Positions 1-64,000 of a stretch of 64,000 bases of DNA are shown here, piece after piece. Below the pieces are notes generated by a model, which ran no database searches, was not told the DNA's origin, and saw only the letters and a program-made list of their open reading frames with translations. The DNA lies in NCBI GenBank assembly GCA_019635635.1, contig JAHBZB010000001.1:496001-560000 (forward strand), in the 5' to 3' direction. The translations under genes were made by a program, and so were the position numbers. Every line of letters begins with the position of its first letter. The first letter of the stretch is position 1. This stretch comes from Xanthobacteraceae bacterium (GTDB taxonomy: Bacteria; Pseudomonadota; Alphaproteobacteria; Rhizobiales; Xanthobacteraceae).

Positions 1-2
1 TG

Positions 3-86
3 CCCGAGGACCATGAGATCAGCGCCTTCGGCTTCATGCGTGAACGCCGCGACAGAAATGCCTTTGAAAACGTGTCGGCATGGTAA
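3..86 (+). CDS. C-terminal end of an unidentified protein (truncated by window edge)
   Basis: An open frame enters from the left edge and ends at a TAA at 84-86. It gives 27 residues, starting PEDHEISAFGF and ending ENVSAW. The charged, tryptophan-ending tail matches nothing I can name. It is followed by a 152-bp gap before the next gene on the same strand. Treat it as a partial gene of unknown function; it could also be a chance open frame. Confidence 0.4.
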   Translation, partial: PEDHEISAFGFMRERRDRNAFENVSAW

Positions 87-238
87 AAACTGCTTTAACA
101 ACAAGAGTCTAACACCCAAGTTTCGGGGACCGGAAACCGCCCGCGCGCAGCCTTGTGAACCGCAATGAAACAAAATTCGGCTAGGTTCCCCGGCGGGGAA
201 ACGCTTTGGGCCCGAAGAATTCGGGCGGGGACTGGCGC

Positions 239-1102
239 ATGACGGATATCGCGCACGGCTGGCTGAGCCGCCAGATCGTCAAATACCTGGAACAGGTCTC
301 GCCGGGGCAGGAGCCGTTCACGCCGAGCGATCCGTCCGCGCTCGAAGCCGTGCTGCAACCCGGCGACGTGCTCCTCGTCGAAGGCAACACCCGCGTCTCG
401 GGCATTATCAAGTATCTCACGCAATCGACCTGGTCGCATTCGGCGCTCTATGTCGGTCCGCGCTTCAACAAGCGCGCGATGGACGGCAAGCCGCATGTGC
501 TGATCGAGGCCAATCTCGGTCAGGGCGTGATCACCGCGTCGCTTTCGAAATACACCTCGTTCCATACCCGCGTGTGCCGCCCGGTCGGACTTTCGGAAGA
601 CGACCGCGAGCGCGTGGTCGATTACATGATCAAGCGGCTCGGCATCGAGTATGATGTCAAGAACATCATCGACCTGATGCGCTATCTGGTGCCGGTGCCG
701 GTGCCGGCGCGCTTTCGCCGCCGCATGCTTTCCTTCGGCTCCGGCGTGCCGACCAAGGTGATCTGTTCCGGACTGATCGCACAGGCTTTCGAATCGGTGC
801 GCTATCCGATCCTGCCGCGCATCGAACTCGTCGACAGCAAGGAAAAGCGCCGCGAGATCCTGCACATCCGGCATCACTCGCTTTACATGCCGCGCGACTT
901 CGATATCTCGCCCTATTTCCGGATCGTGAAGCCCACGATCGAACTCGGCTTCGACTATCATAACCTGCGCTGGGCTAACCGCCCGATGCCGCCGGAAGAG
1001 GAGCGGGCCAGCGCGCCCCGCCCTTTAGCGGAGGGCGGGAATCCGCCCCTCGTCCCCGATCTTCCTGAACCTGTCGCAGCGGCCGCCTCAATCAAGGCGT
1101 AA
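239..1102 (+). CDS. YaeF/YiiX-type permuted papain-like amidase (C92-like cysteine hydrolase)
   Basis: The predicted 287-residue protein resembles circularly permuted NlpC/P60 (papain-like) enzymes of the YaeF/YiiX group, which are thought to cleave amide bonds in lipid- or peptidoglycan-linked substrates. An LQPGDVLLVEG segment near residue 40 opens the domain. A WSHSALYVG segment near residue 65 carries the likely catalytic His, and VICSGLIAQAF near residue 177 the likely catalytic Cys. The C-terminal 35 residues are Pro/Ala-rich and probably disordered. An ATG at 239 is preferred over one at 206 because the protein family pattern begins after it. No signal peptide is evident. The substrate is unknown; the family call is good, the reaction is inference. 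Confidence 0.7.
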   Translation: MTDIAHGWLSRQIVKYLEQVSPGQEPFTPSDPSALEAVLQPGDVLLVEGNTRVSGIIKYLTQSTWSHSALYVGPRFNKRAMDGKPHVLIEANLGQGVITASLSKYTSFHTRVCRPVGLSEDDRERVVDYMIKRLGIEYDVKNIIDLMRYLVPVPVPARFRRRMLSFGSGVPTKVICSGLIAQAFESVRYPILPRIELVDSKEKRREILHIRHHSLYMPRDFDISPYFRIVKPTIELGFDYHNLRWANRPMPPEEERASAPRPLAEGGNPPLVPDLPEPVAAAASIKA

Positions 1103-1123
1103 TGCCCGCTACAAGCGCGGGGC

Positions 1124-1819
1124 ATGATTTCCGACGCCCTCGGCGCTTTCGCGCAGACCTTCTCGCCTCCGCTCCGGAAGATTCTTCTGAAGTCGGTCGG
1201 GCTTGCCCTGCTCTTGCTCATCGCACTCGGCGGCGCGCTGCAATGGCTGTTGGGGCTATTGCTGCCGCTCGCGCACCCTTACGACTACATCGCCGAAATC
1301 CTGCTCGGCGTGCTGACGCTGACCGTCGCCTTCTTCACCATGGCGCCGGTGACATCCGCGATCGGAGCGCTGTTTGTGGACGATGTCGCGGACGAAGTGG
1401 AACGGACTAAATTTCCGGCCGACCCGATCGGCAAGCCCTTGCCGATGGCGCGCGCGATCATTCTATCGGTGAAATTCTTCGGCGTGGTGCTACTCGTCAA
1501 TCTCGTCGCGCTGCTCTTATGGTTCGTGATTCCGGGCCTGAACGTCGGCGTGTTCTTCATCGCCAACGCCTATCTCCTCAGCCGCGAATATTTCGAACTT
1601 GCGGCCATGCGTTATCGCACGCCCGAAGAAGCGCGGCGTCTGCGGCAGCAGAACGCCGTGCCGATCTTCATTTCCGGCATGGTGATCGCCGCGGTGGTGC
1701 TGGTGCCGGTCCTGAACCTGATCACGCCGGTGTTCGCGACCGCCTTCATGGTGCGGCGGCACAAGCGCTTCATGCCGAAGCGCGAATTGCTACCGCCGGA
1801 ACGCAGCGCGGGAATCTAG
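1124..1819 (+). CDS. EI24/CysZ-family integral membrane protein
   Basis: The 231-residue protein has about four strongly hydrophobic segments: near residues 25-50, 60-85, 120-145 and 180-205. The layout matches the EI24 domain family, whose bacterial member CysZ is linked to sulfate uptake. A conserved-looking stretch (YLLSREYFELAAMRYR) follows the third membrane segment, as in other members. The role in this organism is not shown by the sequence, and no sulfur genes are nearby. Its TAG stop lies inside a CTAG palindrome that also supplies the stop of the converging nth gene, so the two genes overlap by four bases. Confidence 0.75.
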   Translation: MISDALGAFAQTFSPPLRKILLKSVGLALLLLIALGGALQWLLGLLLPLAHPYDYIAEILLGVLTLTVAFFTMAPVTSAIGALFVDDVADEVERTKFPADPIGKPLPMARAIILSVKFFGVVLLVNLVALLLWFVIPGLNVGVFFIANAYLLSREYFELAAMRYRTPEEARRLRQQNAVPIFISGMVIAAVVLVPVLNLITPVFATAFMVRRHKRFMPKRELLPPERSAGI

Positions 1820-2520
1820 AGCGTCTTCTCCGGCCAGAGGCAGAGATCGCTGATGATGCAGGCGGGGCACTTCGGATTGCGCGCAAGACAAGTGTAACGC
1901 CCATGCAGGATCAGCCAGTGATGCGCGTGCGTCATGAAGCGATCAGGGATCACGCGCATCAGTTCCAGTTCGACTTCCAGCGGATTTTTCCCGGGCGCGA
2001 GCCCCGTGCGGTTGCTCACGCGAAAGACATGGGTATCGACCGCCATGGTCGGCTCGCCGAAGGCGATGTTCAGCACCACGTTCGCGGTTTTACGGCCCGC
2101 GCCGGGGAGCGCCTGCAATTCCTCGCGCGTCTTGGGCACCTGTGCATTGTGCTTCTCGATCAGCATTTTCGAGAGCGCGATCACGTTCTTCGCCTTGCCT
2201 TTGTAGAGACCGATGGTCTTGATGTAGTCGCGGAGCTTCTCCTCGCCGAGTGCAACCATCTTTTCCGGCGTGTCGGCGACCTGAAACAATGCGCGCGTCG
2301 CCTTGTTCACGCCGGCGTCGGTTGCTTGCGCCGACAAGACCACCGCGACCAGGAGCGTGAAATGATTGACCGATTCCAGTTCGCCCTTGGGATGCGGGTT
2401 CGCTTTCCGGAAGCGGGTAAAGGCCTCGACCACTTCGGCTTCGCCCCAGCGTTTTCCCGCTGCTTTTTTTCGCGGCGACGGCTTTGCCGCGCGCTTTTTG
2501 GCGGTCGCTTTTTTGCCCAT
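1816..2520 (-). CDS. nth: Endonuclease III (DNA glycosylase/AP lyase)
   Basis: This base-excision-repair enzyme removes oxidised pyrimidines and nicks the abasic site. The helix-hairpin-helix LPGAGRKTANVVL contains catalytic Lys144, and catalytic Asp162 lies in VDTHVFRV. The [4Fe-4S] cluster ligands are Cys211, Cys218, Cys221 and Cys227, in the diagnostic C-x6-C-x2-C-x5-C spacing. At 234 residues it is slightly longer than E. coli Nth because of a Lys/Ala-rich tail of about 25 residues at the N terminus, possibly a DNA-binding extension. The start is 20 bp from the divergent DUF2244 gene, so the two promoters must overlap. Confidence 0.96.
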   Translation of the reverse strand: MGKKATAKKRAAKPSPRKKAAGKRWGEAEVVEAFTRFRKANPHPKGELESVNHFTLLVAVVLSAQATDAGVNKATRALFQVADTPEKMVALGEEKLRDYIKTIGLYKGKAKNVIALSKMLIEKHNAQVPKTREELQALPGAGRKTANVVLNIAFGEPTMAVDTHVFRVSNRTGLAPGKNPLEVELELMRVIPDRFMTHAHHWLILHGRYTCLARNPKCPACIISDLCLWPEKTL

Positions 2521-2540
2521 CCGTCCTCTATAATCGGCGC

Positions 2541-3026
2541 ATGAACGCGAGCAACCCGATTCCGGAAACGACGCTTCTGTTCGAGCGCTTATCCCCGCAC
2601 CGTTCGCTGGATTCGCGCGGCTTTGGGATCGTGATGGGCGCGCTGGGTGTCGCGAGCTTCATCCTCGGCGTCGTTTTCCTGTCGCTCGGCGCGTGGCCGA
2701 TTTTCGGATTTCTCGGCCTCGACGTGCTGCTCGTCTATATCGCGTTCCGCGCGAATTTCCGTGCGGCGCGGGCGTTCGAGGAGATTCTGGTTACGCCAGT
2801 GCGGCTCGTATGGCGGCGCGTCTCGCCGCGCGGCGAAGAGCGCGAGGACACCATGAACCCGCGCTGGGTGCGGCTCGAGACGACCGAGGACGAACTTTCC
2901 GGTGTCACGCGAATTGCGCTAACCGAGCGGCGGATTACGCGCGTGATCGGCTCGTTCCTGCCGCCGGTCGGCAAGGAGAGGCTTGCGAAGAACCTCGCCG
3001 CAGCCCTCGCCACCGCGAAACGCTAG
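2541..3026 (+). CDS. DUF2244 membrane protein
   Basis: The 161-residue protein has two adjacent hydrophobic segments (about residues 30-52 and 56-74). A soluble part follows, containing VTPVRLVWRRVSPRGEE and a conserved-looking NPRWVRLE block. This is the pattern of the DUF2244 family, common in Alphaproteobacteria and of unknown function. The ATG at 2541 is chosen over an upstream in-frame ATG at 2484, which would lie inside nth. It is transcribed divergently from nth with only 20 bp between starts. Confidence 0.8.
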   Translation: MNASNPIPETTLLFERLSPHRSLDSRGFGIVMGALGVASFILGVVFLSLGAWPIFGFLGLDVLLVYIAFRANFRAARAFEEILVTPVRLVWRRVSPRGEEREDTMNPRWVRLETTEDELSGVTRIALTERRITRVIGSFLPPVGKERLAKNLAAALATAKR

Positions 3027-3106
3027 AGCCCTTTTCGCCCGCGAAATCGGGTGGTTTCGCGCTATCCTCCCGCCTATGTCCTCCCAAGATGACGGAGGAT
3101 TTTCTC

Positions 3107-3979
3107 ATGCTCGCAAGACCCATGAAAATCTCGGACGCAGCAAATCGTCAGGACTACGAAACCGTCCGGCGCGCGATCGAATTTCTGACCAGGAAATTCC
3201 GCGAGCAGCCGGAAGTGGAAGCTGTAGCCGCGGCGACCGGCACCGATCCGCGGCACCTGAACGAACTCTTTCGCCGCTGGTGCGGCCTGACACCGAAAGC
3301 GTTTCTCCAAGCCGTCACGCTCGATAACGCGAAGAAATTACTCGCAGACGCGCCGAACATTCTGGAAGCAAGCTACGAACTCGGTCTTTCCGGGCCGGGG
3401 CGGCTGCACGATCTTTTCGTCGTGCACGAAGCCATGTCGCCGGGCGAGTGGAAGACCGGTGGCGAGGGCCTAGAAATCCGCTACGGCTTCCATCCGTCGC
3501 CGTTCGGGACAGCGCTCGTCATGGTGACAAAGCGCGGGTTATGCGGGCTCGCCTTTGCCGATCCCGGCAAGGAAGCGGCGGCACTCAAGGACATGCGCGC
3601 GCGCTGGAAAAACGCGCATTATGTCGAAGACTCGGCTTCCACCGCCGACATTGCCGCGCGCATCTTCCAGTCGGATCGCTGGAAGCCCGACACGCCGCTT
3701 CGCGTCGTCTTGATCGGCACCGATTTCGAAGTGCGGGTCTGGGAAACGCTTCTGAAAGTCCCGCTCGGGCGCGCTGCGACCTACAGCGAAGTCGCGCGGC
3801 AGATCGGCAAGGCGAACGCACCGCGCGCGGTCGGTGCCGCGGTCGGCAAGAATCCGATTTCATTCGTGGTGCCGTGTCACCGCATCGTCGGCTCGAACGG
3901 CGCACTCACCGGCTATCACTGGGGATTGACACGCAAGCGCGCGATGCTCGGCTGGGAGCAGGCGAAGCTGATTGCGTAA
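3107..3979 (+). CDS. AraC-HTH / methylated-DNA-[protein]-cysteine S-methyltransferase (Ada-like)
   Basis: The 290-residue protein fuses an AraC-type helix-turn-helix (about residues 15-105, with VEAVAAATGTDPRHLNELFRR) to an O6-alkylguanine-DNA methyltransferase domain. The PCHR active site is present, with acceptor Cys257, followed by the G-x-LTGY loop and a WGLTRKRAML helix. It removes alkyl groups from O6-guanine in a suicide reaction. Unlike E. coli Ada it lacks the N-terminal zinc/phosphotriester-sensing domain, so it should not act as a classical Ada activator. The start is set by a GGAGG at 3093-3097, nine bases before the ATG at 3107; an ATG at 3089 lies upstream of that site. Its stop is 3 bp from that of converging gpmA. 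Confidence 0.88.
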   Translation: MLARPMKISDAANRQDYETVRRAIEFLTRKFREQPEVEAVAAATGTDPRHLNELFRRWCGLTPKAFLQAVTLDNAKKLLADAPNILEASYELGLSGPGRLHDLFVVHEAMSPGEWKTGGEGLEIRYGFHPSPFGTALVMVTKRGLCGLAFADPGKEAAALKDMRARWKNAHYVEDSASTADIAARIFQSDRWKPDTPLRVVLIGTDFEVRVWETLLKVPLGRAATYSEVARQIGKANAPRAVGAAVGKNPISFVVPCHRIVGSNGALTGYHWGLTRKRAMLGWEQAKLIA

Positions 3980-3982
3980 CGC

Positions 3983-4603
3983 TTACGACGCGAGGTCAAG
4001 CTTTTCCGCGACCGTCGAGTCGGCATTCAGCTTGTAGATGATCGGCACGCCGGTCGAGAGTTCGCGCTTGATGATGCTTTCGGGCGTGTGCTTCTCGAGC
4101 ACCATGATCAGCGCGCGCAGCGAATTGCCGTGGGCCGCGACCAGCGTGCGTTCGCCGCGCAAGACGCCCGGCAGGATGTTCTGCACATAATAAGGAAGCG
4201 CGCGGGCGACCGTGTCTTTGAGCGACTCGCCGCCCGGCGGCGGCGTATCGTAGGAGCGGCGCCAGATATGCACCTGTTCTTCGCCCCACTTCTTGCGGGC
4301 ATCGTCCTTGTTCAGTCCGTTCAGATCGCCGTAGTCGCGCTCGTTCAGCGCCTGATCCTTATGAACGGTGATCCCGCCCTGCCCCATCTCGTCGAGCACA
4401 AGGCCGAGCGTGCGCTGCGCACGCTTCAACGCCGAAGTGTAGGCAACGTCGAAAATAATGCCGCGTTCTTTCAGGCGCTTGCCAGCGGCCTTCGCCTCGC
4501 CGACGCCTTGCTCAGTCAGATCGACGTCGCGCCAGCCGGTGAAAAGATTTTTCAGATTCCACTCACTCTGGCCGTGGCGGACAAGAACCAGCAGGCGTTC
4601 CAT
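3983..4603 (-). CDS. gpmA: 2,3-bisphosphoglycerate-dependent phosphoglycerate mutase
   Basis: It interconverts 3- and 2-phosphoglycerate in glycolysis and gluconeogenesis. The [10 protein letters not shown] motif carries the phosphorylated His10, and [14 protein letters not shown] carries the usual acidic catalytic residue. [13 protein letters not shown] near residue 160 carries the second catalytic His. At 206 residues it is of the short alphaproteobacterial type. It lies downstream of dapB and a small membrane gene on the same strand, an arrangement often seen in rhizobia, with an 81-bp gap that suggests possible co-transcription. Confidence 0.95.
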
Positions 4604-4684
4604 TCCCTTATTCCTATGTGTGCGCGCGGGCGAAAAGGTTTTCGGCGAAGCGCATAGCGAGATAAGCCTTCGCTGTCGATACGG

Positions 4685-4888
4685 CTACCGGTCGCGCTGC
4701 GAGGCGAGCCGGCCCAGCATCATCGCCGCGATCCCGAACAGCATTACGCAAAAGCCCGCGCCGAGCGAGATCGTGCGCGGCGCAATGCCGGTGAGCCGCG
4801 CGAGCCAAGGCGTGCCGAGAAAGTAAATATAGAGCGCGGCGAGCAGCACAAGCAGGCTCGCATAGACATAGCGCTTCACAGACCTCAC
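4685..4888 (-). CDS. Small two-pass membrane protein (unknown)
   Basis: About 67 residues with two hydrophobic spans ([18 protein letters not shown] and [19 protein letters not shown]), a short loop between them, and a basic end. A GTG at 4886-4888 overlaps the dapB TGA in a GTGA, the sort of translational coupling seen elsewhere in the window; a second GTG at 4877-4879 is also possible. I do not recognise the family. Its coupling to dapB and its place before gpmA suggest real translation, but the role is unknown. Confidence 0.55.
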
Positions 4889-5694
4889 GAGAGCCCGAGC
4901 ACGTCGGCCATGGAATAGATGCCGGGCTTCTTGCCCTTGCCCCACTTCGCCGCAGCGAGCGCGCCGCGCGCGAAGATCATGCGGTCCTCGGCCTTATGTG
5001 CCAGTTCGATGCGCTCCGAGGGCCCTGCGAAAATCACGCTGTGCTCGCCTACCACGGTGCCGCCGCGCAGCGTGGCAAAACCGATGTCGCCGCTCTTGCG
5101 CGCGCCGGTGTGGCCGTCACGCGAACGCACGGAATTTTTTTCGAGCGCGATCTTGCGGCCTTCGGCGGCGGCGTTGCCGAGCAACAACGCGGTGCCTGAC
5201 GGTGCATCCACCTTCTTGTTATGATGCATCTCCAGCACTTCAATATCGAATTCAGGTCCGAGGCTTGCCGCCGCGCGCTTCACGAGTGCTGCGAGCAGAT
5301 TCACGCCGAGGCTCATATTGCCGGAGCGCACGAGCGCGGCATGACGCGCCGCCGCTTCCAGCTTCGCGTCATCCGCCGCAGACAAGCCGGTCGTGCCGAT
5401 CACGTGGACGATCCGCGCCTGCGCCGCGAGCCCGGCGAGCGCGACGGTGGACGCCGGCGTGGTGAAATCGATGATGGCGTCGGCCTGCGCGACCAAAGGC
5501 AGCGCGTCGTTCGTGACCTTCTTGCCGGAAGGCGAAAGGCCGGCGAGCGTGCCGGTATCGGCGCCGATTTCGGCCGCGCCTTCGCGATCGACGGCGCCCG
5601 CGAGCGCAAAGCCCGGCATTTCATGGATCGCGCGCAACAGCGTGCGGCCCATGCGGCCGGCGGCACCGGCAATGACTAGACGAAGTTCGGCCAT
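4885..5694 (-). CDS. dapB: 4-hydroxy-tetrahydrodipicolinate reductase
   Basis: This cytosolic enzyme reduces the dihydrodipicolinate precursor with NAD(P)H in the lysine and meso-diaminopimelate pathway, feeding peptidoglycan. The GAAGRMG nucleotide-binding loop is at residues 10-16. The signature block with [13 protein letters not shown], holding the catalytic His and Lys, is near residues 150-165. At 269 residues the length is normal. The ATG at 5692-5694 ([10 protein letters not shown]) is preferred over an upstream in-frame ATG 17 codons earlier, because the nucleotide fold should begin here. Confidence 0.95.
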
Positions 5695-5761
5695 TTTTCG
5701 CGCTCCGAAAGACGAGCGCGGGTATAGCGCGGGTCGGCCGTTCAAGAAAGCGCGGGCGGGT

Positions 5762-6067
5762 TCAGGACGGCTGCGGTCCGTCGTAGCCCTCGATGATCAC
5801 GATGTCGCCCTCGGAAATCGGTGCGCGGATCGAGATCGCGTGCTTGTATTCCGGAGAGTGGTAGCAATCGACCGCCGCCTGATAGCTCGGAAATTCGATC
5901 ACCACGTTGCGCGAGCGCGAGGAACCTTCCGGGTTCTCGAACTTGCCTCCGCGGATGATGAACTTCGCGCCGTATTTCTTAAACGCAATCGCGTTCGCAT
6001 CGCGATACTTGCCGTAGACCGCGTCGTCTCGGACATCGACCCGCGCAATCCAGTAACCCTTTGCCAT
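5762..6067 (-). CDS. DUF1330 domain protein
   Basis: A 101-residue protein matching the DUF1330 dimeric ferredoxin-like fold. It opens [12 protein letters not shown] and has a central block ending in [17 protein letters not shown], then [11 protein letters not shown]. These small proteins are widespread in proteobacteria and have no agreed function. It sits 11 bp downstream of pyrF on the same strand and 67 bp before dapB, so it is probably part of one transcript. No catalytic residues can be assigned from sequence alone. Confidence 0.85.
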
Positions 6068-6078
6068 TTCGCTCCCCT

Positions 6079-6786
6079 TTATTTTTTTGCGGCTTCGATC
6101 TCGGCGACTATCGCCTCGGCCGCCGCTTTCGGATCTTCGGCGGCGAGAATCGGCCGGCCGATCACCATGTAGTCGACGCCGGCCTTGATCGCGTCGCCCG
6201 GCGTCATGACGCGCTTCTGGTCACCCTTCTCACTCCCGGCCGGGCGAATGCCGGGGGTCACGAGCAACATTTTCGAGCCGAGCCGCTGGCGCAGGTCTTT
6301 CGCCTCCGCCGCCGAGCTGACAATGCCATCAATGCCGATGGCCTCGGCTTGCGCGGCACGGCGCGCGATCAGTTCCGGCACGGTCGTCGTGTAGCCCGCG
6401 TCCTTCAGGTCGTTATCGTCCCACGAAGTCAGCACCGTAACCGCGAGCAGATCGAGATCGCTGTCCGCGCGGCCTTCGACCGCCGCGCGCATGGTCTGCG
6501 GAAAGGCATGCACCGTCAGGAATGTCGCGCCGAGTTTCGCCGCGCGGCGGGTCGCGTGCATGACGGTGTTGCCGATGTCATGCAGCTTCATGTCGAGGAA
6601 GACCTTCTTGCCGCTATGCACGAGGTCTTCGGCAAGCGAGAGGCCGCCCGCCATCACCAGCTCGAAGCCGATCTTGTAGAAGTTGACGCTGTCGCCGAGC
6701 GTCCAGATCGCTTTTTCCGCGGCTTCGACATCGGAGAAGTCGAGCGCGACGATCACGCGGTCGCGGGCGGCGATCTCCCCGCTCAT
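6079..6786 (-). CDS. pyrF: Orotidine-5'-phosphate decarboxylase
   Basis: It decarboxylates OMP to UMP, the last step of de novo pyrimidine synthesis. The active-site array [13 protein letters not shown] gives Asp65, Lys67 and Asp70. The phosphate-binding GIRP loop (TPGIRPAG) and GRPI near the C terminus are present. At 235 residues it is a standard group-I bacterial enzyme. Its ATG overlaps the TGA of the upstream FMN reductase gene in an ATGA, showing translational coupling. Confidence 0.96.
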
Positions 6787-7352
6787 GGGAGTACCCCCGC
6801 AAGCGCGACGAATTTTTCGAGCTGCGCCTTCAATATCTTCCGGTTGCCTTCGTCCTTCAGCGCGCCGCGGTCGTCGAACGCCTCACTCGCGCCTGCGATC
6901 GCGACCTGCTCAGGGATCACGAGCGCACCGAGGCCCAGTTCGAGCGACTGGCGCAGATGATAGAGGCCGCGATAGCCGCCGAAGCGACCATCGGAAGTAG
7001 CGCCCAGCGCGAAGGTGCATTTTTTATAAGGGTTGCCGGCAGGCTCTTTCGCGCGCGAGATCCAGTCGATCGCGTTCTTCAAGAGCGGCGGCGTGGAGGC
7101 GTTGTATTCAGGCGAGGCGATGTAGATGCCGTCGTTCGTCAGCATCATTGCTTTGAGCTTCTTCGCGTTCTCAGGCACGCCCTCGTCCTTTTCGAGGTCG
7201 CCGTTGTAGATCGGCAGCTCGTAATCGGCGAGCGAGATCAGCGTGGTTTCCGTATCCATCAGCGCGAGTTCTCGCGCTACATGCGCCGCCAGTCTTGCGC
7301 TCAAGGCGCCGGAGCGGATCGAGCCTGCGAAGACCAGAAGCTTCTTCATCAT
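6783..7352 (-). CDS. NADPH-dependent FMN reductase / quinone reductase family
   Basis: A 189-residue flavodoxin-fold protein. [13 protein letters not shown] near residue 11 is the FMN phosphate-binding loop, and [19 protein letters not shown] near residue 80 is the family signature. The family includes ChrR/azoreductase-like NAD(P)H:quinone or metal reductases; the exact substrate cannot be read from sequence. The first two codons are both ATG (7352 or 7349). It lies 6 bp downstream of the PmtA-like methyltransferase and overlaps pyrF by 4 bp, so this is a tightly packed operon. Confidence 0.85.
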
Positions 7353-7358
7353 CTCTCC

Positions 7359-7952
7359 TTATCGCGCACGATAGGTCCAGACGCGCGCCGGCGGCAAATT
7401 CCACCAGATGCGCTTCGAGGCGCTCGTTTCGTAAAGATGCGACATCACCGGCAGCGGCGAGTTCGCGCCGTAGGTAAACTGGATGAAGGGTGCGCGGGGC
7501 CGCAGCATCCGCATCGAAATTTCGACCAGTTGCTTGCGCTGCTCCGGCAAGAAGTTGAGCAAAGGCAGGCTCGAAACGATGGCCGCGAAAGGCGCGGAAG
7601 CATGACCTTCAAGCGTCCGGTCGAGCGCGAAGGCGTCGCCCTGCACGACATTGACCTGCGGATATTTCTTGCGAAGCGTCGCGCAGAACGCTTCGTCATA
7701 TTCGACGAGCGTCAGCCGCGACGGATCGATGCCGCGCGCAAGCAGTGCCGCCGTCACCGGTCCGGTGCCGGGCCCGAGTTCAACAATCGGGCCTTCGAGC
7801 GCGGGATCGACGATCGCCGCCATAGTGCGCGAAAGCACCGGGCCGGAAGGCGCCACCGCGCCGACGTTCTTCGGATTCTTGAGCCAGGAAGACAGGAATT
7901 TTACGCCGTCAAAGCGCGGGGCCGCGCGTTTTTCGCCGGGCGCTGTCTGCAT
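7359..7952 (-). CDS. PmtA-like phospholipid N-methyltransferase (class I SAM-dependent)
   Basis: A 197-residue Rossmann-fold methyltransferase. The SAM loop VELGPGTGPVTAALL is near residue 58, preceded by KNVGAVAPSGPVLSRTMA, as in rhizobial PmtA phosphatidylethanolamine N-methyltransferases. If the match holds, it methylates phosphatidylethanolamine toward phosphatidylcholine at the inner membrane. It has no membrane segment. PmtA and rRNA adenine methyltransferases share the SAM fold, but the N-terminal block favours PmtA. It lies 66 bp downstream of the dnaJ stop on the same strand. OlsB, for another amino-lipid, is encoded elsewhere in the window. Confidence 0.75.
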   Translation of the reverse strand: MQTAPGEKRAAPRFDGVKFLSSWLKNPKNVGAVAPSGPVLSRTMAAIVDPALEGPIVELGPGTGPVTAALLARGIDPSRLTLVEYDEAFCATLRKKYPQVNVVQGDAFALDRTLEGHASAPFAAIVSSLPLLNFLPEQRKQLVEISMRMLRPRAPFIQFTYGANSPLPVMSHLYETSASKRIWWNLPPARVWTYRAR

Positions 7953-8018
7953 TGTCGGCTACGCCTTACTTCTGACGGAACGGCTTACGCGTAGCGCTTC
8001 GCGGCCACGCCGGTCAAG

Positions 8019-9146
8019 CTAACCGAAGAGTTCGCGCACTTTTGCGAAAAAGCCCGCGGATTCCGGCTGCGTATCTTTCGAACTGTCTTTATCGAATTCG
8101 CGCAGCAATTCCTTCTGCCGCTTGGTCAGCTTCTGCGGCGTCTCGACGGCGACCTGCACAACCATGTCGCCGCGGTCGCGCGAGCGCAGCACCGGCATGC
8201 CCTTGCCCGATAGCCGGAAGCGCTTTCCGGTTTGCGTCCCTTCGGGCACCTTCACCTTGGAGCGAGAGCCGTCGATGGCCGGCACTTCGAATTCGCCGCC
8301 GATCGCCGCCGTCACCATCGAGATCGGCACGCGGCAATAAAGATCGGCGCCCTCGCGCTGGAAGATCGGATGCTGGCTCACGGAAAGAAAAATATAGAGA
8401 TCGCCATTGCCGCCGCCGCGCATGCCGGCTTCGCCCTCGCCGCCGAGGCGAATGCGCGTGCCATCCTCGACGCCCGCGGGAATGTTCACTTCGAGTGCGC
8501 GCTCTTTGACGACCCGGCCCGCGCCCTTGCAGTTCTTGCAAGGGTCGGTGATCACCGAGCCGCGGCCCTGACAGGACGCGCAAGTGCGCTCGAGCGTGAA
8601 GAAGCCCTGCGCATGGCGGATGCGGCCGGTGCCCTGGCAGGTCTTGCACTGCACCGGCTGGGTGCCGGCTTTCGCGCCGGTGCCCGAGCAAGTCTCGCAA
8701 ACCACGTTGGTCGGCAATTCGATCTGCGCGGTCTTGCCGTTGAAGGCTTCCTCGAGCGTGATTTCGAGATTGTAGCGAAGGTCCGCTCCGCGTTCGCGGC
8801 CGCCGCGCGCGCTCCCGCGTCTTCCGCCCATGCCGCCGAAGAGATCGTCGAAAATATCGGAGAAGGTGGAAGTGAAATCGCCGCTGAAGCCTCCGAAGCC
8901 GCCCGCGCCCCCGCCGCCGTTTTCAAACGCGGCATGACCATAGCGGTCATAGGCCGCGCGCTTCTGCGGGTCCTTCAGGCAATCATAGGCTTCGTTGATT
9001 TCCTTGAACTTCGCTTCGCACTCGGCATTGCCGGGGTTCTTGTCCGGATGCCATTGCATCGCGAGCTTGCGGTACGACGTTTTCAGTTCGCCGTCACTTA
9101 CCGTGCGCGAGACGCTCAGGACTTCGTAATAATCGCGTTTCGCCAT
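8019..9146 (-). CDS. dnaJ: Chaperone protein DnaJ (Hsp40)
   Basis: This co-chaperone stimulates the DnaK ATPase and delivers unfolded clients. The J domain has HPD at residues 33-35. A Gly/Phe-rich stretch ([15 protein letters not shown]) follows, then four CxxCxGxG zinc-binding repeats ([32 protein letters not shown]) and the C-terminal client-binding domains. It has 375 residues from ATG 9144-9146. It is 92 bp downstream of dnaK, with a strong hairpin in the gap that may tune its expression. Confidence 0.97.
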
Positions 9147-9164
9147 CAGCAAGCACTCAAGAAA

Positions 9165-9211
9165 ATGGCCTTCGTCCGGGGCGTATCGTTGCTACGCGGG
9201 ACGAAGGCCAT
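9165..9211 (-). promoter_or_regulatory. Hairpin between dnaK and dnaJ (possible attenuator or mRNA-processing element)
   Basis: Bases 9165-9177 (ATGGCCTTCGTCC) are a perfect inverted repeat of 9199-9211. An inner 5-bp stem pairs 9181-9185 with 9193-9197, giving up to 18 pairs in 47 bases. Read in the direction of transcription, the outer stem is followed by TTTCTTG. That is too short a T-run for a full terminator but fits partial attenuation or 3'-end protection of dnaK mRNA. Confidence 0.7.
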
Positions 9212-9238
9212 TCGCATTCACTCGATATAGAAGACCGC

Positions 9239-11152
<1,914 letters not shown>

Positions 11153-11274
11153 GGCTTACCTCTCGTTTCCGGCAGGCCGGGTGGGTCCGTTCGGCACCCT
11201 TGGAAACGGCGTTCCTCGCCGTTCCCCTCGGCCCCCGCGTTGGGGATTTGCCGCGAGCGCGGCAGTTGCGAGGG

Positions 11275-11303
11275 ATATAGGCAGGGGCTTTTTCAGCCGC
11301 AAG
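11275..11303 (-). promoter_or_regulatory. Sigma-32 (RpoH) type promoter of dnaK
   Basis: On the minus strand a CTTGCG (-35, at 11298-11303) is separated by 17 bases from CTATAT (-10, at 11275-11280). This fits the alphaproteobacterial heat-shock consensus CTTG ... CTATAT as I recall it. It would leave a GC-rich leader of over 100 bases before the dnaK ATG. I found no CIRCE operator here, so RpoH rather than HrcA is the likely regulator of dnaK. Confidence 0.65.
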
Positions 11304-11315
11304 GCGGCCAAGCCC

Positions 11316-11957
11316 TTAAAGCTCCGAAGAATTACGCCCCGGACGGGCACGGTAAACGGGAAGCGACCAGCCCCGGAGCAACGCACCGGCACGGATGCCG
11401 AAAGCCACGAGAAAACCGAGGGTTGCGCCGCCCCAGAACGGCGTTCCGGCAGCCGACAGAACCACGAAAACTAAGGCACCCGCGAAGGCACAGGTGATGT
11501 AAAGCTCGCGGCGCAGGATCACCGAAGGCTCGCCCGCGAGCACATCGCGAATCACGCCGCCGAAGGTCGCAGTGAGAATGCCGAGCGCCAGCGCATCGGC
11601 CGCCGACGCGCCCGCGGCCAGGGTCTTCGCCGCACCCACCACCGTATAGGCGGCAAGCCCGACCGCATCCGCCCAGAGGAGCACGCGATAGCGCGATTCA
11701 AAAAGATGCGCGGTGAAAAAGACCAGCACCGCGACGCAAAGCGGAATCGCGAGATAAGCCGGGTGGCGAACCCAGAATACCGGCACGTCGAGCAGAAGGT
11801 CGCGCAACGTACCGCCGCCGGTCGCCGTCACCGCGGCAAAGAACACGAAGGCGACGACGTCGAGTTGTTTGCGTGACGCGGCCAGCGCACCGGTCGCGGC
11901 AAACACCGCGATGCCGACATAGTCGAGTGTCTGGAGAAGAACCGAAACCTGATTCAT
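11316..11957 (-). CDS. TRIC/UPF0126 family cation channel-like membrane protein
   Basis: A 213-residue membrane protein with about seven hydrophobic spans. It contains two copies of the UPF0126 repeat: the first has ATGGGTLRDLL near residue 45, the second TFGGVIRDVLAGE near residue 130. Prokaryotic members of this fold are trimeric potassium-permeable channels homologous to animal TRIC. The ATG at 11955-11957 (MNQVSVLL) is preferred to one six codons upstream because it starts just before the first membrane span. Physiological role here is unknown. Confidence 0.82.
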   Translation of the reverse strand: MNQVSVLLQTLDYVGIAVFAATGALAASRKQLDVVAFVFFAAVTATGGGTLRDLLLDVPVFWVRHPAYLAIPLCVAVLVFFTAHLFESRYRVLLWADAVGLAAYTVVGAAKTLAAGASAADALALGILTATFGGVIRDVLAGEPSVILRRELYITCAFAGALVFVVLSAAGTPFWGGATLGFLVAFGIRAGALLRGWSLPVYRARPGRNSSEL

Positions 11958-12038
11958 GCCCGCGCGACGGGACAACGGCGCGGCGGCGAAGTCAATCGCG
12001 CGTCATTCGCGGCGCAGCACGATCACGCCGATACGAAG

Positions 12039-12653
12039 TCAGACCGACTTATCGACATCGCCGCCATTGGCGGGACCCGCTTTCGGCGCGGCCTTCGCGA
12101 CGCCGACCATGGCGGGACGAAGCACGCGCTCGCCGATGGCATAGCCCGGCTGCACCACCTGCTTCACGGTGCCGGCCGGGACCGAGTCATCCGGAATTTC
12201 GAACATGGCCTGATGGAAGTTCGGGTCGAACTTCTGGCCCACCGGATCGAGCAGGCGGACGCCGTGCTTTTCGAGCGTCTTGGCAAGTTCGCGATTGGTG
12301 AGTTCCACGCCTTCGAGCAGGGTTTTGAGCGTGTTGTCGGCGGCGTCGCGGATCGCGGGATCGACCGCCGCCAGTGCACGGCCGAGGTTGTCGGCGACGG
12401 AGAGCATGTCGCGCGCGAAACCCGCGATCGAGAAGTTGCGCGCGTCGGCAACATCCTTCTCGGCGCGGCGGCGGGTATTTTCCATCTCCGCATGGGCGCG
12501 CAGATACTTGTCTTTGAGTTCCGCGACCTGCGCCTCGAGGACGGTGCGCTCGTCCACATAGGCGGCATGCTCTTTTCCTTCGCGGGCCTGATTTTCGTTC
12601 GCGGCCTGCGGGTCGAGCGGTGCTTTGTCTTTTGCGTTTTCGTCGGCGGTCAT
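12039..12653 (-). CDS. grpE: GrpE, nucleotide exchange factor of DnaK
   Basis: It releases ADP from DnaK and helps reset the chaperone cycle. The protein has a charged N-terminal tail and a long helical segment ([17 protein letters not shown]) near residue 55. The C-terminal beta domain contains the family signature [20 protein letters not shown] followed by V[20 protein letters not shown]. It has 204 residues from ATG 12651-12653. It lies 63 bp downstream of hrcA and is probably co-transcribed with it. Confidence 0.96.
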
Positions 12654-12716
12654 GGGTCTCGTTTTCCGTTCGCCCCGCATATCAGGGCGATGGCCGCAAA
12701 AATCAAGTTCCGGCTT

Positions 12717-13799
12717 CTATTTGCCGCCGAGGATCTTGCTCACCACGAGCGCGGTGTAGTCCACCATCGGGATCACGCGGGCATAATTGAGCCGGGTCGG
12801 GCCGATCACGCCGAGCACGCCGACGACCCTGCCCTCGCCGTCGCGGTAGGGCGCGACGATGGTCGAGGAGCCGGACAGCGAAAACAGCTTGTTCTCGGAA
12901 CCGATGAAGATGCGAAGCCCTTCGGCCTCTTCCGCCTTGCCGAGCAGTTCCGCGACTTCGCCCTTCTGTTCGAGATCGTCGAACAGAAGCCGCACGCGCT
13001 CCAGATCCTCGGCGGCATTCACATCTTCGAGGAGCTTCGCGTGGCCGCGCACGATCAAGCGGCGCGTGTTCGCGTCACCGCCGGACCAGCTTGCGAGGCC
13101 CTCGCTCACGATGCGCTGGGTCAGTTCATCAAGTTCGGCGCGCGCGGCATTGAGCGATTTCTCGAGATCGTTCCGCGCTTCGCCGAGCGTACGGCCGCGA
13201 ATGCGCGCGTTCAGAAAATTGGTCGCTTCGACCAGCGAGGAATTTGGAACGTCTTTCGGAATGTTCAGGAGCCGGTTTTCGACCTGACCGTCCTCCGAGA
13301 CCAGCACCGCGAGCGCGCGGGCGGCATCGAGCCGCACGAATTCGATCTGCTTCAGGCGCGGATTGGTCTTGGTCGCCGTCACCACGCCAGCGCCGCGCGA
13401 AAGGCCGGACAGAAGTGCGGAAGCTTCACCAAGCACGGATTCGATATTGCCGCCGCGGGTCGCGCTCACCTGCGCGTCGATGTTGCGCCGCTCACGCTCC
13501 GGCAGGTCGCCGATTTCCATCAGCGCATCGACGAAGAAGCGGAGACCCTGCTGGGTGGGGAGTCTACCTGCGCTCGTGTGCGGCGAATAAATCAGGCCCG
13601 CGGCCTCGAGGTCCGCCATGACGTTGCGCACGGAAGCCGGCGAAAGCGTCATCGGAATGATGCGCGAAAGATTGCGTGAGCCGACGGGCTCGCCGGTCGC
13701 GAGATAGGATTCGACGATCTGCCGGAAAATCTCGCGCGAGCGCTCGTCGAGTTCGCGTAACGCCTGACCCGGCGGTCTTAGCGGAATCTCTGCGGACAA
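12717..13799 (-). CDS. hrcA: Heat-inducible transcription repressor HrcA
   Basis: HrcA represses chaperonin genes by binding CIRCE operators. The winged-helix region ([24 protein letters not shown], then [23 protein letters not shown]) occupies the first 80 residues, followed by the regulatory GAF-like part. Start: no ATG fits. A TTG at 13797-13799 has an AGGAG nine bases upstream (13809-13813) and gives 360 residues, normal for the family. It is divergent from rph. No CIRCE sequence was found in this window, so its targets (probably groESL) must lie elsewhere. Confidence 0.93.
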
Positions 13800-13938
13800 C
13801 GCGGCCTGCTCCTGTCTGCCCCGAAACGCATACTTGCCTACTATATCTCGGGTTTTGGCGCCGTTCGAGCAAGACCGGGTTGCCGCGCGGCGCCTGCTGC
13901 CCCTACAAGGGCCCGCAACAGTGAATGAAGGAGCGACG

Positions 13939-14655
13939 ATGGCGCGGCCGGGCGGACGAGCGAACGACCAGATGCGGGCGGTTTCTTTCGAGCGCGGGTT
14001 CTCGCGCCATGCCGAGGGTTCCTGCCTCGTGCGGTTCGGCGACACGCATGTGCTCGTCACCGCTTCGCTCGAGGAACGGCTGCCGCCGTGGCTCAAGGGT
14101 CAGGGCCGCGGCTGGGTCACCGCGGAATACGGCATGCTGCCGCGCTCGACGCATGACCGCACGCGCCGCGAGGCGGCGGGCGGCAAGCAGTCGGGACGCA
14201 CGCTTGAAATCCAGCGCCTGATCGGGCGGAGCCTGCGCACCGTCACCGATCTTGTCGCACTCGGCGAGCGGCAGATCACGCTCGACTGCGACGTGATCCA
14301 GGCCGACGGCGGCACGCGCACCGCGTCGATCACCGGCGCGTGGATCGCGCTCCACGACTGCATCGCGTGGATGAAGAAGCGCGGCATGGTGACGAAGCCG
14401 GTGCTCACCGATCAGGTTGCGGCGATCTCCTGCGGCATCGTCGAGGGTACCCCGGTGCTCGATCTCAATTACGACGAAGACTCCACCGCCGAGACCGACA
14501 TGAATCTCGTGATGACCGGCAACGGCGGCATCATCGAAATTCAGGGCACCGCCGAGAAGAAGCCCTTCACTAACGACGAGATGACGGCGCTGATCGAACT
14601 TGCGCGCAACGGCATCAACAAACTCGTCGATATGCAGAAGATGACGGTCGCCTGA
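13939..14655 (+). CDS. rph: Ribonuclease PH
   Basis: A phosphorolytic 3'-5' exoribonuclease that trims tRNA and other RNA 3' ends. It matches along its whole 238 residues: the N-terminal [16 protein letters not shown], the phosphate-binding region with [31 protein letters not shown], and [16 protein letters not shown] near residue 175. The ATG at 13939 follows a GAAGGAG. It overlaps rdgB by one base (TGATG), in the conserved order hrcA (divergent)-rph-rdgB-hemW. Confidence 0.96.
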
Positions 14656-15284
14656 TGGCGCGCAGACTTTCCGGGAAAGTCGTGCTTGCGACCCATAATT
14701 CCGGGAAGCTGAAGGAAATGCGCGAACTGCTCGCGCCTTACGGCGTAGAGGTGGTTTCCGCGGGCGAACTCGGACTTCCCGAGCCGGAAGAAAACGGCAC
14801 CACTTTCGAAGCGAATGCGAAGATCAAGGCGGAAGCCGCCGCGCAAGCGTCGAACCTTCCGGCTTTCGCGGACGACTCGGGGTTGGCGGTCGAGGCGCTG
14901 AACGGCGCGCCGGGGATTTACTCCGCGCGCTGGGCGGGCTCTTCCAAGAATTTCGCGCAGGCCATGCGGCTCGTCGAAGAGAAGCTGCACGAAGCCAATG
15001 CAGTCGCGCCCGCCCAACGCAAAGCCGCTTTTATTTCCGCACTCTCTGTCGCCTGGCCCGACGGCGAGACGATCACGTTCGAAGGCCGCGTCGATGGCAC
15101 GCTGGTGTGGCCGCCGCGCGGCACCGCGGGCTTCGGTTACGATCCGGTGTTCCTGCCTGACGGAAAGAACAAAACCTTCGGCGAGATGACGGCGGAAGAG
15201 AAGCATGGACTGCCCCCGCACGGCGAAGGCCTTTCGCATCGCGCACGCGCTTTTCTGAAACTCGCGGAGGCGTGCCTTGGCTGA
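14655..15284 (+). CDS. rdgB: RdgB/HAM1 non-canonical purine NTP pyrophosphatase (dITP/XTP)
   Basis: It cleans the nucleotide pool by hydrolysing ITP, dITP and XTP to the monophosphates. The opening [13 protein letters not shown] is the substrate loop. Later signatures are [37 protein letters not shown] (metal-binding Asp pair), FGYDPVF near residue 155 and SHRARA near the C terminus. It has 209 residues. Translation is coupled to rph by a one-base overlap. Confidence 0.96.
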
Positions 15285-16422
15285 CGCCTTCGGCGTTTAT
15301 GTGCATTGGCCGTTCTGCCTCGCGAAGTGCCCCTATTGCGATTTCAATTCGCATGTCCGCCACGAGAAGCCGGATGAAGCGCGTTATGCGCGCGCGATCG
15401 CATCCGAACTTGCGTATCTGAAGCTGCATACGCGCGCGCGCGAAGTCACGAGCATTTTCTTCGGTGGCGGCACGCCGTCGCTGATGCAGCCTGCGACCGT
15501 GCAAAGCGTGCTCGATGAAATCGCAAAACATTGGACGATCTCGAAAGACGCCGAGATCACGCTGGAGGCGAACCCGACCAGCGTCGAAGCCGAACGCTTT
15601 CGCGGCTATCGCGCGGCCGGGGTCAATCGCGTTTCGCTCGGCGTGCAGGCGCTCGACGACGTTTCGCTGAAGAATCTCGGGCGGATGCATACGGCGGATG
15701 AGGCGCTTGCCGCGGTCGAAGTCGCGCGCGGGAATTTTCCGCGCATTTCCTTCGACCTTATTTATGCGCGGCCCGATCAGTCGCCGCAGGCATGGCGCGA
15801 GGAATTGACGAAAGCGCTCGCTTTTGCGCCCGAGCATCTGTCGCTCTATCAACTCACCATCGAGCCCGGCACCGCGTTCGAACTCCTGCATCGCGCGGGC
15901 AAGCTGAAAACGCCCGACGCCGATATCTCGCGCGCGCTCTGGGACGTGACGCAGGAGCTCTGCGAAGCGCGCGCCATGCCGGCGTATGAAATTTCCAATC
16001 ACGCGAAGGCAGGCGCGGAGTCGCGCCATAACCTCGTTTACTGGCGCTATCAGGAATATGCCGGCGTCGGCCCCGGTGCGCATGGCCGTATCGGCGCGGA
16101 TGGCGCGCGGATCGCGACTTCGACCGAAAAGAATCCGGAGCGCTGGCTTGCGCTGGTCGAAGCGAACGGCCACGGCCTCGTAGAAGAAGAAAAACTTTCG
16201 CAGCTCGAGCAGGCCGACGAGATGCTCGTGATGGGTCTGCGGCTCGCGGAAGGCATCGATGTCGCGCGCTTCGAACGGCTTACCGGCGTTTCGCTGAATC
16301 CCGAGCGGGTGTCGTTCCTCGAAAGCGAAGGACTGGTCGAGCGCTCGCACGATTCGCGGCTGCGCGTGACGGCTTCCGGCTTCCCGCTGCTCGACGCGAT
16401 CGTGGCCGATCTAGCTGCCTAG
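15277..16422 (+). CDS. hemW: HemW, radical SAM heme chaperone
   Basis: A HemN-like radical SAM protein now regarded as a heme chaperone rather than a coproporphyrinogen oxidase. [16 protein letters not shown] gives the iron-sulfur ligands Cys14, Cys18 and Cys21. [10 protein letters not shown] and the EANPTSVE strand follow, and the C-terminal HemN domain has the Y-E-ISNHAK and N-x-YW motifs. It has 381 residues. The start is a TTG at 15277 inside the end of rdgB. The stop lies in a CTAG shared with the converging lipoprotein gene. Confidence 0.93.
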
Positions 16423-17657
16423 AGTGCTGCGCTGTTGAAGTTGTTCGGCGCGGGTTGCAGCACGCGCGAGGTCCGGTTGCGGATTTCCATCACCGAAAGC
16501 GAGCGCTCGCAGGTGCCGTCGTTGCGGAAGCGGAACACGCCATCGACGCCGGCGAAGCCTGCGCGGCTCGTTAGCACCTCTTCGGTGAAGCGGCTCGGGC
16601 CTTTCGTTTTCACGAGCTGGCAGACCAGCGAAACCGCGTCATAGGCGAGCGAAGCGGTGCGCGCCGGATCGGAGCCGAAGCGCGCGCGATAGCGCTGCGC
16701 GAAACCGCGAAAGCCGGAATCGTCGGGTGCCGCGAACCACGCGCCCTCCAGTTCGGCGATCGAGAATACGTTCTGGTCGTCCCACAGCCCGGCGCCCGCG
16801 AACTGCACCCGTTTCGGATTGACGCCGACGGAGGCGAGCGCCTTCAGCACGAACGAAGTGCCTTCCGCACCGTCAGCAATGATGATGAAGTCGGTCATGC
16901 GGAAGCCGGGTTGTGCGCGGCGCACGGCCGAAAGCGCATCGGTCGGATTCTGGTTGTAGCGCTGGACCGCGTTCACGTTCGCCTTGCGCGCGGACGCGAA
17001 CTGCTTGATCGCCGCTTCGCAGACGTTGCCGTAGGCGTTGTCGGGCACGAAACCGGTAATGCCCCGCTTGCCGCGCGACGCGCCGAACGTGATCACGCGG
17101 TCGATGTCGTTTTCCGGCTGGAAGCTCAGAAGATAAATGCCGCGCGCAGCGACGTTCGAATCGGTCGAGAACGCGATCATCGGCACCGAGCGCGTGCGCG
17201 TCACCTGCCCGGCGGCGGCGACAGCGTGACTGAACAGCGGGCCGAGCACGATCTCCGCGCCTTCGGAGATGGTGGCCTGTGCCGCGGCCTGCGCGCCCTG
17301 CGCGGTGCCGCCGTCGTCCTTGATGATGAGCTGGATGTTCGGATTGTTGAATTCGGAAAGCGCAAGCTCGGCGGCGTTACGCATCGACTGCGCAGCGACG
17401 CCGGCATTACCCGCGCCGCTCAGCGAAAGAATGAGCCCGACACGGACATTGCCCGCGCCGAGATTCTGCAACGGCTGCGTCTCGATCTGGTTGTCGAGGT
17501 TAGGTCCCTGCGCGGACTGCGGCGAGTCGTTCAGGAAGCTCGGCATGGATGTCGAACACGCCGCGAGCGAGAGGCCCGCCGGCAGAATTAGAACGCTGCG
17601 GCGCGTCCACAGAAGCGTTCCGCCGTTTTCTCCGCTGGGGGTCGTTCGTTTCCGCAC
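16419..17657 (-). CDS. LpoA-like penicillin-binding-protein activator lipoprotein (periplasmic-binding fold)
   Basis: A 412-residue lipoprotein: a TRRSVLILPAGLSLAAC leader puts the lipidated Cys at 34; the RR pair could allow Tat export. The rest is a type-I periplasmic-binding fold (VRVGLILSLSGAGNAGVAAQSM near residue 71), as in branched-chain amino-acid receptors and LpoA, which stimulates PBP1A. The neighbours rsmI (divergent) and yraN match the enterobacterial yraL-lpoA-yraN order, which supports the LpoA reading. It lacks the N-terminal TPR half of E. coli LpoA. Activation of a PBP is inference. Confidence 0.75.
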   Translation of the reverse strand: MRKRTTPSGENGGTLLWTRRSVLILPAGLSLAACSTSMPSFLNDSPQSAQGPNLDNQIETQPLQNLGAGNVRVGLILSLSGAGNAGVAAQSMRNAAELALSEFNNPNIQLIIKDDGGTAQGAQAAAQATISEGAEIVLGPLFSHAVAAAGQVTRTRSVPMIAFSTDSNVAARGIYLLSFQPENDIDRVITFGASRGKRGITGFVPDNAYGNVCEAAIKQFASARKANVNAVQRYNQNPTDALSAVRRAQPGFRMTDFIIIADGAEGTSFVLKALASVGVNPKRVQFAGAGLWDDQNVFSIAELEGAWFAAPDDSGFRGFAQRYRARFGSDPARTASLAYDAVSLVCQLVKTKGPSRFTEEVLTSRAGFAGVDGVFRFRNDGTCERSLSVMEIRNRTSRVLQPAPNNFNSAAL

Positions 17658-17821
17658 ACTCGCTACCTTTACGCCTGCTTATTACGTTCGCGCCGCGGCG
17701 ATGGCCAATCGGGAGGGCTGCCATACGCCATCAGAATCAGGCTTTCTCCTTGAAAACCTTGAATTTTCCGCCTTTTCTGTCCCGCGCCTCGGGAATTGTC
17801 CGCGAAGCCCTTTAAGAAATC

Positions 17822-18736
17822 ATGCACCATAGCGCAATGGACGACAGACGCAGTTCCAAAACGCCGAAAGCGAGGTCCGCTACACCGGTGCAATCGCCGC
17901 GGCTCGCACCGGGGCTCTATGTCGTCGCGACTCCGATCGGAAATTTGCGCGACATCACGCTGCGGGCGCTCGAAGTCCTGCGCGCGGCCGATCTCGTGCT
18001 CTGCGAGGACACGCGCGTCACGCACAAACTGCTCGAGCGGCATCAGCTTTCGCCGAAGCTTGCCGCCTATCACGACCACAATGCCGCGAGCGTTCGCCCG
18101 CGCGTGCTTGCCGAGCTTGCCAAGGGTTCGGCGATCGCGCTGGTTTCGGATGCGGGAACGCCGCTCGTCTCCGATCCGGGCTTCAAGCTGGTCGAGGCCG
18201 CAATCGAGGCGGGCCACCGCGTATTTCCGATTCCGGGCGCGTCGGCGGCCCTTGCGGCACTCGTCGCCGCCGGATTGCCTTCCGACCGATTTTTCTTCGA
18301 GGGATTCCTGCCGCCGAAAAGCGGCGCGCGAAAAGCGCGGCTTTCTGAACTGCGCGCGATTCCGGCGACGATGATTTATTACGAAAGCGGGCCGCGGCTT
18401 GCGGAATCGCTTTCCGACATGGCCGCCACGCTCGGTGCGCGCGATGCCGCCGTCTGCCGCGAACTGACAAAAGCGTTCGAGGAAATCCGGCGCGGCACGC
18501 TTTCGGATCTCGCTGCTCATTATGAGGAGGCCGGCGCACCGAAGGGCGAGATCGTTGTCGTGGTTGCGCCGCCCGGCGAAACGCCGCTGCTCGACGAAGA
18601 AGACATCGAGCAGAAAATAAAGATGGCGCTGAAGACCCTTTCGCTCAAAGACGCATCCGCCGCGATTGCGGCCGAGACCGGATTGCCGCGCAAGGAAATT
18701 TACGCACGCGCGCTTGCGCTTGCCGGGAAAAAGTAA
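17822..18736 (+). CDS. rsmI: 16S rRNA (cytidine1402-2'-O)-methyltransferase
   Basis: It 2'-O-methylates C1402 of 16S rRNA in the decoding centre. It shows the SAM/tetrapyrrole methyltransferase fold: [21 protein letters not shown] near residue 31, [26 protein letters not shown] near residue 108 and [14 protein letters not shown]. The 304 residues include a N-terminal extension of about 30 residues; the ATG at 17837 is an alternative start. It overlaps yraN by one base (TAATG). Confidence 0.95.
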
Positions 18737-19122
18737 TGACGACCGCGAAGCGGAACGCCGATCCGAAACGCAAGGACGCATTCCTGCGCGGCGTCTCGGC
18801 GGAAGGCCGCGCTTCTCTTTATCTCGCCGCCAAAGGCTACCGGACGCTCGCGCGGCGCTGGAAAAGCCCGGCCGGAGAGATCGATCTCGTCGTCAAGCGC
18901 GGCAGGCTGATCGTCTTCGTCGAGGTCAAGGCACGGGGCGATCTCGACGCCGCCGCCTTTGCCGTGTTGCCGCGGCAACGCAAGCGGATCACGGCGGCGG
19001 CGGAAGCCTGGCTCGCAACGCATCCCGAGCATATGAGCCATGATCTGCGTTTCGACGCGGTGCTGATTGCGCCGAAGCGCCTTCCGCGTCATATCGAGGC
19101 GGCGTTCGACGCCGAATATTGA
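18736..19122 (+). CDS. YraN/UPF0102 family endonuclease-like protein
   Basis: 128 residues with the restriction-endonuclease-like core: [29 protein letters not shown] (catalytic-type Asp) and [11 protein letters not shown] (E-x-K). The family resembles Holliday-junction resolvases, but its cellular function is not settled. It sits between rsmI and gshB in a run of overlapping genes, the usual place for yraN. Confidence 0.9.
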
Positions 19123-19133
19123 GGAGCACGCGC

Positions 19134-20072
19134 TTGGCACTAAAAGTCGCCGTCCAGATGGATCCGATCGAGCGGATCAAGATCGCGGGCGATTCCACCT
19201 TCGCGCTCCTGCTCGAGGCGCAAAGCCGCGGCCACAGCCTTTCCTACTACACGCCGGACAAACTCTCGCTGTCCGAGGGAAAACTCTACGCAAGCGTGAA
19301 CGCGCTCGAAGTGCGCGACAGGGCGGGCGACCACTTCACGCTCGGCGAAGCCAAACGCACCGATCTTTCCAGCTTCGACGTCATCCTGCTGCGGCAGGAT
19401 CCGCCGTTCGACATGCATTATATCACGACGACGCATCTGCTCGAGAAGCTGACCGGTACGCTCGTCGTCAACAACGCGCGCTCGGTGCGCAACGCGCCGG
19501 AGAAAATGTTCGTGATGGAGTTCGGCGACCTGATGCCGCCGACTTTGATCACGCGCGATCTCGAAGAGATCAAGGCGTTCCGCGCGAAGCACAAGGACAT
19601 CGTGATGAAGCCCTTGTACGGCAAGGGCGGCGAGAGCGTATTCCGCATCGCGCCGGACGACCTGAATTTCGGTTCGCTCTTCGACCTGTTCTCGGTCACG
19701 TTCCGCGAAGCCTGGGTAGTGCAGAAGTTCCTTCCCGAAGTGAAAGACGGCGACAAGCGCATCATTCTTGTCGACGGAGAATTCGCGGGCGCGGTGAACC
19801 GCGTGCCGGCGGAAGGCGATCTTCGCTCCAACATGGTGCGCGGCGGCTCGCCGAAGAAAACCGACCTTTCTCCGCGCGAGCGCGAAATCTGCGACCGGCT
19901 CGGGCCGGAGCTGAAGAAGCGCGGGCTTCTTTTCACGGGTATCGACGTGATCGGCGGTTGGCTCACCGAAATCAACGTGACGTCGCCTACCGGAATCCGC
20001 GCGATCAAGAATCTGGGCGGGCCGGATGTCGCGGCGATGATCTGGGACGCCATCGAGAAGAAGCGCAAATGA
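19134..20072 (+). CDS. gshB: Glutathione synthetase
   Basis: An ATP-grasp enzyme that joins gamma-glutamylcysteine and glycine to form glutathione. The N terminus ([11 protein letters not shown], then [11 protein letters not shown]) is diagnostic. [16 protein letters not shown], the glycine-rich [14 protein letters not shown] loop near residue 157 and [14 protein letters not shown] near residue 282 complete the pattern. A TTG at 19134 is chosen because GAGGAG at 19121-19126 lies seven bases upstream; this gives 312 residues. Its TGA overlaps the ATG of the next gene. Confidence 0.95.
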
Positions 20073-20542
20073 ACGTGCAAGCCGAAGCCGTGCCCGCAGG
20101 TTTCATCGAACTGCCGTTTGCAGGCGGCGAGCATTTTCTCTCGCTGACCGGCCCGCTTTACGCCAAGCGCGACGGCGACAAGCTCGTGCTTGGGCTTCGC
20201 ATCGAAAAGCGCCACTGCAACATCGCGGGCATCTGCCACGGCGGCATGCTGATGACTTTCGCCGACATGCAGCTTGGCCTGGGCGCGCGCTTCGGAGCGG
20301 AAGAGGAGTTCGGCTTCATGCCGACGGTTTCGATGACCGCGGACTTTCTCGCACCCGCGCCGCTTGGCGCGTGGGTCGAAGGCCGCACCGATCTTTTGCG
20401 CGCGACGCGTAATTTTCTGTTCTGCCAATGCATCGTGTCGTCGAACGGCGCGCCGGTTATGCGCGCGAGCGGAATAATGAAACTCGGCGGTGCGCCTATA
20501 CCCATCAAAGGGCTGCCGAATCTGCGTACCCTCTTGAAATAA
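20069..20542 (+). CDS. PaaI-family thioesterase (hotdog fold)
   Basis: 157 residues with the hotdog-fold signature: [20 protein letters not shown] near residue 50 (the H-G-G pair is the usual active-site region) and [28 protein letters not shown]. Such enzymes hydrolyse acyl-CoA thioesters, often aromatic ones; the substrate is unknown here. It is coupled to gshB by an ATGA overlap. The 85 bp after it hold the LexA-controlled comM promoter. Confidence 0.82.
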
Positions 20543-20554
20543 CGTCGCTATTTT

Positions 20555-20569
20555 GTTCACGTAATGTTC
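20555..20569 (+). promoter_or_regulatory. LexA (SOS) box upstream of comM
   Basis: GTTCACGTAATGTTC is a perfect match to the alphaproteobacterial LexA operator GTTC-N7-GTTC. It overlaps or abuts plausible -35 elements (TTGTTC at 20553, TTGACG at 20570), where bound LexA would block transcription of comM, whose ATG is at 20628. Confidence 0.8.
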
Positions 20570-20627
20570 TTGACGATACGAACGAAGTTCCGTTAGCCTC
20601 CTCCGATATCGGGGAGAGCCACGCGCG

Positions 20628-22166
20628 ATGGTGCAGCATGTTTCGACCGTTGCATTCGAAGGCGTCGAGGCGCGACCAATTGACGTACAGGTGCAGGTCG
20701 CACCCGGACTTCCGGCTTTCAACATCGTCGGCCTTCCCGACAAGGCGGTTTCCGAAGCGCGCGAGCGCGTGCGCGCGGCACTGATCGCATCAGGCCTCGC
20801 ACTTCCCGCCAAACGCATCACCATCAATCTCGCGCCCGCCGATCTGCCGAAGGAAGGCAGTCACTACGATCTGCCGATCGCGCTCGGGCTGATGAGCGCG
20901 ATCGGCGCAATTCCCTCCGACGCCGCGGAAGGATTTATGGTGGTCGGCGAACTCGGGCTCGACGGTTCGCTCGCGCCGGTGTCGGGCGTGCTGCCGGCGG
21001 CGGTCGCCGCGAACGCACGCGAACAGGGATTGATCTGCCCGGCCCCTTGCGGCGCGGAAGCAGCCTGGGCCTCGCCCGAAATGAACCTCGTCGCGCCGCG
21101 TTCGTTGCTGCAGCTCGTCAATCACCTGCGTGGCACGCAGGTGCTCGCACGGCCCGAGCCGAAGATCCGCGAATTCGCGGAGAACATGCTCGACCTCAAA
21201 GACATCAAGGGACAGGAAAGCGCGAAGCGCGCGCTCGAGATCGCGGCCGCCGGCGGGCATAACCTCTTGATGGCGGGGCCTCCCGGCTCCGGCAAATCCA
21301 TGCTTGCCGCAAGGCTTCCGACGATATTGCCGCCGCTCTTGCCTTCGGAGTTGCTCGAAGTCTCGATGATCCAGTCGGTCGCAGGCGCAATCGAGGGCGG
21401 CGCGCTCACGAACAAGCGGCCGTTTCGCAATCCTCACCACTCGGCAAGCATGGCGGCGATGGTCGGCGGCGGATTGCGCGCGAAGCCCGGCGAAGTTTCG
21501 CTCGCGCATCTCGGCGTGCTTTTCCTCGACGAGTTTCCGGAGTTTTCGCCGCAGGTGCTGGACTCGCTGCGTCAGCCGCTCGAGTCCGGCGAGGCGGTGA
21601 TCGCGCGCGCAAATCATCGTGTGACGTATCCGGCGCGCTTTCAACTCGTCGCCGCGATGAACCCGTGTCGATGCGGGCGCGCGACCGAACTCGGCTTCAC
21701 CTGCAAGCGCGCGCCAAACGCGCGCTGTGCTGCCGATTACCAGTCGCGCGTTTCGGGCCCGCTGATGGACCGCATCGATCTGCATATCGAAGTGCCCGCG
21801 GTCTCCGCCGCCGATCTCGTGTTGCCGGCACCCACCGAAGGCAGCCGCGAGGTAGCGGCACGCGTTGCCACCGCACGTGAAGTTGCGCTTGCCCGCTTCA
21901 AGGCGCTCGGCCGCGAGGACCTGCGCACCAACGCCGAAGCCGACGCGAAGCTGATCGAGCAACTGGCCGCGCCCGATACGGCGGGGCTTGCGCTCCTGCG
22001 CGACGCGGCGGAAGCCATGCGGCTCTCCGCGCGCGGTTATCATCGCGTACTGAAAGTCGCCCGGACCATCGCCGATCTCGACGGCGCCGAATCGGTCGGG
22101 CGCGCGCATCTCGCCGAGGCGCTCGCCTACCGCGCCGCACAGGATCGGGTCGCGCTCGCCGCCTGA
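20628..22166 (+). CDS. comM: ComM/YifB family Mg-chelatase-like AAA+ ATPase
   Basis: A hexameric helicase-like ATPase; ComM promotes branch migration when incoming DNA is recombined during natural transformation. It has an N-terminal Lon-like domain (FNIVGLPDKAVSEARERV) and Walker A GPPGSGKSML near residue 217. Walker B is GVLFLDEFPEF, and AMNPCRCG plus a Cys-containing zinc-finger-like stretch follow. The Mg_chelatase C-terminal domain ends in ARTIADLDG. It has 512 residues. The LexA box upstream suggests induction by DNA damage. Confidence 0.94.
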   Translation: MVQHVSTVAFEGVEARPIDVQVQVAPGLPAFNIVGLPDKAVSEARERVRAALIASGLALPAKRITINLAPADLPKEGSHYDLPIALGLMSAIGAIPSDAAEGFMVVGELGLDGSLAPVSGVLPAAVAANAREQGLICPAPCGAEAAWASPEMNLVAPRSLLQLVNHLRGTQVLARPEPKIREFAENMLDLKDIKGQESAKRALEIAAAGGHNLLMAGPPGSGKSMLAARLPTILPPLLPSELLEVSMIQSVAGAIEGGALTNKRPFRNPHHSASMAAMVGGGLRAKPGEVSLAHLGVLFLDEFPEFSPQVLDSLRQPLESGEAVIARANHRVTYPARFQLVAAMNPCRCGRATELGFTCKRAPNARCAADYQSRVSGPLMDRIDLHIEVPAVSAADLVLPAPTEGSREVAARVATAREVALARFKALGREDLRTNAEADAKLIEQLAAPDTAGLALLRDAAEAMRLSARGYHRVLKVARTIADLDGAESVGRAHLAEALAYRAAQDRVALAA

Positions 22167-22168
22167 TC

Positions 22169-22183
22169 TTAACCTTCCCTTAA
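22169..22183 (+). promoter_or_regulatory. CtrA box
   Basis: TTAACCTTCCCTTAA is a perfect TTAA-N7-TTAA, the binding motif of the alphaproteobacterial cell-cycle regulator CtrA. It begins three bases after the comM stop and lies 106 bp before the ATG of the hybrid histidine kinase, a sensible promoter position. TTAA is rare in this GC-rich sequence, which makes chance less likely. Confidence 0.75.
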
Positions 22184-22289
22184 CCACCGGCGCATTTTCA
22201 GAGCTTCGATGCGTCCCGATTTGCGCGTGTTAAGCGCCGGGGTGTCATCTTTCGGACCGGCAACATTTCCGCGTTTTCAAAGGTCCGCC

Positions 22290-24458
22290 ATGACGAGAGC
22301 CGTTCGTCGCCTTCTTCTTCTGCCGTTCGCTGCAAGCGTGTCGCTGATGCCGACACTTGCGTTCGCGCAGGATGTGATCGGCGACGGCCCGGAACTCGGC
22401 TGGATAGGCCTCGGCGGCATGATCGCCTGCGCGATCGGCATCGTGTTCGGCGTCATCAATCGCCGCGCGATCTCGCTGCGGGAAAAAGTTTCGCGCTTAG
22501 AAAGCGAGGTCGAGACGCGAGACGACAAGATCTGGGCGCTCGAGGAACGGCTGGCGCATCTCACCGCGATGGTCGATAGCCAGGACGACCTCGTGCTGCG
22601 CGAAGACGAACATGGCCGTGTCACCTATGCGAGTGCCGCGACCTGCGCGCTCGCGGGCAGGAACTCCAGCGAGGTCATCGGCCGCCCGCTGAGGTTCAAG
22701 ATATTGCGTTCGGGTGCCCGCAGCCAAACCGCCGACGGCAACTTTGCGTTCGATCAGGAGATCGAAACGCCGGAAGGCTCGCGCTGGATTTCGTGGAAGG
22801 AAGCGCCGGTTCGCGGCACGCGCGGCGAGATCGTCGAGATCCAACGCACGGGGCGCGACATCACCGCGCGCGTCGCCACCGAACATGCGCTTGAAGACGC
22901 GCGCGAACAGGCGGAAGCCGCAAGCCGCGCGAAGTCGCGCTTCCTCGCGGTCGTCAGCCACGAAGTGCGCACGCCGCTCAACGGCATCCTCGGCATGACG
23001 CATCTGCTTTCCGACACGGCCATGAGCCAGGAGCAGCAGACTTATGTCCGCGCGGTGAAATCCTCCGGCGAAGCGCTGCTCGGCCTGATCGAGGAAATTC
23101 TCGACTTCTCGAAGATCGAAGCCGGCCGCATCGAACTCGAAGCCGCGCCATTCGATCTCGTTGAACTCGTGACCGATGTGGTAGAGCTGCTCGCGCCCCG
23201 CGCGCAGGCGAAAGGCATCGAGATTGCGGCACAGTTCGGCCGCGGTCTTCCGCAGAGGGTTTCGGGCGACGCCGCGCGGTTGCGGCAGGTGCTGCTTAAC
23301 CTCGCGGGCAACGCGGTGAAGTTCACCGACGAGGGCGGCGTTGCGGTCGCCATCGAGACCGCAGGCAATCGCATCCGTTTCTCGGTGCGCGACACCGGCC
23401 CCGGCATCGAGGCCGACGCGCAGGCGCGCATCTTCGAGGAATTCGAGCAGGGCGACGGCACGCTCGCGCGCAAGCATGGCGGCACCGGCCTCGGGCTTGC
23501 GATCGCGTCCCGCATCGTCGAGCGCATGGGCGGCGAGATCGCGCTTTCGAGTGGCCCGGATGGCGGCACCGTATTTCGCTTTACGATCGAGCTTCCCGCC
23601 GTCGCGGACGGCGCAGTCGAAGGCCACCCGGATTTCATGAATGCGGACGTGCTGGTGCTTTCGCCGTCCATGATCGTCGGGCCGCTGCTCGCGAACCAGA
23701 TCGAGCAATGGGGAGCGCGCGCCGCGGTTGCCGATACACATGAGCTTGCGCTTACGCTGCTGCCCGAGCGGCACTGGAGCCATTGCATCATCGACCGTGC
23801 TTTCGGGCAGGACGAAACGCTCGCACTTTACGAAATCGCGCGCGGCAACGCGGCACATTGTCATGTGCTTTTGACGCCCGCCGAGCGGCGCGAACTGCCG
23901 GCGCTGCAAGCCAGTGGCCTTGCGAGCTATCTCATCAAGCCGGTACGCGCCGCTTCGCTCGCCGCGCGGCTGTTCGATCCCGCCGCAAGCGCAACGGAAG
24001 ACGAGACCGCGCAAGCCGCGTTCGAATTCGCAACCGGCAAGGGCGGTCTGTCGATTCTGGTTGCCGAGGACAACGACATCAACGCGCTCCTGGTGCAGGC
24101 GCTGCTCGCACGGATGGGCCATCGCGTGGCGGTCGTCGGCGACGGCGCGATCGCGGTAAATGCAGTCGCGAGCGCGCATACGATGAACGCGCCCTACGAC
24201 GCCGTGCTCATGGATCTGCATCTGCCCGGCATGGACGGACTCGAGGCGACGCGGCGCATCCGCGCGCTCGGCGGTGCTGCCGGCACGATTCCGGTAATCG
24301 CACTCACGGCGAATGCCTTCGAGGAAGACCGCGCGGCCTGTCTGGCCGCGGGCATGAACGGCTTCGTAGTGAAGCCCGTGGATCGCAAGCGGCTCGAGGC
24401 TGCGCTCGCGGAAGCCCTGCCGGAAAGCTCCCAAAAGGCCGTCGAAACTGCAGCCTGA
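22290..24458 (+). CDS. Hybrid sensor histidine kinase with a degenerate and a canonical receiver domain
   Basis: 722 residues. In order: a signal/anchor segment (about 6-26), a membrane span (about 35-55), a coiled coil (60-90), a PAS domain (90-210), a DHp helix with the phospho-acceptor His224 in VVSHEVRTPLNG, a HATPase domain (VRDTGPGIEA; GGTGLGLAIA), a receiver-like region (about 450-570), and a full receiver with Asp642 in VLMDLHLPGMDG. The middle receiver lacks the acidic pair at its first strand (VLVLSPS instead of a D-D pair), so it looks like a pseudoreceiver. This HK-Rec1-Rec2 order recalls Caulobacter ShkA, whose Rec1 senses c-di-GMP; that is an analogy. The ATG at 22290 puts the hydrophobic leader at the N terminus. 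A CtrA box lies upstream. Confidence 0.88.
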   Translation: MTRAVRRLLLLPFAASVSLMPTLAFAQDVIGDGPELGWIGLGGMIACAIGIVFGVINRRAISLREKVSRLESEVETRDDKIWALEERLAHLTAMVDSQDDLVLREDEHGRVTYASAATCALAGRNSSEVIGRPLRFKILRSGARSQTADGNFAFDQEIETPEGSRWISWKEAPVRGTRGEIVEIQRTGRDITARVATEHALEDAREQAEAASRAKSRFLAVVSHEVRTPLNGILGMTHLLSDTAMSQEQQTYVRAVKSSGEALLGLIEEILDFSKIEAGRIELEAAPFDLVELVTDVVELLAPRAQAKGIEIAAQFGRGLPQRVSGDAARLRQVLLNLAGNAVKFTDEGGVAVAIETAGNRIRFSVRDTGPGIEADAQARIFEEFEQGDGTLARKHGGTGLGLAIASRIVERMGGEIALSSGPDGGTVFRFTIELPAVADGAVEGHPDFMNADVLVLSPSMIVGPLLANQIEQWGARAAVADTHELALTLLPERHWSHCIIDRAFGQDETLALYEIARGNAAHCHVLLTPAERRELPALQASGLASYLIKPVRAASLAARLFDPAASATEDETAQAAFEFATGKGGLSILVAEDNDINALLVQALLARMGHRVAVVGDGAIAVNAVASAHTMNAPYDAVLMDLHLPGMDGLEATRRIRALGGAAGTIPVIALTANAFEEDRAACLAAGMNGFVVKPVDRKRLEAALAEALPESSQKAVETAA

Positions 24459-24514
24459 CTGAGCTTTTTTAAGCCCGTACAAATACTTAGCTTGAAAAAC
24501 GGATTGCCGCATCG

Positions 24515-24543
24515 TTGTCACGATCGCGTTCAATACCTATGTT
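24515..24543 (+). promoter_or_regulatory. Likely housekeeping promoter of olsB
   Basis: TTGTCA (24515-24520) and TATGTT (24538-24543) are separated by 17 bases, close to TTGACA/TATAAT. The -10 overlaps an in-frame ATG at 24539, which therefore cannot be the start; this supports the ATG at 24608 for the gene that follows. Confidence 0.5.
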
Positions 24544-24607
24544 CTATCAAGCAAGACGGGCCGCCGAATCAATCGCAGTCCGCATCCCTCGGGGGAAACG
24601 CTACGCC

Positions 24608-25519
24608 ATGAACCACGTCGTTCCGCGCGGAAAGGTTGCGAACCTTCTGCCGAAGCTGCGCGCCTATAGCGGGCTGCGATTACCGGAGGCAAAGAGCGAT
24701 TTTACGCGCACGCTCGGACGCGCCGGCTCGCTGGAGGTGAAGCTCGCGGGCAAGGCGCACGAAGTCCGCAGCGCACAGCGGCTGCGCTACAATGTTTTCT
24801 ATAAGGAAATGTCGGCGATTCCGGCGGCAGCGACCCTGCTCGCGCGGCGCGACGTCGATGCCTTCGACACGATCTGCGACCACCTCAATGTCGTCGATCA
24901 CGACTGGCCGCGGCTGGTGTTCGGCCTGAAGCGCCCGCGCGTGGTCGGCACCTATCGCCTGCTGCGCCAGGAAATCGCGCAGCATCACGGCGGCTTCTAC
25001 ACCCAGAACGAATTCGATGTCGGCGCGCTGATGGCGCGGCACCGCAATCAGCGCTTCCTCGAACTCGGCCGCTCCTGCGTGCTGCCGCAATACCGAAACA
25101 AGCGCACGGTCGAGCTCCTGTGGCACGGCATTTCGAATTACGTCGCGCAGCACCGGCTCGACGTGCTGATCGGTTGCGCTTCGCTCGAAGGCACCAACCC
25201 CGACAAGCTCGCGACCCAGCTTTCTTTCCTGCACCACTTCGCGCGCGCGCCCGAGCAGTGGCGCGCAACCGCCGTTCCTTCGCGCCGCGTCGATATGAAC
25301 CGGATGCCGAAGGAAGCGATCGACGCCAAGGCCGCGCTTCGCGAACTGCCGCCGCTCGTGAAAGGTTATCTGCGTCTCGGCGCCTATATCGGCGACGGCG
25401 CGGTGGTCGATCACCAGTTCGGCACCACCGACGTGTTGATCGTGCTGCCGATGCAGAACATCACCGCGCGCTACCGCGACAAGTTCGTCGGCGGCGACGA
25501 GCAGAAGATCGCAGCTTAA
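24608..25519 (+). CDS. olsB: OlsB-like L-ornithine N-alpha-acyltransferase (GNAT fold)
   Basis: OlsB transfers a 3-hydroxyacyl group from acyl carrier protein to ornithine, the first step in phosphorus-free ornithine lipids. The 303-residue protein has the family blocks [17 protein letters not shown] near residue 54, [14 protein letters not shown] near residue 82, [24 protein letters not shown] and [10 protein letters not shown]. These resemble autoinducer synthases, which share this fold. The partner acyltransferase OlsA is not encoded nearby. The stop overlaps that of coaA in a TTAA. Confidence 0.87.
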
Positions 25520-26469
25520 AGTTTTCTCAGCGCCACCGACTCGATGCGGTGATCCTCGCCCTTGCGGAGGATCAGGCTCGCGCGCTGCCGCGTCGGCAGG
25601 ATGTTTTCGCGAAGATTGGCGAGATTGATCCGCGACCAGATGCCGTGCGCGATCTTCTGCGCTTCCTCGTCGGTCACCTGCGAATAGCGGTGGAAGTAGG
25701 AAAGCGGGTCGCGGAACGCGGTCGAGCGCAGCGCGCGGAAGCGGTCGATATACCACTTCTCCAGCACGTTCTCCTCGGCGTCGATGTAAACCGAAAAGTC
25801 GAAGAAATCCGAAACGTAAGGGATCGCCTTGCCGTCTTTCGGCGGGCGGCCGGTCTGCAACACGTTCAGGCCTTCGACGATCAAAATGTCCGGGCGATCG
25901 ACTTCGATCGTCTCGCCTGGAATTACGTCGTAGGAGACGTGGCTATAGATCGGCGCACGCACATGACGCTGCCCCGCCTTCACGTCGTGCAGAAAGCGAA
26001 GCAATGCCGGAAGATCGTAGCTTTCCGGAAAGCCCTTCTTCTCCATCAGCTTTTCTTTTTCCAGCACCGCGTTCGGAAACAGAAAGCCGTCGGTGGTCAA
26101 AAGCTCGACCTTCGGCGTATGGGGCCAGCGCGCGAGCAACGCCTGCAACACGCGCGCGGTGGTGGATTTGCCGACCGCGACCGAGCCCGCGACGCCGATG
26201 ACGTAGGGCATTTTGCCGTCGCGCGCGCTCAGGAACTTCTGCACGCCGTCAAACAACTGTTGCGCGGCCTCGACGTAAAACGCGAGCAGGCGCGAGATCG
26301 GGAGATAAATCTCCTCGACCTCTTTCATCGAGAGCTTGTCGTTCAGCGCCTGGAGATGGACGATTTCGCTCTGAGTCAGCGTCATCGGCGTATTTTCGCG
26401 CCGCGCAGCCCATTCCTCGCGCGAGAACACGCGATAGGGGGAGATATCTGACTCGACGCGCTGTTCCAT
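25516..26469 (-). CDS. coaA: Type I pantothenate kinase
   Basis: It phosphorylates pantothenate, the first and controlling step of coenzyme A synthesis. The P-loop [12 protein letters not shown] is at residues 92-103. [12 protein letters not shown] and the long block from [17 protein letters not shown] to PIYSHVSYD match CoaA, as does [11 protein letters not shown]. At 317 residues the length is standard. It closes the histidine operon downstream of hisE (25 bp gap), a common arrangement in Alphaproteobacteria. coaE, the last CoA step, is at 37.9 kb. Confidence 0.96.
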
Positions 26470-26494
26470 GACGGCTCAGCTTTACTCGTGACTG

Positions 26495-26815
26495 TTACTT
26501 GCTACGCGACGCTTTTTCTTCGAGGCCCGACTGCGCGGTGCGGCGCGAGAGCTCCGCATAGACCTCGGACAGATCGACGCCGCGCGCCTTCAGGACCACC
26601 AGCAGATGATAGAGCAAATCTGCGCTTTCGGCGACGGTCTGCTCTTTCGTACCGGAAGTCGCGGCGATGATGGTTTCGGTCGCTTCTTCGCCGAGCTTCT
26701 TCGCGCATTTCTCGACGCCGGCGTCGAGCAACTTGCGCGTATAGGATTTGTCCGCGCTTTCGCCGGCGCGGGCCGCGATGATCTTCGCCAAATCCTCAAG
26801 CGTGAAGTTTGCCAT
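26495..26815 (-). CDS. hisE: Phosphoribosyl-ATP diphosphatase
   Basis: It hydrolyses PR-ATP to PR-AMP, step 2 of histidine synthesis. The small all-alpha MazG-like fold shows [13 protein letters not shown] near residue 40 and [13 protein letters not shown] near residue 63, with the acidic metal-binding residues. It is 106 residues and stands alone, not fused to HisI. It is 12 bp downstream of hisF. Confidence 0.96.
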
Positions 26816-26827
26816 GACGCGGCTTTA

Positions 26828-27604
26828 TCAGGCGTCCAGCCGCACGGGAAGTCCGGCTTTCGCCATGTGCTCTTTGGCCTGGCGGATGGTGAATTCGCCG
26901 AAGTGAAAGATGGAAGCCGCAAGCGCCGCCGTCGCATGGCCGTCGCGGATGCCTTCGACCAGATGATCGAGCTTGCCGACGCCGCCCGAGGCGATCACTG
27001 GCACCTGCACCGCATCCGCAATCGCGCGCGTCAGCGGCACGTCATAGCCGATCTTGGTGCCGTCGCGGTCCATCGAGGTGAGCAGGATTTCGCCGGCACC
27101 CAATGAAACCACCTCGCGGGCGTAATCCACGGCGTCGAGGCCGGTCGGCTTGCGGCCGCCATGGGTGAAGATTTCCCAGCGCGGCGGCTCGCCTTCGCTC
27201 GAGACTTTCTTCGCGTCGATTGCGACCACGATGCACTGCTCGCCGAATTTTTCCGCCGCCTCTTTTACGAATGCGCGGCGGCTCACTGCCGCCGTATTGA
27301 TCGAAACCTTGTCCGCGCCGGACGCGAGCAACGCGCGCACGTCTTCGACCGTGCGCACGCCACCGCCCACTGTGAGCGGCATGAAACAGGCTTCCGCCGT
27401 GCGTTGCACGATGTCGAGGAGCGTGCCGCGGCCTTCATGGCTCGCGGTGATGTCGAGAAAGCAAAGCTCGTCCGCGCCCGCGGCGTCGTAAGCCTTCGCC
27501 GCTTCCACCGGATCGCCGGCGTCGCGCAGGTCCACGAACTTCACTCCCTTGACCACGCGGCCGTCCTTCACATCGAGACAGGGGATCAGGCGGACCTTGA
27601 ACAT
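26828..27604 (-). CDS. hisF: Imidazole glycerol phosphate synthase, cyclase subunit
   Basis: With HisH it forms the enzyme making imidazole glycerol phosphate and AICAR. The TIM barrel starts [16 protein letters not shown] with catalytic Asp11. The second catalytic Asp is in [13 protein letters not shown], and [11 protein letters not shown] is the phosphate loop. It has 258 residues. The ATG lies against the hisA stop with one base shared. Confidence 0.97.
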
Positions 27605-28332
27605 TACTCGCCTTTCAGAAGAGCCAACGCTTCCGCAGGATCGATGCGGCCGTCGTAAAGCGCGCGGCCCGCAATGGCGCCTTCGAGTTTTTTCGCGCGC
27701 GGCTCGAGCAACGCCTTCACGTCGTTGATCGACGCAAAGCCGCCCGACGCTATCACCGGAATCGAAACCGCTTCCGAGAGCGCAATCGTCGAATCAAGAT
27801 TCAATCCTTGCAACATGCCATCGCGCTCGACATCGGTGTAAATCAGCGCGGCAACGCCCGCGCCCTCGAAGAGTTTCGCGACTTCAACCGCCTCAAGCTG
27901 CGTTTCCTCGGCCCAGCCGGAAATCGCGACCTTGCCGCCGCGGGCGTCGATGCCGATTGCGATCTTGCCGGGAAATTTCCGTGCCGCTTCTTTGACGAAA
28001 GCCGGCTCGCGCACGGCCGCGGTGCCGATAATGACGCGCGAAATGCCTTCGCCGAGCCAGGCTTCGATCGTTTTCATGTTGCGGATGCCGCCGCCGAGCT
28101 GCACTGGAATTTTCACGGCCTTCAAGATTTGCGCGACCGCGAGCGCATTCACGGGCTTGCCGGCAAAGGCGCCGTCGAGATCGACCAAGTGCAGCCAGTC
28201 GAAGCCCTGTTCCTCGAACTGCTTCGCCTGTTTGGCGGGATTCGAGTTGAACACGGTGGCGCGCGCCATATCGCCCTGTTGCAGGCGGACGGCTTCGCCG
28301 TTCTTCAGATCAATCGCGGGAAACAGGATCAT
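27604..28332 (-). CDS. hisA: ProFAR isomerase (HisA)
   Basis: It isomerises ProFAR to PRFAR in histidine synthesis. The TIM barrel starts [17 protein letters not shown] with catalytic Asp8; the second catalytic Asp lies in [10 protein letters not shown], and IASGGFAS is the phosphate loop. It has 242 residues. The ATG at 28330-28332 overlaps the hisH TGA as ATGA, which decides this start over an in-frame ATG three codons upstream. Confidence 0.97.
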
Positions 28333-28979
28333 GGCTTCCACTGTAGAAAATTGGCGAGCAGAGCGAGCCCGAGCTTCTGGCTTTTCTCGGGGTGAAATTG
28401 CGAGCCCGCGATGTTGTCGCGCGCGACGAAGGCGGTGATCGGTCCGCCATATTCGGCCTGCGCCACGAGATCGGAATCGTCCGCGGGCTTCAGGTGATAG
28501 GAGTGGACGAAATAGGCATGCTGACCGCGATCGCCAAGATCGATGCCATCAAACAGCGCATGCTTGCGCTTCAGGCGCAGCGTATTCCAACCCATGTGCG
28601 GAATTTTCAGCGACGGATCGGACGGCGCGATGCGGTCGACTTCGCCCTTCAGCCAGCCGAGCCCATTATAGACGCCGTGTTCGAGACCGCGCTCGGCGAG
28701 CAATTGCATGCCCACGCAGATGCCGAAAAACGGCTTTCCTTTTTTCAGCGTCGCTTCGTTCAATGCCGCGACCATGCCGGAAATATCATCGAGTCCGCGC
28801 TTGCAGTCGGCGAACGCGCCGACGCCGGGAAGCACGATGCGGTCGGCACGGCGCACGTCGTCGGGATCGTTCGTCACCAGAATCTTTTCGTTGCTGCCGC
28901 CCTCGCGCGCCGCACGCTCGAGTGCCTTCGCTGCGGAGTGCAGATTGCCGGAGCCGTAATCGATTACTGCGACGGTCAT
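28329..28979 (-). CDS. hisH: Imidazole glycerol phosphate synthase, glutaminase subunit
   Basis: A class I glutamine amidotransferase that supplies ammonia to HisF. It opens [18 protein letters not shown]. The nucleophile is Cys88 in [11 protein letters not shown], and the His-Glu pair lies in [12 protein letters not shown] near the C terminus. It has 216 residues. Its ATG overlaps the stop of the DUF2628 gene as ATGA. Confidence 0.97.
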
Positions 28980-29506
28980 CGCTGCCCCGGAGCCGGAAAC
29001 ATGCCGATGATGTTCTGTTCGGCGGATGCAACGGCGAACTTCGTTTCGGGATAAGCGGGCGGGGCCGCTTCCGGCGCGTAAGGATAATCGCCCTTCACAG
29101 GCGCGTTCTTCCAGCTTTCGAAGAAGCGGCGCTCGGCGGTCTCGAGATCTTCCGCGATCACGACGCCTGCCTCGCGATAGTCTTTCTTCACGAGCTTGCG
29201 CGCGCGAAGATTGACCGCTTCGAATCCGAGTACGAGCGAAGGAAAGAACGACGCCGCGAGTGCCGCGTAAGGACCGAAACCGAGCCATGCGCCGAGCACG
29301 CTGATCGCGGCGAAAGCGGCCAGCCACAACAAGAACGCAAGCCACAGCCGGTAGCGCAGCAGCCAGAATGGCGTAAACACAAAGGCCCAGCCCGAGAATT
29401 TCTCGCGCAGGAACACGACACGCTCCGCATTAGCCTGCGTGTGTGCGCCGTCGGCCGGTTCGAGAACGAGATAAGTCGCCACGTCTGACGTCCTGACCTG
29501 TATCAT
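28976..29506 (-). CDS. DUF2628 membrane protein inside the histidine operon
   Basis: 176 residues. A cytosolic N-terminal part carries the block [27 protein letters not shown], typical of DUF2628. Two or three hydrophobic spans follow (about residues 50-100), then a charged C-terminal region. Function is unknown. It sits between hisB (35 bp gap) and hisH (ATGA overlap), so it is translated with the histidine enzymes. I recall this position being common in rhizobia. A membrane role linked to histidine synthesis is not evident. Confidence 0.8.
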
Positions 29507-29541
29507 GTCGAGCGCGATCCGCGTCGGATCGCACGCCCAAA

Positions 29542-30135
29542 CTACGCGCCGAGACTACCCTTGGTCGATGGAATTTCCGTGGCGGCCGCCGGATCGATCG
29601 AAAACGCGATACGAAGCGCGCGCGCCAGGCCCTTGAAGCAGCTTTCTGCGACGTGATGCGCATTGTCGCCGTATAACGTCTGGACGTGCAGCGTCACGCC
29701 CGCGTTCATCGCAAACGCCTGGAAAAATTCGCGCACGAGATCGCTATCGAAGTCGCCGATCTTGTCGCGCGGGAAATCGACCTTGAAGACGAGCACCGGA
29801 CGGCCGGAAACGTCGATCGCGACGCGGGTCAGCGTTTCGTCCATCGGCATATAAAGGCTCGCGTAGCGCGTGATGCCGCGCATGTCGCCGAGCGCCTGTT
29901 TCACCGCCTGGCCGAGCACGATGCCGACATCCTCGGTGGTGTGGTGATGGTCGATGTGCAGATCGCCCTTGGCCTTGACCGTCATGTCGATCCGCGCGTG
30001 GCGCGACAGGAGATCGAGCATGTGGTCGAAAAAGCCGATGCCGGTCGCAATCTCGTTCTGGCCCTTGCCATCGAGATTAACCTTCACCGAAATCTCGGTT
30101 TCCTTGGTTTTGCGGGCGATTTCGCCGGTACGCAT
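29542..30135 (-). CDS. hisB: Imidazoleglycerol-phosphate dehydratase
   Basis: A manganese-dependent dehydratase of histidine synthesis. It carries the two His-rich metal-binding blocks [13 protein letters not shown] near residue 65 and [16 protein letters not shown] near residue 155, plus [16 protein letters not shown]. It has 197 residues and is monofunctional, without the HisB phosphatase domain of enterobacteria. The ATG at 30133-30135 ([10 protein letters not shown]) matches the family start. It is the first gene of the operon and diverges from hslV. Confidence 0.96.
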
Positions 30136-30247
30136 CAGAGAAGCTCCTCGGAAGGCGGGTCCATAGCAGCCTGCCCCGGCTGCCGCCACACAATGCAGCG
30201 ATCACCTTTCCGGATGGTTTGCGGATGCCTCCCGACGCCCTAGATAA

Positions 30248-30262
30248 GGGGCCGGAGGCCCC
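30248..30262 (+). promoter_or_regulatory. Hairpin just upstream of hslV start
   Basis: GGGGCC-GGA-GGCCCC is a perfect 6-bp GC stem with a 3-base loop, ending eight bases before the hslV ATG. There is no clear Shine-Dalgarno sequence between them. A 5'-leader stem-loop is known to stabilise E. coli hslVU mRNA; similar use here is inference. Confidence 0.5.
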
Positions 30263-30270
30263 ATTCCCCC

Positions 30271-30822
30271 ATGAACACCCCCCATAAACCAGACACTTTC
30301 TACGGCACCACGATCGTCGCGGTCCGCAAGGGCTCGAAGGTCGCGATCGCCGGCGACGGCCAAGTCTCGTTCGGCAATACGGTGATGAAGTCGAACGCGA
30401 AGAAGGTCCGGCGTCTGACCGGCGGCAACGTGATCGGCGGCTTCGCCGGCGCCACCGCCGACGCGCTGACCCTGTTCGACCGGCTGGAGGCCAAGCTCGA
30501 ACAGCACAAAGGCCAGCTCGCGCGGGCCTGCGTCGAGCTTGCCAAGGACTGGCGCACCGATCGCTATCTGCGCCGGCTGGAAGCCATGATGCTGGTCGCC
30601 GATAAAGACATCACGCTCCTGCTCGCGGGTACCGGCGACGTGCTCGAACCGGAGAACGGCATCGCCGCGATCGGCTCGGGCGGTTCCTATGCGCTTGCCG
30701 CCGCGCGGGCACTTGCCGATTCGCAGCACGATGCGGAAGAGGTCGCGCGCCGCGCGCTCGATATCGCAGCCGACATCTGCATCTACACCAACCGCAACGT
30801 CACCATCGAGACCATCGGATGA
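30271..30822 (+). CDS. hslV: HslV (ClpQ) peptidase subunit of the HslUV protease
   Basis: A proteasome-like threonine peptidase that degrades proteins unfolded by HslU. A short pro-sequence of 12 residues precedes TTIVAVRKG; Thr13 becomes the N-terminal nucleophile after processing. [25 protein letters not shown] and [19 protein letters not shown] follow. It has 183 residues. An ATGA overlap couples it to the next gene, a membrane protein, rather than directly to hslU. Confidence 0.97.
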
Positions 30823-31799
30823 TCCGCGAAAGCGACCTAGAACAGGCGGTTTCGCAGAACGTCATCAGCGCCGAGCAGGCGGCGAAGTTGCGCGCGCTCG
30901 CCGAAGCGCGCATCCGCAAGCCGCACGAGACCAATGAGCGCTTCGTGGTCGTCAACAATCTCGCGGAGTTGTTCGTCTCGATCGGACAGGTGCTGTTCTT
31001 CGCGGCCCTCCTGATCGCGGGCGGCAGCATCGGCGCGGGCTTCGGCGTAATCGCCGGATGGGCCATGGCGGAATTTTTCGCGGGTCATCGCAACATGCGC
31101 TGGCCCGCGGTGGTCGCGAGCATCGCGGCGGCCTTGTGCGCGGCCTGGCTCGTCTTCGTCGCAACCGGCGGATTCGACCGCGACGAATGGCAGGCGAAAT
31201 TGTTGCTGCCTTATCTCGCGGCGCTTATCAGCATCGGCCTTTCGATCTGGCGCTACCGGCTACCGTTTCTCGCGCTACCCTTCGCCTGCTCGCTCGCCGG
31301 ACTCGCGGGCGCGCTCCTGCCCTGGCCGCGCGAACTTAGCCTCGTTACGGCCGGCGCGATTGCGCTTCTGCTTGCGGTCGTGCTCGATCTTTCGGATCGC
31401 GACCGCATGACGCGAAAGAGCGCGTTTGCGTTCTGGCTCTATGTCGCGGGCGCGCCCTTGTTCCTGCATCCGATCTATTCCTCGGTGACGTCGCCCGGGC
31501 AATCGCTGGTCGCGATCGCGCTGGTGCTCGGGATCGCGGCGGCGTCGTGCCTGTTCGGGCTGCTCCTCGACCGGCGCTCGCCGATCGTGGCGTCCTTGAT
31601 CTATCTCGGCATCATCATCGTCTGGAGCGCGCGGGCGCTTGCGATTTCGCCTTCGCTACAGACAGCACTCGCGCTCTTCATTCTCGGCAGTGGCGTGATG
31701 CTGCTCGGTATCTGGTGGAAGCAGGCGCGCGCAGCACTGCTTTCGGTGGTGCCCGCTGCTTTCGTAAACCGGCTGCCATTAACGGAAGTCCGTACATGA
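30819..31799 (+). CDS. Multi-pass membrane protein, possibly DUF2157-related
   Basis: 326 residues with a soluble N-terminal helix region of about 50 residues ([20 protein letters not shown]), then about nine or ten hydrophobic spans. The start resembles DUF2157 proteins, where a short predicted helical domain precedes membrane spans, but I cannot confirm the family. Function is unknown. It is coupled by ATGA to hslV before it and by ATGA to the DUF2585 gene after it, so all three should be made together. Confidence 0.65.
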
Positions 31800-32401
31800 C
31801 CGCATCGATGCCGCAGGCCGACTACGAAGCGGCAAAACGCAATACGCTGCTCGTTCTCTTGGTGCCGCTCGCCATCGTCGCGTTGCAGGCGTTAATCCTC
31901 TACGCGATGGGCCGCCAGCCGATCTGCGCTTGCGGCTTCGTGAAGCTCTGGGAAGGCGACGCTTTCGGTCCCGGTAACTCACAACACCTTGCCGACTGGT
32001 ACACGCCGTCCCACGTCATTCATGGCTTCATCTTCTATTTTTTTGCGTGGGCAATCTTTCGCAAGGCGAGCATGCCATGGCGCTTTGCCGTCGCGGTGCT
32101 GATCGAAGCCGGATGGGAAGTCGCCGAAAACACGCCCTATGTCATCGAGTACTACCGCAACAATACCGTGTCGCTCGGTTATGTCGGCGACAGCATCATC
32201 AATTCGGTGATGGACGTGGTCTGGATGGCGCTCGGCTTTCTCGTCGCCTGGCGCGCGCCGGTGCTCGTCACCGTCGTGCTCGCACTGGCGATGGAGGCGC
32301 TCGCTGCCTATGTAATCCGCGACAACCTCACGCTGAACATCCTGATGTTCGCCTACCCCTTCGAATCTATCAAGGCGTGGCAGACCGCCATCGGCCAGTA
32401 A
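31796..32401 (+). CDS. DUF2585/UPF0314 membrane protein
   Basis: 201 residues with about four or five hydrophobic spans. It contains the conserved loop PICACGFVKLWEGDAFGPGN near residue 43 and QHLADWYTPSHVIHGFIFYF near residue 63. The block EAGWEVAENTPYVIEYYR near residue 104 marks the DUF2585 family, found in Alphaproteobacteria and of unknown function. The conserved His, Glu and Tyr in these loops hint at a catalytic or ligand-binding site at the membrane. It lies 12 bp before hslU. Confidence 0.8.
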   Translation: MTASMPQADYEAAKRNTLLVLLVPLAIVALQALILYAMGRQPICACGFVKLWEGDAFGPGNSQHLADWYTPSHVIHGFIFYFFAWAIFRKASMPWRFAVAVLIEAGWEVAENTPYVIEYYRNNTVSLGYVGDSIINSVMDVVWMALGFLVAWRAPVLVTVVLALAMEALAAYVIRDNLTLNILMFAYPFESIKAWQTAIGQ

Positions 32402-32413
32402 CCCAGAGTATCC

Positions 32414-33721
32414 ATGTCCGACTTCTCGCCCCGCGAAATCGTTTCCGAGCTCGACCGCTTTATCGTCGGCCAGCACGACGCCAAGCGCGCGGTCGCGATT
32501 GCGCTGCGCAACCGCTGGCGGCGTCTGCAACTCGACGACAAGTTGCGCGAAGAAGTACTGCCGAAAAATATCCTGATGATCGGGCCGACCGGCGTCGGCA
32601 AGACCGAGATTTCGCGCCGTCTCGCGAAACTCGCGAACGCGCCGTTCCTGAAGGTCGAAGCGACCAAGTTCACCGAAGTCGGCTATGTTGGCCGCGACGT
32701 CGAGCAGATCGTGCGCGACCTCGTCGAAATCGGCATTGCACTGACGCGCGAAACCAAACGCCGCGACGTGCAGGCGCGCGCGCATGTCGGCGCGGAAGAA
32801 CGCGTGCTCGACGCGCTCGTCGGTCCGGCGGCAAGCCCTGCAACGCGCGAGAGCTTCCGCAAGAAACTGCGCGCGGGCGAACTGGATGAGAAGGAAATCG
32901 AGATCGAGATTTCCGGCGGCGGCAATCCGCAAATGCCGATGATCGATATTCCCGGCATGCCGGGCGCGCAGATGGGTGCGATCAATATCGGCGACATCTT
33001 CGGCAAGGCCTTCGGCGGCAAGCCGAAGACGCGGCGCGTCACCGTGAAGGAGGCGCATCCGCTTTTGCTCGCGGAAGAGTCGGACAAGTTGCTCGACCAG
33101 GAATCGGTCACGCAGGAAGCGATCCGCATCGTCGAAAATAACGGCATCGTGTTTCTGGACGAAATCGACAAGATCTGCGCGCGCGAAGGCATGCGCGGCG
33201 ATGTTTCGCGCGAGGGCGTGCAGCGCGATCTTCTGCCGCTAATCGAAGGCACCACCGTCAACACCAAATACGGTCCGGTGAAATCGGACCACATTCTCTT
33301 CATCGCGTCCGGCGCGTTCCATGTCGCGAAACCCTCGGATTTGCTGCCTGAATTGCAGGGCCGGCTGCCCATTCGCGTCGAATTGAACGCGCTCAGCCGC
33401 GACGATTTCCGCCGGATTCTGACCGAGACCGAAGCCTCGCTCATCAAGCAGTCCATCGCGCTGATGAAGACCGAAGACGTGAACCTCGTGTTCACCGACG
33501 ACGCGATCGACGCACTTGCCGACGTCGCGGTCGAGGTGAATGCCCGGCTCGAGAATATCGGCGCGCGGCGGCTGCAAACCGTGATCGAGCGGGTGCTGGA
33601 CGAAATCAGCTTCACCGCGCCGGATAAGTCGGGCGAGACGCTCACGATCGACGGCGAATATGTGAAGAAGCGAGTCGCGGATCTCGCGAAGGACGCGGAT
33701 CTTTCGCGCTATATTCTGTAA
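32414..33721 (+). CDS. hslU: HslU (ClpY) ATPase subunit of the HslUV protease
   Basis: An AAA+ unfoldase that feeds substrates into HslV. Walker A GPTGVGKT is at residues 57-64, Walker B is in [12 protein letters not shown], and [15 protein letters not shown] and [14 protein letters not shown] are family motifs. The tail ends LSRYIL, the HslV-docking C terminus. It has 435 residues. It is separated from hslV by two membrane-protein genes but is still within the same tightly packed run. Confidence 0.97.
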
Positions 33722-33730
33722 ACCGCCGAC

Positions 33731-34312
33731 TTATCGACGGCGGCGCACGCGAATATAAAGCGCGCCGGCGCCGCCGTGACGGGCCGCGGCTTCCTCGAAG
33801 CCGATCACCAGCGCGCGAAATTCGGGCAGCGAAAGCCAGAGCGGCACCTGCCGCTTCAACACGCCGCCTTCGTTCGACCAGCTATCGTCGCTGCGCTTGC
33901 CCTTATCCGTGCCCTTGCCGGTAATCACGAGCACCAGGGCGTGCTCGCGTGCCTGCGCGGTTTCGAGAAAGCGCAACAGCCGCGACTTCGCTTCGGCCTG
34001 CGTGTAACCGTGTAAATCGAGCTTCGCGTCGTAGCCGGCGCTGCCGCGCGAGAGTTTCGATTTCAGCCGCCGGTCGATCGGCGCAAGCGGAGGCGGCGGC
34101 GGATCGCGGTGCTTCACCGGAGGCACAGCGAGGGGACGTTTTCTTTTCTCGATGCCGCGCGAAAGCTGATCTTCGACCGCAAGCGCTTCCGGCTCGCGGC
34201 CGGTTTTGGTGCGGCGGCCGGGAAGCGGTTTGATCGATTTTGCGATCTCGTCCCAGAGCGACTGGTCCTCGCCGGTCAGTCCGCGCTTTTTGCCCCCGCC
34301 GCTGCCGCTCAT
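33731..34312 (-). CDS. Smr-domain protein
   Basis: 193 residues: a basic, Pro-rich N-terminal half, then a Smr (small MutS-related) domain with the LDLHGYTQAEA motif near residue 98 and VITGKGTDKGKR near residue 129 (the HGxG/TGxG pattern). Smr domains are nucleases or nucleic-acid binders involved in repair or ribosome quality control; which applies is unknown. Its ATG overlaps the mltA TGA as ATGA. Confidence 0.88.
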   Translation of the reverse strand: MSGSGGGKKRGLTGEDQSLWDEIAKSIKPLPGRRTKTGREPEALAVEDQLSRGIEKRKRPLAVPPVKHRDPPPPPLAPIDRRLKSKLSRGSAGYDAKLDLHGYTQAEAKSRLLRFLETAQAREHALVLVITGKGTDKGKRSDDSWSNEGGVLKRQVPLWLSLPEFRALVIGFEEAAARHGGAGALYIRVRRRR

Positions 34313-35673
34313 TTTTTCGGCTCGTCTTTTTTAGGCGCGTCTTTCTGCGCGTCAGGTTTGGGCGCTACCTTCTTCTGCGCGTCTTTCTTTTGCTCTTCGG
34401 CTTTCGGCGGCTCTTTCTTTTCCGGCTCGGGGCGATAATCGGGATTGGGAATATTCGCGGCCGCGGCAAGCCGCACCGGATCGATCTCGTTCGGCACCAG
34501 CATGAAGAACGCACCGGGATTGCGAATGCGGCCCGCGATCGCGCCGGCATCCGCGCCGCCGCCGAAATAAATATCGGCGCGCGCAATGCCGACAATCGCG
34601 GAGCCGGTGTCCTGCGCGATCATCAGGCGATTGAAGGGCTGGCCTTCCTTCGTGTTCTGCAGTTGCAGCTTCGCCTCGATCCAGAACGGTGTGCCATAGA
34701 CGTGCAGTTTGTTGTCGACTGCAATCGAGCGCTCTTTCACGAGCGATAAGCCCTGCGCGCCGACCGCTTCTGAATCGGGCGGCAGGTTGTCCACGATCCG
34801 GAAGAAGGTGAAAGCCTTGTTCTGCCGCATCAGCTCGCGGCCTTCCTCCGGCATTTCCGCGATGAACATGCGGATCGTTTCCATCGAGATTTCGTCGCGC
34901 GGCACGATGCCGGTCGCGATCAGGTTACGGCCGATGGGCGTGAAGGTATGGCCGTTATGCGCGGCGTAATTCACTCGCACGAGTTTTCCGTCAGGAAGCC
35001 TGATCCGTGCCGAGCCCTGAATCTGGATAAAGAAGGCGTCGGCGGCGTCGCGCAGCCACACGATCTCGAGGCCGCGTCCGGCAAGCGCGCCGTCTTCGAT
35101 CGCGGCGCGATCATGATACTCGACGAACTTGCCATTCACTCGATGACCGGCACCACCGGTGCTCGGGAAGCCCGCACGCAGCACGCGCTTGCCGAGCCGT
35201 GCCTTCGAGATCAATTCCGGCGGGCGGCGATAGAGAGGAACGGTGAAGCCTTTGGTCAGCGTCAGGCTGCCTTCAACTTCCGGTTCGTAATAGCCGGTGA
35301 GCAGGCCGGTGGTTTCGCCAAGCTTGGAAACGCGGACCGGACGGAAGTTTGTTTCGAAGAATTTTTTTGCGGCTTCGTCGCCTGTGTTTTCCGGCAACGC
35401 AAGCGCGCGCGGGCAGACGTCGCGCAGGGCATTTTCCATCGGCCGCGCGGCGGCGGTTTCTTTACGCTTGAGAATTACTTCGCAACTTTTGCGGAACCCG
35501 GCGAAGACCTGGGCCTGTTTATCGGCACTCCAGCCGTCGAGATCGGCGAAGGTGACGAAGTCGTATTGCGTGTCGGCAAAATCGAGCGGAGCAATATTGG
35601 CGGCAGAGATGCCGCCCGGAAACAGCATCGCGCAGCACGCGATAAATAATTTCGCGTGATGAAGATGCTGCAT
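34309..35673 (-). CDS. mltA: Membrane-bound lytic murein transglycosylase A with a Lys/Pro-rich tail
   Basis: It cleaves peptidoglycan glycan strands to anhydromuropeptides. A signal peptide (about 25 residues) is followed by the MltA domain with TGLLTGYYEPEVEGS near residue 130. The 3D domain has AQDTGSAIVGIARADIYFG near residue 350, with the catalytic-type Asp residues. From about residue 410 on, the protein is a low-complexity run of Lys, Pro, Ala and Glu with repeated QKK/PKK units, absent from E. coli MltA. There is no lipobox in the leader. Tail role is unknown; binding to anionic envelope polymers is one possibility. It is 5 bp downstream of the Tim44-like gene. Confidence 0.9.
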   Translation of the reverse strand: MQHLHHAKLFIACCAMLFPGGISAANIAPLDFADTQYDFVTFADLDGWSADKQAQVFAGFRKSCEVILKRKETAAARPMENALRDVCPRALALPENTGDEAAKKFFETNFRPVRVSKLGETTGLLTGYYEPEVEGSLTLTKGFTVPLYRRPPELISKARLGKRVLRAGFPSTGGAGHRVNGKFVEYHDRAAIEDGALAGRGLEIVWLRDAADAFFIQIQGSARIRLPDGKLVRVNYAAHNGHTFTPIGRNLIATGIVPRDEISMETIRMFIAEMPEEGRELMRQNKAFTFFRIVDNLPPDSEAVGAQGLSLVKERSIAVDNKLHVYGTPFWIEAKLQLQNTKEGQPFNRLMIAQDTGSAIVGIARADIYFGGGADAGAIAGRIRNPGAFFMLVPNEIDPVRLAAAANIPNPDYRPEPEKKEPPKAEEQKKDAQKKVAPKPDAQKDAPKKDEPKK

Positions 35674-35678
35674 CGGCG

Positions 35679-36401
35679 TCAGGCCGTTTCGTTGTTCTCG
35701 ACGAGTTTCCAGTTCGGATCGGAAGACTTCACGTCGCGCGCGAACATCCAGAGATCTTCGACATCGGTCAGCGCCTCGGCGCTGCCTTCGACGACGTTGC
35801 CGTCCTTGTCGCGCGTTGCCGACACGAGCTGCGCCAGGAAGTCGATCGTGATCCGTGCTTCGCTGCCGGCAAGATCGGCTTGTTTGATCTCGGCCTTGTC
35901 GAGCGAGACGAAACGCGATTCCATCTTGTGGCCTTTGGCCTCGCGATCATTCAGCGAGGCGGCGAATTCCTCGAACAGCTCCTTGCCGAGCATGTTGCGC
36001 AGCGTTTTGCGGTCGCCTTCCGCGAAGGCCATCACGATCATCTCGTAGGCAGCTTTCGCCCCGTCGAGGAACTGGCGCGCGTCGAAACTGCGATCGGCCT
36101 TCGCGATCGCGTCGAGGCCCGCTGCAACGGCACTGCCCGGCGTGGCAATGCCGGCCCAGCGTTCCGCCGCCGGCACTTCGCGCTCCGCGTCGCGCGCGAC
36201 GGGGGCCGCCTCTTCATTGCGGTTCGGGATATTGGCGGGCTTGTCGGGAAGCGTCGCCGGCTTCGGCGTCTCGCCTGAATAAGGGTCGAACGGCGGCCGC
36301 TCGTGGCCAGTGCGGGTGCCAAGCACGCTACGCAGCTTCGCGAAGATGAAGACCGCGAGGGCGAGGAATATGATTGTGTAGATGTCGAACACGGCGTTCA
36401 T
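35679..36401 (-). CDS. Tim44-like domain protein (TimA-type), inner-membrane anchored
   Basis: 240 residues. An N-terminal hydrophobic anchor (IYTIIFLALAVFIFAKL) precedes a Pro-rich linker, then a Tim44-like C-terminal domain from about residue 90 (FDARQFLDGAKAAYEMIVMAFAEGDRKTL). This is the bacterial relative of the mitochondrial import motor protein Tim44, common in Alphaproteobacteria near secB. It may link membrane to chaperone or translocase components; function is inferred from homology only. It diverges from secB across a 278-bp gap. Confidence 0.85.
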   Translation of the reverse strand: MNAVFDIYTIIFLALAVFIFAKLRSVLGTRTGHERPPFDPYSGETPKPATLPDKPANIPNRNEEAAPVARDAEREVPAAERWAGIATPGSAVAAGLDAIAKADRSFDARQFLDGAKAAYEMIVMAFAEGDRKTLRNMLGKELFEEFAASLNDREAKGHKMESRFVSLDKAEIKQADLAGSEARITIDFLAQLVSATRDKDGNVVEGSAEALTDVEDLWMFARDVKSSDPNWKLVENNETA

Positions 36402-36679
36402 CGTCTATGTCGTTCCGGCCCGGAAGCGCTGCAAGGAGCGGTTTTGAACGGTATTTCCCCGCTCATATGGGATTTTTGCGACCTCTTCCAAGCCGCTGCG
36501 TCGATTTAGGCACTCCAATAACTCACCGGCAGGTTAAACGATCCGCTTTACCCGCGCCAATGGCGCAAATAGCCGCCAAAGCGGGCTTTCTTGTGCCCCT
36601 TCCGGCCCCATGGTAGCGAGCCCGCGTTCCGGCGGAGGGCCGCCGGCCGCATCCGAAATTCGAGGCTGGAGCAGAAATC
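36402..36679. other. Divergent intergenic region between Tim44-like gene and secB
   Basis: This 278-bp gap holds the promoters of both genes, but I could not pick a convincing -35/-10 pair. FxsA, often encoded near this locus in relatives, is not present. Short open frames here show no protein-like features. Confidence 0.5.
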
Positions 36680-37156
36680 ATGACGACGCAGAACGGCGGC
36701 ACCACGGACGCCCAGGTGCCCGGCCTCGGAATTCTCGGTCAGTACGTCAAGGATCTCTCGTTCGAGAATCCGCATGCGCCGCAATCGCTGATGGCGCAGC
36801 CGGAGCAGCCGCCGGCCGTCGACGTTCAAATCAACGTCAATGCCAAGCCGATGGCGGAGACGGACTACGAGGTCGAGCTCAAGGTTGAGGTAAAGGCCGA
36901 GGACAAGAAGGCGAAGCGCGTGCTCTTCAATCTGGAGCTGACCTATGCCGGCGTGTTCCGCCTGACCAACGTACCGAAGGACAGCGTGCAGCCGCTTGCC
37001 CTGATCGAATGTCCGCGGCTCCTGTTTCCCTTCGTGCGCCGGATCGTCGCCGATTCGATCAGCGAAGGCGGCTTCCCGCCGATCATGTTGCAGCCGGTGG
37101 ATTTCGCGGCGCTGTTCCGCGCGCGCGCGGAAAGCCAGAACGCGGTAAAATCCTGA
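36680..37156 (+). CDS. secB: Protein-export chaperone SecB
   Basis: It keeps preproteins unfolded and hands them to SecA. The 158-residue protein matches SecB: LGQYVKDLSFENPHAP near residue 18, VDVQINVNAKPM and the acidic YEVELKVEVKAEDK. LFNLELTYAGVFRL and the RLLFPFVRRIVADSISEGGFPP block near residue 115 complete the pattern. Its stop is one base from that of the converging dnaQ. Confidence 0.97.
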   Translation: MTTQNGGTTDAQVPGLGILGQYVKDLSFENPHAPQSLMAQPEQPPAVDVQINVNAKPMAETDYEVELKVEVKAEDKKAKRVLFNLELTYAGVFRLTNVPKDSVQPLALIECPRLLFPFVRRIVADSISEGGFPPIMLQPVDFAALFRARAESQNAVKS

Positions 37157-37157
37157 A

Positions 37158-37871
37158 TTATTCGGCGGCGGTGATTTTCTCGTCGCTGAGATAATCGAGC
37201 CAGACCGCCTTTTCCCCGAGCGTCGAGACAAATTTGCGATGCTCGCTGCGCTCGGTTTCGCTTAGAAGCGAAATCTGCCGTGATTGGCGCGACGCGCTTG
37301 CGGCCACCGTTATCGTCAATTCCTCGCGGACTTCAGTGACGAGGCCGAGTCTCGCCTGACGGCCGCCGGCAAGCTCCGCATAGACTTCGGCCAGCAGTTC
37401 CGCGTCGAGCAGCGCGCCGTGCTTGGTGCGGCGCGAATTGTCGATGCCATAGCGCGCGCAGAGATCGTCGAGCTTGTTGCCGCCGCCCGGATGCTTGCGG
37501 CGCGCAAGCGTCAACGTGTCGATCACGCGGTCGCGCGTCGGCGGCACCAGCCCGCACTTCTTCAGCTCGAAATCGATGAAGGTCATGTCGAAGCCCGCGT
37601 TATGCGCGACCAGCTTCGAATCGCCGCCGATGAATTCGAGGAATGCTTCCGCGACTTCCGCGAATTTCGGCTTGTCTTTTAGAAACTCTTCGCTCAGCCC
37701 GTGGACCGCTTCGGCCTGCGGGGGCATGTCGCGTTCGGGATTGATATAGGCGTGAAAGGTCGCGCCGGTCGGAATGCGGTTCAACAACTCGACACAGCCG
37801 ATTTCGACGACGCGGTCGCCGGTCGAAGGGTCGAAGCCGGTGGTTTCGGTGTCGAATACGATTTCGCGCAT
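37158..37871 (-). CDS. dnaQ: DNA polymerase III epsilon subunit (3'-5' proofreading exonuclease)
   Basis: The proofreading subunit of the replicative polymerase. DEDDh exonuclease residues are visible: Asp7 and Glu9 in VFDTETTGFD, Asp in HNAGFDMTFID, and His and Asp in HGALLDAELLAEVY. It has 237 residues. It is the last gene of the run ppsR-maf-aroE-coaE-dnaQ; its ATG directly abuts the coaE stop. Confidence 0.96.
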   Translation of the reverse strand: MREIVFDTETTGFDPSTGDRVVEIGCVELLNRIPTGATFHAYINPERDMPPQAEAVHGLSEEFLKDKPKFAEVAEAFLEFIGGDSKLVAHNAGFDMTFIDFELKKCGLVPPTRDRVIDTLTLARRKHPGGGNKLDDLCARYGIDNSRRTKHGALLDAELLAEVYAELAGGRQARLGLVTEVREELTITVAASASRQSRQISLLSETERSEHRKFVSTLGEKAVWLDYLSDEKITAAE

Positions 37872-38474
37872 TTACTTTTTCCTGGTCCAGCCGGGCGAGA
37901 ACACTTCGGCGAGCACTTCTTTCACCTGCTTCCGGGCAAATTCGAGTCCCTGGCCGGTATCGATCACGAAATCCGCGCGGGCGCGTTTTTCCGAATCAGG
38001 CAGTTGCCGCTTCAGGATGGCCTCGAATTTTTCCGGCGTCATCCCCGGCCGCGCAAGAACGCGCGCACGCTGGATGTCGTGCGGCGCGCTGACCACGATC
38101 ACGGCATGGAACTTTCCCGGATCGCAGGTTTCGAACAGGAGCGGAATGTCGAGCAGCACGGCCTTGGCGCCGGATTTTTCGGCGTCCGCCATGAATTGCG
38201 CGCGGAGTTTTCCGACCAGCGGATGAATGAGTTTCTCGAGTTTCGACAAGGCTTGGGGTTTGCCGACGACATGCGCCGAAAGTTTCTCGCGGTCGACGGT
38301 TCCGTTCCTGGTGGTGCCGGGGAACTCGCGCTCGATCAGCGGCACCGCTTCACCCGCATATAATTGATGCACGGCGGCGTCGGCATCGAACATCGGCACG
38401 CCTTCCTCGACGAACATCTGGGCTGTGGTGCTTTTGCCCATGCCGACAGAACCGGTTAGCCCGAGCACGATCAT
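37872..38474 (-). CDS. coaE: Dephospho-CoA kinase
   Basis: It phosphorylates dephospho-CoA in the last step of CoA synthesis. The P-loop GSVGMGKS is at residues 8-15. [14 protein letters not shown] and [11 protein letters not shown] match the family. It has 200 residues. It overlaps aroE by 4 bp (ATGA), as is usual in rhizobial genomes. Confidence 0.96.
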
Positions 38475-39313
38475 TTCCCCGCGCCCTTCAAAAGATCGGC
38501 GACGATCAGATCGCGAAGTTCCTTAGTGACTTTGGGACGCACGCCGAACCAACGCTCGAAGCCGGGAACGGCCTGATGCAGCAACATCCCGAGGCCATCG
38601 ACCACCGGGTAGCCACGTTCGCGCGCCTGCTTCAACAGCTCCGTCTCGAGCGGCGCATAGACAATGTCGCTGACGGCAGCGCCGGTTTTCAGATTCTTCA
38701 GGTTGATTTCGAGCGGCGGCTGCCCGCTCATGCCGAGCGAGGTCGTGTTGACGAGGAGATCGGCGGAAGAAAGCAGCGATTCCAGATCGCCGAAGCCGGC
38801 AATGTTCGCTTCGATCTTTATTTCGTTCGTGAGTTGCGCGGCGCGTTCGCACGAGCGATTCACGATGGTGATTGTTTCAACACCGCGCATCTTCAGTCCG
38901 TAAGCGATCGCGCGCGCGGCACCGCCGGCGCCCAACACAATGGCGTGCCGCGTGTTTGCATCCCAGCCGGGAATCGTATCGTCAAAATGCGCGAGATAAC
39001 CCGCGACGTCGGTGTTGTCGCCGTGAAGCGTGCCGTTTTCGACCCAGAGCGTGTTTGCGACACCGAGCGCGCGCACGACATCAGTCGCTTTCGCGACGTT
39101 TCGTGCGGCGGCTTCTTTATGAGGGAGCGTCACGTTGCAGCCAACGAAAGAGCCGTTTGCGAAGTTCTTCAAGAACGCGTCGATCTCGGGCGGCTTCACT
39201 TCGTGGCGGACATATTCGCCGTCGATCTTGTATTTGCGGAGCCAATAGCCGTGGATCAGCGGCGAGCGCGAATGCGCGACTGGATAGCCGATGACGCAGG
39301 CGCGCTTTTTCAC
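38471..39313 (-). CDS. aroE: Shikimate dehydrogenase
   Basis: It reduces 3-dehydroshikimate with NADPH in aromatic amino-acid synthesis. [19 protein letters not shown] near residue 6 is the shikimate-binding start, [13 protein letters not shown] holds the catalytic Lys, and [15 protein letters not shown] is the NADP loop. The start is a GTG at 39311-39313, decided by a GTGA overlap with the maf stop; this gives 280 residues. Confidence 0.95.
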
Positions 39314-39921
39314 GACACGATCATCCCGGCTTTTCTGCAATAAGCGAGCAGCGGCATCAGCGGCATGCCGAGGATCGTGAAGTGATCGCCCGCGATCTTT
39401 TCGAACAGATTTACGCCGACACTTTCGAGTTGGTAGGCGCCGACGCTCTGCATGACGCGATCCCCCGCATCTGCGAGATAGGCGTCGAGAAAAGCGTCGC
39501 TAAGCGCGTGCATTGTGAGATGTGCGGAGGACACCGTCTCGAACAACACGTTACGATCGCGCAGAAGCGCGATGCCCGAATGCAGCGCGTGAGTCTTGCT
39601 CGAAAACTTTTTCAATTGCGCGCGCGCGGCATCGATCGATTTCGGCTTGGAGAAGCGTTCGCTGCCAAGCGCGAGCGTCTGGTCGGCGCCGAGCACGATC
39701 CTGCCGGGGTTGCGTTTTGCAGTCTCGAGCGCTTTCGCGCGGGCCAATAGTAATGCAGCGCCTTCGGGCGTGGCGGCTTCCTTCGGCGACGCGGCTTCGG
39801 CCGCGCGCTCGTCGATGTCCGCGGGGTCGATCACGAGCGGAATGCCGGCGGCTTCCAGGAGCGCGCGGCGCGGCGCGCTTTTCGAGGCGAGCACCAGCGG
39901 CTCTCCCTGCCACAGCGTCAT
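39310..39921 (-). CDS. maf: Maf-family nucleotide pyrophosphatase
   Basis: 203 residues with the Maf signature [16 protein letters not shown] near residue 11, [11 protein letters not shown] near residue 75 and [14 protein letters not shown] near the C terminus. Maf proteins hydrolyse dTTP/UTP or modified nucleotides and are linked to division arrest; which subtype applies cannot be told from sequence. Its ATG overlaps the stop of ppsR. Confidence 0.93.
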
Positions 39922-40775
39922 TGCACGGGTGCCGTGTCGCGACGGCGCTCCTGCAGGAGCGCGATCACCGCGGCCGCGGTTTCCTCGATCGAGCGGCGGG
40001 TGACGTCGATGATCGGCCAGTTATGGCGCGCGCAGAGTTTTTTCGAATGCGCGATCTCGTCGCTCACCGAATGGCGATCGACGTAATTCGAGTCCGACTG
40101 ATTGGCGTTGAGACCGAGCAGCCGGTTCTGGCGGATCTGCACGATCCGCTCCGGGCTTGCGATCAAGCCGACGACGAGGGGTTTGCGGATACGTTCGAGT
40201 TCGCCCGGCGGCTCGATGCCCGGCACCAGCGGTACGTTCGCAGCCTTGATGCCGCGATTGGCGAGATAGATGCTCGTCGGCGTTTTCGAGGTGCGGGAAA
40301 TGCCGACCAGCACCACGTCGGCATCGTCGAGATTCTCGGTATGCTGGCCGTCGTCGTGCATCAAAGTGTAGTTCAGCGCGTCGATCCGGCGGAAATATTC
40401 GGCATTGAGCATGTGCTGGCCGCCGACGCGCGGCGTAGTTTCGGTGCCGAGATAAGACGCGAAAAGACTGAGTACCGGATTCAAAATAGAGAGGCAGGGA
40501 ATGCCTTTCTCTTTGCAGTGATCCTCGAGCCGCCCGGTCAGCACGGGATCGACCAACGTATAGAGAACAATGCCGGGATTGGCCTCGATGTCGATCAGCA
40601 CCGGGTCGAGCTGCTTCACGTTGCGGATCAGCGGGTACACATGCTCGATCGGCGAAACGGTCGAATATTGCGCGCAAGCCGCGCGGCCGACCGCGAGCAG
40701 CGTTTCGCCGGTCGCGTCCGAGACGAGATGCAGATGGAAATAGCTTTCCGTCTTCGGCAACGGCGGAACATCCAT
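39918..40775 (-). CDS. ppsR: PEP synthase / PPDK regulatory protein (kinase-pyrophosphorylase, DUF299)
   Basis: A bifunctional serine/threonine kinase and pyrophosphorylase that switches pyruvate phosphate dikinase or PEP synthase off and on. [14 protein letters not shown] opens the domain, and the P-loop-like [18 protein letters not shown] near residue 150 and [13 protein letters not shown] near residue 215 are typical. It has 285 residues from ATG 40773-40775; the alternative ATG ten codons upstream has no support. It is the first gene of its operon and borders the probable replication origin. Confidence 0.93.
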
Positions 40776-40892
40776 GGAACTGTGAACTGCTGGGGAGAAG
40801 GCCACGCAAAACGAGCCCGCGCAAGGGTGGCCGGGGATAACGGCTGGAATCGTCCAGAATCCTGCCGGAGCGGTCCGAAAGATCGCGTCGTT

Positions 40893-40901
40893 TGTGAATA
40901 A
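40893..40901 (-). other. DnaA box TTATTCACA
   Basis: The minus strand reads TTATTCACA, a full match to the R-type consensus TTATNCACA. Weaker relatives on the same strand are CTGTCCACA at 40956-40964 (two differences from TTATCCACA) and TTATCCCCG at 40832-40840 (two differences). Confidence 0.7.
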
Positions 40902-40997
40902 TGAGAAGAACTCAGAAATCGTTTTGAACGCTGGCGTCCTGCAGCTTGTGAATTTTGTGGACAGCGTGAAACGTGGAGTGTGTCGTGAGGAGAAAAC

Positions 40998-41006
40998 TTG
41001 TCCACG
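40998..41006 (+). other. Weak DnaA-like box TTGTCCACG
   Basis: TTGTCCACG differs from TTATCCACA at two positions. It lies 33 bases after the inverted box at 40956-40964 and 14 bases before the AT-rich stretch that starts at 41021, the position expected of DnaA sites next to an unwinding element. Confidence 0.45.
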
Positions 41007-41036
41007 GACTCAAGGGGTCAAACAGACTCTAAATAA

Positions 41037-41060
41037 GATTCTAGAAAGGATTCTAGTAAG
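41037..41060 (+). repeat. 12-bp tandem repeat in AT-rich core of the origin
   Basis: GATTCTAGAAAG (41037-41048) is followed at once by GATTCTAGTAAG (41049-41060), with one difference. Each copy begins with a GATTC (GANTC) methylation site. The repeat lies in the most AT-rich 50 bases of the region and is the best candidate for the DNA unwinding element. Confidence 0.75.
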
Positions 41061-41427
41061 GAAGGGATAAGTCGAGAGGGCAGTGATCGGTTCCTCGCAT
41101 TCAGTTCGAGTCTAGCTCGATAGGGATGAGATTGAGATCGGAGGAGGCTGTTGCGTTTTTCGCGCCCCGAAGTTGGGTTTGTGAGTCGCCGCCGGTCGAA
41201 GTGAGCGACAGCGTGAAGGCGGTCGTTGACCGCAGCACAGTAGCTTCGGGCTCTACCAACAATCATGTGAGCAGCGGGGAAAACCGGAATAGGCAAGGAA
41301 TTGCCTGTGCTTCGATAGTAGCGTCCGGTGGACAGGCCTTGGATCAAGGCTCGAGCCCGGGATTCGGCGAGGCGTCGGCAGCCATAATCCCCCAATCCGG
41401 TAGGTGAAGCCGATTTAATCCGGTCAG

Positions 41428-41476
41428 GCTTGCCTCGCCGCCCCGTTTTTCCTATTTTCCCGCTGCCTTCCTTCCA
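41428..41476 (+). promoter_or_regulatory. Pyrimidine-rich, G-poor tract in the rho leader (rut-like)
   Basis: From about 41428 to 41476 the plus strand is almost all C and T with few G. A second C-rich tract occurs at about 41540-41580. Rho binds such C-rich, unstructured RNA, and rho genes are known to limit their own expression by Rho-dependent termination in the leader. Use as a rut site is inference. Confidence 0.4.
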
Positions 41477-41638
41477 ATGCAGGCATCGACCGCGGTTCGC
41501 CGAGAGCGTTTTCGTATCGGCAGCGGCTCCGGGCTTTCAGCCTTCCTCCCTAAGCCCGAAAGACCTGCACCTCCCCTCTGCAAAGACCGTGGCGGCGGTT
41601 TCCGCCAAGTAATTGGACTAAGACAAGGACTATCCCCA

Positions 41639-42904
41639 ATGCGGGAAATCAAACTTCAAGAACTCAAAGCGAAATCCCCGGTCGAGCTGATTGCAGTGGC
41701 CGAGGAGCTCCAGGTCGAAAACGCGAGCACACTGCGGAAGCAGGAACTGATGTTCGCGATTCTCAAGCAATACGCCGCCAAGGAAGTCGACATCGTCGGC
41801 GAAGGGGTCGTGGAAGTGTTGCCGGACGGCTTCGGCTTTCTGCGCTCGCCGGACGCGAATTATCTCGCGGGTCCGGACGATATCTACATCTCGCCGTCGC
41901 AGATCCGCCGCTTCTCGCTGCGTTCGGGCGATACGGTCGAAGGACACATCCGTTCGCCGAAAGACGGCGAGCGCTACTTCGCGCTCCTCAAGGTCAACAC
42001 GATCAATTTCGAGGACCCGGAGAAGATCAAGCACAAGGTCCACTTCGACAACCTCACCCCGCTCTATCCCGACGAGCGGATCAAGATGGAAATCGAAGAC
42101 CCGACGCGGAAAGACAATTCCTCGCGCATCATCGACATCGTGGCGCCGCTCGGTAAAGGCCAGCGAGGGCTGATCGTGGCGCCGCCGCGCACCGGTAAAA
42201 CCGTTCTCCTCCAGAACATCGCGCACTCGATCACGGCCAATCATCCGGAGTGCTATCTGATCGTTCTTCTGATCGACGAACGTCCGGAAGAAGTGACCGA
42301 CATGCAGCGCTCGGTGAAGGGCGAGGTCGTTTCCTCGACCTTCGACGAGCCGGCGTCGCGCCACGTCGCGGTCGCGGAAATGGTGATCGAAAAGGCGAAG
42401 CGCTTGGTCGAACACGGCCGTGACGTCGTGATCCTACTGGATTCGATCACGCGCTTGGGCCGCGCCTACAACACCGTCGTCCCGTCGTCGGGCAAGGTGC
42501 TGACGGGCGGTGTCGATGCCAACGCGCTCCAGCGCCCGAAACGCTTCTTCGGTGCTGCGCGTAACATCGAGGAAGGCGGCTCGCTGACCATCATCGCGAC
42601 CGCGCTGATCGATACCGGCTCGCGCATGGACGAAGTCATCTTCGAGGAATTCAAGGGCACCGGTAACTCGGAAATCATCCTCGACCGCAAGGTCTCGGAC
42701 AAGCGCGTGTTCCCGGCAATGGACATCACCCGCTCCGGCACCCGCAAGGAAGAACTTCTGGTGCCGCCGGATCAGCTCAAGAAGATGTACGTGCTTCGCC
42801 GCATCCTCAACCCGATGGGCACGGTCGATGCGATCGAATTCCTGATCGACAAGCTGAAGCAGACCAAGAACAACGCGGAATTCTTCGAGAGCATGAATAC
42901 CTGA
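41639..42904 (+). CDS. rho: Transcription termination factor Rho
   Basis: A hexameric RNA helicase that ends transcription at Rho-dependent terminators. The N-terminal Rho_N helix bundle ([20 protein letters not shown]) and the cold-shock-like RNA-binding domain ([16 protein letters not shown]) come first. The ATPase has Walker A in [16 protein letters not shown] near residue 180, and [16 protein letters not shown]. It has 421 residues, a compact form without insertions. It starts at ATG 41639, after a long leader, and ends in an intrinsic terminator. Confidence 0.97.
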
Positions 42905-42922
42905 GCGCTCGAAGCCGCAAAG

Positions 42923-42955
42923 AAAAAGCCCGGTGGCGACACCGGGCTTTTTTAT
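42923..42955 (+). terminator. Intrinsic terminator after rho
   Basis: A perfect 10-bp stem (42926-42935 with 42940-42949, AAGCCCGGTG) with a GCGA loop is followed by TTTTATT. The A-run on the left also allows it to work for the converging gene. It is the clearest intrinsic terminator in the window. Confidence 0.93.
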
Positions 42956-42974
42956 TGGCTGCGCCGCGCGCGGC

Positions 42975-43841
42975 CTACGCCGGCGCGACGTTCCGCCTCG
43001 AAACATAGACCGCAAACAGGGTCGCCGTCAGATACATGCAGAGCGTGTAGATGCCGGGCACGAGCGACGCCGCCGGATTGTTCAGCACGTTCAGCGCGAC
43101 ATAAATCGCAAGTGCGGTGTTGTGAATCCCGATTTCCATGGTGATCGCGATCGCCTGCCGCTCGGGGAGCCTGAGTGCAAGCGGCGCGAGATAGCCGGTC
43201 AGCATGCTCACGACATTGAAGAGCAGGCATGCGAGACCGACCGCGACGATGCTGTCCAAGAGTTTTGCCCGCTCGATATAGATCGCGGCCAGAATCAGGA
43301 CCGTCAGGATCAGGATCGAGAACAGCTTGATCGGCTTTTCCATCCGTTGCGCGAAGCCCGGCGCGCGGGCGCGGACGAACATGCCGATCAGGACCGGCAC
43401 CAGGATGATCGCCGCGACCTCGATGATCTTGCGGTGCGGGGGCGGCACGTACTGGCCGGCGCCGAAGAAATATTCGAGCGCGAGATTGACAATGATCGGG
43501 AGCGTGAGGAGCGCGAGTACGCTGTTCACGGCCGTCAGCGTGATGTTCAGCGCGACGTCGCCCTTGGCGAGATGACTATAGATGTTAGCGGTTGCCCCGC
43601 CGGGCGCGGCTGCGACCAGCATCAGCCCTAGCGCATGGTTCGGGGAAAGCTTGAGCGCCACCGCGATCAGGAGCGCCGCGAACGGCAGAAGCACGATCTG
43701 GAGGAACAGCCCGCCACCGACCGCAAGCGGATAACGCGCGACACGCTTGAAGTCCTCGACCGTAAGACTGAGGCCGAGGCCGAACATGATGATGCCGATG
43801 GAAAGCGGCAACAGCAGGTCGGTGAGGATGGATGCTTGCAT
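42975..43841 (-). CDS. Bile acid:sodium symporter family transporter (BASS)
   Basis: 288 residues with about nine or ten membrane spans. Family features are GIIMFGLGLSLTVEDFKRV near residue 16, the AAPGGATANIYSHLAKGDVALNI crossing motif near residue 79, and TMEIGIHNTALAIYVALN near residue 234. BASS proteins move organic anions (pyruvate, pantothenate, keto acids) with sodium; the substrate here is unknown. It stands alone, facing rho across the terminator. Confidence 0.88.
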   Translation of the reverse strand: MQASILTDLLLPLSIGIIMFGLGLSLTVEDFKRVARYPLAVGGGLFLQIVLLPFAALLIAVALKLSPNHALGLMLVAAAPGGATANIYSHLAKGDVALNITLTAVNSVLALLTLPIIVNLALEYFFGAGQYVPPPHRKIIEVAAIILVPVLIGMFVRARAPGFAQRMEKPIKLFSILILTVLILAAIYIERAKLLDSIVAVGLACLLFNVVSMLTGYLAPLALRLPERQAIAITMEIGIHNTALAIYVALNVLNNPAASLVPGIYTLCMYLTATLFAVYVSRRNVAPA

Positions 43842-43923
43842 GGCCGTTCGCCCCCGCGAATTTTCTTCGTTGGCGGCAAGCTATGGAATGCGCGCATGCT
43901 TCGCAATCCGCAGCGCAGCAGGA

Positions 43924-45945
43924 TTAGTTCGCGAGCGCGTCCGCAAGCTTTGCCGGATCGGCGATCGGCAGCGAGCAGACTTGCCCGCGGCAGACGAAAG
44001 CCGCGCCCTCGCCACTCACGGCGGCGAGCTTTTCCCGCGCGGGATGACCGGCAGGAAGCGCGGACTCGTCGGGCGCGCGCAAGAGCGTGCTTGCAAGGAA
44101 GGATTGTGCGAGCGCGGCCTTGGCAAATTCGCCGGCTCGGGCGCCGGTGACGACGATTTCATTGAGGCGGAGCCGGGTGTCGAGCGCGGCTAATAACGCC
44201 GCGTGACCGAAAAGGTTCGCGGCTGCGAGCGGCAGCACGCCCTCGAACAGCCGGTCGGCTTTTTCGGTATAGGAATATTGTCCTGTAAGCGCCGCGAGCC
44301 GTGCGAGGTTCTGCGCCATCCAGGCATGCGGGTTCGGGATCGCATCGTCGCGCGTCGAGTGCGGCCGCAGGATCAGTTCGCCGCCGTCATCGGCGGTGAG
44401 AAAATATCCGCCGGTTTCCGGGTTTGCATGATGGGCCTCGAGCAGGTGCTCCCACTTGATCGCGCGGTCGAGATATTTTTTCTCGCCGGTCGCGCGATGC
44501 AGCGCGAGGGCGGCGCGGATCATGGAGCCGTAGTCGGAGGACAATCCGGGAAAGAGCAATCCGCCCGCGCGCCATGAATGGCCGAGTCGGCTATTCTTCG
44601 TCATCGAGTCGGAGACGAAACGGAAAGCGCGCGCGCCGAGTTCGATCCATGCCGCTTCGCTAAACAGCGCGCCGGCGTTGGCGAGTGCCGCGCACATCAA
44701 TCCGTTCCAGTCGGCGAGCACCTTGTCGTCGAGTCCTGGCCGGACTCGTTCTGCGCGAGCGTCCAGAAGTTTCGCGCGCAAGGGCGCAAGCCGCACCTCG
44801 TCTTCGGCGCTCGCGCTTCCGGAGAGCAAGCGGTTCGGAATGTTGTGGCCTTCGAAGTTGCCGTCGCGGGTGAGGTCGTAGGCTTTCGCGAAGAAGGCGG
44901 CATCGTCCGCGCCGAGCACGCGCGCTACCTCGTCGAGCGACCAGACGTAGAACTTGCCCTCCTCGCCTTCGGAGTCGGCGTCGAGACTGGACGCGAAGCC
45001 GCCGCCTTCGACGATCATCTCGCGGGTCAGCCATTCGACCGTCTCGTGCGCGCGGCGGCGGAACAGATCGTCGCCGGTCTTCTTCCAGGCCAGCGCCAAT
45101 AGTTCGAGCAATTGCGCGTTGTCATAGAGCATCTTCTCGAAGTGCGGCACGAGCCAACGGTCGTCGACCGAGTAGCGCGCGAAGCCGCCGCCGAGATGGT
45201 CGTAGATGCCGCCCTCGCACATGTTGCGAAGTGCGACGAGCACAGCGTCGAAGAACGATTCGGATCCGGTTCTTTCCCCTGCCCGCCACAGCATTTCGAG
45301 AATCGCGCTTTGCGGAAATTTCGGCGCGCCACGGATGCCGCCCTTTTCCATGTCGAGCAGATTCAAAAACTGGTTCGCGAGCTGGTTCAGCTCCTCAACG
45401 CCGATCGTCACTTTGCCCGCCGGCCGGGCCTTCTGGCGGAGGGCGGCGATGAGCGCGTCGCGGTTCTTGCCGACCTTCTCCGGCTCCTCGCGATAGATGC
45501 GCGAGAGTTCGCGGAGCACATCCGTGAAGCCGGGGCGGCCGTATTGCGCGGTCTTCGGAAAATACGTGCCGCCCCAGAACGGCTTGCCGTCGGCATCGAG
45601 AAACATGGTCAGCGGCCAGCCGCCCTGCTCGCCGAGATGCTGGAGCGCGCTCATGTAGATCTCATCGACCTCAGGCCGCTCTTCGCGGTCGACTTTGATG
45701 TTCACGAAGAGATCGTTCATCACGGCGGCCGTGGCGGCGTCCTCGAAGCTCTCGTGCGCCATGACGTGGCACCAGTGACAGGCGGCATAGCCGATGGAGA
45801 GCAGGACGGGCTTGTTCGCGCGCCTGGCCTCTGCGAAGGCTTCCGGAGACCACGGCCACCAGTGCACCGGGTTATCCTTGTGCTGGATGAGGTAAGGGCT
45901 GGTTTCGTTGGCCAGCCGGTTTTGCGCGAGGCTGTTTTCGGACAT
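43924..45945 (-). CDS. DUF255 thioredoxin-domain protein (YyaL/SPATA20 family)
   Basis: 673 residues. The N-terminal thioredoxin-like domain has [21 protein letters not shown] near residue 8 and the redox-like motif [18 protein letters not shown] near residue 52. The rest is an alpha/alpha-barrel (glycosidase-like) region with [29 protein letters not shown] near residue 240. The family is widespread but its reaction is not established. The ATG at 45943-45945 is preferred over one five codons upstream. It diverges from mnmE with 36 bp between starts. Confidence 0.9.
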
Positions 45946-45981
45946 GCGATGGTCTAACACGATGCTCCAGAGAGTGTTCGC

Positions 45982-47310
45982 ATGAGCGACGACACGATCT
46001 TTGCGCTCTCGTCGGGTCGGCTGCCGGCGGCGATTGCGGTCGTAAGAATCAGCGGAGCCAATGCTCGAGTCGGACTCGAAACATTCGGCGTGAAGTTGCC
46101 TGAGCCGCGCCGCGCGGCGCGCGCGAAACTGATCGACCCTGATTCACGTGAAACAGTCGACGATGCGCTGGCGCTCTGGTTTCAGGGCCCGAAAAGCGAG
46201 ACCGGCGAGGACATGGTCGAGCTGCATCTGCATGGCGGCCGCGCGATCCTGGCGCGCGTGTTTGCGGTGCTCGGCGCCCTACCCGGCTTTCGGCCCGCGG
46301 AGGCTGGCGAGTTCACGAAGCGTGCGGTTTTGAACGGCAAGATGGATCTTTCGCACGCCGAAGGGCTTGGCGATCTGGTCGTTGCCGAGACGGAAGCGCA
46401 GCGCCGTCAGGCGATGCACCAGTATCAGGGCGCGCTTTCGAAGCAGGTCGAAGCCTGGCGCGAGCTGCTGGTCGAAGCCATGGCGCTGATCGAAGCCAAT
46501 CTCGATTTCGCCGACGAAGCCGATGTGCCGGAGAATCTCTTGCCTCCCGCCGCTCGAGTCGCATCCGAAATGTTGTCGGAGATCGAGGCGGCGCTTTCGG
46601 ATGCGCGGCGCGGCGAGCGGCTGCGGGAAGGTTTTGCGGTCGCGATTGCAGGCGCGCCGAATGCCGGAAAATCGACGCTGCTGAATGCGCTGGCACAGCG
46701 CGACGTGGCGATTGTCTCCGACATTCCCGGCACCACGCGCGATGCGATCGAAGTCGCGCTGGACCTTTCCGGTGTGCCGGTGGTGCTGATCGATACGGCC
46801 GGAATTCGCGAAACCTCTGATCCGGTCGAGCAGGAAGGCGTGCGGCGTGCGATGGCGCGGGCGGAGGCCGCCGATCTTGTGCTGTTGCTGGAGCCTGCGG
46901 GCGGCGCTTCGATTTGCCTGCCGACCCAGCCGCATCAGACGCTTTGGAAAATCCAAACCAAATCAGACCTGATCGATTCAGACTCGAAACAATCGTTGAA
47001 TCGAAACGAGACTCTCGCGATTTCCGCAAAAACAGGCGCGGGCATCGACGAGCTTTTGCGCCGACTCGCGAAGGAAGCGGAGCGTTTCGCAGGCGAGCCC
47101 GCGCTGGTCACGCGCGAGCGCCAGCGCGTTGCGCTGCGCGAAGCGTCGGCGCGAATTTCGTCCGCGCTTTCGCTGGCGAAGCCGGGGCAGGAAGAACTGT
47201 TCGCGGAAGAACTGCGGCTTGCCGCGCGCTCGCTCGGACGCATCACCGGCCGGGTCGATGTCGAAGACGTGCTCGATAAAATTTTCAGTTCTTTCTGTAT
47301 TGGTAAATGA
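45982..47310 (+). CDS. mnmE: tRNA uridine-5-carboxymethylaminomethyl modification GTPase MnmE
   Basis: With MnmG it modifies U34 of certain tRNAs. The N-terminal folate-binding domain starts [22 protein letters not shown]. The inserted G domain has [14 protein letters not shown] near residue 222, [11 protein letters not shown] and DTAGIRE. The C terminus ends FCIGK with the catalytic Cys439. It has 442 residues. A near-perfect parS lies inside it. The next gene is its partner mnmG. Confidence 0.97.
46140..46155. other. parS: parS site (15/16), inside mnmE
   Basis: TGATTCACGTGAAACA differs from the ParB-binding consensus TGTTTCACGTGAAACA by one base at position 3. It is encoded within mnmE (the segment reading DSRETVD). 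Confidence 0.8.
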
Positions 47311-47344
47311 AAGGTTAACGCGGCCGCGAAGCGCGGATCGCGGG

Positions 47345-47360
47345 TGTTTCACGTGAAACA
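47345..47360. other. parS: parS site (perfect), between mnmE and mnmG
   Basis: TGTTTCACGTGAAACA is an exact palindromic match to the bacterial centromere consensus bound by ParB. It lies in the short gap before mnmG and about 3.4 kb from parB. Confidence 0.95.
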
Positions 47361-47402
47361 CGCCTTTGACGAGTCCCTGATCCGCGCTAGAGGACTCGCG
47401 CT

Positions 47403-49253
47403 ATGCAGACATTCGACGTCATCGTTGTGGGTGGTGGACACGCCGGCTCCGAAGCCGCGGCTGCATCCGCGCGCATGGGCGCGAATACCGCGCTCATCAC
47501 ACACCAATTCGCGACCGTCGGCGCGATGTCCTGCAATCCTGCGATCGGGGGTCTCGGCAAAGGCCATCTCGTGCGCGAGGTCGATGCGCTCGATGGTTTG
47601 ATGGGGCGCGTGGCCGACGCCGCCGGAATCCAGTTTCGCGTGCTCAACAAACGCAAAGGTCCGGCGGTGCGCGGTCCCCGTGCACAGGCCGACCGCAAGC
47701 TCTATGCAGCGGCGATGCAGCGCGAACTTTCCGCGCAGAAGAATCTCACCATCATCGAAGGCGAGGCCGACGATCTGGTTCTCGCAAATGGAAAGATCGC
47801 CGGCGTGCGGCTCGGCGACGGGCGCGAGTTTGCCTGCGGCGCGGTGGTGCTCACGACCGGGACGTTCCTGCGCGGTCTGATCCATATCGGCGAACGGCAG
47901 ATCCCGGCCGGTCGTGTCGGCGAAGCGCCTGCGATGGGACTCTCGCGCACGCTTGCGGCTTTCGATATTTCGCTCGCGCGTCTGAAGACCGGGACGCCGC
48001 CGCGGCTCGACGGCAAGACCATCGACTGGGCCTCGCTCGAAATGCAGCCCGGCGACAATCCGCCGGAGCCGTTCTCGATGCTGACGACACGCATCGAAAA
48101 CGCCCAAGTCGAATGCGGAATCACACGCACGACCGAAGCGACCCACCAGGTCATTCGCGACAACATCCGTCGCTCGGCGATGTATTCGGGCCGCATCGAA
48201 AGCCGGGGTCCGCGCTATTGCCCGTCGATCGAGGACAAGATCGTGCGCTTCGGCGAGCGCGACGGGCACCAGATTTTTCTAGAGCCGGAAGGTCTCGACG
48301 ACGACACCGTTTATCCGAACGGCATTTCGACCTCGCTGCCCGAGGATGTGCAGGCGGCGCTGCTTGCGACGATCCCGGGGCTCGAGCGCGTGGTGATGAA
48401 GCGCTGCGGCTATGCGATCGAATACGATCATGTCGATCCGCGCGAACTCACGGCTTCGCTCGAGACCAAGAAAATTCCGGGGCTGTTTCTCGCGGGCCAG
48501 ATCAACGGCACCACCGGCTACGAGGAAGCCGCAGCGCAAGGCCTGGTCGCGGGTTTGAATGCCGCGTGCCGCGCCGGCGGTGGCGAGGCGATCACGTTCG
48601 ACCGGACCGAAGCGTATCTCGGCGTGATGATCGACGATCTGATCACACGGGGTGTCACCGAGCCCTATCGGATGTTCACCTCGCGCGCCGAATACCGGCT
48701 CGCGCTGCGCGCCGATAACGCCGACCAGCGGCTGACGGCAAAGGGCGAGGCGCTTGGCTGCGTCGGTACGGTTCGGGCGGCAGCCTTCGGCAAGAAGATC
48801 GCGGAGCTCAATGCGGCTCGCGCGGAAGCAAAGTCGGTTTCGGTTACGCCGAACGAGGGCGAGCGCTTCGGCATCGTGTTGAACCGCGACGGACAGCGTC
48901 GCACCGCGTTCGATCTTCTGTCCTATTCGCATGTCACGACCGAGCAGGTCGCGAAGATCTGGCCCGGGCTTTCCGCACTCGACCCGAAGATCGCCGAGCA
49001 GCTCGAGATCGATGCGAAGTATTCGGTCTATCTCGACCGCCAGCGCGAGGACGCCGAGCGTTTCCGCCGCGACGAAGCAATGAGCCTTCCGGACGCGATG
49101 GATTTCGATGCGATCCCGGGGCTCTCGAACGAACTTCGCGCGAAGCTCTCGACTGTGCGGCCGAAGACACTCGGTCACGCCAACCGCATCGAGGGCATGA
49201 CGCCGGCAGCGCTCGGGTTGCTTGCGCTGCATGCGCGCCGCAAAGCCGGATGA
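47403..49253 (+). CDS. mnmG: tRNA uridine-5-carboxymethylaminomethyl modification enzyme MnmG (GidA)
   Basis: The FAD-dependent partner of MnmE in U34 modification. [16 protein letters not shown] holds the FAD loop (Gly10-Gly15). [21 protein letters not shown] near residue 158, [14 protein letters not shown] near residue 338, [20 protein letters not shown] near residue 361 and [16 protein letters not shown] near residue 427 are diagnostic. It has 616 residues. It overlaps rsmG by four bases (ATGA). Confidence 0.97.
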
Positions 49254-49888
49254 TCGACGAGAAGCTGCTCGCGCAGGACCGCGAAAGCGCACTTCGAATC
49301 ACGCCCGTTTCACGTGAAACAGCGGAGCGGCTCGATCGCTTCGTCGCGCATTTCCTAAAGTGGCAGCAGGTCGTGCAGCTCGTTGCGCCTTCGACCCTGA
49401 ACACAGTTTGGACGCGCCATATCGCGGACAGTTTGCAGCTCTTGCCCGACATCGAAGACGTGAAAGAAATTGTGGATGTCGGGAGTGGCGGCGGCTTCCC
49501 CGGACTCGTGCTTGCGATCGCTTCGCCGGATAAAAAATTTCACCTGGTCGAGAGCGACACGCGAAAAGCATCTTTCCTTCGCGAAGCAGCGCGTATCGCC
49601 GACGCGCCACTGACGGTTTATGCCGAAAGGGTCGAGTCGGTTACGAAACGGATCGGCACAGGAATTCAAACGGTGACTGCGCGCGCCTTCGCGCCCTTGC
49701 CAAAACTGTTGGAGTTAACCGAAGACTTCTTGCGCGCGGGCGCGAAAGGAGTCTTTCTCAAATCCCAAGATATAGATGACGAATTGACTACAGCCGCTAA
49801 ATCTTGGAACGTTAACTATCAATTAAGGAACAGCCTGACCGATCCGCGTGGTAGAATCCTCCTGATCGACAAGGCATCGCGGCGCTAA
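49250..49888 (+). CDS. rsmG: 16S rRNA (guanine527-N7)-methyltransferase
   Basis: It methylates G527 of 16S rRNA; its loss gives low-level streptomycin resistance. The N-terminal [15 protein letters not shown] near residue 36 and the SAM loop [16 protein letters not shown] near residue 76 fit RsmG. A Lys-rich catalytic region and the [14 protein letters not shown] helix follow. It has 212 residues. A parS-like site lies inside its first 25 codons. The order mnmE-mnmG-rsmG-parA-parB is classic for origin-proximal regions. Confidence 0.95.
49306..49321. other. parS: parS site (15/16), inside rsmG
   Basis: CGTTTCACGTGAAACA differs from the consensus only at the first base. It is the third ParB-type site in 3.2 kb and lies 0.6 kb before parA. 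Confidence 0.85.
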
Positions 49889-49906
49889 CGCTTATTGGAT
49901 GCGGCC

Positions 49907-50737
49907 ATGAGCAACTCTCTTCGTCCCCGGGTACTTTCGCTCGCCAACCAGAAGGGCGGGGTCGGCAAGACCACGACCGCCATCAACCTCGGAACGGCGC
50001 TCGCCGCGATCGGCGAGCGGGTCCTGATCGTGGACCTCGACCCGCAGGGCAACGCCTCGACCGGGCTCGGCATCGACCGCAAGGATCGGGACCGCTCCAC
50101 GTTCGACGTGCTGGTCGGCGAATCGGACATGCAGGGCGTTATCCGCGAGACCGCCGTTCCGGGTCTTCACATCGCGCCTTCGACGCTCGACCTCTCCGGT
50201 CTCGAACTTTCGCTCGCCACCCGCAAGGACCGCGCCTACCGGCTGCGGGACGCGATAGGAAAACTTTCCCGTCCGTCGCGCGGCGCCGACGGCGTGCTCG
50301 AGGCAGAGGGCTACACCTATGTATTGGTCGATTGTCCGCCGTCCCTGAACCTGCTCACCGTAAATGCAATGGCGGCGTCCGACGCGGTGCTCGTGCCGTT
50401 GCAGTGCGAGTTCTTCGCGCTCGAAGGTCTTTCGCAACTGCTGAAGACCGTCGAGCAGGTGAAGATGAGTCTCAATCCCGCACTCACCATCCACGGCATC
50501 GTGCTCACCATGTACGACGCGCGCAACAATCTCTCCGACCAGGTGGTTGCCGACGTGCGGCAGTTCATGGGCAAGAAAGTTTTCGACACCGTGATCCCGC
50601 GCAACGTGCGCGTCTCCGAAGCGCCGTCCTACGGCAAGCCGGTGCTGCTCTACGATCTGAAATGCGTCGGCAGTCAGGCTTACCTGAAACTTGCATCCGA
50701 GATCGTGCAGCGCGAACGCGCGCTCGCGGCCGCGTAA
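49907..50737 (+). CDS. parA: Chromosome partitioning ATPase ParA
   Basis: It drives segregation of the origin region by ATP-dependent DNA binding and ParB-stimulated hydrolysis. The deviant Walker A KGGVGKT is at residues 16-22, with VLIVDLDPQGNASTGLG and YVLVDCPPSLNLLTVNAMAA following. It has 276 residues from the ATG at 49907; a TTG four codons upstream is an alternative. No helix-turn-helix precedes the ATPase, so this is a chromosomal (Soj-type) ParA. Confidence 0.96.
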   Translation: MSNSLRPRVLSLANQKGGVGKTTTAINLGTALAAIGERVLIVDLDPQGNASTGLGIDRKDRDRSTFDVLVGESDMQGVIRETAVPGLHIAPSTLDLSGLELSLATRKDRAYRLRDAIGKLSRPSRGADGVLEAEGYTYVLVDCPPSLNLLTVNAMAASDAVLVPLQCEFFALEGLSQLLKTVEQVKMSLNPALTIHGIVLTMYDARNNLSDQVVADVRQFMGKKVFDTVIPRNVRVSEAPSYGKPVLLYDLKCVGSQAYLKLASEIVQRERALAAA

Positions 50738-50762
50738 ATAATGTGATGCGGGGAGAGCGATA

Positions 50763-51644
50763 GTGGCGATGGCGGAAGAACGCTCACGATTGGGACGGGG
50801 ACTGGCGGCGCTGATCGGCGACGTCGGCGACGAGACGGCCGCGATCGATCGCGCGCGCGGACAGAAGCGTGTGCCGATCGAATATCTCAAGGCCAATCCG
50901 AAAAACCCGCGCAAGGTTTTCGATTCGGAAGAGCTCGACAATCTTTCCGCGTCGATCCGCGAGAAGGGCATCCTTCAGCCGATTCTGGTGCGCCCGGTCA
51001 GCGGAAAGAAAGACCAGTACGAGATCATAGCCGGCGAGCGGCGCTGGCGCGCGGCGCAGCGCGCGGGCGTGCATGACGTTCCGATCACGCTACTCGAGAT
51101 CGGCGACAAGGAAGCGCTTGAGATCGCGATCGTCGAGAACGTGCAGCGCGCCGACCTCAATCCTTTGGAAGAGGCAGCAGGCTACGAGAATCTCGTCGAG
51201 CAGTTTCACTACAGCCAGAACGATCTCGCCAAGGTCGTCGGCAAAAGCCGCAGCCATATCGCGAATACGCTGCGGCTATTGAAGCTGCCGAACTCGGTGA
51301 AGAAGTATCTCTCCGAGGGCAAGCTCACCGCGGGTCACGCGCGCGCGCTGCTCGCGCATGACGATCCGGAGAAACTCGCGAAAGCCATCGTCGACGGCGG
51401 CATGAACGTGCGCGATGTCGAGGCGCTTTCGCCGAACGAGCGCAAGCCTTCGAAGACGAAAGCCGGCGGCAAGGCGAAGCCCGCGAAATCCGCCGACGTA
51501 CGCTCGCTCGAGAAGAAACTGGTCGATCAGCTCGGCATGGCGGTTTCGATCAACAACCGCGGCGCCAAGGGCGAGATGAAGATCAAGTACAAATCGCTCG
51601 AGCAGTTGGATGCGCTCTGCCGCAAGCTCGGCGTGAGGTATTAA
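50763..51644 (+). CDS. parB: Chromosome partitioning protein ParB
   Basis: A CTP-dependent DNA clamp that loads at parS and spreads. The N-terminal RLGRGLAALIGD stretch, expected to touch ParA, is followed by VPIEYLKANPKNPRKVF. GERRWRA (residues 91-97) is the CTP-binding motif. NDLAKVVGKSRSHIANTLRLLKLP near residue 155 is the parS-reading helix-turn-helix, and the C-terminal dimer domain closes the protein. A GTG start at 50763 follows GGGGAG by seven bases; ATG 50769 is an alternative. It has 293 residues. Confidence 0.96.
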   Translation: MAMAEERSRLGRGLAALIGDVGDETAAIDRARGQKRVPIEYLKANPKNPRKVFDSEELDNLSASIREKGILQPILVRPVSGKKDQYEIIAGERRWRAAQRAGVHDVPITLLEIGDKEALEIAIVENVQRADLNPLEEAAGYENLVEQFHYSQNDLAKVVGKSRSHIANTLRLLKLPNSVKKYLSEGKLTAGHARALLAHDDPEKLAKAIVDGGMNVRDVEALSPNERKPSKTKAGGKAKPAKSADVRSLEKKLVDQLGMAVSINNRGAKGEMKIKYKSLEQLDALCRKLGVRY

Positions 51645-51668
51645 AAGTCCTTATTTCAAGCGGACTTT
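51644..51668 (+). terminator. Possible weak terminator hairpin at the end of parB
   Basis: AAAGTCC (51644-51650) pairs with GGACTTT (51662-51668) around an 11-base loop. The stem is short and the following T-run is minimal, so it may be only a 3'-end hairpin. Confidence 0.35.
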
Positions 51669-51689
51669 CGCTTATCTAAAATTCCCGTC

Positions 51690-51768
51690 ATGCCCGGCCT
51701 TGTGCCGGGCATTTCCTTTAATAGCGCATTGCTTCGGAAATCGAGATGGCCGGGACAAGCCCGGCTAT
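51690..51768. repeat. REP-type inverted doublet (REPIN-like) between parB and holA
   Basis: Two GC-rich palindromes face each other. The first is ATGCCCGGC-CTTGT-GCCGGGCAT (51690-51712). The second is ATGGCCGGG-ACAAG-CCCGGCTAT (51746-51768), with one wobble pair. Their loops (CTTGT and ACAAG) are reverse complements, and the ATTTCC and GGAAAT flanks also pair, so the whole 79 bp can fold into one structure. I recall similar CCCGGC/GCCGGG elements being abundant in Bradyrhizobium-type genomes. Confidence 0.75.
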
Positions 51769-51775
51769 GGCGAAA

Positions 51776-52801
51776 CTATGCGCCTTTCCGCTTGCCGCGT
51801 TCGGCGAGCGAGAGAATGGCGCGCTCGGCAATCACATCGGCGAGGTCCGCGGAGCGGCGCGATTGCAATTCCGCTTCGCCAAGCGAGATCAGCGCGCTTT
51901 CGATCGAGCGCGAACCGAGGCGGCGCAGCGCGCGCTTGTGATCGTCCATCCGGCGCCAGAATACACGGCCGCGTTTCAGCACGCTTTCGGTGTCTTCTCC
52001 GGCTTCGACCTGAAGACTCATTTTATGGAGTGCCGCGAGATAACGGATCGCGGCGTTGATGACGCTTGCGGGTGAGGTGCCTTCGGCGCGGGCAACGGAT
52101 AGCGCGCGGAGTGCCGCTTTCGAATCGCCGGCGGCAGCCGCGTCCAGTACGTCGTCGATGGCAAGCCCAGAAGCGTCGGCGACAACCGCGCGGACATCGG
52201 CAAGCGCGATTTTCTTCGTGTCGCCGGCATAGAAGATGAGCTTCTCGATCTCGCCCCGGGTCGAAAGCCGGTCGGCGCCGACGAGACTCACGAGCGTTTC
52301 TTTCGCGTCACGGTCGATGGTCAGGCCCGCGCGCAGGAGGGAGCTGTCGATCAGCGCGCCGATGGAGCGGGCATCGTCGTCGTAACAGGGAATCACGGCG
52401 GCCGACTTCGCTGCTTCGCATGCCGTCCGCAGCGGCGAGTTCTTCGCAATGTCGCCGGCCTCGATCGCGATCACGGTCTCGCGCACCGGCTCTTCCAAAA
52501 GCGGCTTCAGGCCTTCGACGAAAGAGCGGCCACCCGCGCGAACATGCAGGATGCGCTTGCCGCCAAACAGGCCGATGGTGCGGGCTTCGTCGGAAAGCTT
52601 GCCCGGGTCGCTTGCCAGCGCATCGCCGTCGAGCGCGACCACTGTGAAATCGTCGGCGTTTTTTCCGCGCAGGTTTTTCAGCAGCGTCTCGATCCGCTCG
52701 CTGACCAGCCCGCGGTTAGGGCCGTAAATCAAAACGACCGGATAACGGGGATCGGGATCTTCGACGAAGCTGTCGTAGTCGCTGCGGTTCAGTGCGACCA
52801 T
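51776..52801 (-). CDS. holA: DNA polymerase III delta subunit
   Basis: The clamp-loader wrench subunit. The N-terminal region has VVLIYGPNRGLVSERIETLL near residue 22 and the FTVVALDGDALASDPGKLSDEA stretch. GGKRILHVRAGG near residue 75 and the central LVSLVGADRLSTRGEIEKLIFYAG block near residue 170 follow, as in HolA. It has 341 residues from ATG 52799-52801. It is downstream of leuS and lptE, the order usual in proteobacteria. Confidence 0.93.
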   Translation of the reverse strand: MVALNRSDYDSFVEDPDPRYPVVLIYGPNRGLVSERIETLLKNLRGKNADDFTVVALDGDALASDPGKLSDEARTIGLFGGKRILHVRAGGRSFVEGLKPLLEEPVRETVIAIEAGDIAKNSPLRTACEAAKSAAVIPCYDDDARSIGALIDSSLLRAGLTIDRDAKETLVSLVGADRLSTRGEIEKLIFYAGDTKKIALADVRAVVADASGLAIDDVLDAAAAGDSKAALRALSVARAEGTSPASVINAAIRYLAALHKMSLQVEAGEDTESVLKRGRVFWRRMDDHKRALRRLGSRSIESALISLGEAELQSRRSADLADVIAERAILSLAERGKRKGA

Positions 52802-52812
52802 TTCCGGAAGGC

Positions 52813-53352
52813 TTAGGTGCGGGTCAGGAAATACGACGCGAGGCGCGAGCGGATCTGCTCGGCGACCAGTTTCGCCGCGCGGTTCTGTGCGTCGCGCACC
52901 GCGCGCATGCCGGCGAAGCGTTGCTGGGTGCGGTCGATCGAAATGCGTGCCAGCGCTTTTTCGGTCAGCACGATTCTGTTCGTGCCGACTTCGAGTACGC
53001 GATAGGTGACGTCGAGCACCACGGTTTCGGATGTCGCGCGGCCGGAGGCGACGTCGACCAGCGGCGTCTGCGAGGCCGACGTAATGGTCATCGCAAGCTG
53101 GTACGGCGCGCCGACCGGATTGCCCTTGCCGCCGGTGAGCTCGAAGATCAGATCGTTGCGGATTTCCTGACCAAGGCGGCCATCGATTTCGAGAATCTCG
53201 ACCTGGCGGAGATCGTCGCGCAGCTTCGCGCCGGCGCCGAACAGGGTCGACTGGCCATACATCGGCTGGAAACAGCCGCCGAGGGATGCAGCCAGCAGCA
53301 ATACCGCAGCACCCCGCCAAGCCTTTGAAATTGTTGAATTACGCAACCACAT
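52813..53352 (-). CDS. lptE: LPS-assembly lipoprotein LptE
   Basis: An outer-membrane lipoprotein that plugs the LptD barrel and assists LPS insertion. A hydrophobic leader with lipobox LGGC puts the lipidated Cys at 27, followed by FQPMYGQS, the typical LptE start. It has 179 residues. Its ATG (53350-53352) lies inside the end of leuS (14 bp overlap), and it precedes holA by 11 bp. The conserved leuS-lptE-holA order supports the call, since LptE sequences diverge strongly. Confidence 0.88.
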
Positions 53353-55954
53353 TCACGATTCTCTGCGGGACCACCACGATCCGCTTCGGGGCCTTGCCGC
53401 CCAGGGCCTGTTGTACCGCATCCAATGCTAACACGGCCTTTTCGACTTCGCCCGCAGGCGCGTCGCGCGAGACCGTCACATCCGCCCGTTTCTTCCCGTT
53501 GACCTGAACAGGCAGGGTAATTGTGTCTTCCACAAGGAGGCTGGCCTCGACTTCGGGCCAGGGCTCCTCGGCGATCAGTTTTTGATGGCCGAGCGCGGCC
53601 CAGCATTCCTCGGCAAGGTGCGGCATCATCGGGGCGGCGATGCGGACCAGAATTTCCGCGGCCTCGCGGAAGGCGAAAGCCATATCCGGCGTGGGCGATT
53701 TGTTCGCCTCGACCGCGGCGCCGATCGCATTCGCGGCTTCGTAGATGTGCGCGACGCAACGGTTGAAGCGGAGCTTCTCGATATCCTCGCCGACGCGGGC
53801 GAGCGCGGTGTGCGCGACCTTGCGCACGGCGGTCGCTGCGTCGGAAAACTGCACGGGCTTCGCCGTTCCGGCTTTCGCGCCGATTTCGGCAAGTTCGTTT
53901 GCGATTCTGTAAAGACGCTGCACGAAACGCGAGGCACCCTGCACGCGGTCTTCAGTCCATTCGACATCGCGCTCGGGCGGCGAGTCCGACAACATAAACC
54001 AGCGCGCGACATCCGCGCCGTAGGTTTCCATGATGTCGTCGGGATCAACGGTGTTGCGTTTGCTCTTCGACATCTTCTCGATCGGGCCGACGGTCACCGG
54101 CTCGCCGTTCGAGAGAAGAAAAGCTTTGCGCTTGTCGCCGTCGAGTTCGATCTTCACTTCGGCGGGCGAAACGAAGCTGCCGTCTTTCTTCTGATAGGTC
54201 TCGTGGACGACCATGCCTTGCGTGAACAGGCCCTTGAACGGCTCGTCGATATTGGCGTGTCCGGTCTGTTTCATCGCGCGGGTGAAGAAGCGTGAATACA
54301 AAAGATGCAGAATCGCATGCTCGACGCCGCCTATATATTGATCGACCGGCATCCAGTATTGCGCGGCCTTCAAGTCGGTCGGCGTCGCCGCATCGGGCGC
54401 AGTGAAGCGCAGGAAGTACCACGACGAATCGACGAAGGTATCCATGGTGTCTGTTTCGCGCCGCGCGGTGCCGCCGCATTGCGGGCATGACACATCGCGC
54501 CAGGTCGGATGGCGGTCGAGCGGATTTCCCGGGCGATCGAAATTGATGTCTTCGGGAAGCACGACCGGAAGGTTCTCGTCCTTCTCCGGCACCACACCGC
54601 ATTTCTCGCAGTGGATCACCGGGATCGGGCAGCCCCAGTAGCGCTGGCGCGAAATGCCCCAGTCGCGCAGGCGAAACTGCACCTGGCGCTGCGCCACCGG
54701 ACGGTTGCCGATGCTTTGTTTTTCAAGCCTTTTTGCAACTTCTTCCTTCGCGGCTTCGACGCTCATGCCGTCGAGGAAGCGCGAATTCGCAAGCCTGCCA
54801 TCTTCGACATAGGCCTCGTCGCCGACTTCGAACGTCTTCGGGTCGGCGCCTTCGGGAATGACGACCGGGCGAACCGGCAGATTATATTTGCGAGCGAAGT
54901 CGAGGTCGCGCTGGTCGTGCGCCGGACAGCCGAAGATTGCGCCGGTACCGTATTCCATCAGCACGAAGTTCGCGATGTAAACCGGCAGTTCCCAGGAATC
55001 GTCGAATGGATGCTTCGCGCGCAAGCCGGTGTCGAAGCCGAGCTTCTCGGCTTTATCGATCGCTTCCTGCGCGGTGCCGATCTTCTTGCACTCTTCGATG
55101 AAGGCGACCGCTTTCGGATCGCGTGCGGCTACCGCCTTCGCAATCGGATGATCGGGCGAGATCGCGATGAAGCTGGCGCCGAACAGCGTGTCGGGGCGTG
55201 TGGTGAAAACTTCGACTTCGCCGGACTCGCCCTCGGGCTTCGCCAGCATGAAGCGGCAGAGCAGGCCTTCCGAGCGGCCGATCCAGTTCTTCTGCATCAG
55301 CCGGACTTTTTCCGGCCAGCGATCGAGCGTGTCGAGCGCGTCGAGCAATTCCTGCGAATAATCCGTGATTTTGAAGAACCACTGGGTCAATTCGCGTTGC
55401 TCGACTTCCGCGCCCGAGCGCCAGCCCTTGCCGTCGATCACCTGCTCGTTGGCGAGCACGGTCATATCGACCGGGTCCCAGTTCACCTTCGAGACCTTGC
55501 GTTCGACGAGCCCGGCCTTCCAGAAATCCAGAAACATCTTCTGCTGGTGGCGGTAGTAGCTCGGATCACAGGTCGCGATCTCGCGGCTCCAGTCGAGCGA
55601 GAGACCCATCGACTTGAGCTGCTTCTTCATGGTGGCGATGTTTTCGTAAGTCCACTTCTTCGGGTGAACCTTGTTCTGCATCGCCGCGTTTTCGGCGGGC
55701 ATACCGAAGGCGTCCCAGCCCATGGGATGCAGCACGTTCTTGCCCTTGGCGCGCATGTAGCGCGCGACCACGTCGCCCATGGTGTAGTTGCGGACGTGAC
55801 CCATGTGGATGCGTCCCGACGGATAGGGAAACATCTCGAGCACGTAATATTTGGGGCGCGGGTCGTCGTTCTTCGTCTTGAAGATTTCGCGCTCGTCCCA
55901 GATTTTCTGCCAGCGGGGTTCGGCCGCGCGGGCGTTGTAACGCTCGTTTTTCAT
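53339..55954 (-). CDS. leuS: Leucyl-tRNA synthetase
   Basis: It charges tRNA-Leu. A class I synthetase: the HIGH-type motif in [14 protein letters not shown] near residue 48, an editing (CP1) domain with [20 protein letters not shown], and a four-Cys zinc-like knuckle region ([19 protein letters not shown]). The KMSKS motif in [15 protein letters not shown] is near residue 627. It has 871 residues, the bacterial standard. It heads the leuS-lptE-holA run and diverges from yggS. Confidence 0.98.
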
Positions 55955-55966
55955 GGGTCTTTATAG

Positions 55967-55991
55967 GGTCCGAAAACGGCCGGTTTGGACC
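55967..55991. promoter_or_regulatory. Imperfect dyad between leuS and yggS
   Basis: GGTCCGAA pairs with TTTGGACC (one wobble) around a CGGCCG-containing centre, 12 bases upstream of the leuS ATG. It could be an operator or leader hairpin; there is no sign of a T-box. Confidence 0.3.
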
Positions 55992-56058
55992 ACGAATCGC
56001 CATTCCAAGCAATGGTTTCGGGCTTGTCAGGGCTGTCCGGACGCGCGAGACAGGCGAA

Positions 56059-56736
56059 ATGAGCGATGCCGGCGCCGAAAACCTGCGCGAAATCCTTCGC
56101 CAGATCGAAAAGGCCACGAAAGCCGCGGGGCGCGCACCGGCTTCGGTCCGTCTGATCGCGATTTCCAAGACTTTCGGCGCCGACGAAATTGCGCCGGTGC
56201 TGGATGCGGGACAGCGTCTGTTCGGCGAGAATCGGGTACAGGAAGCAAAGGCCAAGTGGCCCGGATTGCGTGAGCGCTACCAAGGCATCGAGCTGCATCT
56301 CGTCGGGCCGCTGCAAACCAACAAGGTGAAGGAAGCGCTCTCGGTCTTCGACGCGATCCATTCGCTCGACCGGCCGAAGCTCGCCGCCGAACTCGCGAAA
56401 GAAATCCAGAAGGCGGGAAAGTCGCCGCTTCTGTTCGTGCAGGTGAATACGGGTGCCGAGCCGCAGAAGGCGGGCGTGCTGCCGGAGAATGCCGACGCTT
56501 TCATCAAGGAATGCCGCGAGACGTATTCGCTCGAGATCGCGGGTTTGATGTGCATTCCGCCGGCGGACGAAGCGCCGGCGCCGCATTTCGCGCTTACGAA
56601 AAAAATCGCAGAGCGCAACGGGCTGACATTGCTCTCGATGGGCATGAGCGCGGATTTCGAGAGCGCAATCAATCTAGGTGCCACGCATGTGCGCGTGGGG
56701 AGCGCGATTTTCGGCAGCAGGCCGAAGATTGTTTGA
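56059..56736 (+). CDS. YggS-family pyridoxal-phosphate homeostasis protein
   Basis: 225 residues of a fold type III PLP protein. RLIAISKTF carries the PLP-binding Lys37. FGENRVQEAKAKWPGLRE near residue 55, LHLVGPLQTNK near residue 79, and LSMGMSADFESAINLGATHVRVGSAIFG near the C terminus are family marks. It buffers PLP and affects amino-acid balance; no enzymatic reaction is known. It diverges from leuS. Confidence 0.95.
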   Translation: MSDAGAENLREILRQIEKATKAAGRAPASVRLIAISKTFGADEIAPVLDAGQRLFGENRVQEAKAKWPGLRERYQGIELHLVGPLQTNKVKEALSVFDAIHSLDRPKLAAELAKEIQKAGKSPLLFVQVNTGAEPQKAGVLPENADAFIKECRETYSLEIAGLMCIPPADEAPAPHFALTKKIAERNGLTLLSMGMSADFESAINLGATHVRVGSAIFGSRPKIV

Positions 56737-56769
56737 TCTTGTCGTCTCCGCTTTCCGCGGGAATCAAAT

Positions 56770-57300
56770 CTAGCGAATCTCCACCCAGCAATCTCTCGCC
56801 AGCCGCGGCAAAAGTTTCTGCAAGTGGCCGCGCTTCAGCGCGACGCATCCGGCCGTCGGTGTGAAGCCTATTCGTGCGAAGTGGATGAACACGGCGCTGC
56901 CGCGATAAGGCACGCGCGGGCGCGTGTTGTGGTCGAGTTCGATCACGAGATCGTAGAGATGATCCTCGCGCCATAGCCGGTCGGCATGGCTCTGGGCTGA
57001 GAGCTTCACCGGGCGATTGTAGTTCCGCGCGCGCGGGTCCTCGCACCAGCCGTCGTTCTTGCCGATGCGGCGAATCGCTAAGGCCGCACCCGGCCGGGGC
57101 AGCCGGTCAGCGCGCCACCAGATCCGCAGGAGCTTGAAGCGCCCGCGCGGCGTAGCGCCATCGCCCTCACGCTTATTTGCGCGGATGCCGCCGCGCCCCA
57201 GCGCGACTGGAAATACCCGGTTTCCGGCGATCAGGTGCCCACGAGTTGGGCCTCCGGCCGCCGCCGTGACCCGAATGAGGCTCAGTCCGCCGTTTCGCAC
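56770..57300 (-). CDS. L,D-transpeptidase-like (YkuD) family protein
   Basis: About 176 residues. The C-terminal block SAVFIHFARIGFTPTAGCVALKRGHL holds the H-(x)n-T-x-GC-V pattern of YkuD L,D-transpeptidases, with the catalytic Cys in TAGCVAL. These enzymes form 3-3 peptidoglycan crosslinks or attach lipoproteins. No signal peptide is visible, unusual for a periplasmic enzyme, so start choice matters: GTG 57298-57300 is used, TTG 57331-57333 is an alternative. It is divergent from the response regulator that follows. Confidence 0.8.
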   Translation of the reverse strand: MRNGGLSLIRVTAAAGGPTRGHLIAGNRVFPVALGRGGIRANKREGDGATPRGRFKLLRIWWRADRLPRPGAALAIRRIGKNDGWCEDPRARNYNRPVKLSAQSHADRLWREDHLYDLVIELDHNTRPRVPYRGSAVFIHFARIGFTPTAGCVALKRGHLQKLLPRLARDCWVEIR

Positions 57301-57350
57301 CCGATTGTCCCGTCTCGTTCCGCCGCTACACAAAAGCGTGTAATGTCAAA

Positions 57351-57385
57351 CCCTTGCTTGGCAAGGGGGAGTTGGTTACTCCCCC
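57351..57385 (+). promoter_or_regulatory. Two overlapping, mutually exclusive hairpins in the response-regulator leader
   Basis: CCCTTGC-TTG-GCAAGGG (57351-57367) is a perfect 7-bp stem. GGGGGAGT-TGGTT-ACTCCCCC (57365-57385) is a perfect 8-bp stem. They share G57365-G57367, so both cannot be fully formed at once. They end 36 bases before the ATG at 57422. A DNA operator or an RNA switch are both possible. Confidence 0.5.
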
Positions 57386-57421
57386 GGACCAAGAAAAACA
57401 GCAACAGGTTCAAAGCGCTCC

Positions 57422-58108
57422 ATGGCCAATGCCCGCACGATTGTCGTTGTCGATGATGACGCAGAGTTGCGCGAAACGCTGCTCGAACAGCTCGCGCTGC
57501 ATCAGGAATTTGCCACCGAGTCCGCCGATTCCGCGCAAGCCGCGATCGAGCGCGCGGGTCAGGGCCACATCGATCTCCTGATCATGGACGTCGGCCTGCC
57601 GGACATGGACGGCCGCGAAGCGGTGCGCGTCATGCGCAAGAACGGCTTCAAGTCGCCGGTGATCATGCTCACCGGACACGACACTGACTCCGATACCGTG
57701 CTCGGGCTGGAAGCCGGCGCGAACGATTACGTCACCAAGCCCTTCAAGTTCGCGGTGCTCTTGGCGCGCATCCGCGCGCAGCTTCGCAGCCACGAGGCGA
57801 GCGAGGACGCGATCTTTCCGGTCGGCCACTATTCCTTTCGTCCGGGCGCGAAACTGCTGGTCGATGAGAAAGGCAAGAAGACGCGGCTAACCGAAAAGGA
57901 AACCGCGATCCTGCGCTATCTCTATCGCGCCGGAAAAACGCCGGTGCCGCGCGATCAACTGCTGACCGAAGTCTGGGGCTATAATTCCGGCGTGACCACG
58001 CACACGCTGGAAACGCATATCTATCGTCTGCGGCAGAAGATCGAAAAAGATCCTTCCAACGCGAGCCTGCTCGTCACCGAAGGCGGCGGCTACAAGCTGG
58101 TACCTTAA
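57422..58108 (+). CDS. OmpR-family response regulator, CenR/OtpR-like
   Basis: 228 residues: a receiver with the acidic pocket at Asp11-Asp13 (VVVDDDAELRE), phospho-acceptor Asp56 in LLIMDVGLPDMDG, and Lys in YVTKPF, then a winged-helix DNA-binding domain (KKTRLTEKETAILRYLYRAGKTP; VTTHTLETHIYRLRQKIEKD). Pairing with a cyclic-nucleotide-binding gene 7 bp downstream recalls the Brucella otpR operon and Caulobacter/rhizobial CenR, a regulator of the envelope. No kinase is nearby. The subfamily assignment is inference from context and memory. Confidence 0.85.
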   Translation: MANARTIVVVDDDAELRETLLEQLALHQEFATESADSAQAAIERAGQGHIDLLIMDVGLPDMDGREAVRVMRKNGFKSPVIMLTGHDTDSDTVLGLEAGANDYVTKPFKFAVLLARIRAQLRSHEASEDAIFPVGHYSFRPGAKLLVDEKGKKTRLTEKETAILRYLYRAGKTPVPRDQLLTEVWGYNSGVTTHTLETHIYRLRQKIEKDPSNASLLVTEGGGYKLVP

Positions 58109-58115
58109 AGAATCG

Positions 58116-58577
58116 ATGGCGCTCGAAGACGACATTCTTTTTCTGCGCCGGATCGCAACGTTCCGCGTGCTCGGGCCGGATGCGCTGCGCGTGCTTGCGA
58201 TCAGTCTCGAAACCGTTCATCTGCGTGCGAGCGAATTGTTGTTCGAGGAAGGTGAGCCCGCCGACAGCGCCTATGCGGTAGTAGCCGGCGCAATCCGTCT
58301 GCGGCGCGCGAGCGCGAAGCCGCTCGAAGAGCCGATTGTCGTGGGTGAAGGCGGCTTGATCGGCGAAAGCGCGCTGATCGTCGATACCGACCGGCCGGCG
58401 TCGGCGATTTCAGTCGAACCTTCGACCCTTTATAAAATTCCGCGCGGCATTTTCATGCGTCTGCTCGAAAGCGATGTCGAGGCCGCGGCGGGCCTGCGCA
58501 CGATGATCGCGCGGCGGATCGATGCGGTGCTCGACGATCTCGATACAGTGCGGCCGCGTTTCGAGCCGAACGCCTAA
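58116..58577 (+). CDS. Stand-alone cyclic nucleotide-binding domain protein
   Basis: 153 residues forming one Crp-type cNMP-binding beta roll (about residues 10-125). FEEGEPADSAYAVVAGAIRL matches the second and third strands. GLIGESALIVDTDRPASAI near residue 85 matches the phosphate-binding cassette, with the Glu and Arg that contact cyclic nucleotide. No helix-turn-helix follows, only a C-terminal helix, so it is not a Crp-like regulator. It may modulate the response regulator encoded just before it. Ligand unknown. Confidence 0.82.
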   Translation: MALEDDILFLRRIATFRVLGPDALRVLAISLETVHLRASELLFEEGEPADSAYAVVAGAIRLRRASAKPLEEPIVVGEGGLIGESALIVDTDRPASAISVEPSTLYKIPRGIFMRLLESDVEAAAGLRTMIARRIDAVLDDLDTVRPRFEPNA

Positions 58578-58580
58578 GCG

Positions 58581-59402
58581 CTAGAGCGCAAATTCCGCGA
58601 TTACCGGAACGTGGTCGGAGGGTTGCTGCCAGCCGCGCGAGGGCTTGAAAACTTTCATGCTTTGCGCCGCACCTTCGAGCGCCGAACTTGCCCAGACATG
58701 GTCGAGGCGGCGGCCGCGATCGGCCTGCTTCCAGTTGTCGGCCGCGCGATAGCTCCACCAGGTATAGAGTTTCTGGTCGTCGGGCACGAAGCCGCGCATC
58801 ACGTCGATCCATCTGCCAGCGTTGCGCGCGTGCTCGAATTTTTCGACTTCGACCGGCGTATGGCTCACCACCTTCAACATTTGCTTGTGGCTCCAGACAT
58901 CGTGCTCGCGCGGCGCGACGTTGAGATCGCCGACCAGAATCGCGCGCGTACCTTTCTTCGCGTCCTGCGCGACCGAGCAGGTCGCAAGCTCATCGAGAAA
59001 CCGGAGCTTATGCTCGAACTTCACGTTGAGCGACGGATCGGGGATATCACCGCCTGCCGGCACATAGAAGTTATGGATCGTCAGCGGCTTGTCGAGTTTC
59101 GCCTTGCGCTCAAACGTCACCGAAACGTGACGCGCGTCGTTCTTGCCGCAGAAGAAATTCCTGGTCTGATCCTCGAACGGATGCCGCGCGATGACGGCGA
59201 CGCCGTGATAGCCCTTCTGGCCGTGGATCGCGATGTGCTCGTAGCCCAGCTTTTTGAAGTCGTTCAGCGGAAACTTGTCGTCGGGGCACTTGGTTTCTTG
59301 CAGGCAAAGCACATCGGGCGAGAAGCGCGCGAGAAAACGCTTCACTTGCGGGAAACGAAGACGAACCGAATTGATGTTCCAGGTCGCGACGGAAAAAGTC
59401 AT
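58581..59402 (-). CDS. xth: Exodeoxyribonuclease III (AP endonuclease)
   Basis: A magnesium-dependent nuclease that incises abasic sites in base-excision repair, complementing Nth. Signatures: VATWNINSVRLRFPQ at the start, LCLQETKCPDDKFP with the catalytic Glu, GDLNVAPREHDVWSHK near residue 155 with the Asp-Asn pair, and SDHVPVIAEFAL at the end with the catalytic His. It has 273 residues. Its stop lies 3 bp from that of the converging cNMP-binding gene. Confidence 0.95.
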   Translation of the reverse strand: MTFSVATWNINSVRLRFPQVKRFLARFSPDVLCLQETKCPDDKFPLNDFKKLGYEHIAIHGQKGYHGVAVIARHPFEDQTRNFFCGKNDARHVSVTFERKAKLDKPLTIHNFYVPAGGDIPDPSLNVKFEHKLRFLDELATCSVAQDAKKGTRAILVGDLNVAPREHDVWSHKQMLKVVSHTPVEVEKFEHARNAGRWIDVMRGFVPDDQKLYTWWSYRAADNWKQADRGRRLDHVWASSALEGAAQSMKVFKPSRGWQQPSDHVPVIAEFAL

Positions 59403-59439
59403 CGTGCATCTAGGCGCATTCGCCGGTCGCGCGCCAGCG

Positions 59440-60135
59440 CTATTGTTGATAGCGCGTGAAGTCGATCTTGAAGAGGCCAGGATCCGGCCGCGTCTTGGAA
59501 TCGAGATCGAAAACCGTGACCGTGGTGTCGAAGCCCTGCGGATCGGTGATGGTCCACTGCTTCAACTGATTGTCCTTCGCGCCGAACAGCATGCGCAGAC
59601 GGTGGGTGCCCGCGATCTGCGACTTCTCCTCGATCACCACGGTGATGAAGATGTCGTCCTGAAAAACATTCGTGATGTTGCTGTCGTTCAGGAGATCGAT
59701 TTTCTCGGCCAATAGAAAGCGCAGCGGCGTCTGCCCGAGCGGATAGATGTCTTGGGTAGCTAACGTCCGGTTACGAACGGCGACCGACGAGCCGTCGGAG
59801 ATCAGTTCAATCGGGCTCGGCTCGTCATATTGAAAGCGCACGCGGCCCGGGCGCTGCATGAAAAATTCGCCGTCGGTCTTGCCGCCGTCGGGACCGATCT
59901 GATGGAATTTTCCGACCAGCGTCGCGGTCGAATTGAAAAACTTGGTCACGCGCTCGAGTGCCGCGACCTGCTTGGCATCGAGTCTCACGCCGGATTTGGT
60001 AACGGCGACGGCCGGGCCCTGCTGTTGCGCATTCGGTTGCTGTTTCTTTTCCGCCGCGTTCTGTGCGAGCGCAACGGAGGCAAGCGGCAGCGCGCCAAGC
60101 GCCAGAATTGCAGAGAACTTGGTCAGCCGGTTCAT
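59440..60135 (-). CDS. LolA-like outer-membrane lipoprotein carrier protein
   Basis: 231 residues with a signal peptide (MNRLTKFSAILALGALPLASVALAQ). A Gln-rich linker follows, then the LolA-type half-barrel: TKFFNSTATLVGKFHQIGPDG near residue 80, GEFFMQRPGRVRFQYDEPSPIELISDGSS near residue 103 and QWTITDPQGFDTTVTVFDL near the C terminus. LolA ferries lipoproteins across the periplasm. The ATG at 60133-60135 is chosen because the signal peptide begins there. It is 163 bp downstream of ftsK, as often in Alphaproteobacteria. Confidence 0.87.
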   Translation of the reverse strand: MNRLTKFSAILALGALPLASVALAQNAAEKKQQPNAQQQGPAVAVTKSGVRLDAKQVAALERVTKFFNSTATLVGKFHQIGPDGGKTDGEFFMQRPGRVRFQYDEPSPIELISDGSSVAVRNRTLATQDIYPLGQTPLRFLLAEKIDLLNDSNITNVFQDDIFITVVIEEKSQIAGTHRLRMLFGAKDNQLKQWTITDPQGFDTTVTVFDLDSKTRPDPGLFKIDFTRYQQ

Positions 60136-60298
60136 CTGTTCCTCGAGGATTGCCGAATCATCGGGTTGGCCCCGCGCAGGGCCGATACATAATACCGGTA
60201 GCGGCGGGAAAGTAGCGGTTCCGGGGGCGGCGTGAACATGGCGCTCCCGCAAACGGTTTCTAGAAAGCGGCTATGGCGATTTGGCGACGATTTCGGGG

Positions 60299-62773
60299 TC
60301 AATCGGCTCCGCCGCCCGCGAGAATCTCGCGCTTTCCGGAGTGGTTCGCGGCGGAAATGACGCCTTCCATCTCCATGCGCTCAATCAGGGTCGCGGCGCG
60401 GTTGTAGCCGATCTGGAGACGGCGCTGGACATAGGACGTCGAAGCCTTGCGGTCGCGCAGCACGATCGCGACCGCGCGCTCGTAAAGATCGCCGCCCTCC
60501 TCGCCCATCGCGGATTTGTCGAATATCGAACCGTCCTCGCCTTCCTCGGGCTCCGCGGTGATCTCCTCGAGATATTCCGGAACGCCCTGTTCTTTCAGGT
60601 GACGCACGACGCGCTCGACTTCGGCGTCGGAACAGAACGGACCATGGACGCGCGAAATGCGCGAGCCGCCGGCCATGTAGAGCATATCACCCTGGCCGAG
60701 GAGCTGCTCGGCGCCCTGCTCGTTCAGAATGGTACGGCTGTCGATCTTCGACGACACCTGGAAGGAAATGCGGGTCGGGAAGTTCGCCTTGATGGTGCCG
60801 GTGATCACGTCGACCGACGGACGCTGTGTCGCCATCAGGAGATGGATGCCGGCGGCGCGCGCCATCTGCGCGAGGCGCTGAATCGCGCCTTCGATGTCCT
60901 TGCCCGCGACCATCATCAGGTCTGCCATTTCGTCGACCACAACGACGATGAACGGTAACGGCTCGAGATCCATTTCCTCGGATTCGTAGATCGCCTCGCC
61001 GGTTTCGCGGTCGAAGCCGGTCTGCACCGTGCGCTTGATCGACTTGCCCTTGGCAGCGGCTTCGACGACGGCTTCGTTGAAGTTCGCGATGTTGCGCACG
61101 CCGAGCTTCGACATTTTCTTGTAGCGTTCTTCCATCTCGCGCACCGCCCATTTGAGCGCGATCACGGCCTTGCGCGGATCGGTCACGACGGGCGAGAGCA
61201 GATGCGGGATGCCGTCATAGACGGAAAGTTCGAGCATCTTCGGGTCGATCAGGATGAGACGGCACTGCTCGGGCGAGAGCCGGTAGAGCAGCGAAAGAAT
61301 CATGGTGTTGATCGCGACCGATTTGCCGGAGCCGGTGGTACCGGCAATCAGCAAGTGCGGCATGCGCGCGAGATCGGCGATCACCGGCTCGCCGCCGATG
61401 TTCTTGCCGAGACAGAGCGGCAGGCTCGAAGGCGTGTCGCGGAAGTCGCGCGATTCGAGCTGCTCGCGCAGCACGACCTTCTCGCGCTTCGCGTTCGGCA
61501 ATTCGATGCCGATTGCGTTCTTGCCGGGGATGACAGCGACGCGCGCGGAGACTGCGCTCATCGAGCGGGCGATGTCGTCGGCAAGGCCGATCACGCGCGA
61601 CGACTTGATGCCGGGCGCGGGTTCGAGTTCGTAGAGTGTGACGACCGGGCCCGGACTTGCGTTGACGACCTGACCCTTCACGCCGAAATCCTCGAGCACG
61701 CTTTCGAGCATGCGCGAATTTTCCTCGAGCGCCTTCACAGAAAGCGCGGGTGTGCGCGAGCCGGAAGCGGCGGCGAGAATATCGAACGGCGGAAGTTTGT
61801 AGGTGCCGCCGCGGCGGCGCTTCTTTTCGCGCGACTGCGCGGGCGCGGGCTTCCTGCGCGGCGCGTCGGCTTCCTCTTCCTCGTCCTCGTATTCTTCCTC
61901 TTCGTACTCGCCCTCTTCTTCGTACTCGGCGTCCGCACCCTTGCCCGGCACCAGTGTTGGCTCGCGGCGCGCGCTCTTCGCGGGCGGTAGCTCCGGTTCG
62001 GCTGCGAGGAAGGCGGCGAGACGTTCGCGTAACGAGCGCTTCACTTTCGGCTGACGGCGTCCCGAGAGACGTGCGCGCAACATATAGAAGACATGAAAGA
62101 CGCTGCCGAAAGCGGCGGAGACGCGCGCGAACAGGTTCGCGGGTTCGGTGGGCTCGCCGAGTTCGCCGTCGTCGCCGTAGTCGTCGAGCTCGCGTGCGGG
62201 GGGCTCTTGCTGGAAACCCGCGCCGAGCGCGATCGCAAGCGTGAAGACCGTCGGCATCGCGAACAGAAGGCCCATGAGAATCCGGCTCGCATTCGCGGTC
62301 GAGCCGAGTAACAACGACGGAATGAAGATCAGCGAATCGCCGATCGCGCCGCCGAGGCCGGTCGGCAGCGGCCAGCTCGAAGGCGCGCGAAAGCAGGCGG
62401 CAAAGCCGCATGCGAACAACACCGCGCCGAGCCAGAACAGGATGCGGATTTTCCAGCGCTTCAACGCGCGATGCGTCATCACGAGCCAACCCCAGATCGC
62501 GACCGGCAAAAGCAGCGCGAGCGAGCCGAGGCCGAACACCTGCATCATGAAATCGGAGAAGGCGGCACCCGCGCGGCCCATCAGGTTATTCACGTTGCCG
62601 TCGGCGGCGTAACCGAAATTCGGGTCCTGAGACGACCAGGTGCCGATCGCGACGAGACACGCGATCACGAACACGATCAGCGCAAACCCGCGCAATTCGG
62701 CGAGGCGGCGATGGAACGCGCTGACGATTTCTTCGGGAAACAGGCTGGCGTTTCTGGCGGAGGACTGGCGCAT
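60299..62773 (-). CDS. ftsK: DNA translocase FtsK
   Basis: A septal DNA pump that clears the terminus region and activates XerCD at dif. Four or five N-terminal membrane spans (about residues 25-190) are followed by a low-complexity acidic linker rich in Glu and Tyr (near residues 280-315). The motor domain has Walker [13 protein letters not shown] near residue 480 and Walker [18 protein letters not shown]. The C-terminal gamma domain ([25 protein letters not shown]) reads polar KOPS sequences. It has 824 residues. It lies 13 bp downstream of the aminotransferase gene. Confidence 0.96.
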
Positions 62774-62786
62774 TCTTGCGATCCGA

Positions 62787-63992
62787 CTACTTTCCGAACG
62801 ATGCGAGGCGCGTGAGCGCTTCTTCGGTGGTTCTCAAATCATCGACAAGGGCGACCCGGATATAGCCGGCGCCCGGATTTTTTCCGTCGCTGCCCTCGCG
62901 GGCGAGATAACTTCCCGGCACGACGCGAAGCCCGGCTTCGGTGAACAGCGTCTTCGTCGCGGCTTCGTCGTCGCCGAGCGAAGTCACATCGAGCCACAGA
63001 AAGAATCCGCCTTCAGGGCGTTTGTGCCCGAAGTGGGCGCCGAGCAGTTTATCGGCGAGATCGAATTTCTCGCGATAGAGCTTGCGCGTGTCTTCAACGT
63101 GATGTTCGTCGCCGTAAGCCGTGACCGCGACTTCCTGCAAGGGCTCGGGCACCTGCGGCGCGCAGACATTGCGAAGATCGGCGTAGGCTGCGATGAATTT
63201 CGCGTCGCCGGCCGCGAAGCCGCAGCGCAGTCCCGGCAAGTTCGAGCGCTTGGACAGTGAGTTGAAAGCGACGACGTTATCGAAGCTCGCGCCGCAGGCT
63301 TCCAGCGCGCCCACCGGCTTCTTGTCGCCGAGCCAGATTTCCGAATAGCACTCGTCGGCGAAAACATATGCGCCCGCCTCGCGCGCGCGCGCGATCACGC
63401 TCGAAAGCGTCTCGCGCGGCAGTACCGAGCCCTGCGGATTCGCGGGCGAGCAGAGATAGATCGCGACCGTGCGCGCGAGCAGTTCGTCCGGCACCGCGTC
63501 GTAATCGGGAATGAAATTGTTTTCGCGCAAAGCGGGGAGTGCCACGAGTTCGCAGCCTGCTACTTCCGCGCCCGCGCCATAAGCGGGGTAAAACGGATTG
63601 GGCACGATGATCGCGGGCTTGCCAGCGCGCTCGCCGAGCAGACGCTTCGCGGCAACGCCCGCGAGGAACAGGCCTTCGCGGCTGCCGTTCAGCACCACGA
63701 CTTCCTTGTTCGGATCGATGGCGCGCGGGAGTCTGTAACGGCGGCCGAGCCAGTTCGCGGCGGCGGTCCGGAACCGGTCCGTGCCGCGCAGCATCGGATA
63801 TTTCGCAAAGCCGTTGACGTTCGCCGCGATCACGGGGGCCACGAAATCCGGCATGGGATGGCGCGGCTCGCCGACGGAAAGATTGATCAGCGGTTTGCTC
63901 GGCTCGAGTCCTGCGAGCAATTCGGTCAGCCGCACGAAGGGCGATCTCGTGCCCCCATGCTCGCGCCTTCCGGCCAGTGCGCTTCCTGCCAT
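62787..63992 (-). CDS. Class I/II aminotransferase, possibly succinyldiaminopimelate transaminase (DapC-like)
   Basis: A 401-residue fold type I PLP enzyme. [16 protein letters not shown] near residue 36 is the aminotransferase opening, [16 protein letters not shown] near residue 176 binds the cofactor, and [17 protein letters not shown] near residue 235 holds the PLP Lys. Rhizobial genes in this place beside ftsK are usually annotated as DapC-type, which would join dapB in the lysine/diaminopimelate route, but aminotransferase specificity cannot be read from sequence. The ATG lies 8 bases from the window edge, so a longer N terminus cannot be excluded. Confidence 0.8.
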
Positions 63993-64000
63993 GCCCGCCT

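Follow-up and report, generated by a model that had tools for sequence, protein, structure and literature searches.

Among the chromosomal origins described in the Alphaproteobacteria, Cori of Caulobacter crescentus was mapped by experiment between hemE and a COG1806 gene (CC0001) and carries DnaA, CtrA and IHF sites; PMC1914354, which describes it, takes nearness to either hemE or COG1806, binding sites and AT content as origin criteria. From our analysis of a 64,000-nucleotide stretch (hereafter the window; C1:496001-560000) of a Hyphomicrobiales genome of 3,369,323 bases in 4 contigs, window positions 40806-41075, between ppsR and rho, very probably contain the chromosomal origin (oriC). 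The location is shown by sequence evidence, and DnaA binding, unwinding and an effect of methylation are inferred. The origin is of the hemE-COG1806 (Caulobacter/Rickettsia) type already known in the class, with one flank (hemE) lost. The lineage is apparently uncultured, and its nearest named relatives here are MAGs.

The locus resembles Cori in its COG1806 flank, an AT-rich stretch, DnaA-like boxes and GANTC sites (PMC1914354; PMC3973325), but differs from it, with its five CtrA sites and one IHF site, in having neither consensus, in the absence of hemE and in having rho as right neighbour (PMC1914354). The COG1806 flank is likewise shared with the Rickettsia prowazekii origin (hemE RP885 - COG1806 RP001), where, however, hemE is kept and the AT content is 82.55% vs 50% here (PMC1914354). 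One ancestral flank gene is lost, as in the Wolbachia/Ehrlichia/Anaplasma origins (COG1253 - hemE); there COG1806 moved away and hemE stayed (PMC1914354), whereas in this lineage it is ppsR that remains and hemE that is gone altogether. The preliminary description had placed the oriC of Caulobacter and rhizobia at this locus, to which it must be added that the usual partner, hemE, is missing here. Closest are the ppsR-hemE gaps of Hyphomicrobiales relatives, e.g., G001 (a complete, single-contig, hemE-bearing genome): the core block and the GANTC spacing are common within the genus, but in G001 intact copies of hemE and hemJ separate the core from rho, and both are absent here.

Organization of the ppsR-rho gap

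The features of the locus and of the nearby partition genes are as follows (window coordinates).

39918-40805, minus strand: ppsR (COG1806/DUF299, Kinase-PPPase; PF03618, E 3.7e-90), left flank of the origin
40806-41075: proposed oriC, corresponding to the intergenic region between ppsR and hemE in relatives (alignment, BLASTN, composition)
40893-40901, minus strand: exact DnaA box TTATTCACA, without conservation in the sister or other genus members
40955-40964, both strands: loose DnaA-like boxes (2 mismatches; mismatch scan)
40998-41006, plus strand: DnaA-like box TTGTCCACG (2 mismatches), the best-conserved box candidate
41007, 41025, 41037 and 41049 (41007-41053): four GANTC (CcrM) sites, spaced 18-12-12
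41021-41070: AT-rich core, proposed DNA-unwinding element (GC 0.32)
41076-41403: stretch standing where relatives have hemE and hemJ, with an alignable counterpart in the sister genome only
41404-41419, plus strand: likeness to the last hemJ codons (GTGAAGCCGATTTAA; relatives GTGGTTAAGCCGTTTTAA; alignment)
41420-41638, plus strand: conserved rho upstream/leader region (alignment, BLASTN)
41639-42904, plus strand: rho (PF07497, PF07498, PF00006)
47347-47358: parS-type palindrome TTTCACGTGAAA (C1:543347-543358)
49308-49319: parS-type palindrome TTTCACGTGAAA (C1:545308-545319)
49895-51644, plus strand: parA and parB (PF13614/PF01656 and PF02195/PF17762)

The predicted functional core is the left ~270 bp of the gap (~40806-41075), flanked by a COG1806 gene recognizable by PF03618. 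Its GC content is 0.50 vs about 0.62 around it, an AT content above that of the genome. With a BLASTN query from 40990, the likeness to the five relatives other than the sister is lost near 41077 and returns near 41403-41429, and this genome and its sister (G002) are 77% identical across the region. A repeat origin of 41076-41403 was rejected, as the genome contains 40990-41430 only once. The gap had been described as 863 bp free of genes; the gap itself stands, but 833 bp (40806-41638) is the better extent, given that ppsR starts at 40805 (GTG; ATG in some relatives) within a stretch kept in 7/7 aligned sequences, from which that start is deduced. The claim that strand polarity diverges exactly here did not hold: the dnaQ-type exonuclease gene, coaE, aroE, maf and ppsR are on the minus strand and rho, mnmE, mnmG, rsmG, parA and parB on the plus strand, the exceptions being, on the left, secB (36680-37156; plus strand) and, on the right, minus-strand genes at 42975-43841 and 43924-45960. 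No RNA families or tRNA genes were found in the window at the thresholds used. Elsewhere in the window, a 662-aa frame at 9509-11497 (+) matches PF10712 'NAD-GH' (E 1e-190), an annotation that is doubtful because we take this family to be a frame antisense to another gene.

DnaA-like boxes

We scored boxes as loose (at most 2 mismatches to TTATNCACA) or strict (at most 1 mismatch). The perfect box reported at 40893-40901 was confirmed as an exact match on the minus strand; it is the one exact TTATNCACA in the window, the whole genome having 12. The site reads TTTGTGAATAA here and CTGTGACTTA in the sister, and the perfect box was rejected as the key element since it is absent from the sister species. 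The weaker boxes reported at 40832, 40956 and 40998 are present, though each has 2 mismatches. Conservation was assessed in an alignment of 7 sequences (this genome and 6 others), and the core motif and GANTC spacing were checked in 8 genus sequences. The left block of the origin holds loose boxes that are poorly conserved in the 7-sequence alignment; TTGTCCACG is exact in 6/8 genus sequences and differs by one substitution in the remaining two, and the core block TTGTCCACGGACTC is exact in 5/8, with one substitution in the other 3.

By their loose members, DnaA boxes are above chance at the candidate: 400 bp hold 10 loose boxes vs a shuffle mean of 2.3, and 0/1000 shuffles have as many. Strict boxes in the same length number 1 vs 0.18 in shuffles, and since 16.6% of shuffles reach 1, the local box signal rests on the loose boxes; it counts against the site that the sole box within 1 mismatch is the non-conserved perfect one. 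We scored the sampled DNA (832 kb, 25% of the genome, window included) in overlapping windows of 300 bp, 32,548 in all, and loose boxes are most numerous at the candidate (10 per 300 bp; next separate place 9). A wider set comprised homologous upstream segments of 400 bp; of 111 loci, 101 were kept after removal of 9 duplicates and of 1 segment with ambiguous letters. Across these segments, which are related and hence not independent and some of which reach into hemE, exact TTATNCACA occurs 12 times vs 0.4 expected from shuffles, boxes within 1 mismatch 145 vs 14.8 and GANTC 426 vs 187.8. The commonest near-box among them, TTGTCCACA (21), is one letter from the core box here.

Other sites were searched for in vain. 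Neither CtrA sites (TTAA-N7-TTAA or TTWW-N7-TTWW) nor an IHF site (WATCA-N5-WTR) occurs in 40806-41638, and both absences count against the origin. The DnaA-trio, which we take to be a box followed by a run of 3-mers [T/A]A[G/A], is represented by pairs only (e.g., TAGTAA), with no run of 3 or more 3-mers. Background on the DnaA-trio is given in PMC10225481, and some accepted origins, e.g., that of E. ruminantium, are described as lacking CtrA sites (PMC1914354).

The AT-rich core and its GANTC sites

The 32% GC earlier counted by hand over 41021-41070 was reproduced by computation (0.32), and only 0.019% of the 50-bp windows of the window have a GC content of 0.32 or less, of which 47269-47318 is lower (0.30) and 51634-51683 equal. 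Eight GANTC sites, which the preliminary description had overlooked, lie in 40847-41187. In 8/8 genus sequences the first three core GANTC sites follow a TTGTCCACGGACTC-like block and are spaced 18 and then 12 or 13; in the alignment, a purine-rich run comes after the core sites and extends up to the place of the hemE start in relatives.

GANTC is depleted in the window (186 vs 381 in shuffles), which holds with each palindromic site counted once, and such depletion is reported for CcrM-bearing Alphaproteobacteria (PMC3973325). Dinucleotide shuffles reach 8 GANTC in 341 bp in 54/100 cases; the cluster is thus ordinary against shuffles, because these are without the real depletion, and stands out only against the real background. 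There the candidate ties for the top GANTC count per 300 bp (7, with a place in the sampled stretch L014), and among the 300-bp windows of the 832 kb it is the only place with 6 or more loose boxes together with 4 or more GANTC. The genome encodes a CcrM-type RAMA-domain protein, as in Caulobacter CcrM, which presumably methylates GANTC. As the Caulobacter origin is reported to have several GANTC motifs (PMC3973325), their presence in an alphaproteobacterial origin is not new.

Chromosome-scale signals

A single-step fit places the GC-skew change point of the first contig (C1) at 530 kb (bootstrap 5-95% 526-536 kb), with mean skews of -0.010 to its left and +0.032 to its right. The candidate, at C1 536.8-537.1 kb, is 7 kb from this change point, a signal expected of bacterial origins, although the interval ends 0.8 kb short of it; the cumulative skew minimum over 496-620 kb, at window position 32648, also counts against the exact site. 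Skew is mostly negative in the samples of C2 (16-17/19 below zero, one value being 0.0000 to four digits) and mostly positive in those of C3 and C4, the sign flipping close to the end of C3; two arms of roughly 1.7 Mb each would follow under the contig order that we infer. In the complete relative G001 a two-step fit falls at 1,462,001 and 2,944,001 (close alternatives 1,388,001 and 2,942,001-2,946,001), the second step 27 kb from its ppsR-hemE gap (2,916,451-2,916,790) and the first roughly opposite.

KOPS-type GGGNAGGG motifs are also polarized: in sampled C1, they number 1 plus/13 minus left of the site and 25 plus/4 minus right of it. Among the genome-wide matches listed, forward KOPS number three left of the site, and the rest lie from C1:562180 on. 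Against the site, reverse KOPS occur to its right at window positions 45284 and 46284, so that the KOPS flip is shifted toward parS, 5-25 kb beyond the site and on the side opposite the skew step. Since the skew interval ends 0.8 kb short and the KOPS flip is on the other side, the chromosome-scale signals bracket the site and do not hit it. In this genome (7 kb) and G001 (27 kb) alike, the skew step is on the ppsR side and the KOPS flip on the parS side. FtsK is the translocase that reads KOPS, and ftsK lies at window 60299-62773 (-), about 20 kb from the origin. In both genomes the few KOPS between oriC and parS carry the orientation of the opposite arm (45284 and 46284; C1:2914816 in G001), as if the flip were at parS, though these are three motifs only. 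The exact parS 12-mer TTTCACGTGAAA has two copies genome-wide, both in the window, 6-8 kb from the candidate and beside parA-parB.

Could the origin instead lie at the parS/mnmG end (47.3-49.3 kb), the ppsR-rho gap being only a box-rich regulatory region? The KOPS polarity that flips right of 46284, the forward KOPS that G001 also has between its origin gap and parS, and the lowest-GC 50-mer of the window (47269-47318) point that way, but the KOPS argument comes down to three motifs, the mnmE-mnmG spacer is just 92 bp, no TTATNCACA within 1 mismatch occurs there and the skew flip is on the other side, so that we consider this location very unlikely. Even less probable is an origin beside dnaA, as in many bacteria. 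Here dnaA lies at C1:439.8-441.4 kb, 96 kb from the candidate, and is followed by ORFs of dnaN/recF/gyrB sizes, names that we assign from a presumed gene order; the locus was rejected as box-poor, since 438.0-444.1 kb has at most 2 loose boxes per 300-bp window and none within 1 mismatch, and skew over 400-490 kb has no sign change beyond noise (-0.008, -0.011, -0.008, +0.013). That the gap is merely the divergent promoter/leader of ppsR and rho, its boxes being sites of a DnaA-regulated promoter, is hardly credible: 41420-41638 is indeed a conserved rho leader and GANTC is reported to be favoured in intergenic regions generally (PMC3973325), but in relatives the core conservation persists against hemE, not rho, and the chromosome-scale skew and parS also speak against a mere promoter.

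The origin proposed earlier between ppsR and rho is upheld, with corrections, by skew, parS and loose-box density. A skew minimum or box clusters at another locus had been named as what would speak against it, and neither emerged on looking: the skew step is 7 kb away, and nowhere else in the 832 kb sampled, the dnaA locus included, does a 300-bp window have at least 6 loose boxes and at least 4 GANTC.

Apparent loss of hemE, hemJ and hemH

No match to hemE (PF01208) was found in this genome or in the sister, which leaves the origin without its hemE flank. The gene is present in 6/8 genus genomes, i.e., all those other than this genome and its sister, and stands beside the core in all 6. Matches to hemJ (PF03653) occur in 5/8, with none here, in the sister or in the fragmentary G006, and those to hemH/ferrochelatase (PF00762) in 5/8, with none here, in the sister or in G005 (72% complete). 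The hemB gene is present in this genome, with no match in the sister. Both this genome and the sister are rated 100% complete, and an assembly artefact is unlikely because two separate assemblies, 77% identical across the region, are without the same genes. The lineage may need outside heme.

In 41076-41403, BLASTN against five relatives found no remnant of hemE or hemJ (short matches, E 0.27 or worse), and neither did TBLASTN of the L043 HemE and HemJ frames. A match to G001 HemE (E 1e-5, 40969-41067) was rejected as a remnant, being origin DNA read in an upstream extension of the frame; G001 HemJ was not among the frames. The stretch 41404-41419 is probably a scar of the hemJ deletion, a reading which is only suggestive because the match is short. 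Proteins with CXXCH make up 5/781 ORFs here vs 1/459 in hemE-bearing G001 (sampled DNA), a comparison uninformative on heme use; the five here are one UvrA, one DUF255 and three without a Pfam match. Our search of the literature on heme-lacking relatives found nothing relevant.

Among 61 genomes searched, ppsR was matched in 57, hemE in 57 and both in 55. By hand count, 40/55 genomes with both carry hemE on the same contig as ppsR and at most about 0.5 kb from it; among the other 15, G020 has hemE at the opposite end of its single contig and 14 have it elsewhere. In G012, G030 and G031 hemE is far from ppsR on the same contig, which is indicative that in other genera the pair was split by rearrangement, not loss.

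Implications for the origin of the lineage

At such an origin, DnaA would bind boxes that are for the most part weak, among which TTGTCCACG at 40998 is the best conserved. It would open the AT-rich DNA next to them (41021-41070), two forks would set out from there, and ParB bound to the parS pair 6-8 kb off would then move the new origins apart. Firing would leave the GANTC sites in the AT-rich core hemimethylated until CcrM remethylates them late in the cycle, and the delay may help to time re-initiation. The former right neighbour, hemE (with hemJ), has been deleted in the lineage, and the origin core was kept. Conceivably, though we hold this wider reading to be doubtful, the origin of the genus gradually came to have, in place of strong DnaA boxes, a single conserved near-box followed by a phased ladder of CcrM sites inside the unwinding element, with methylation directly gating duplex opening, and its core outlived the loss of hemE, once a constant neighbour, in a lineage that is also without hemJ and hemH and that may rely on heme from outside.

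The origin of this lineage is in all likelihood fixed to about 270 bp, which makes it usable for read-depth growth estimates and genome rotation. As an origin marker hemE fails here, but COG1806 on the other flank and the core sequence remain usable. In essence, the locus would be a natural case in which an origin flank was removed and the core kept, and the fixed GANTC spacing in the putative unwinding element makes the idea of gating by methylation testable.
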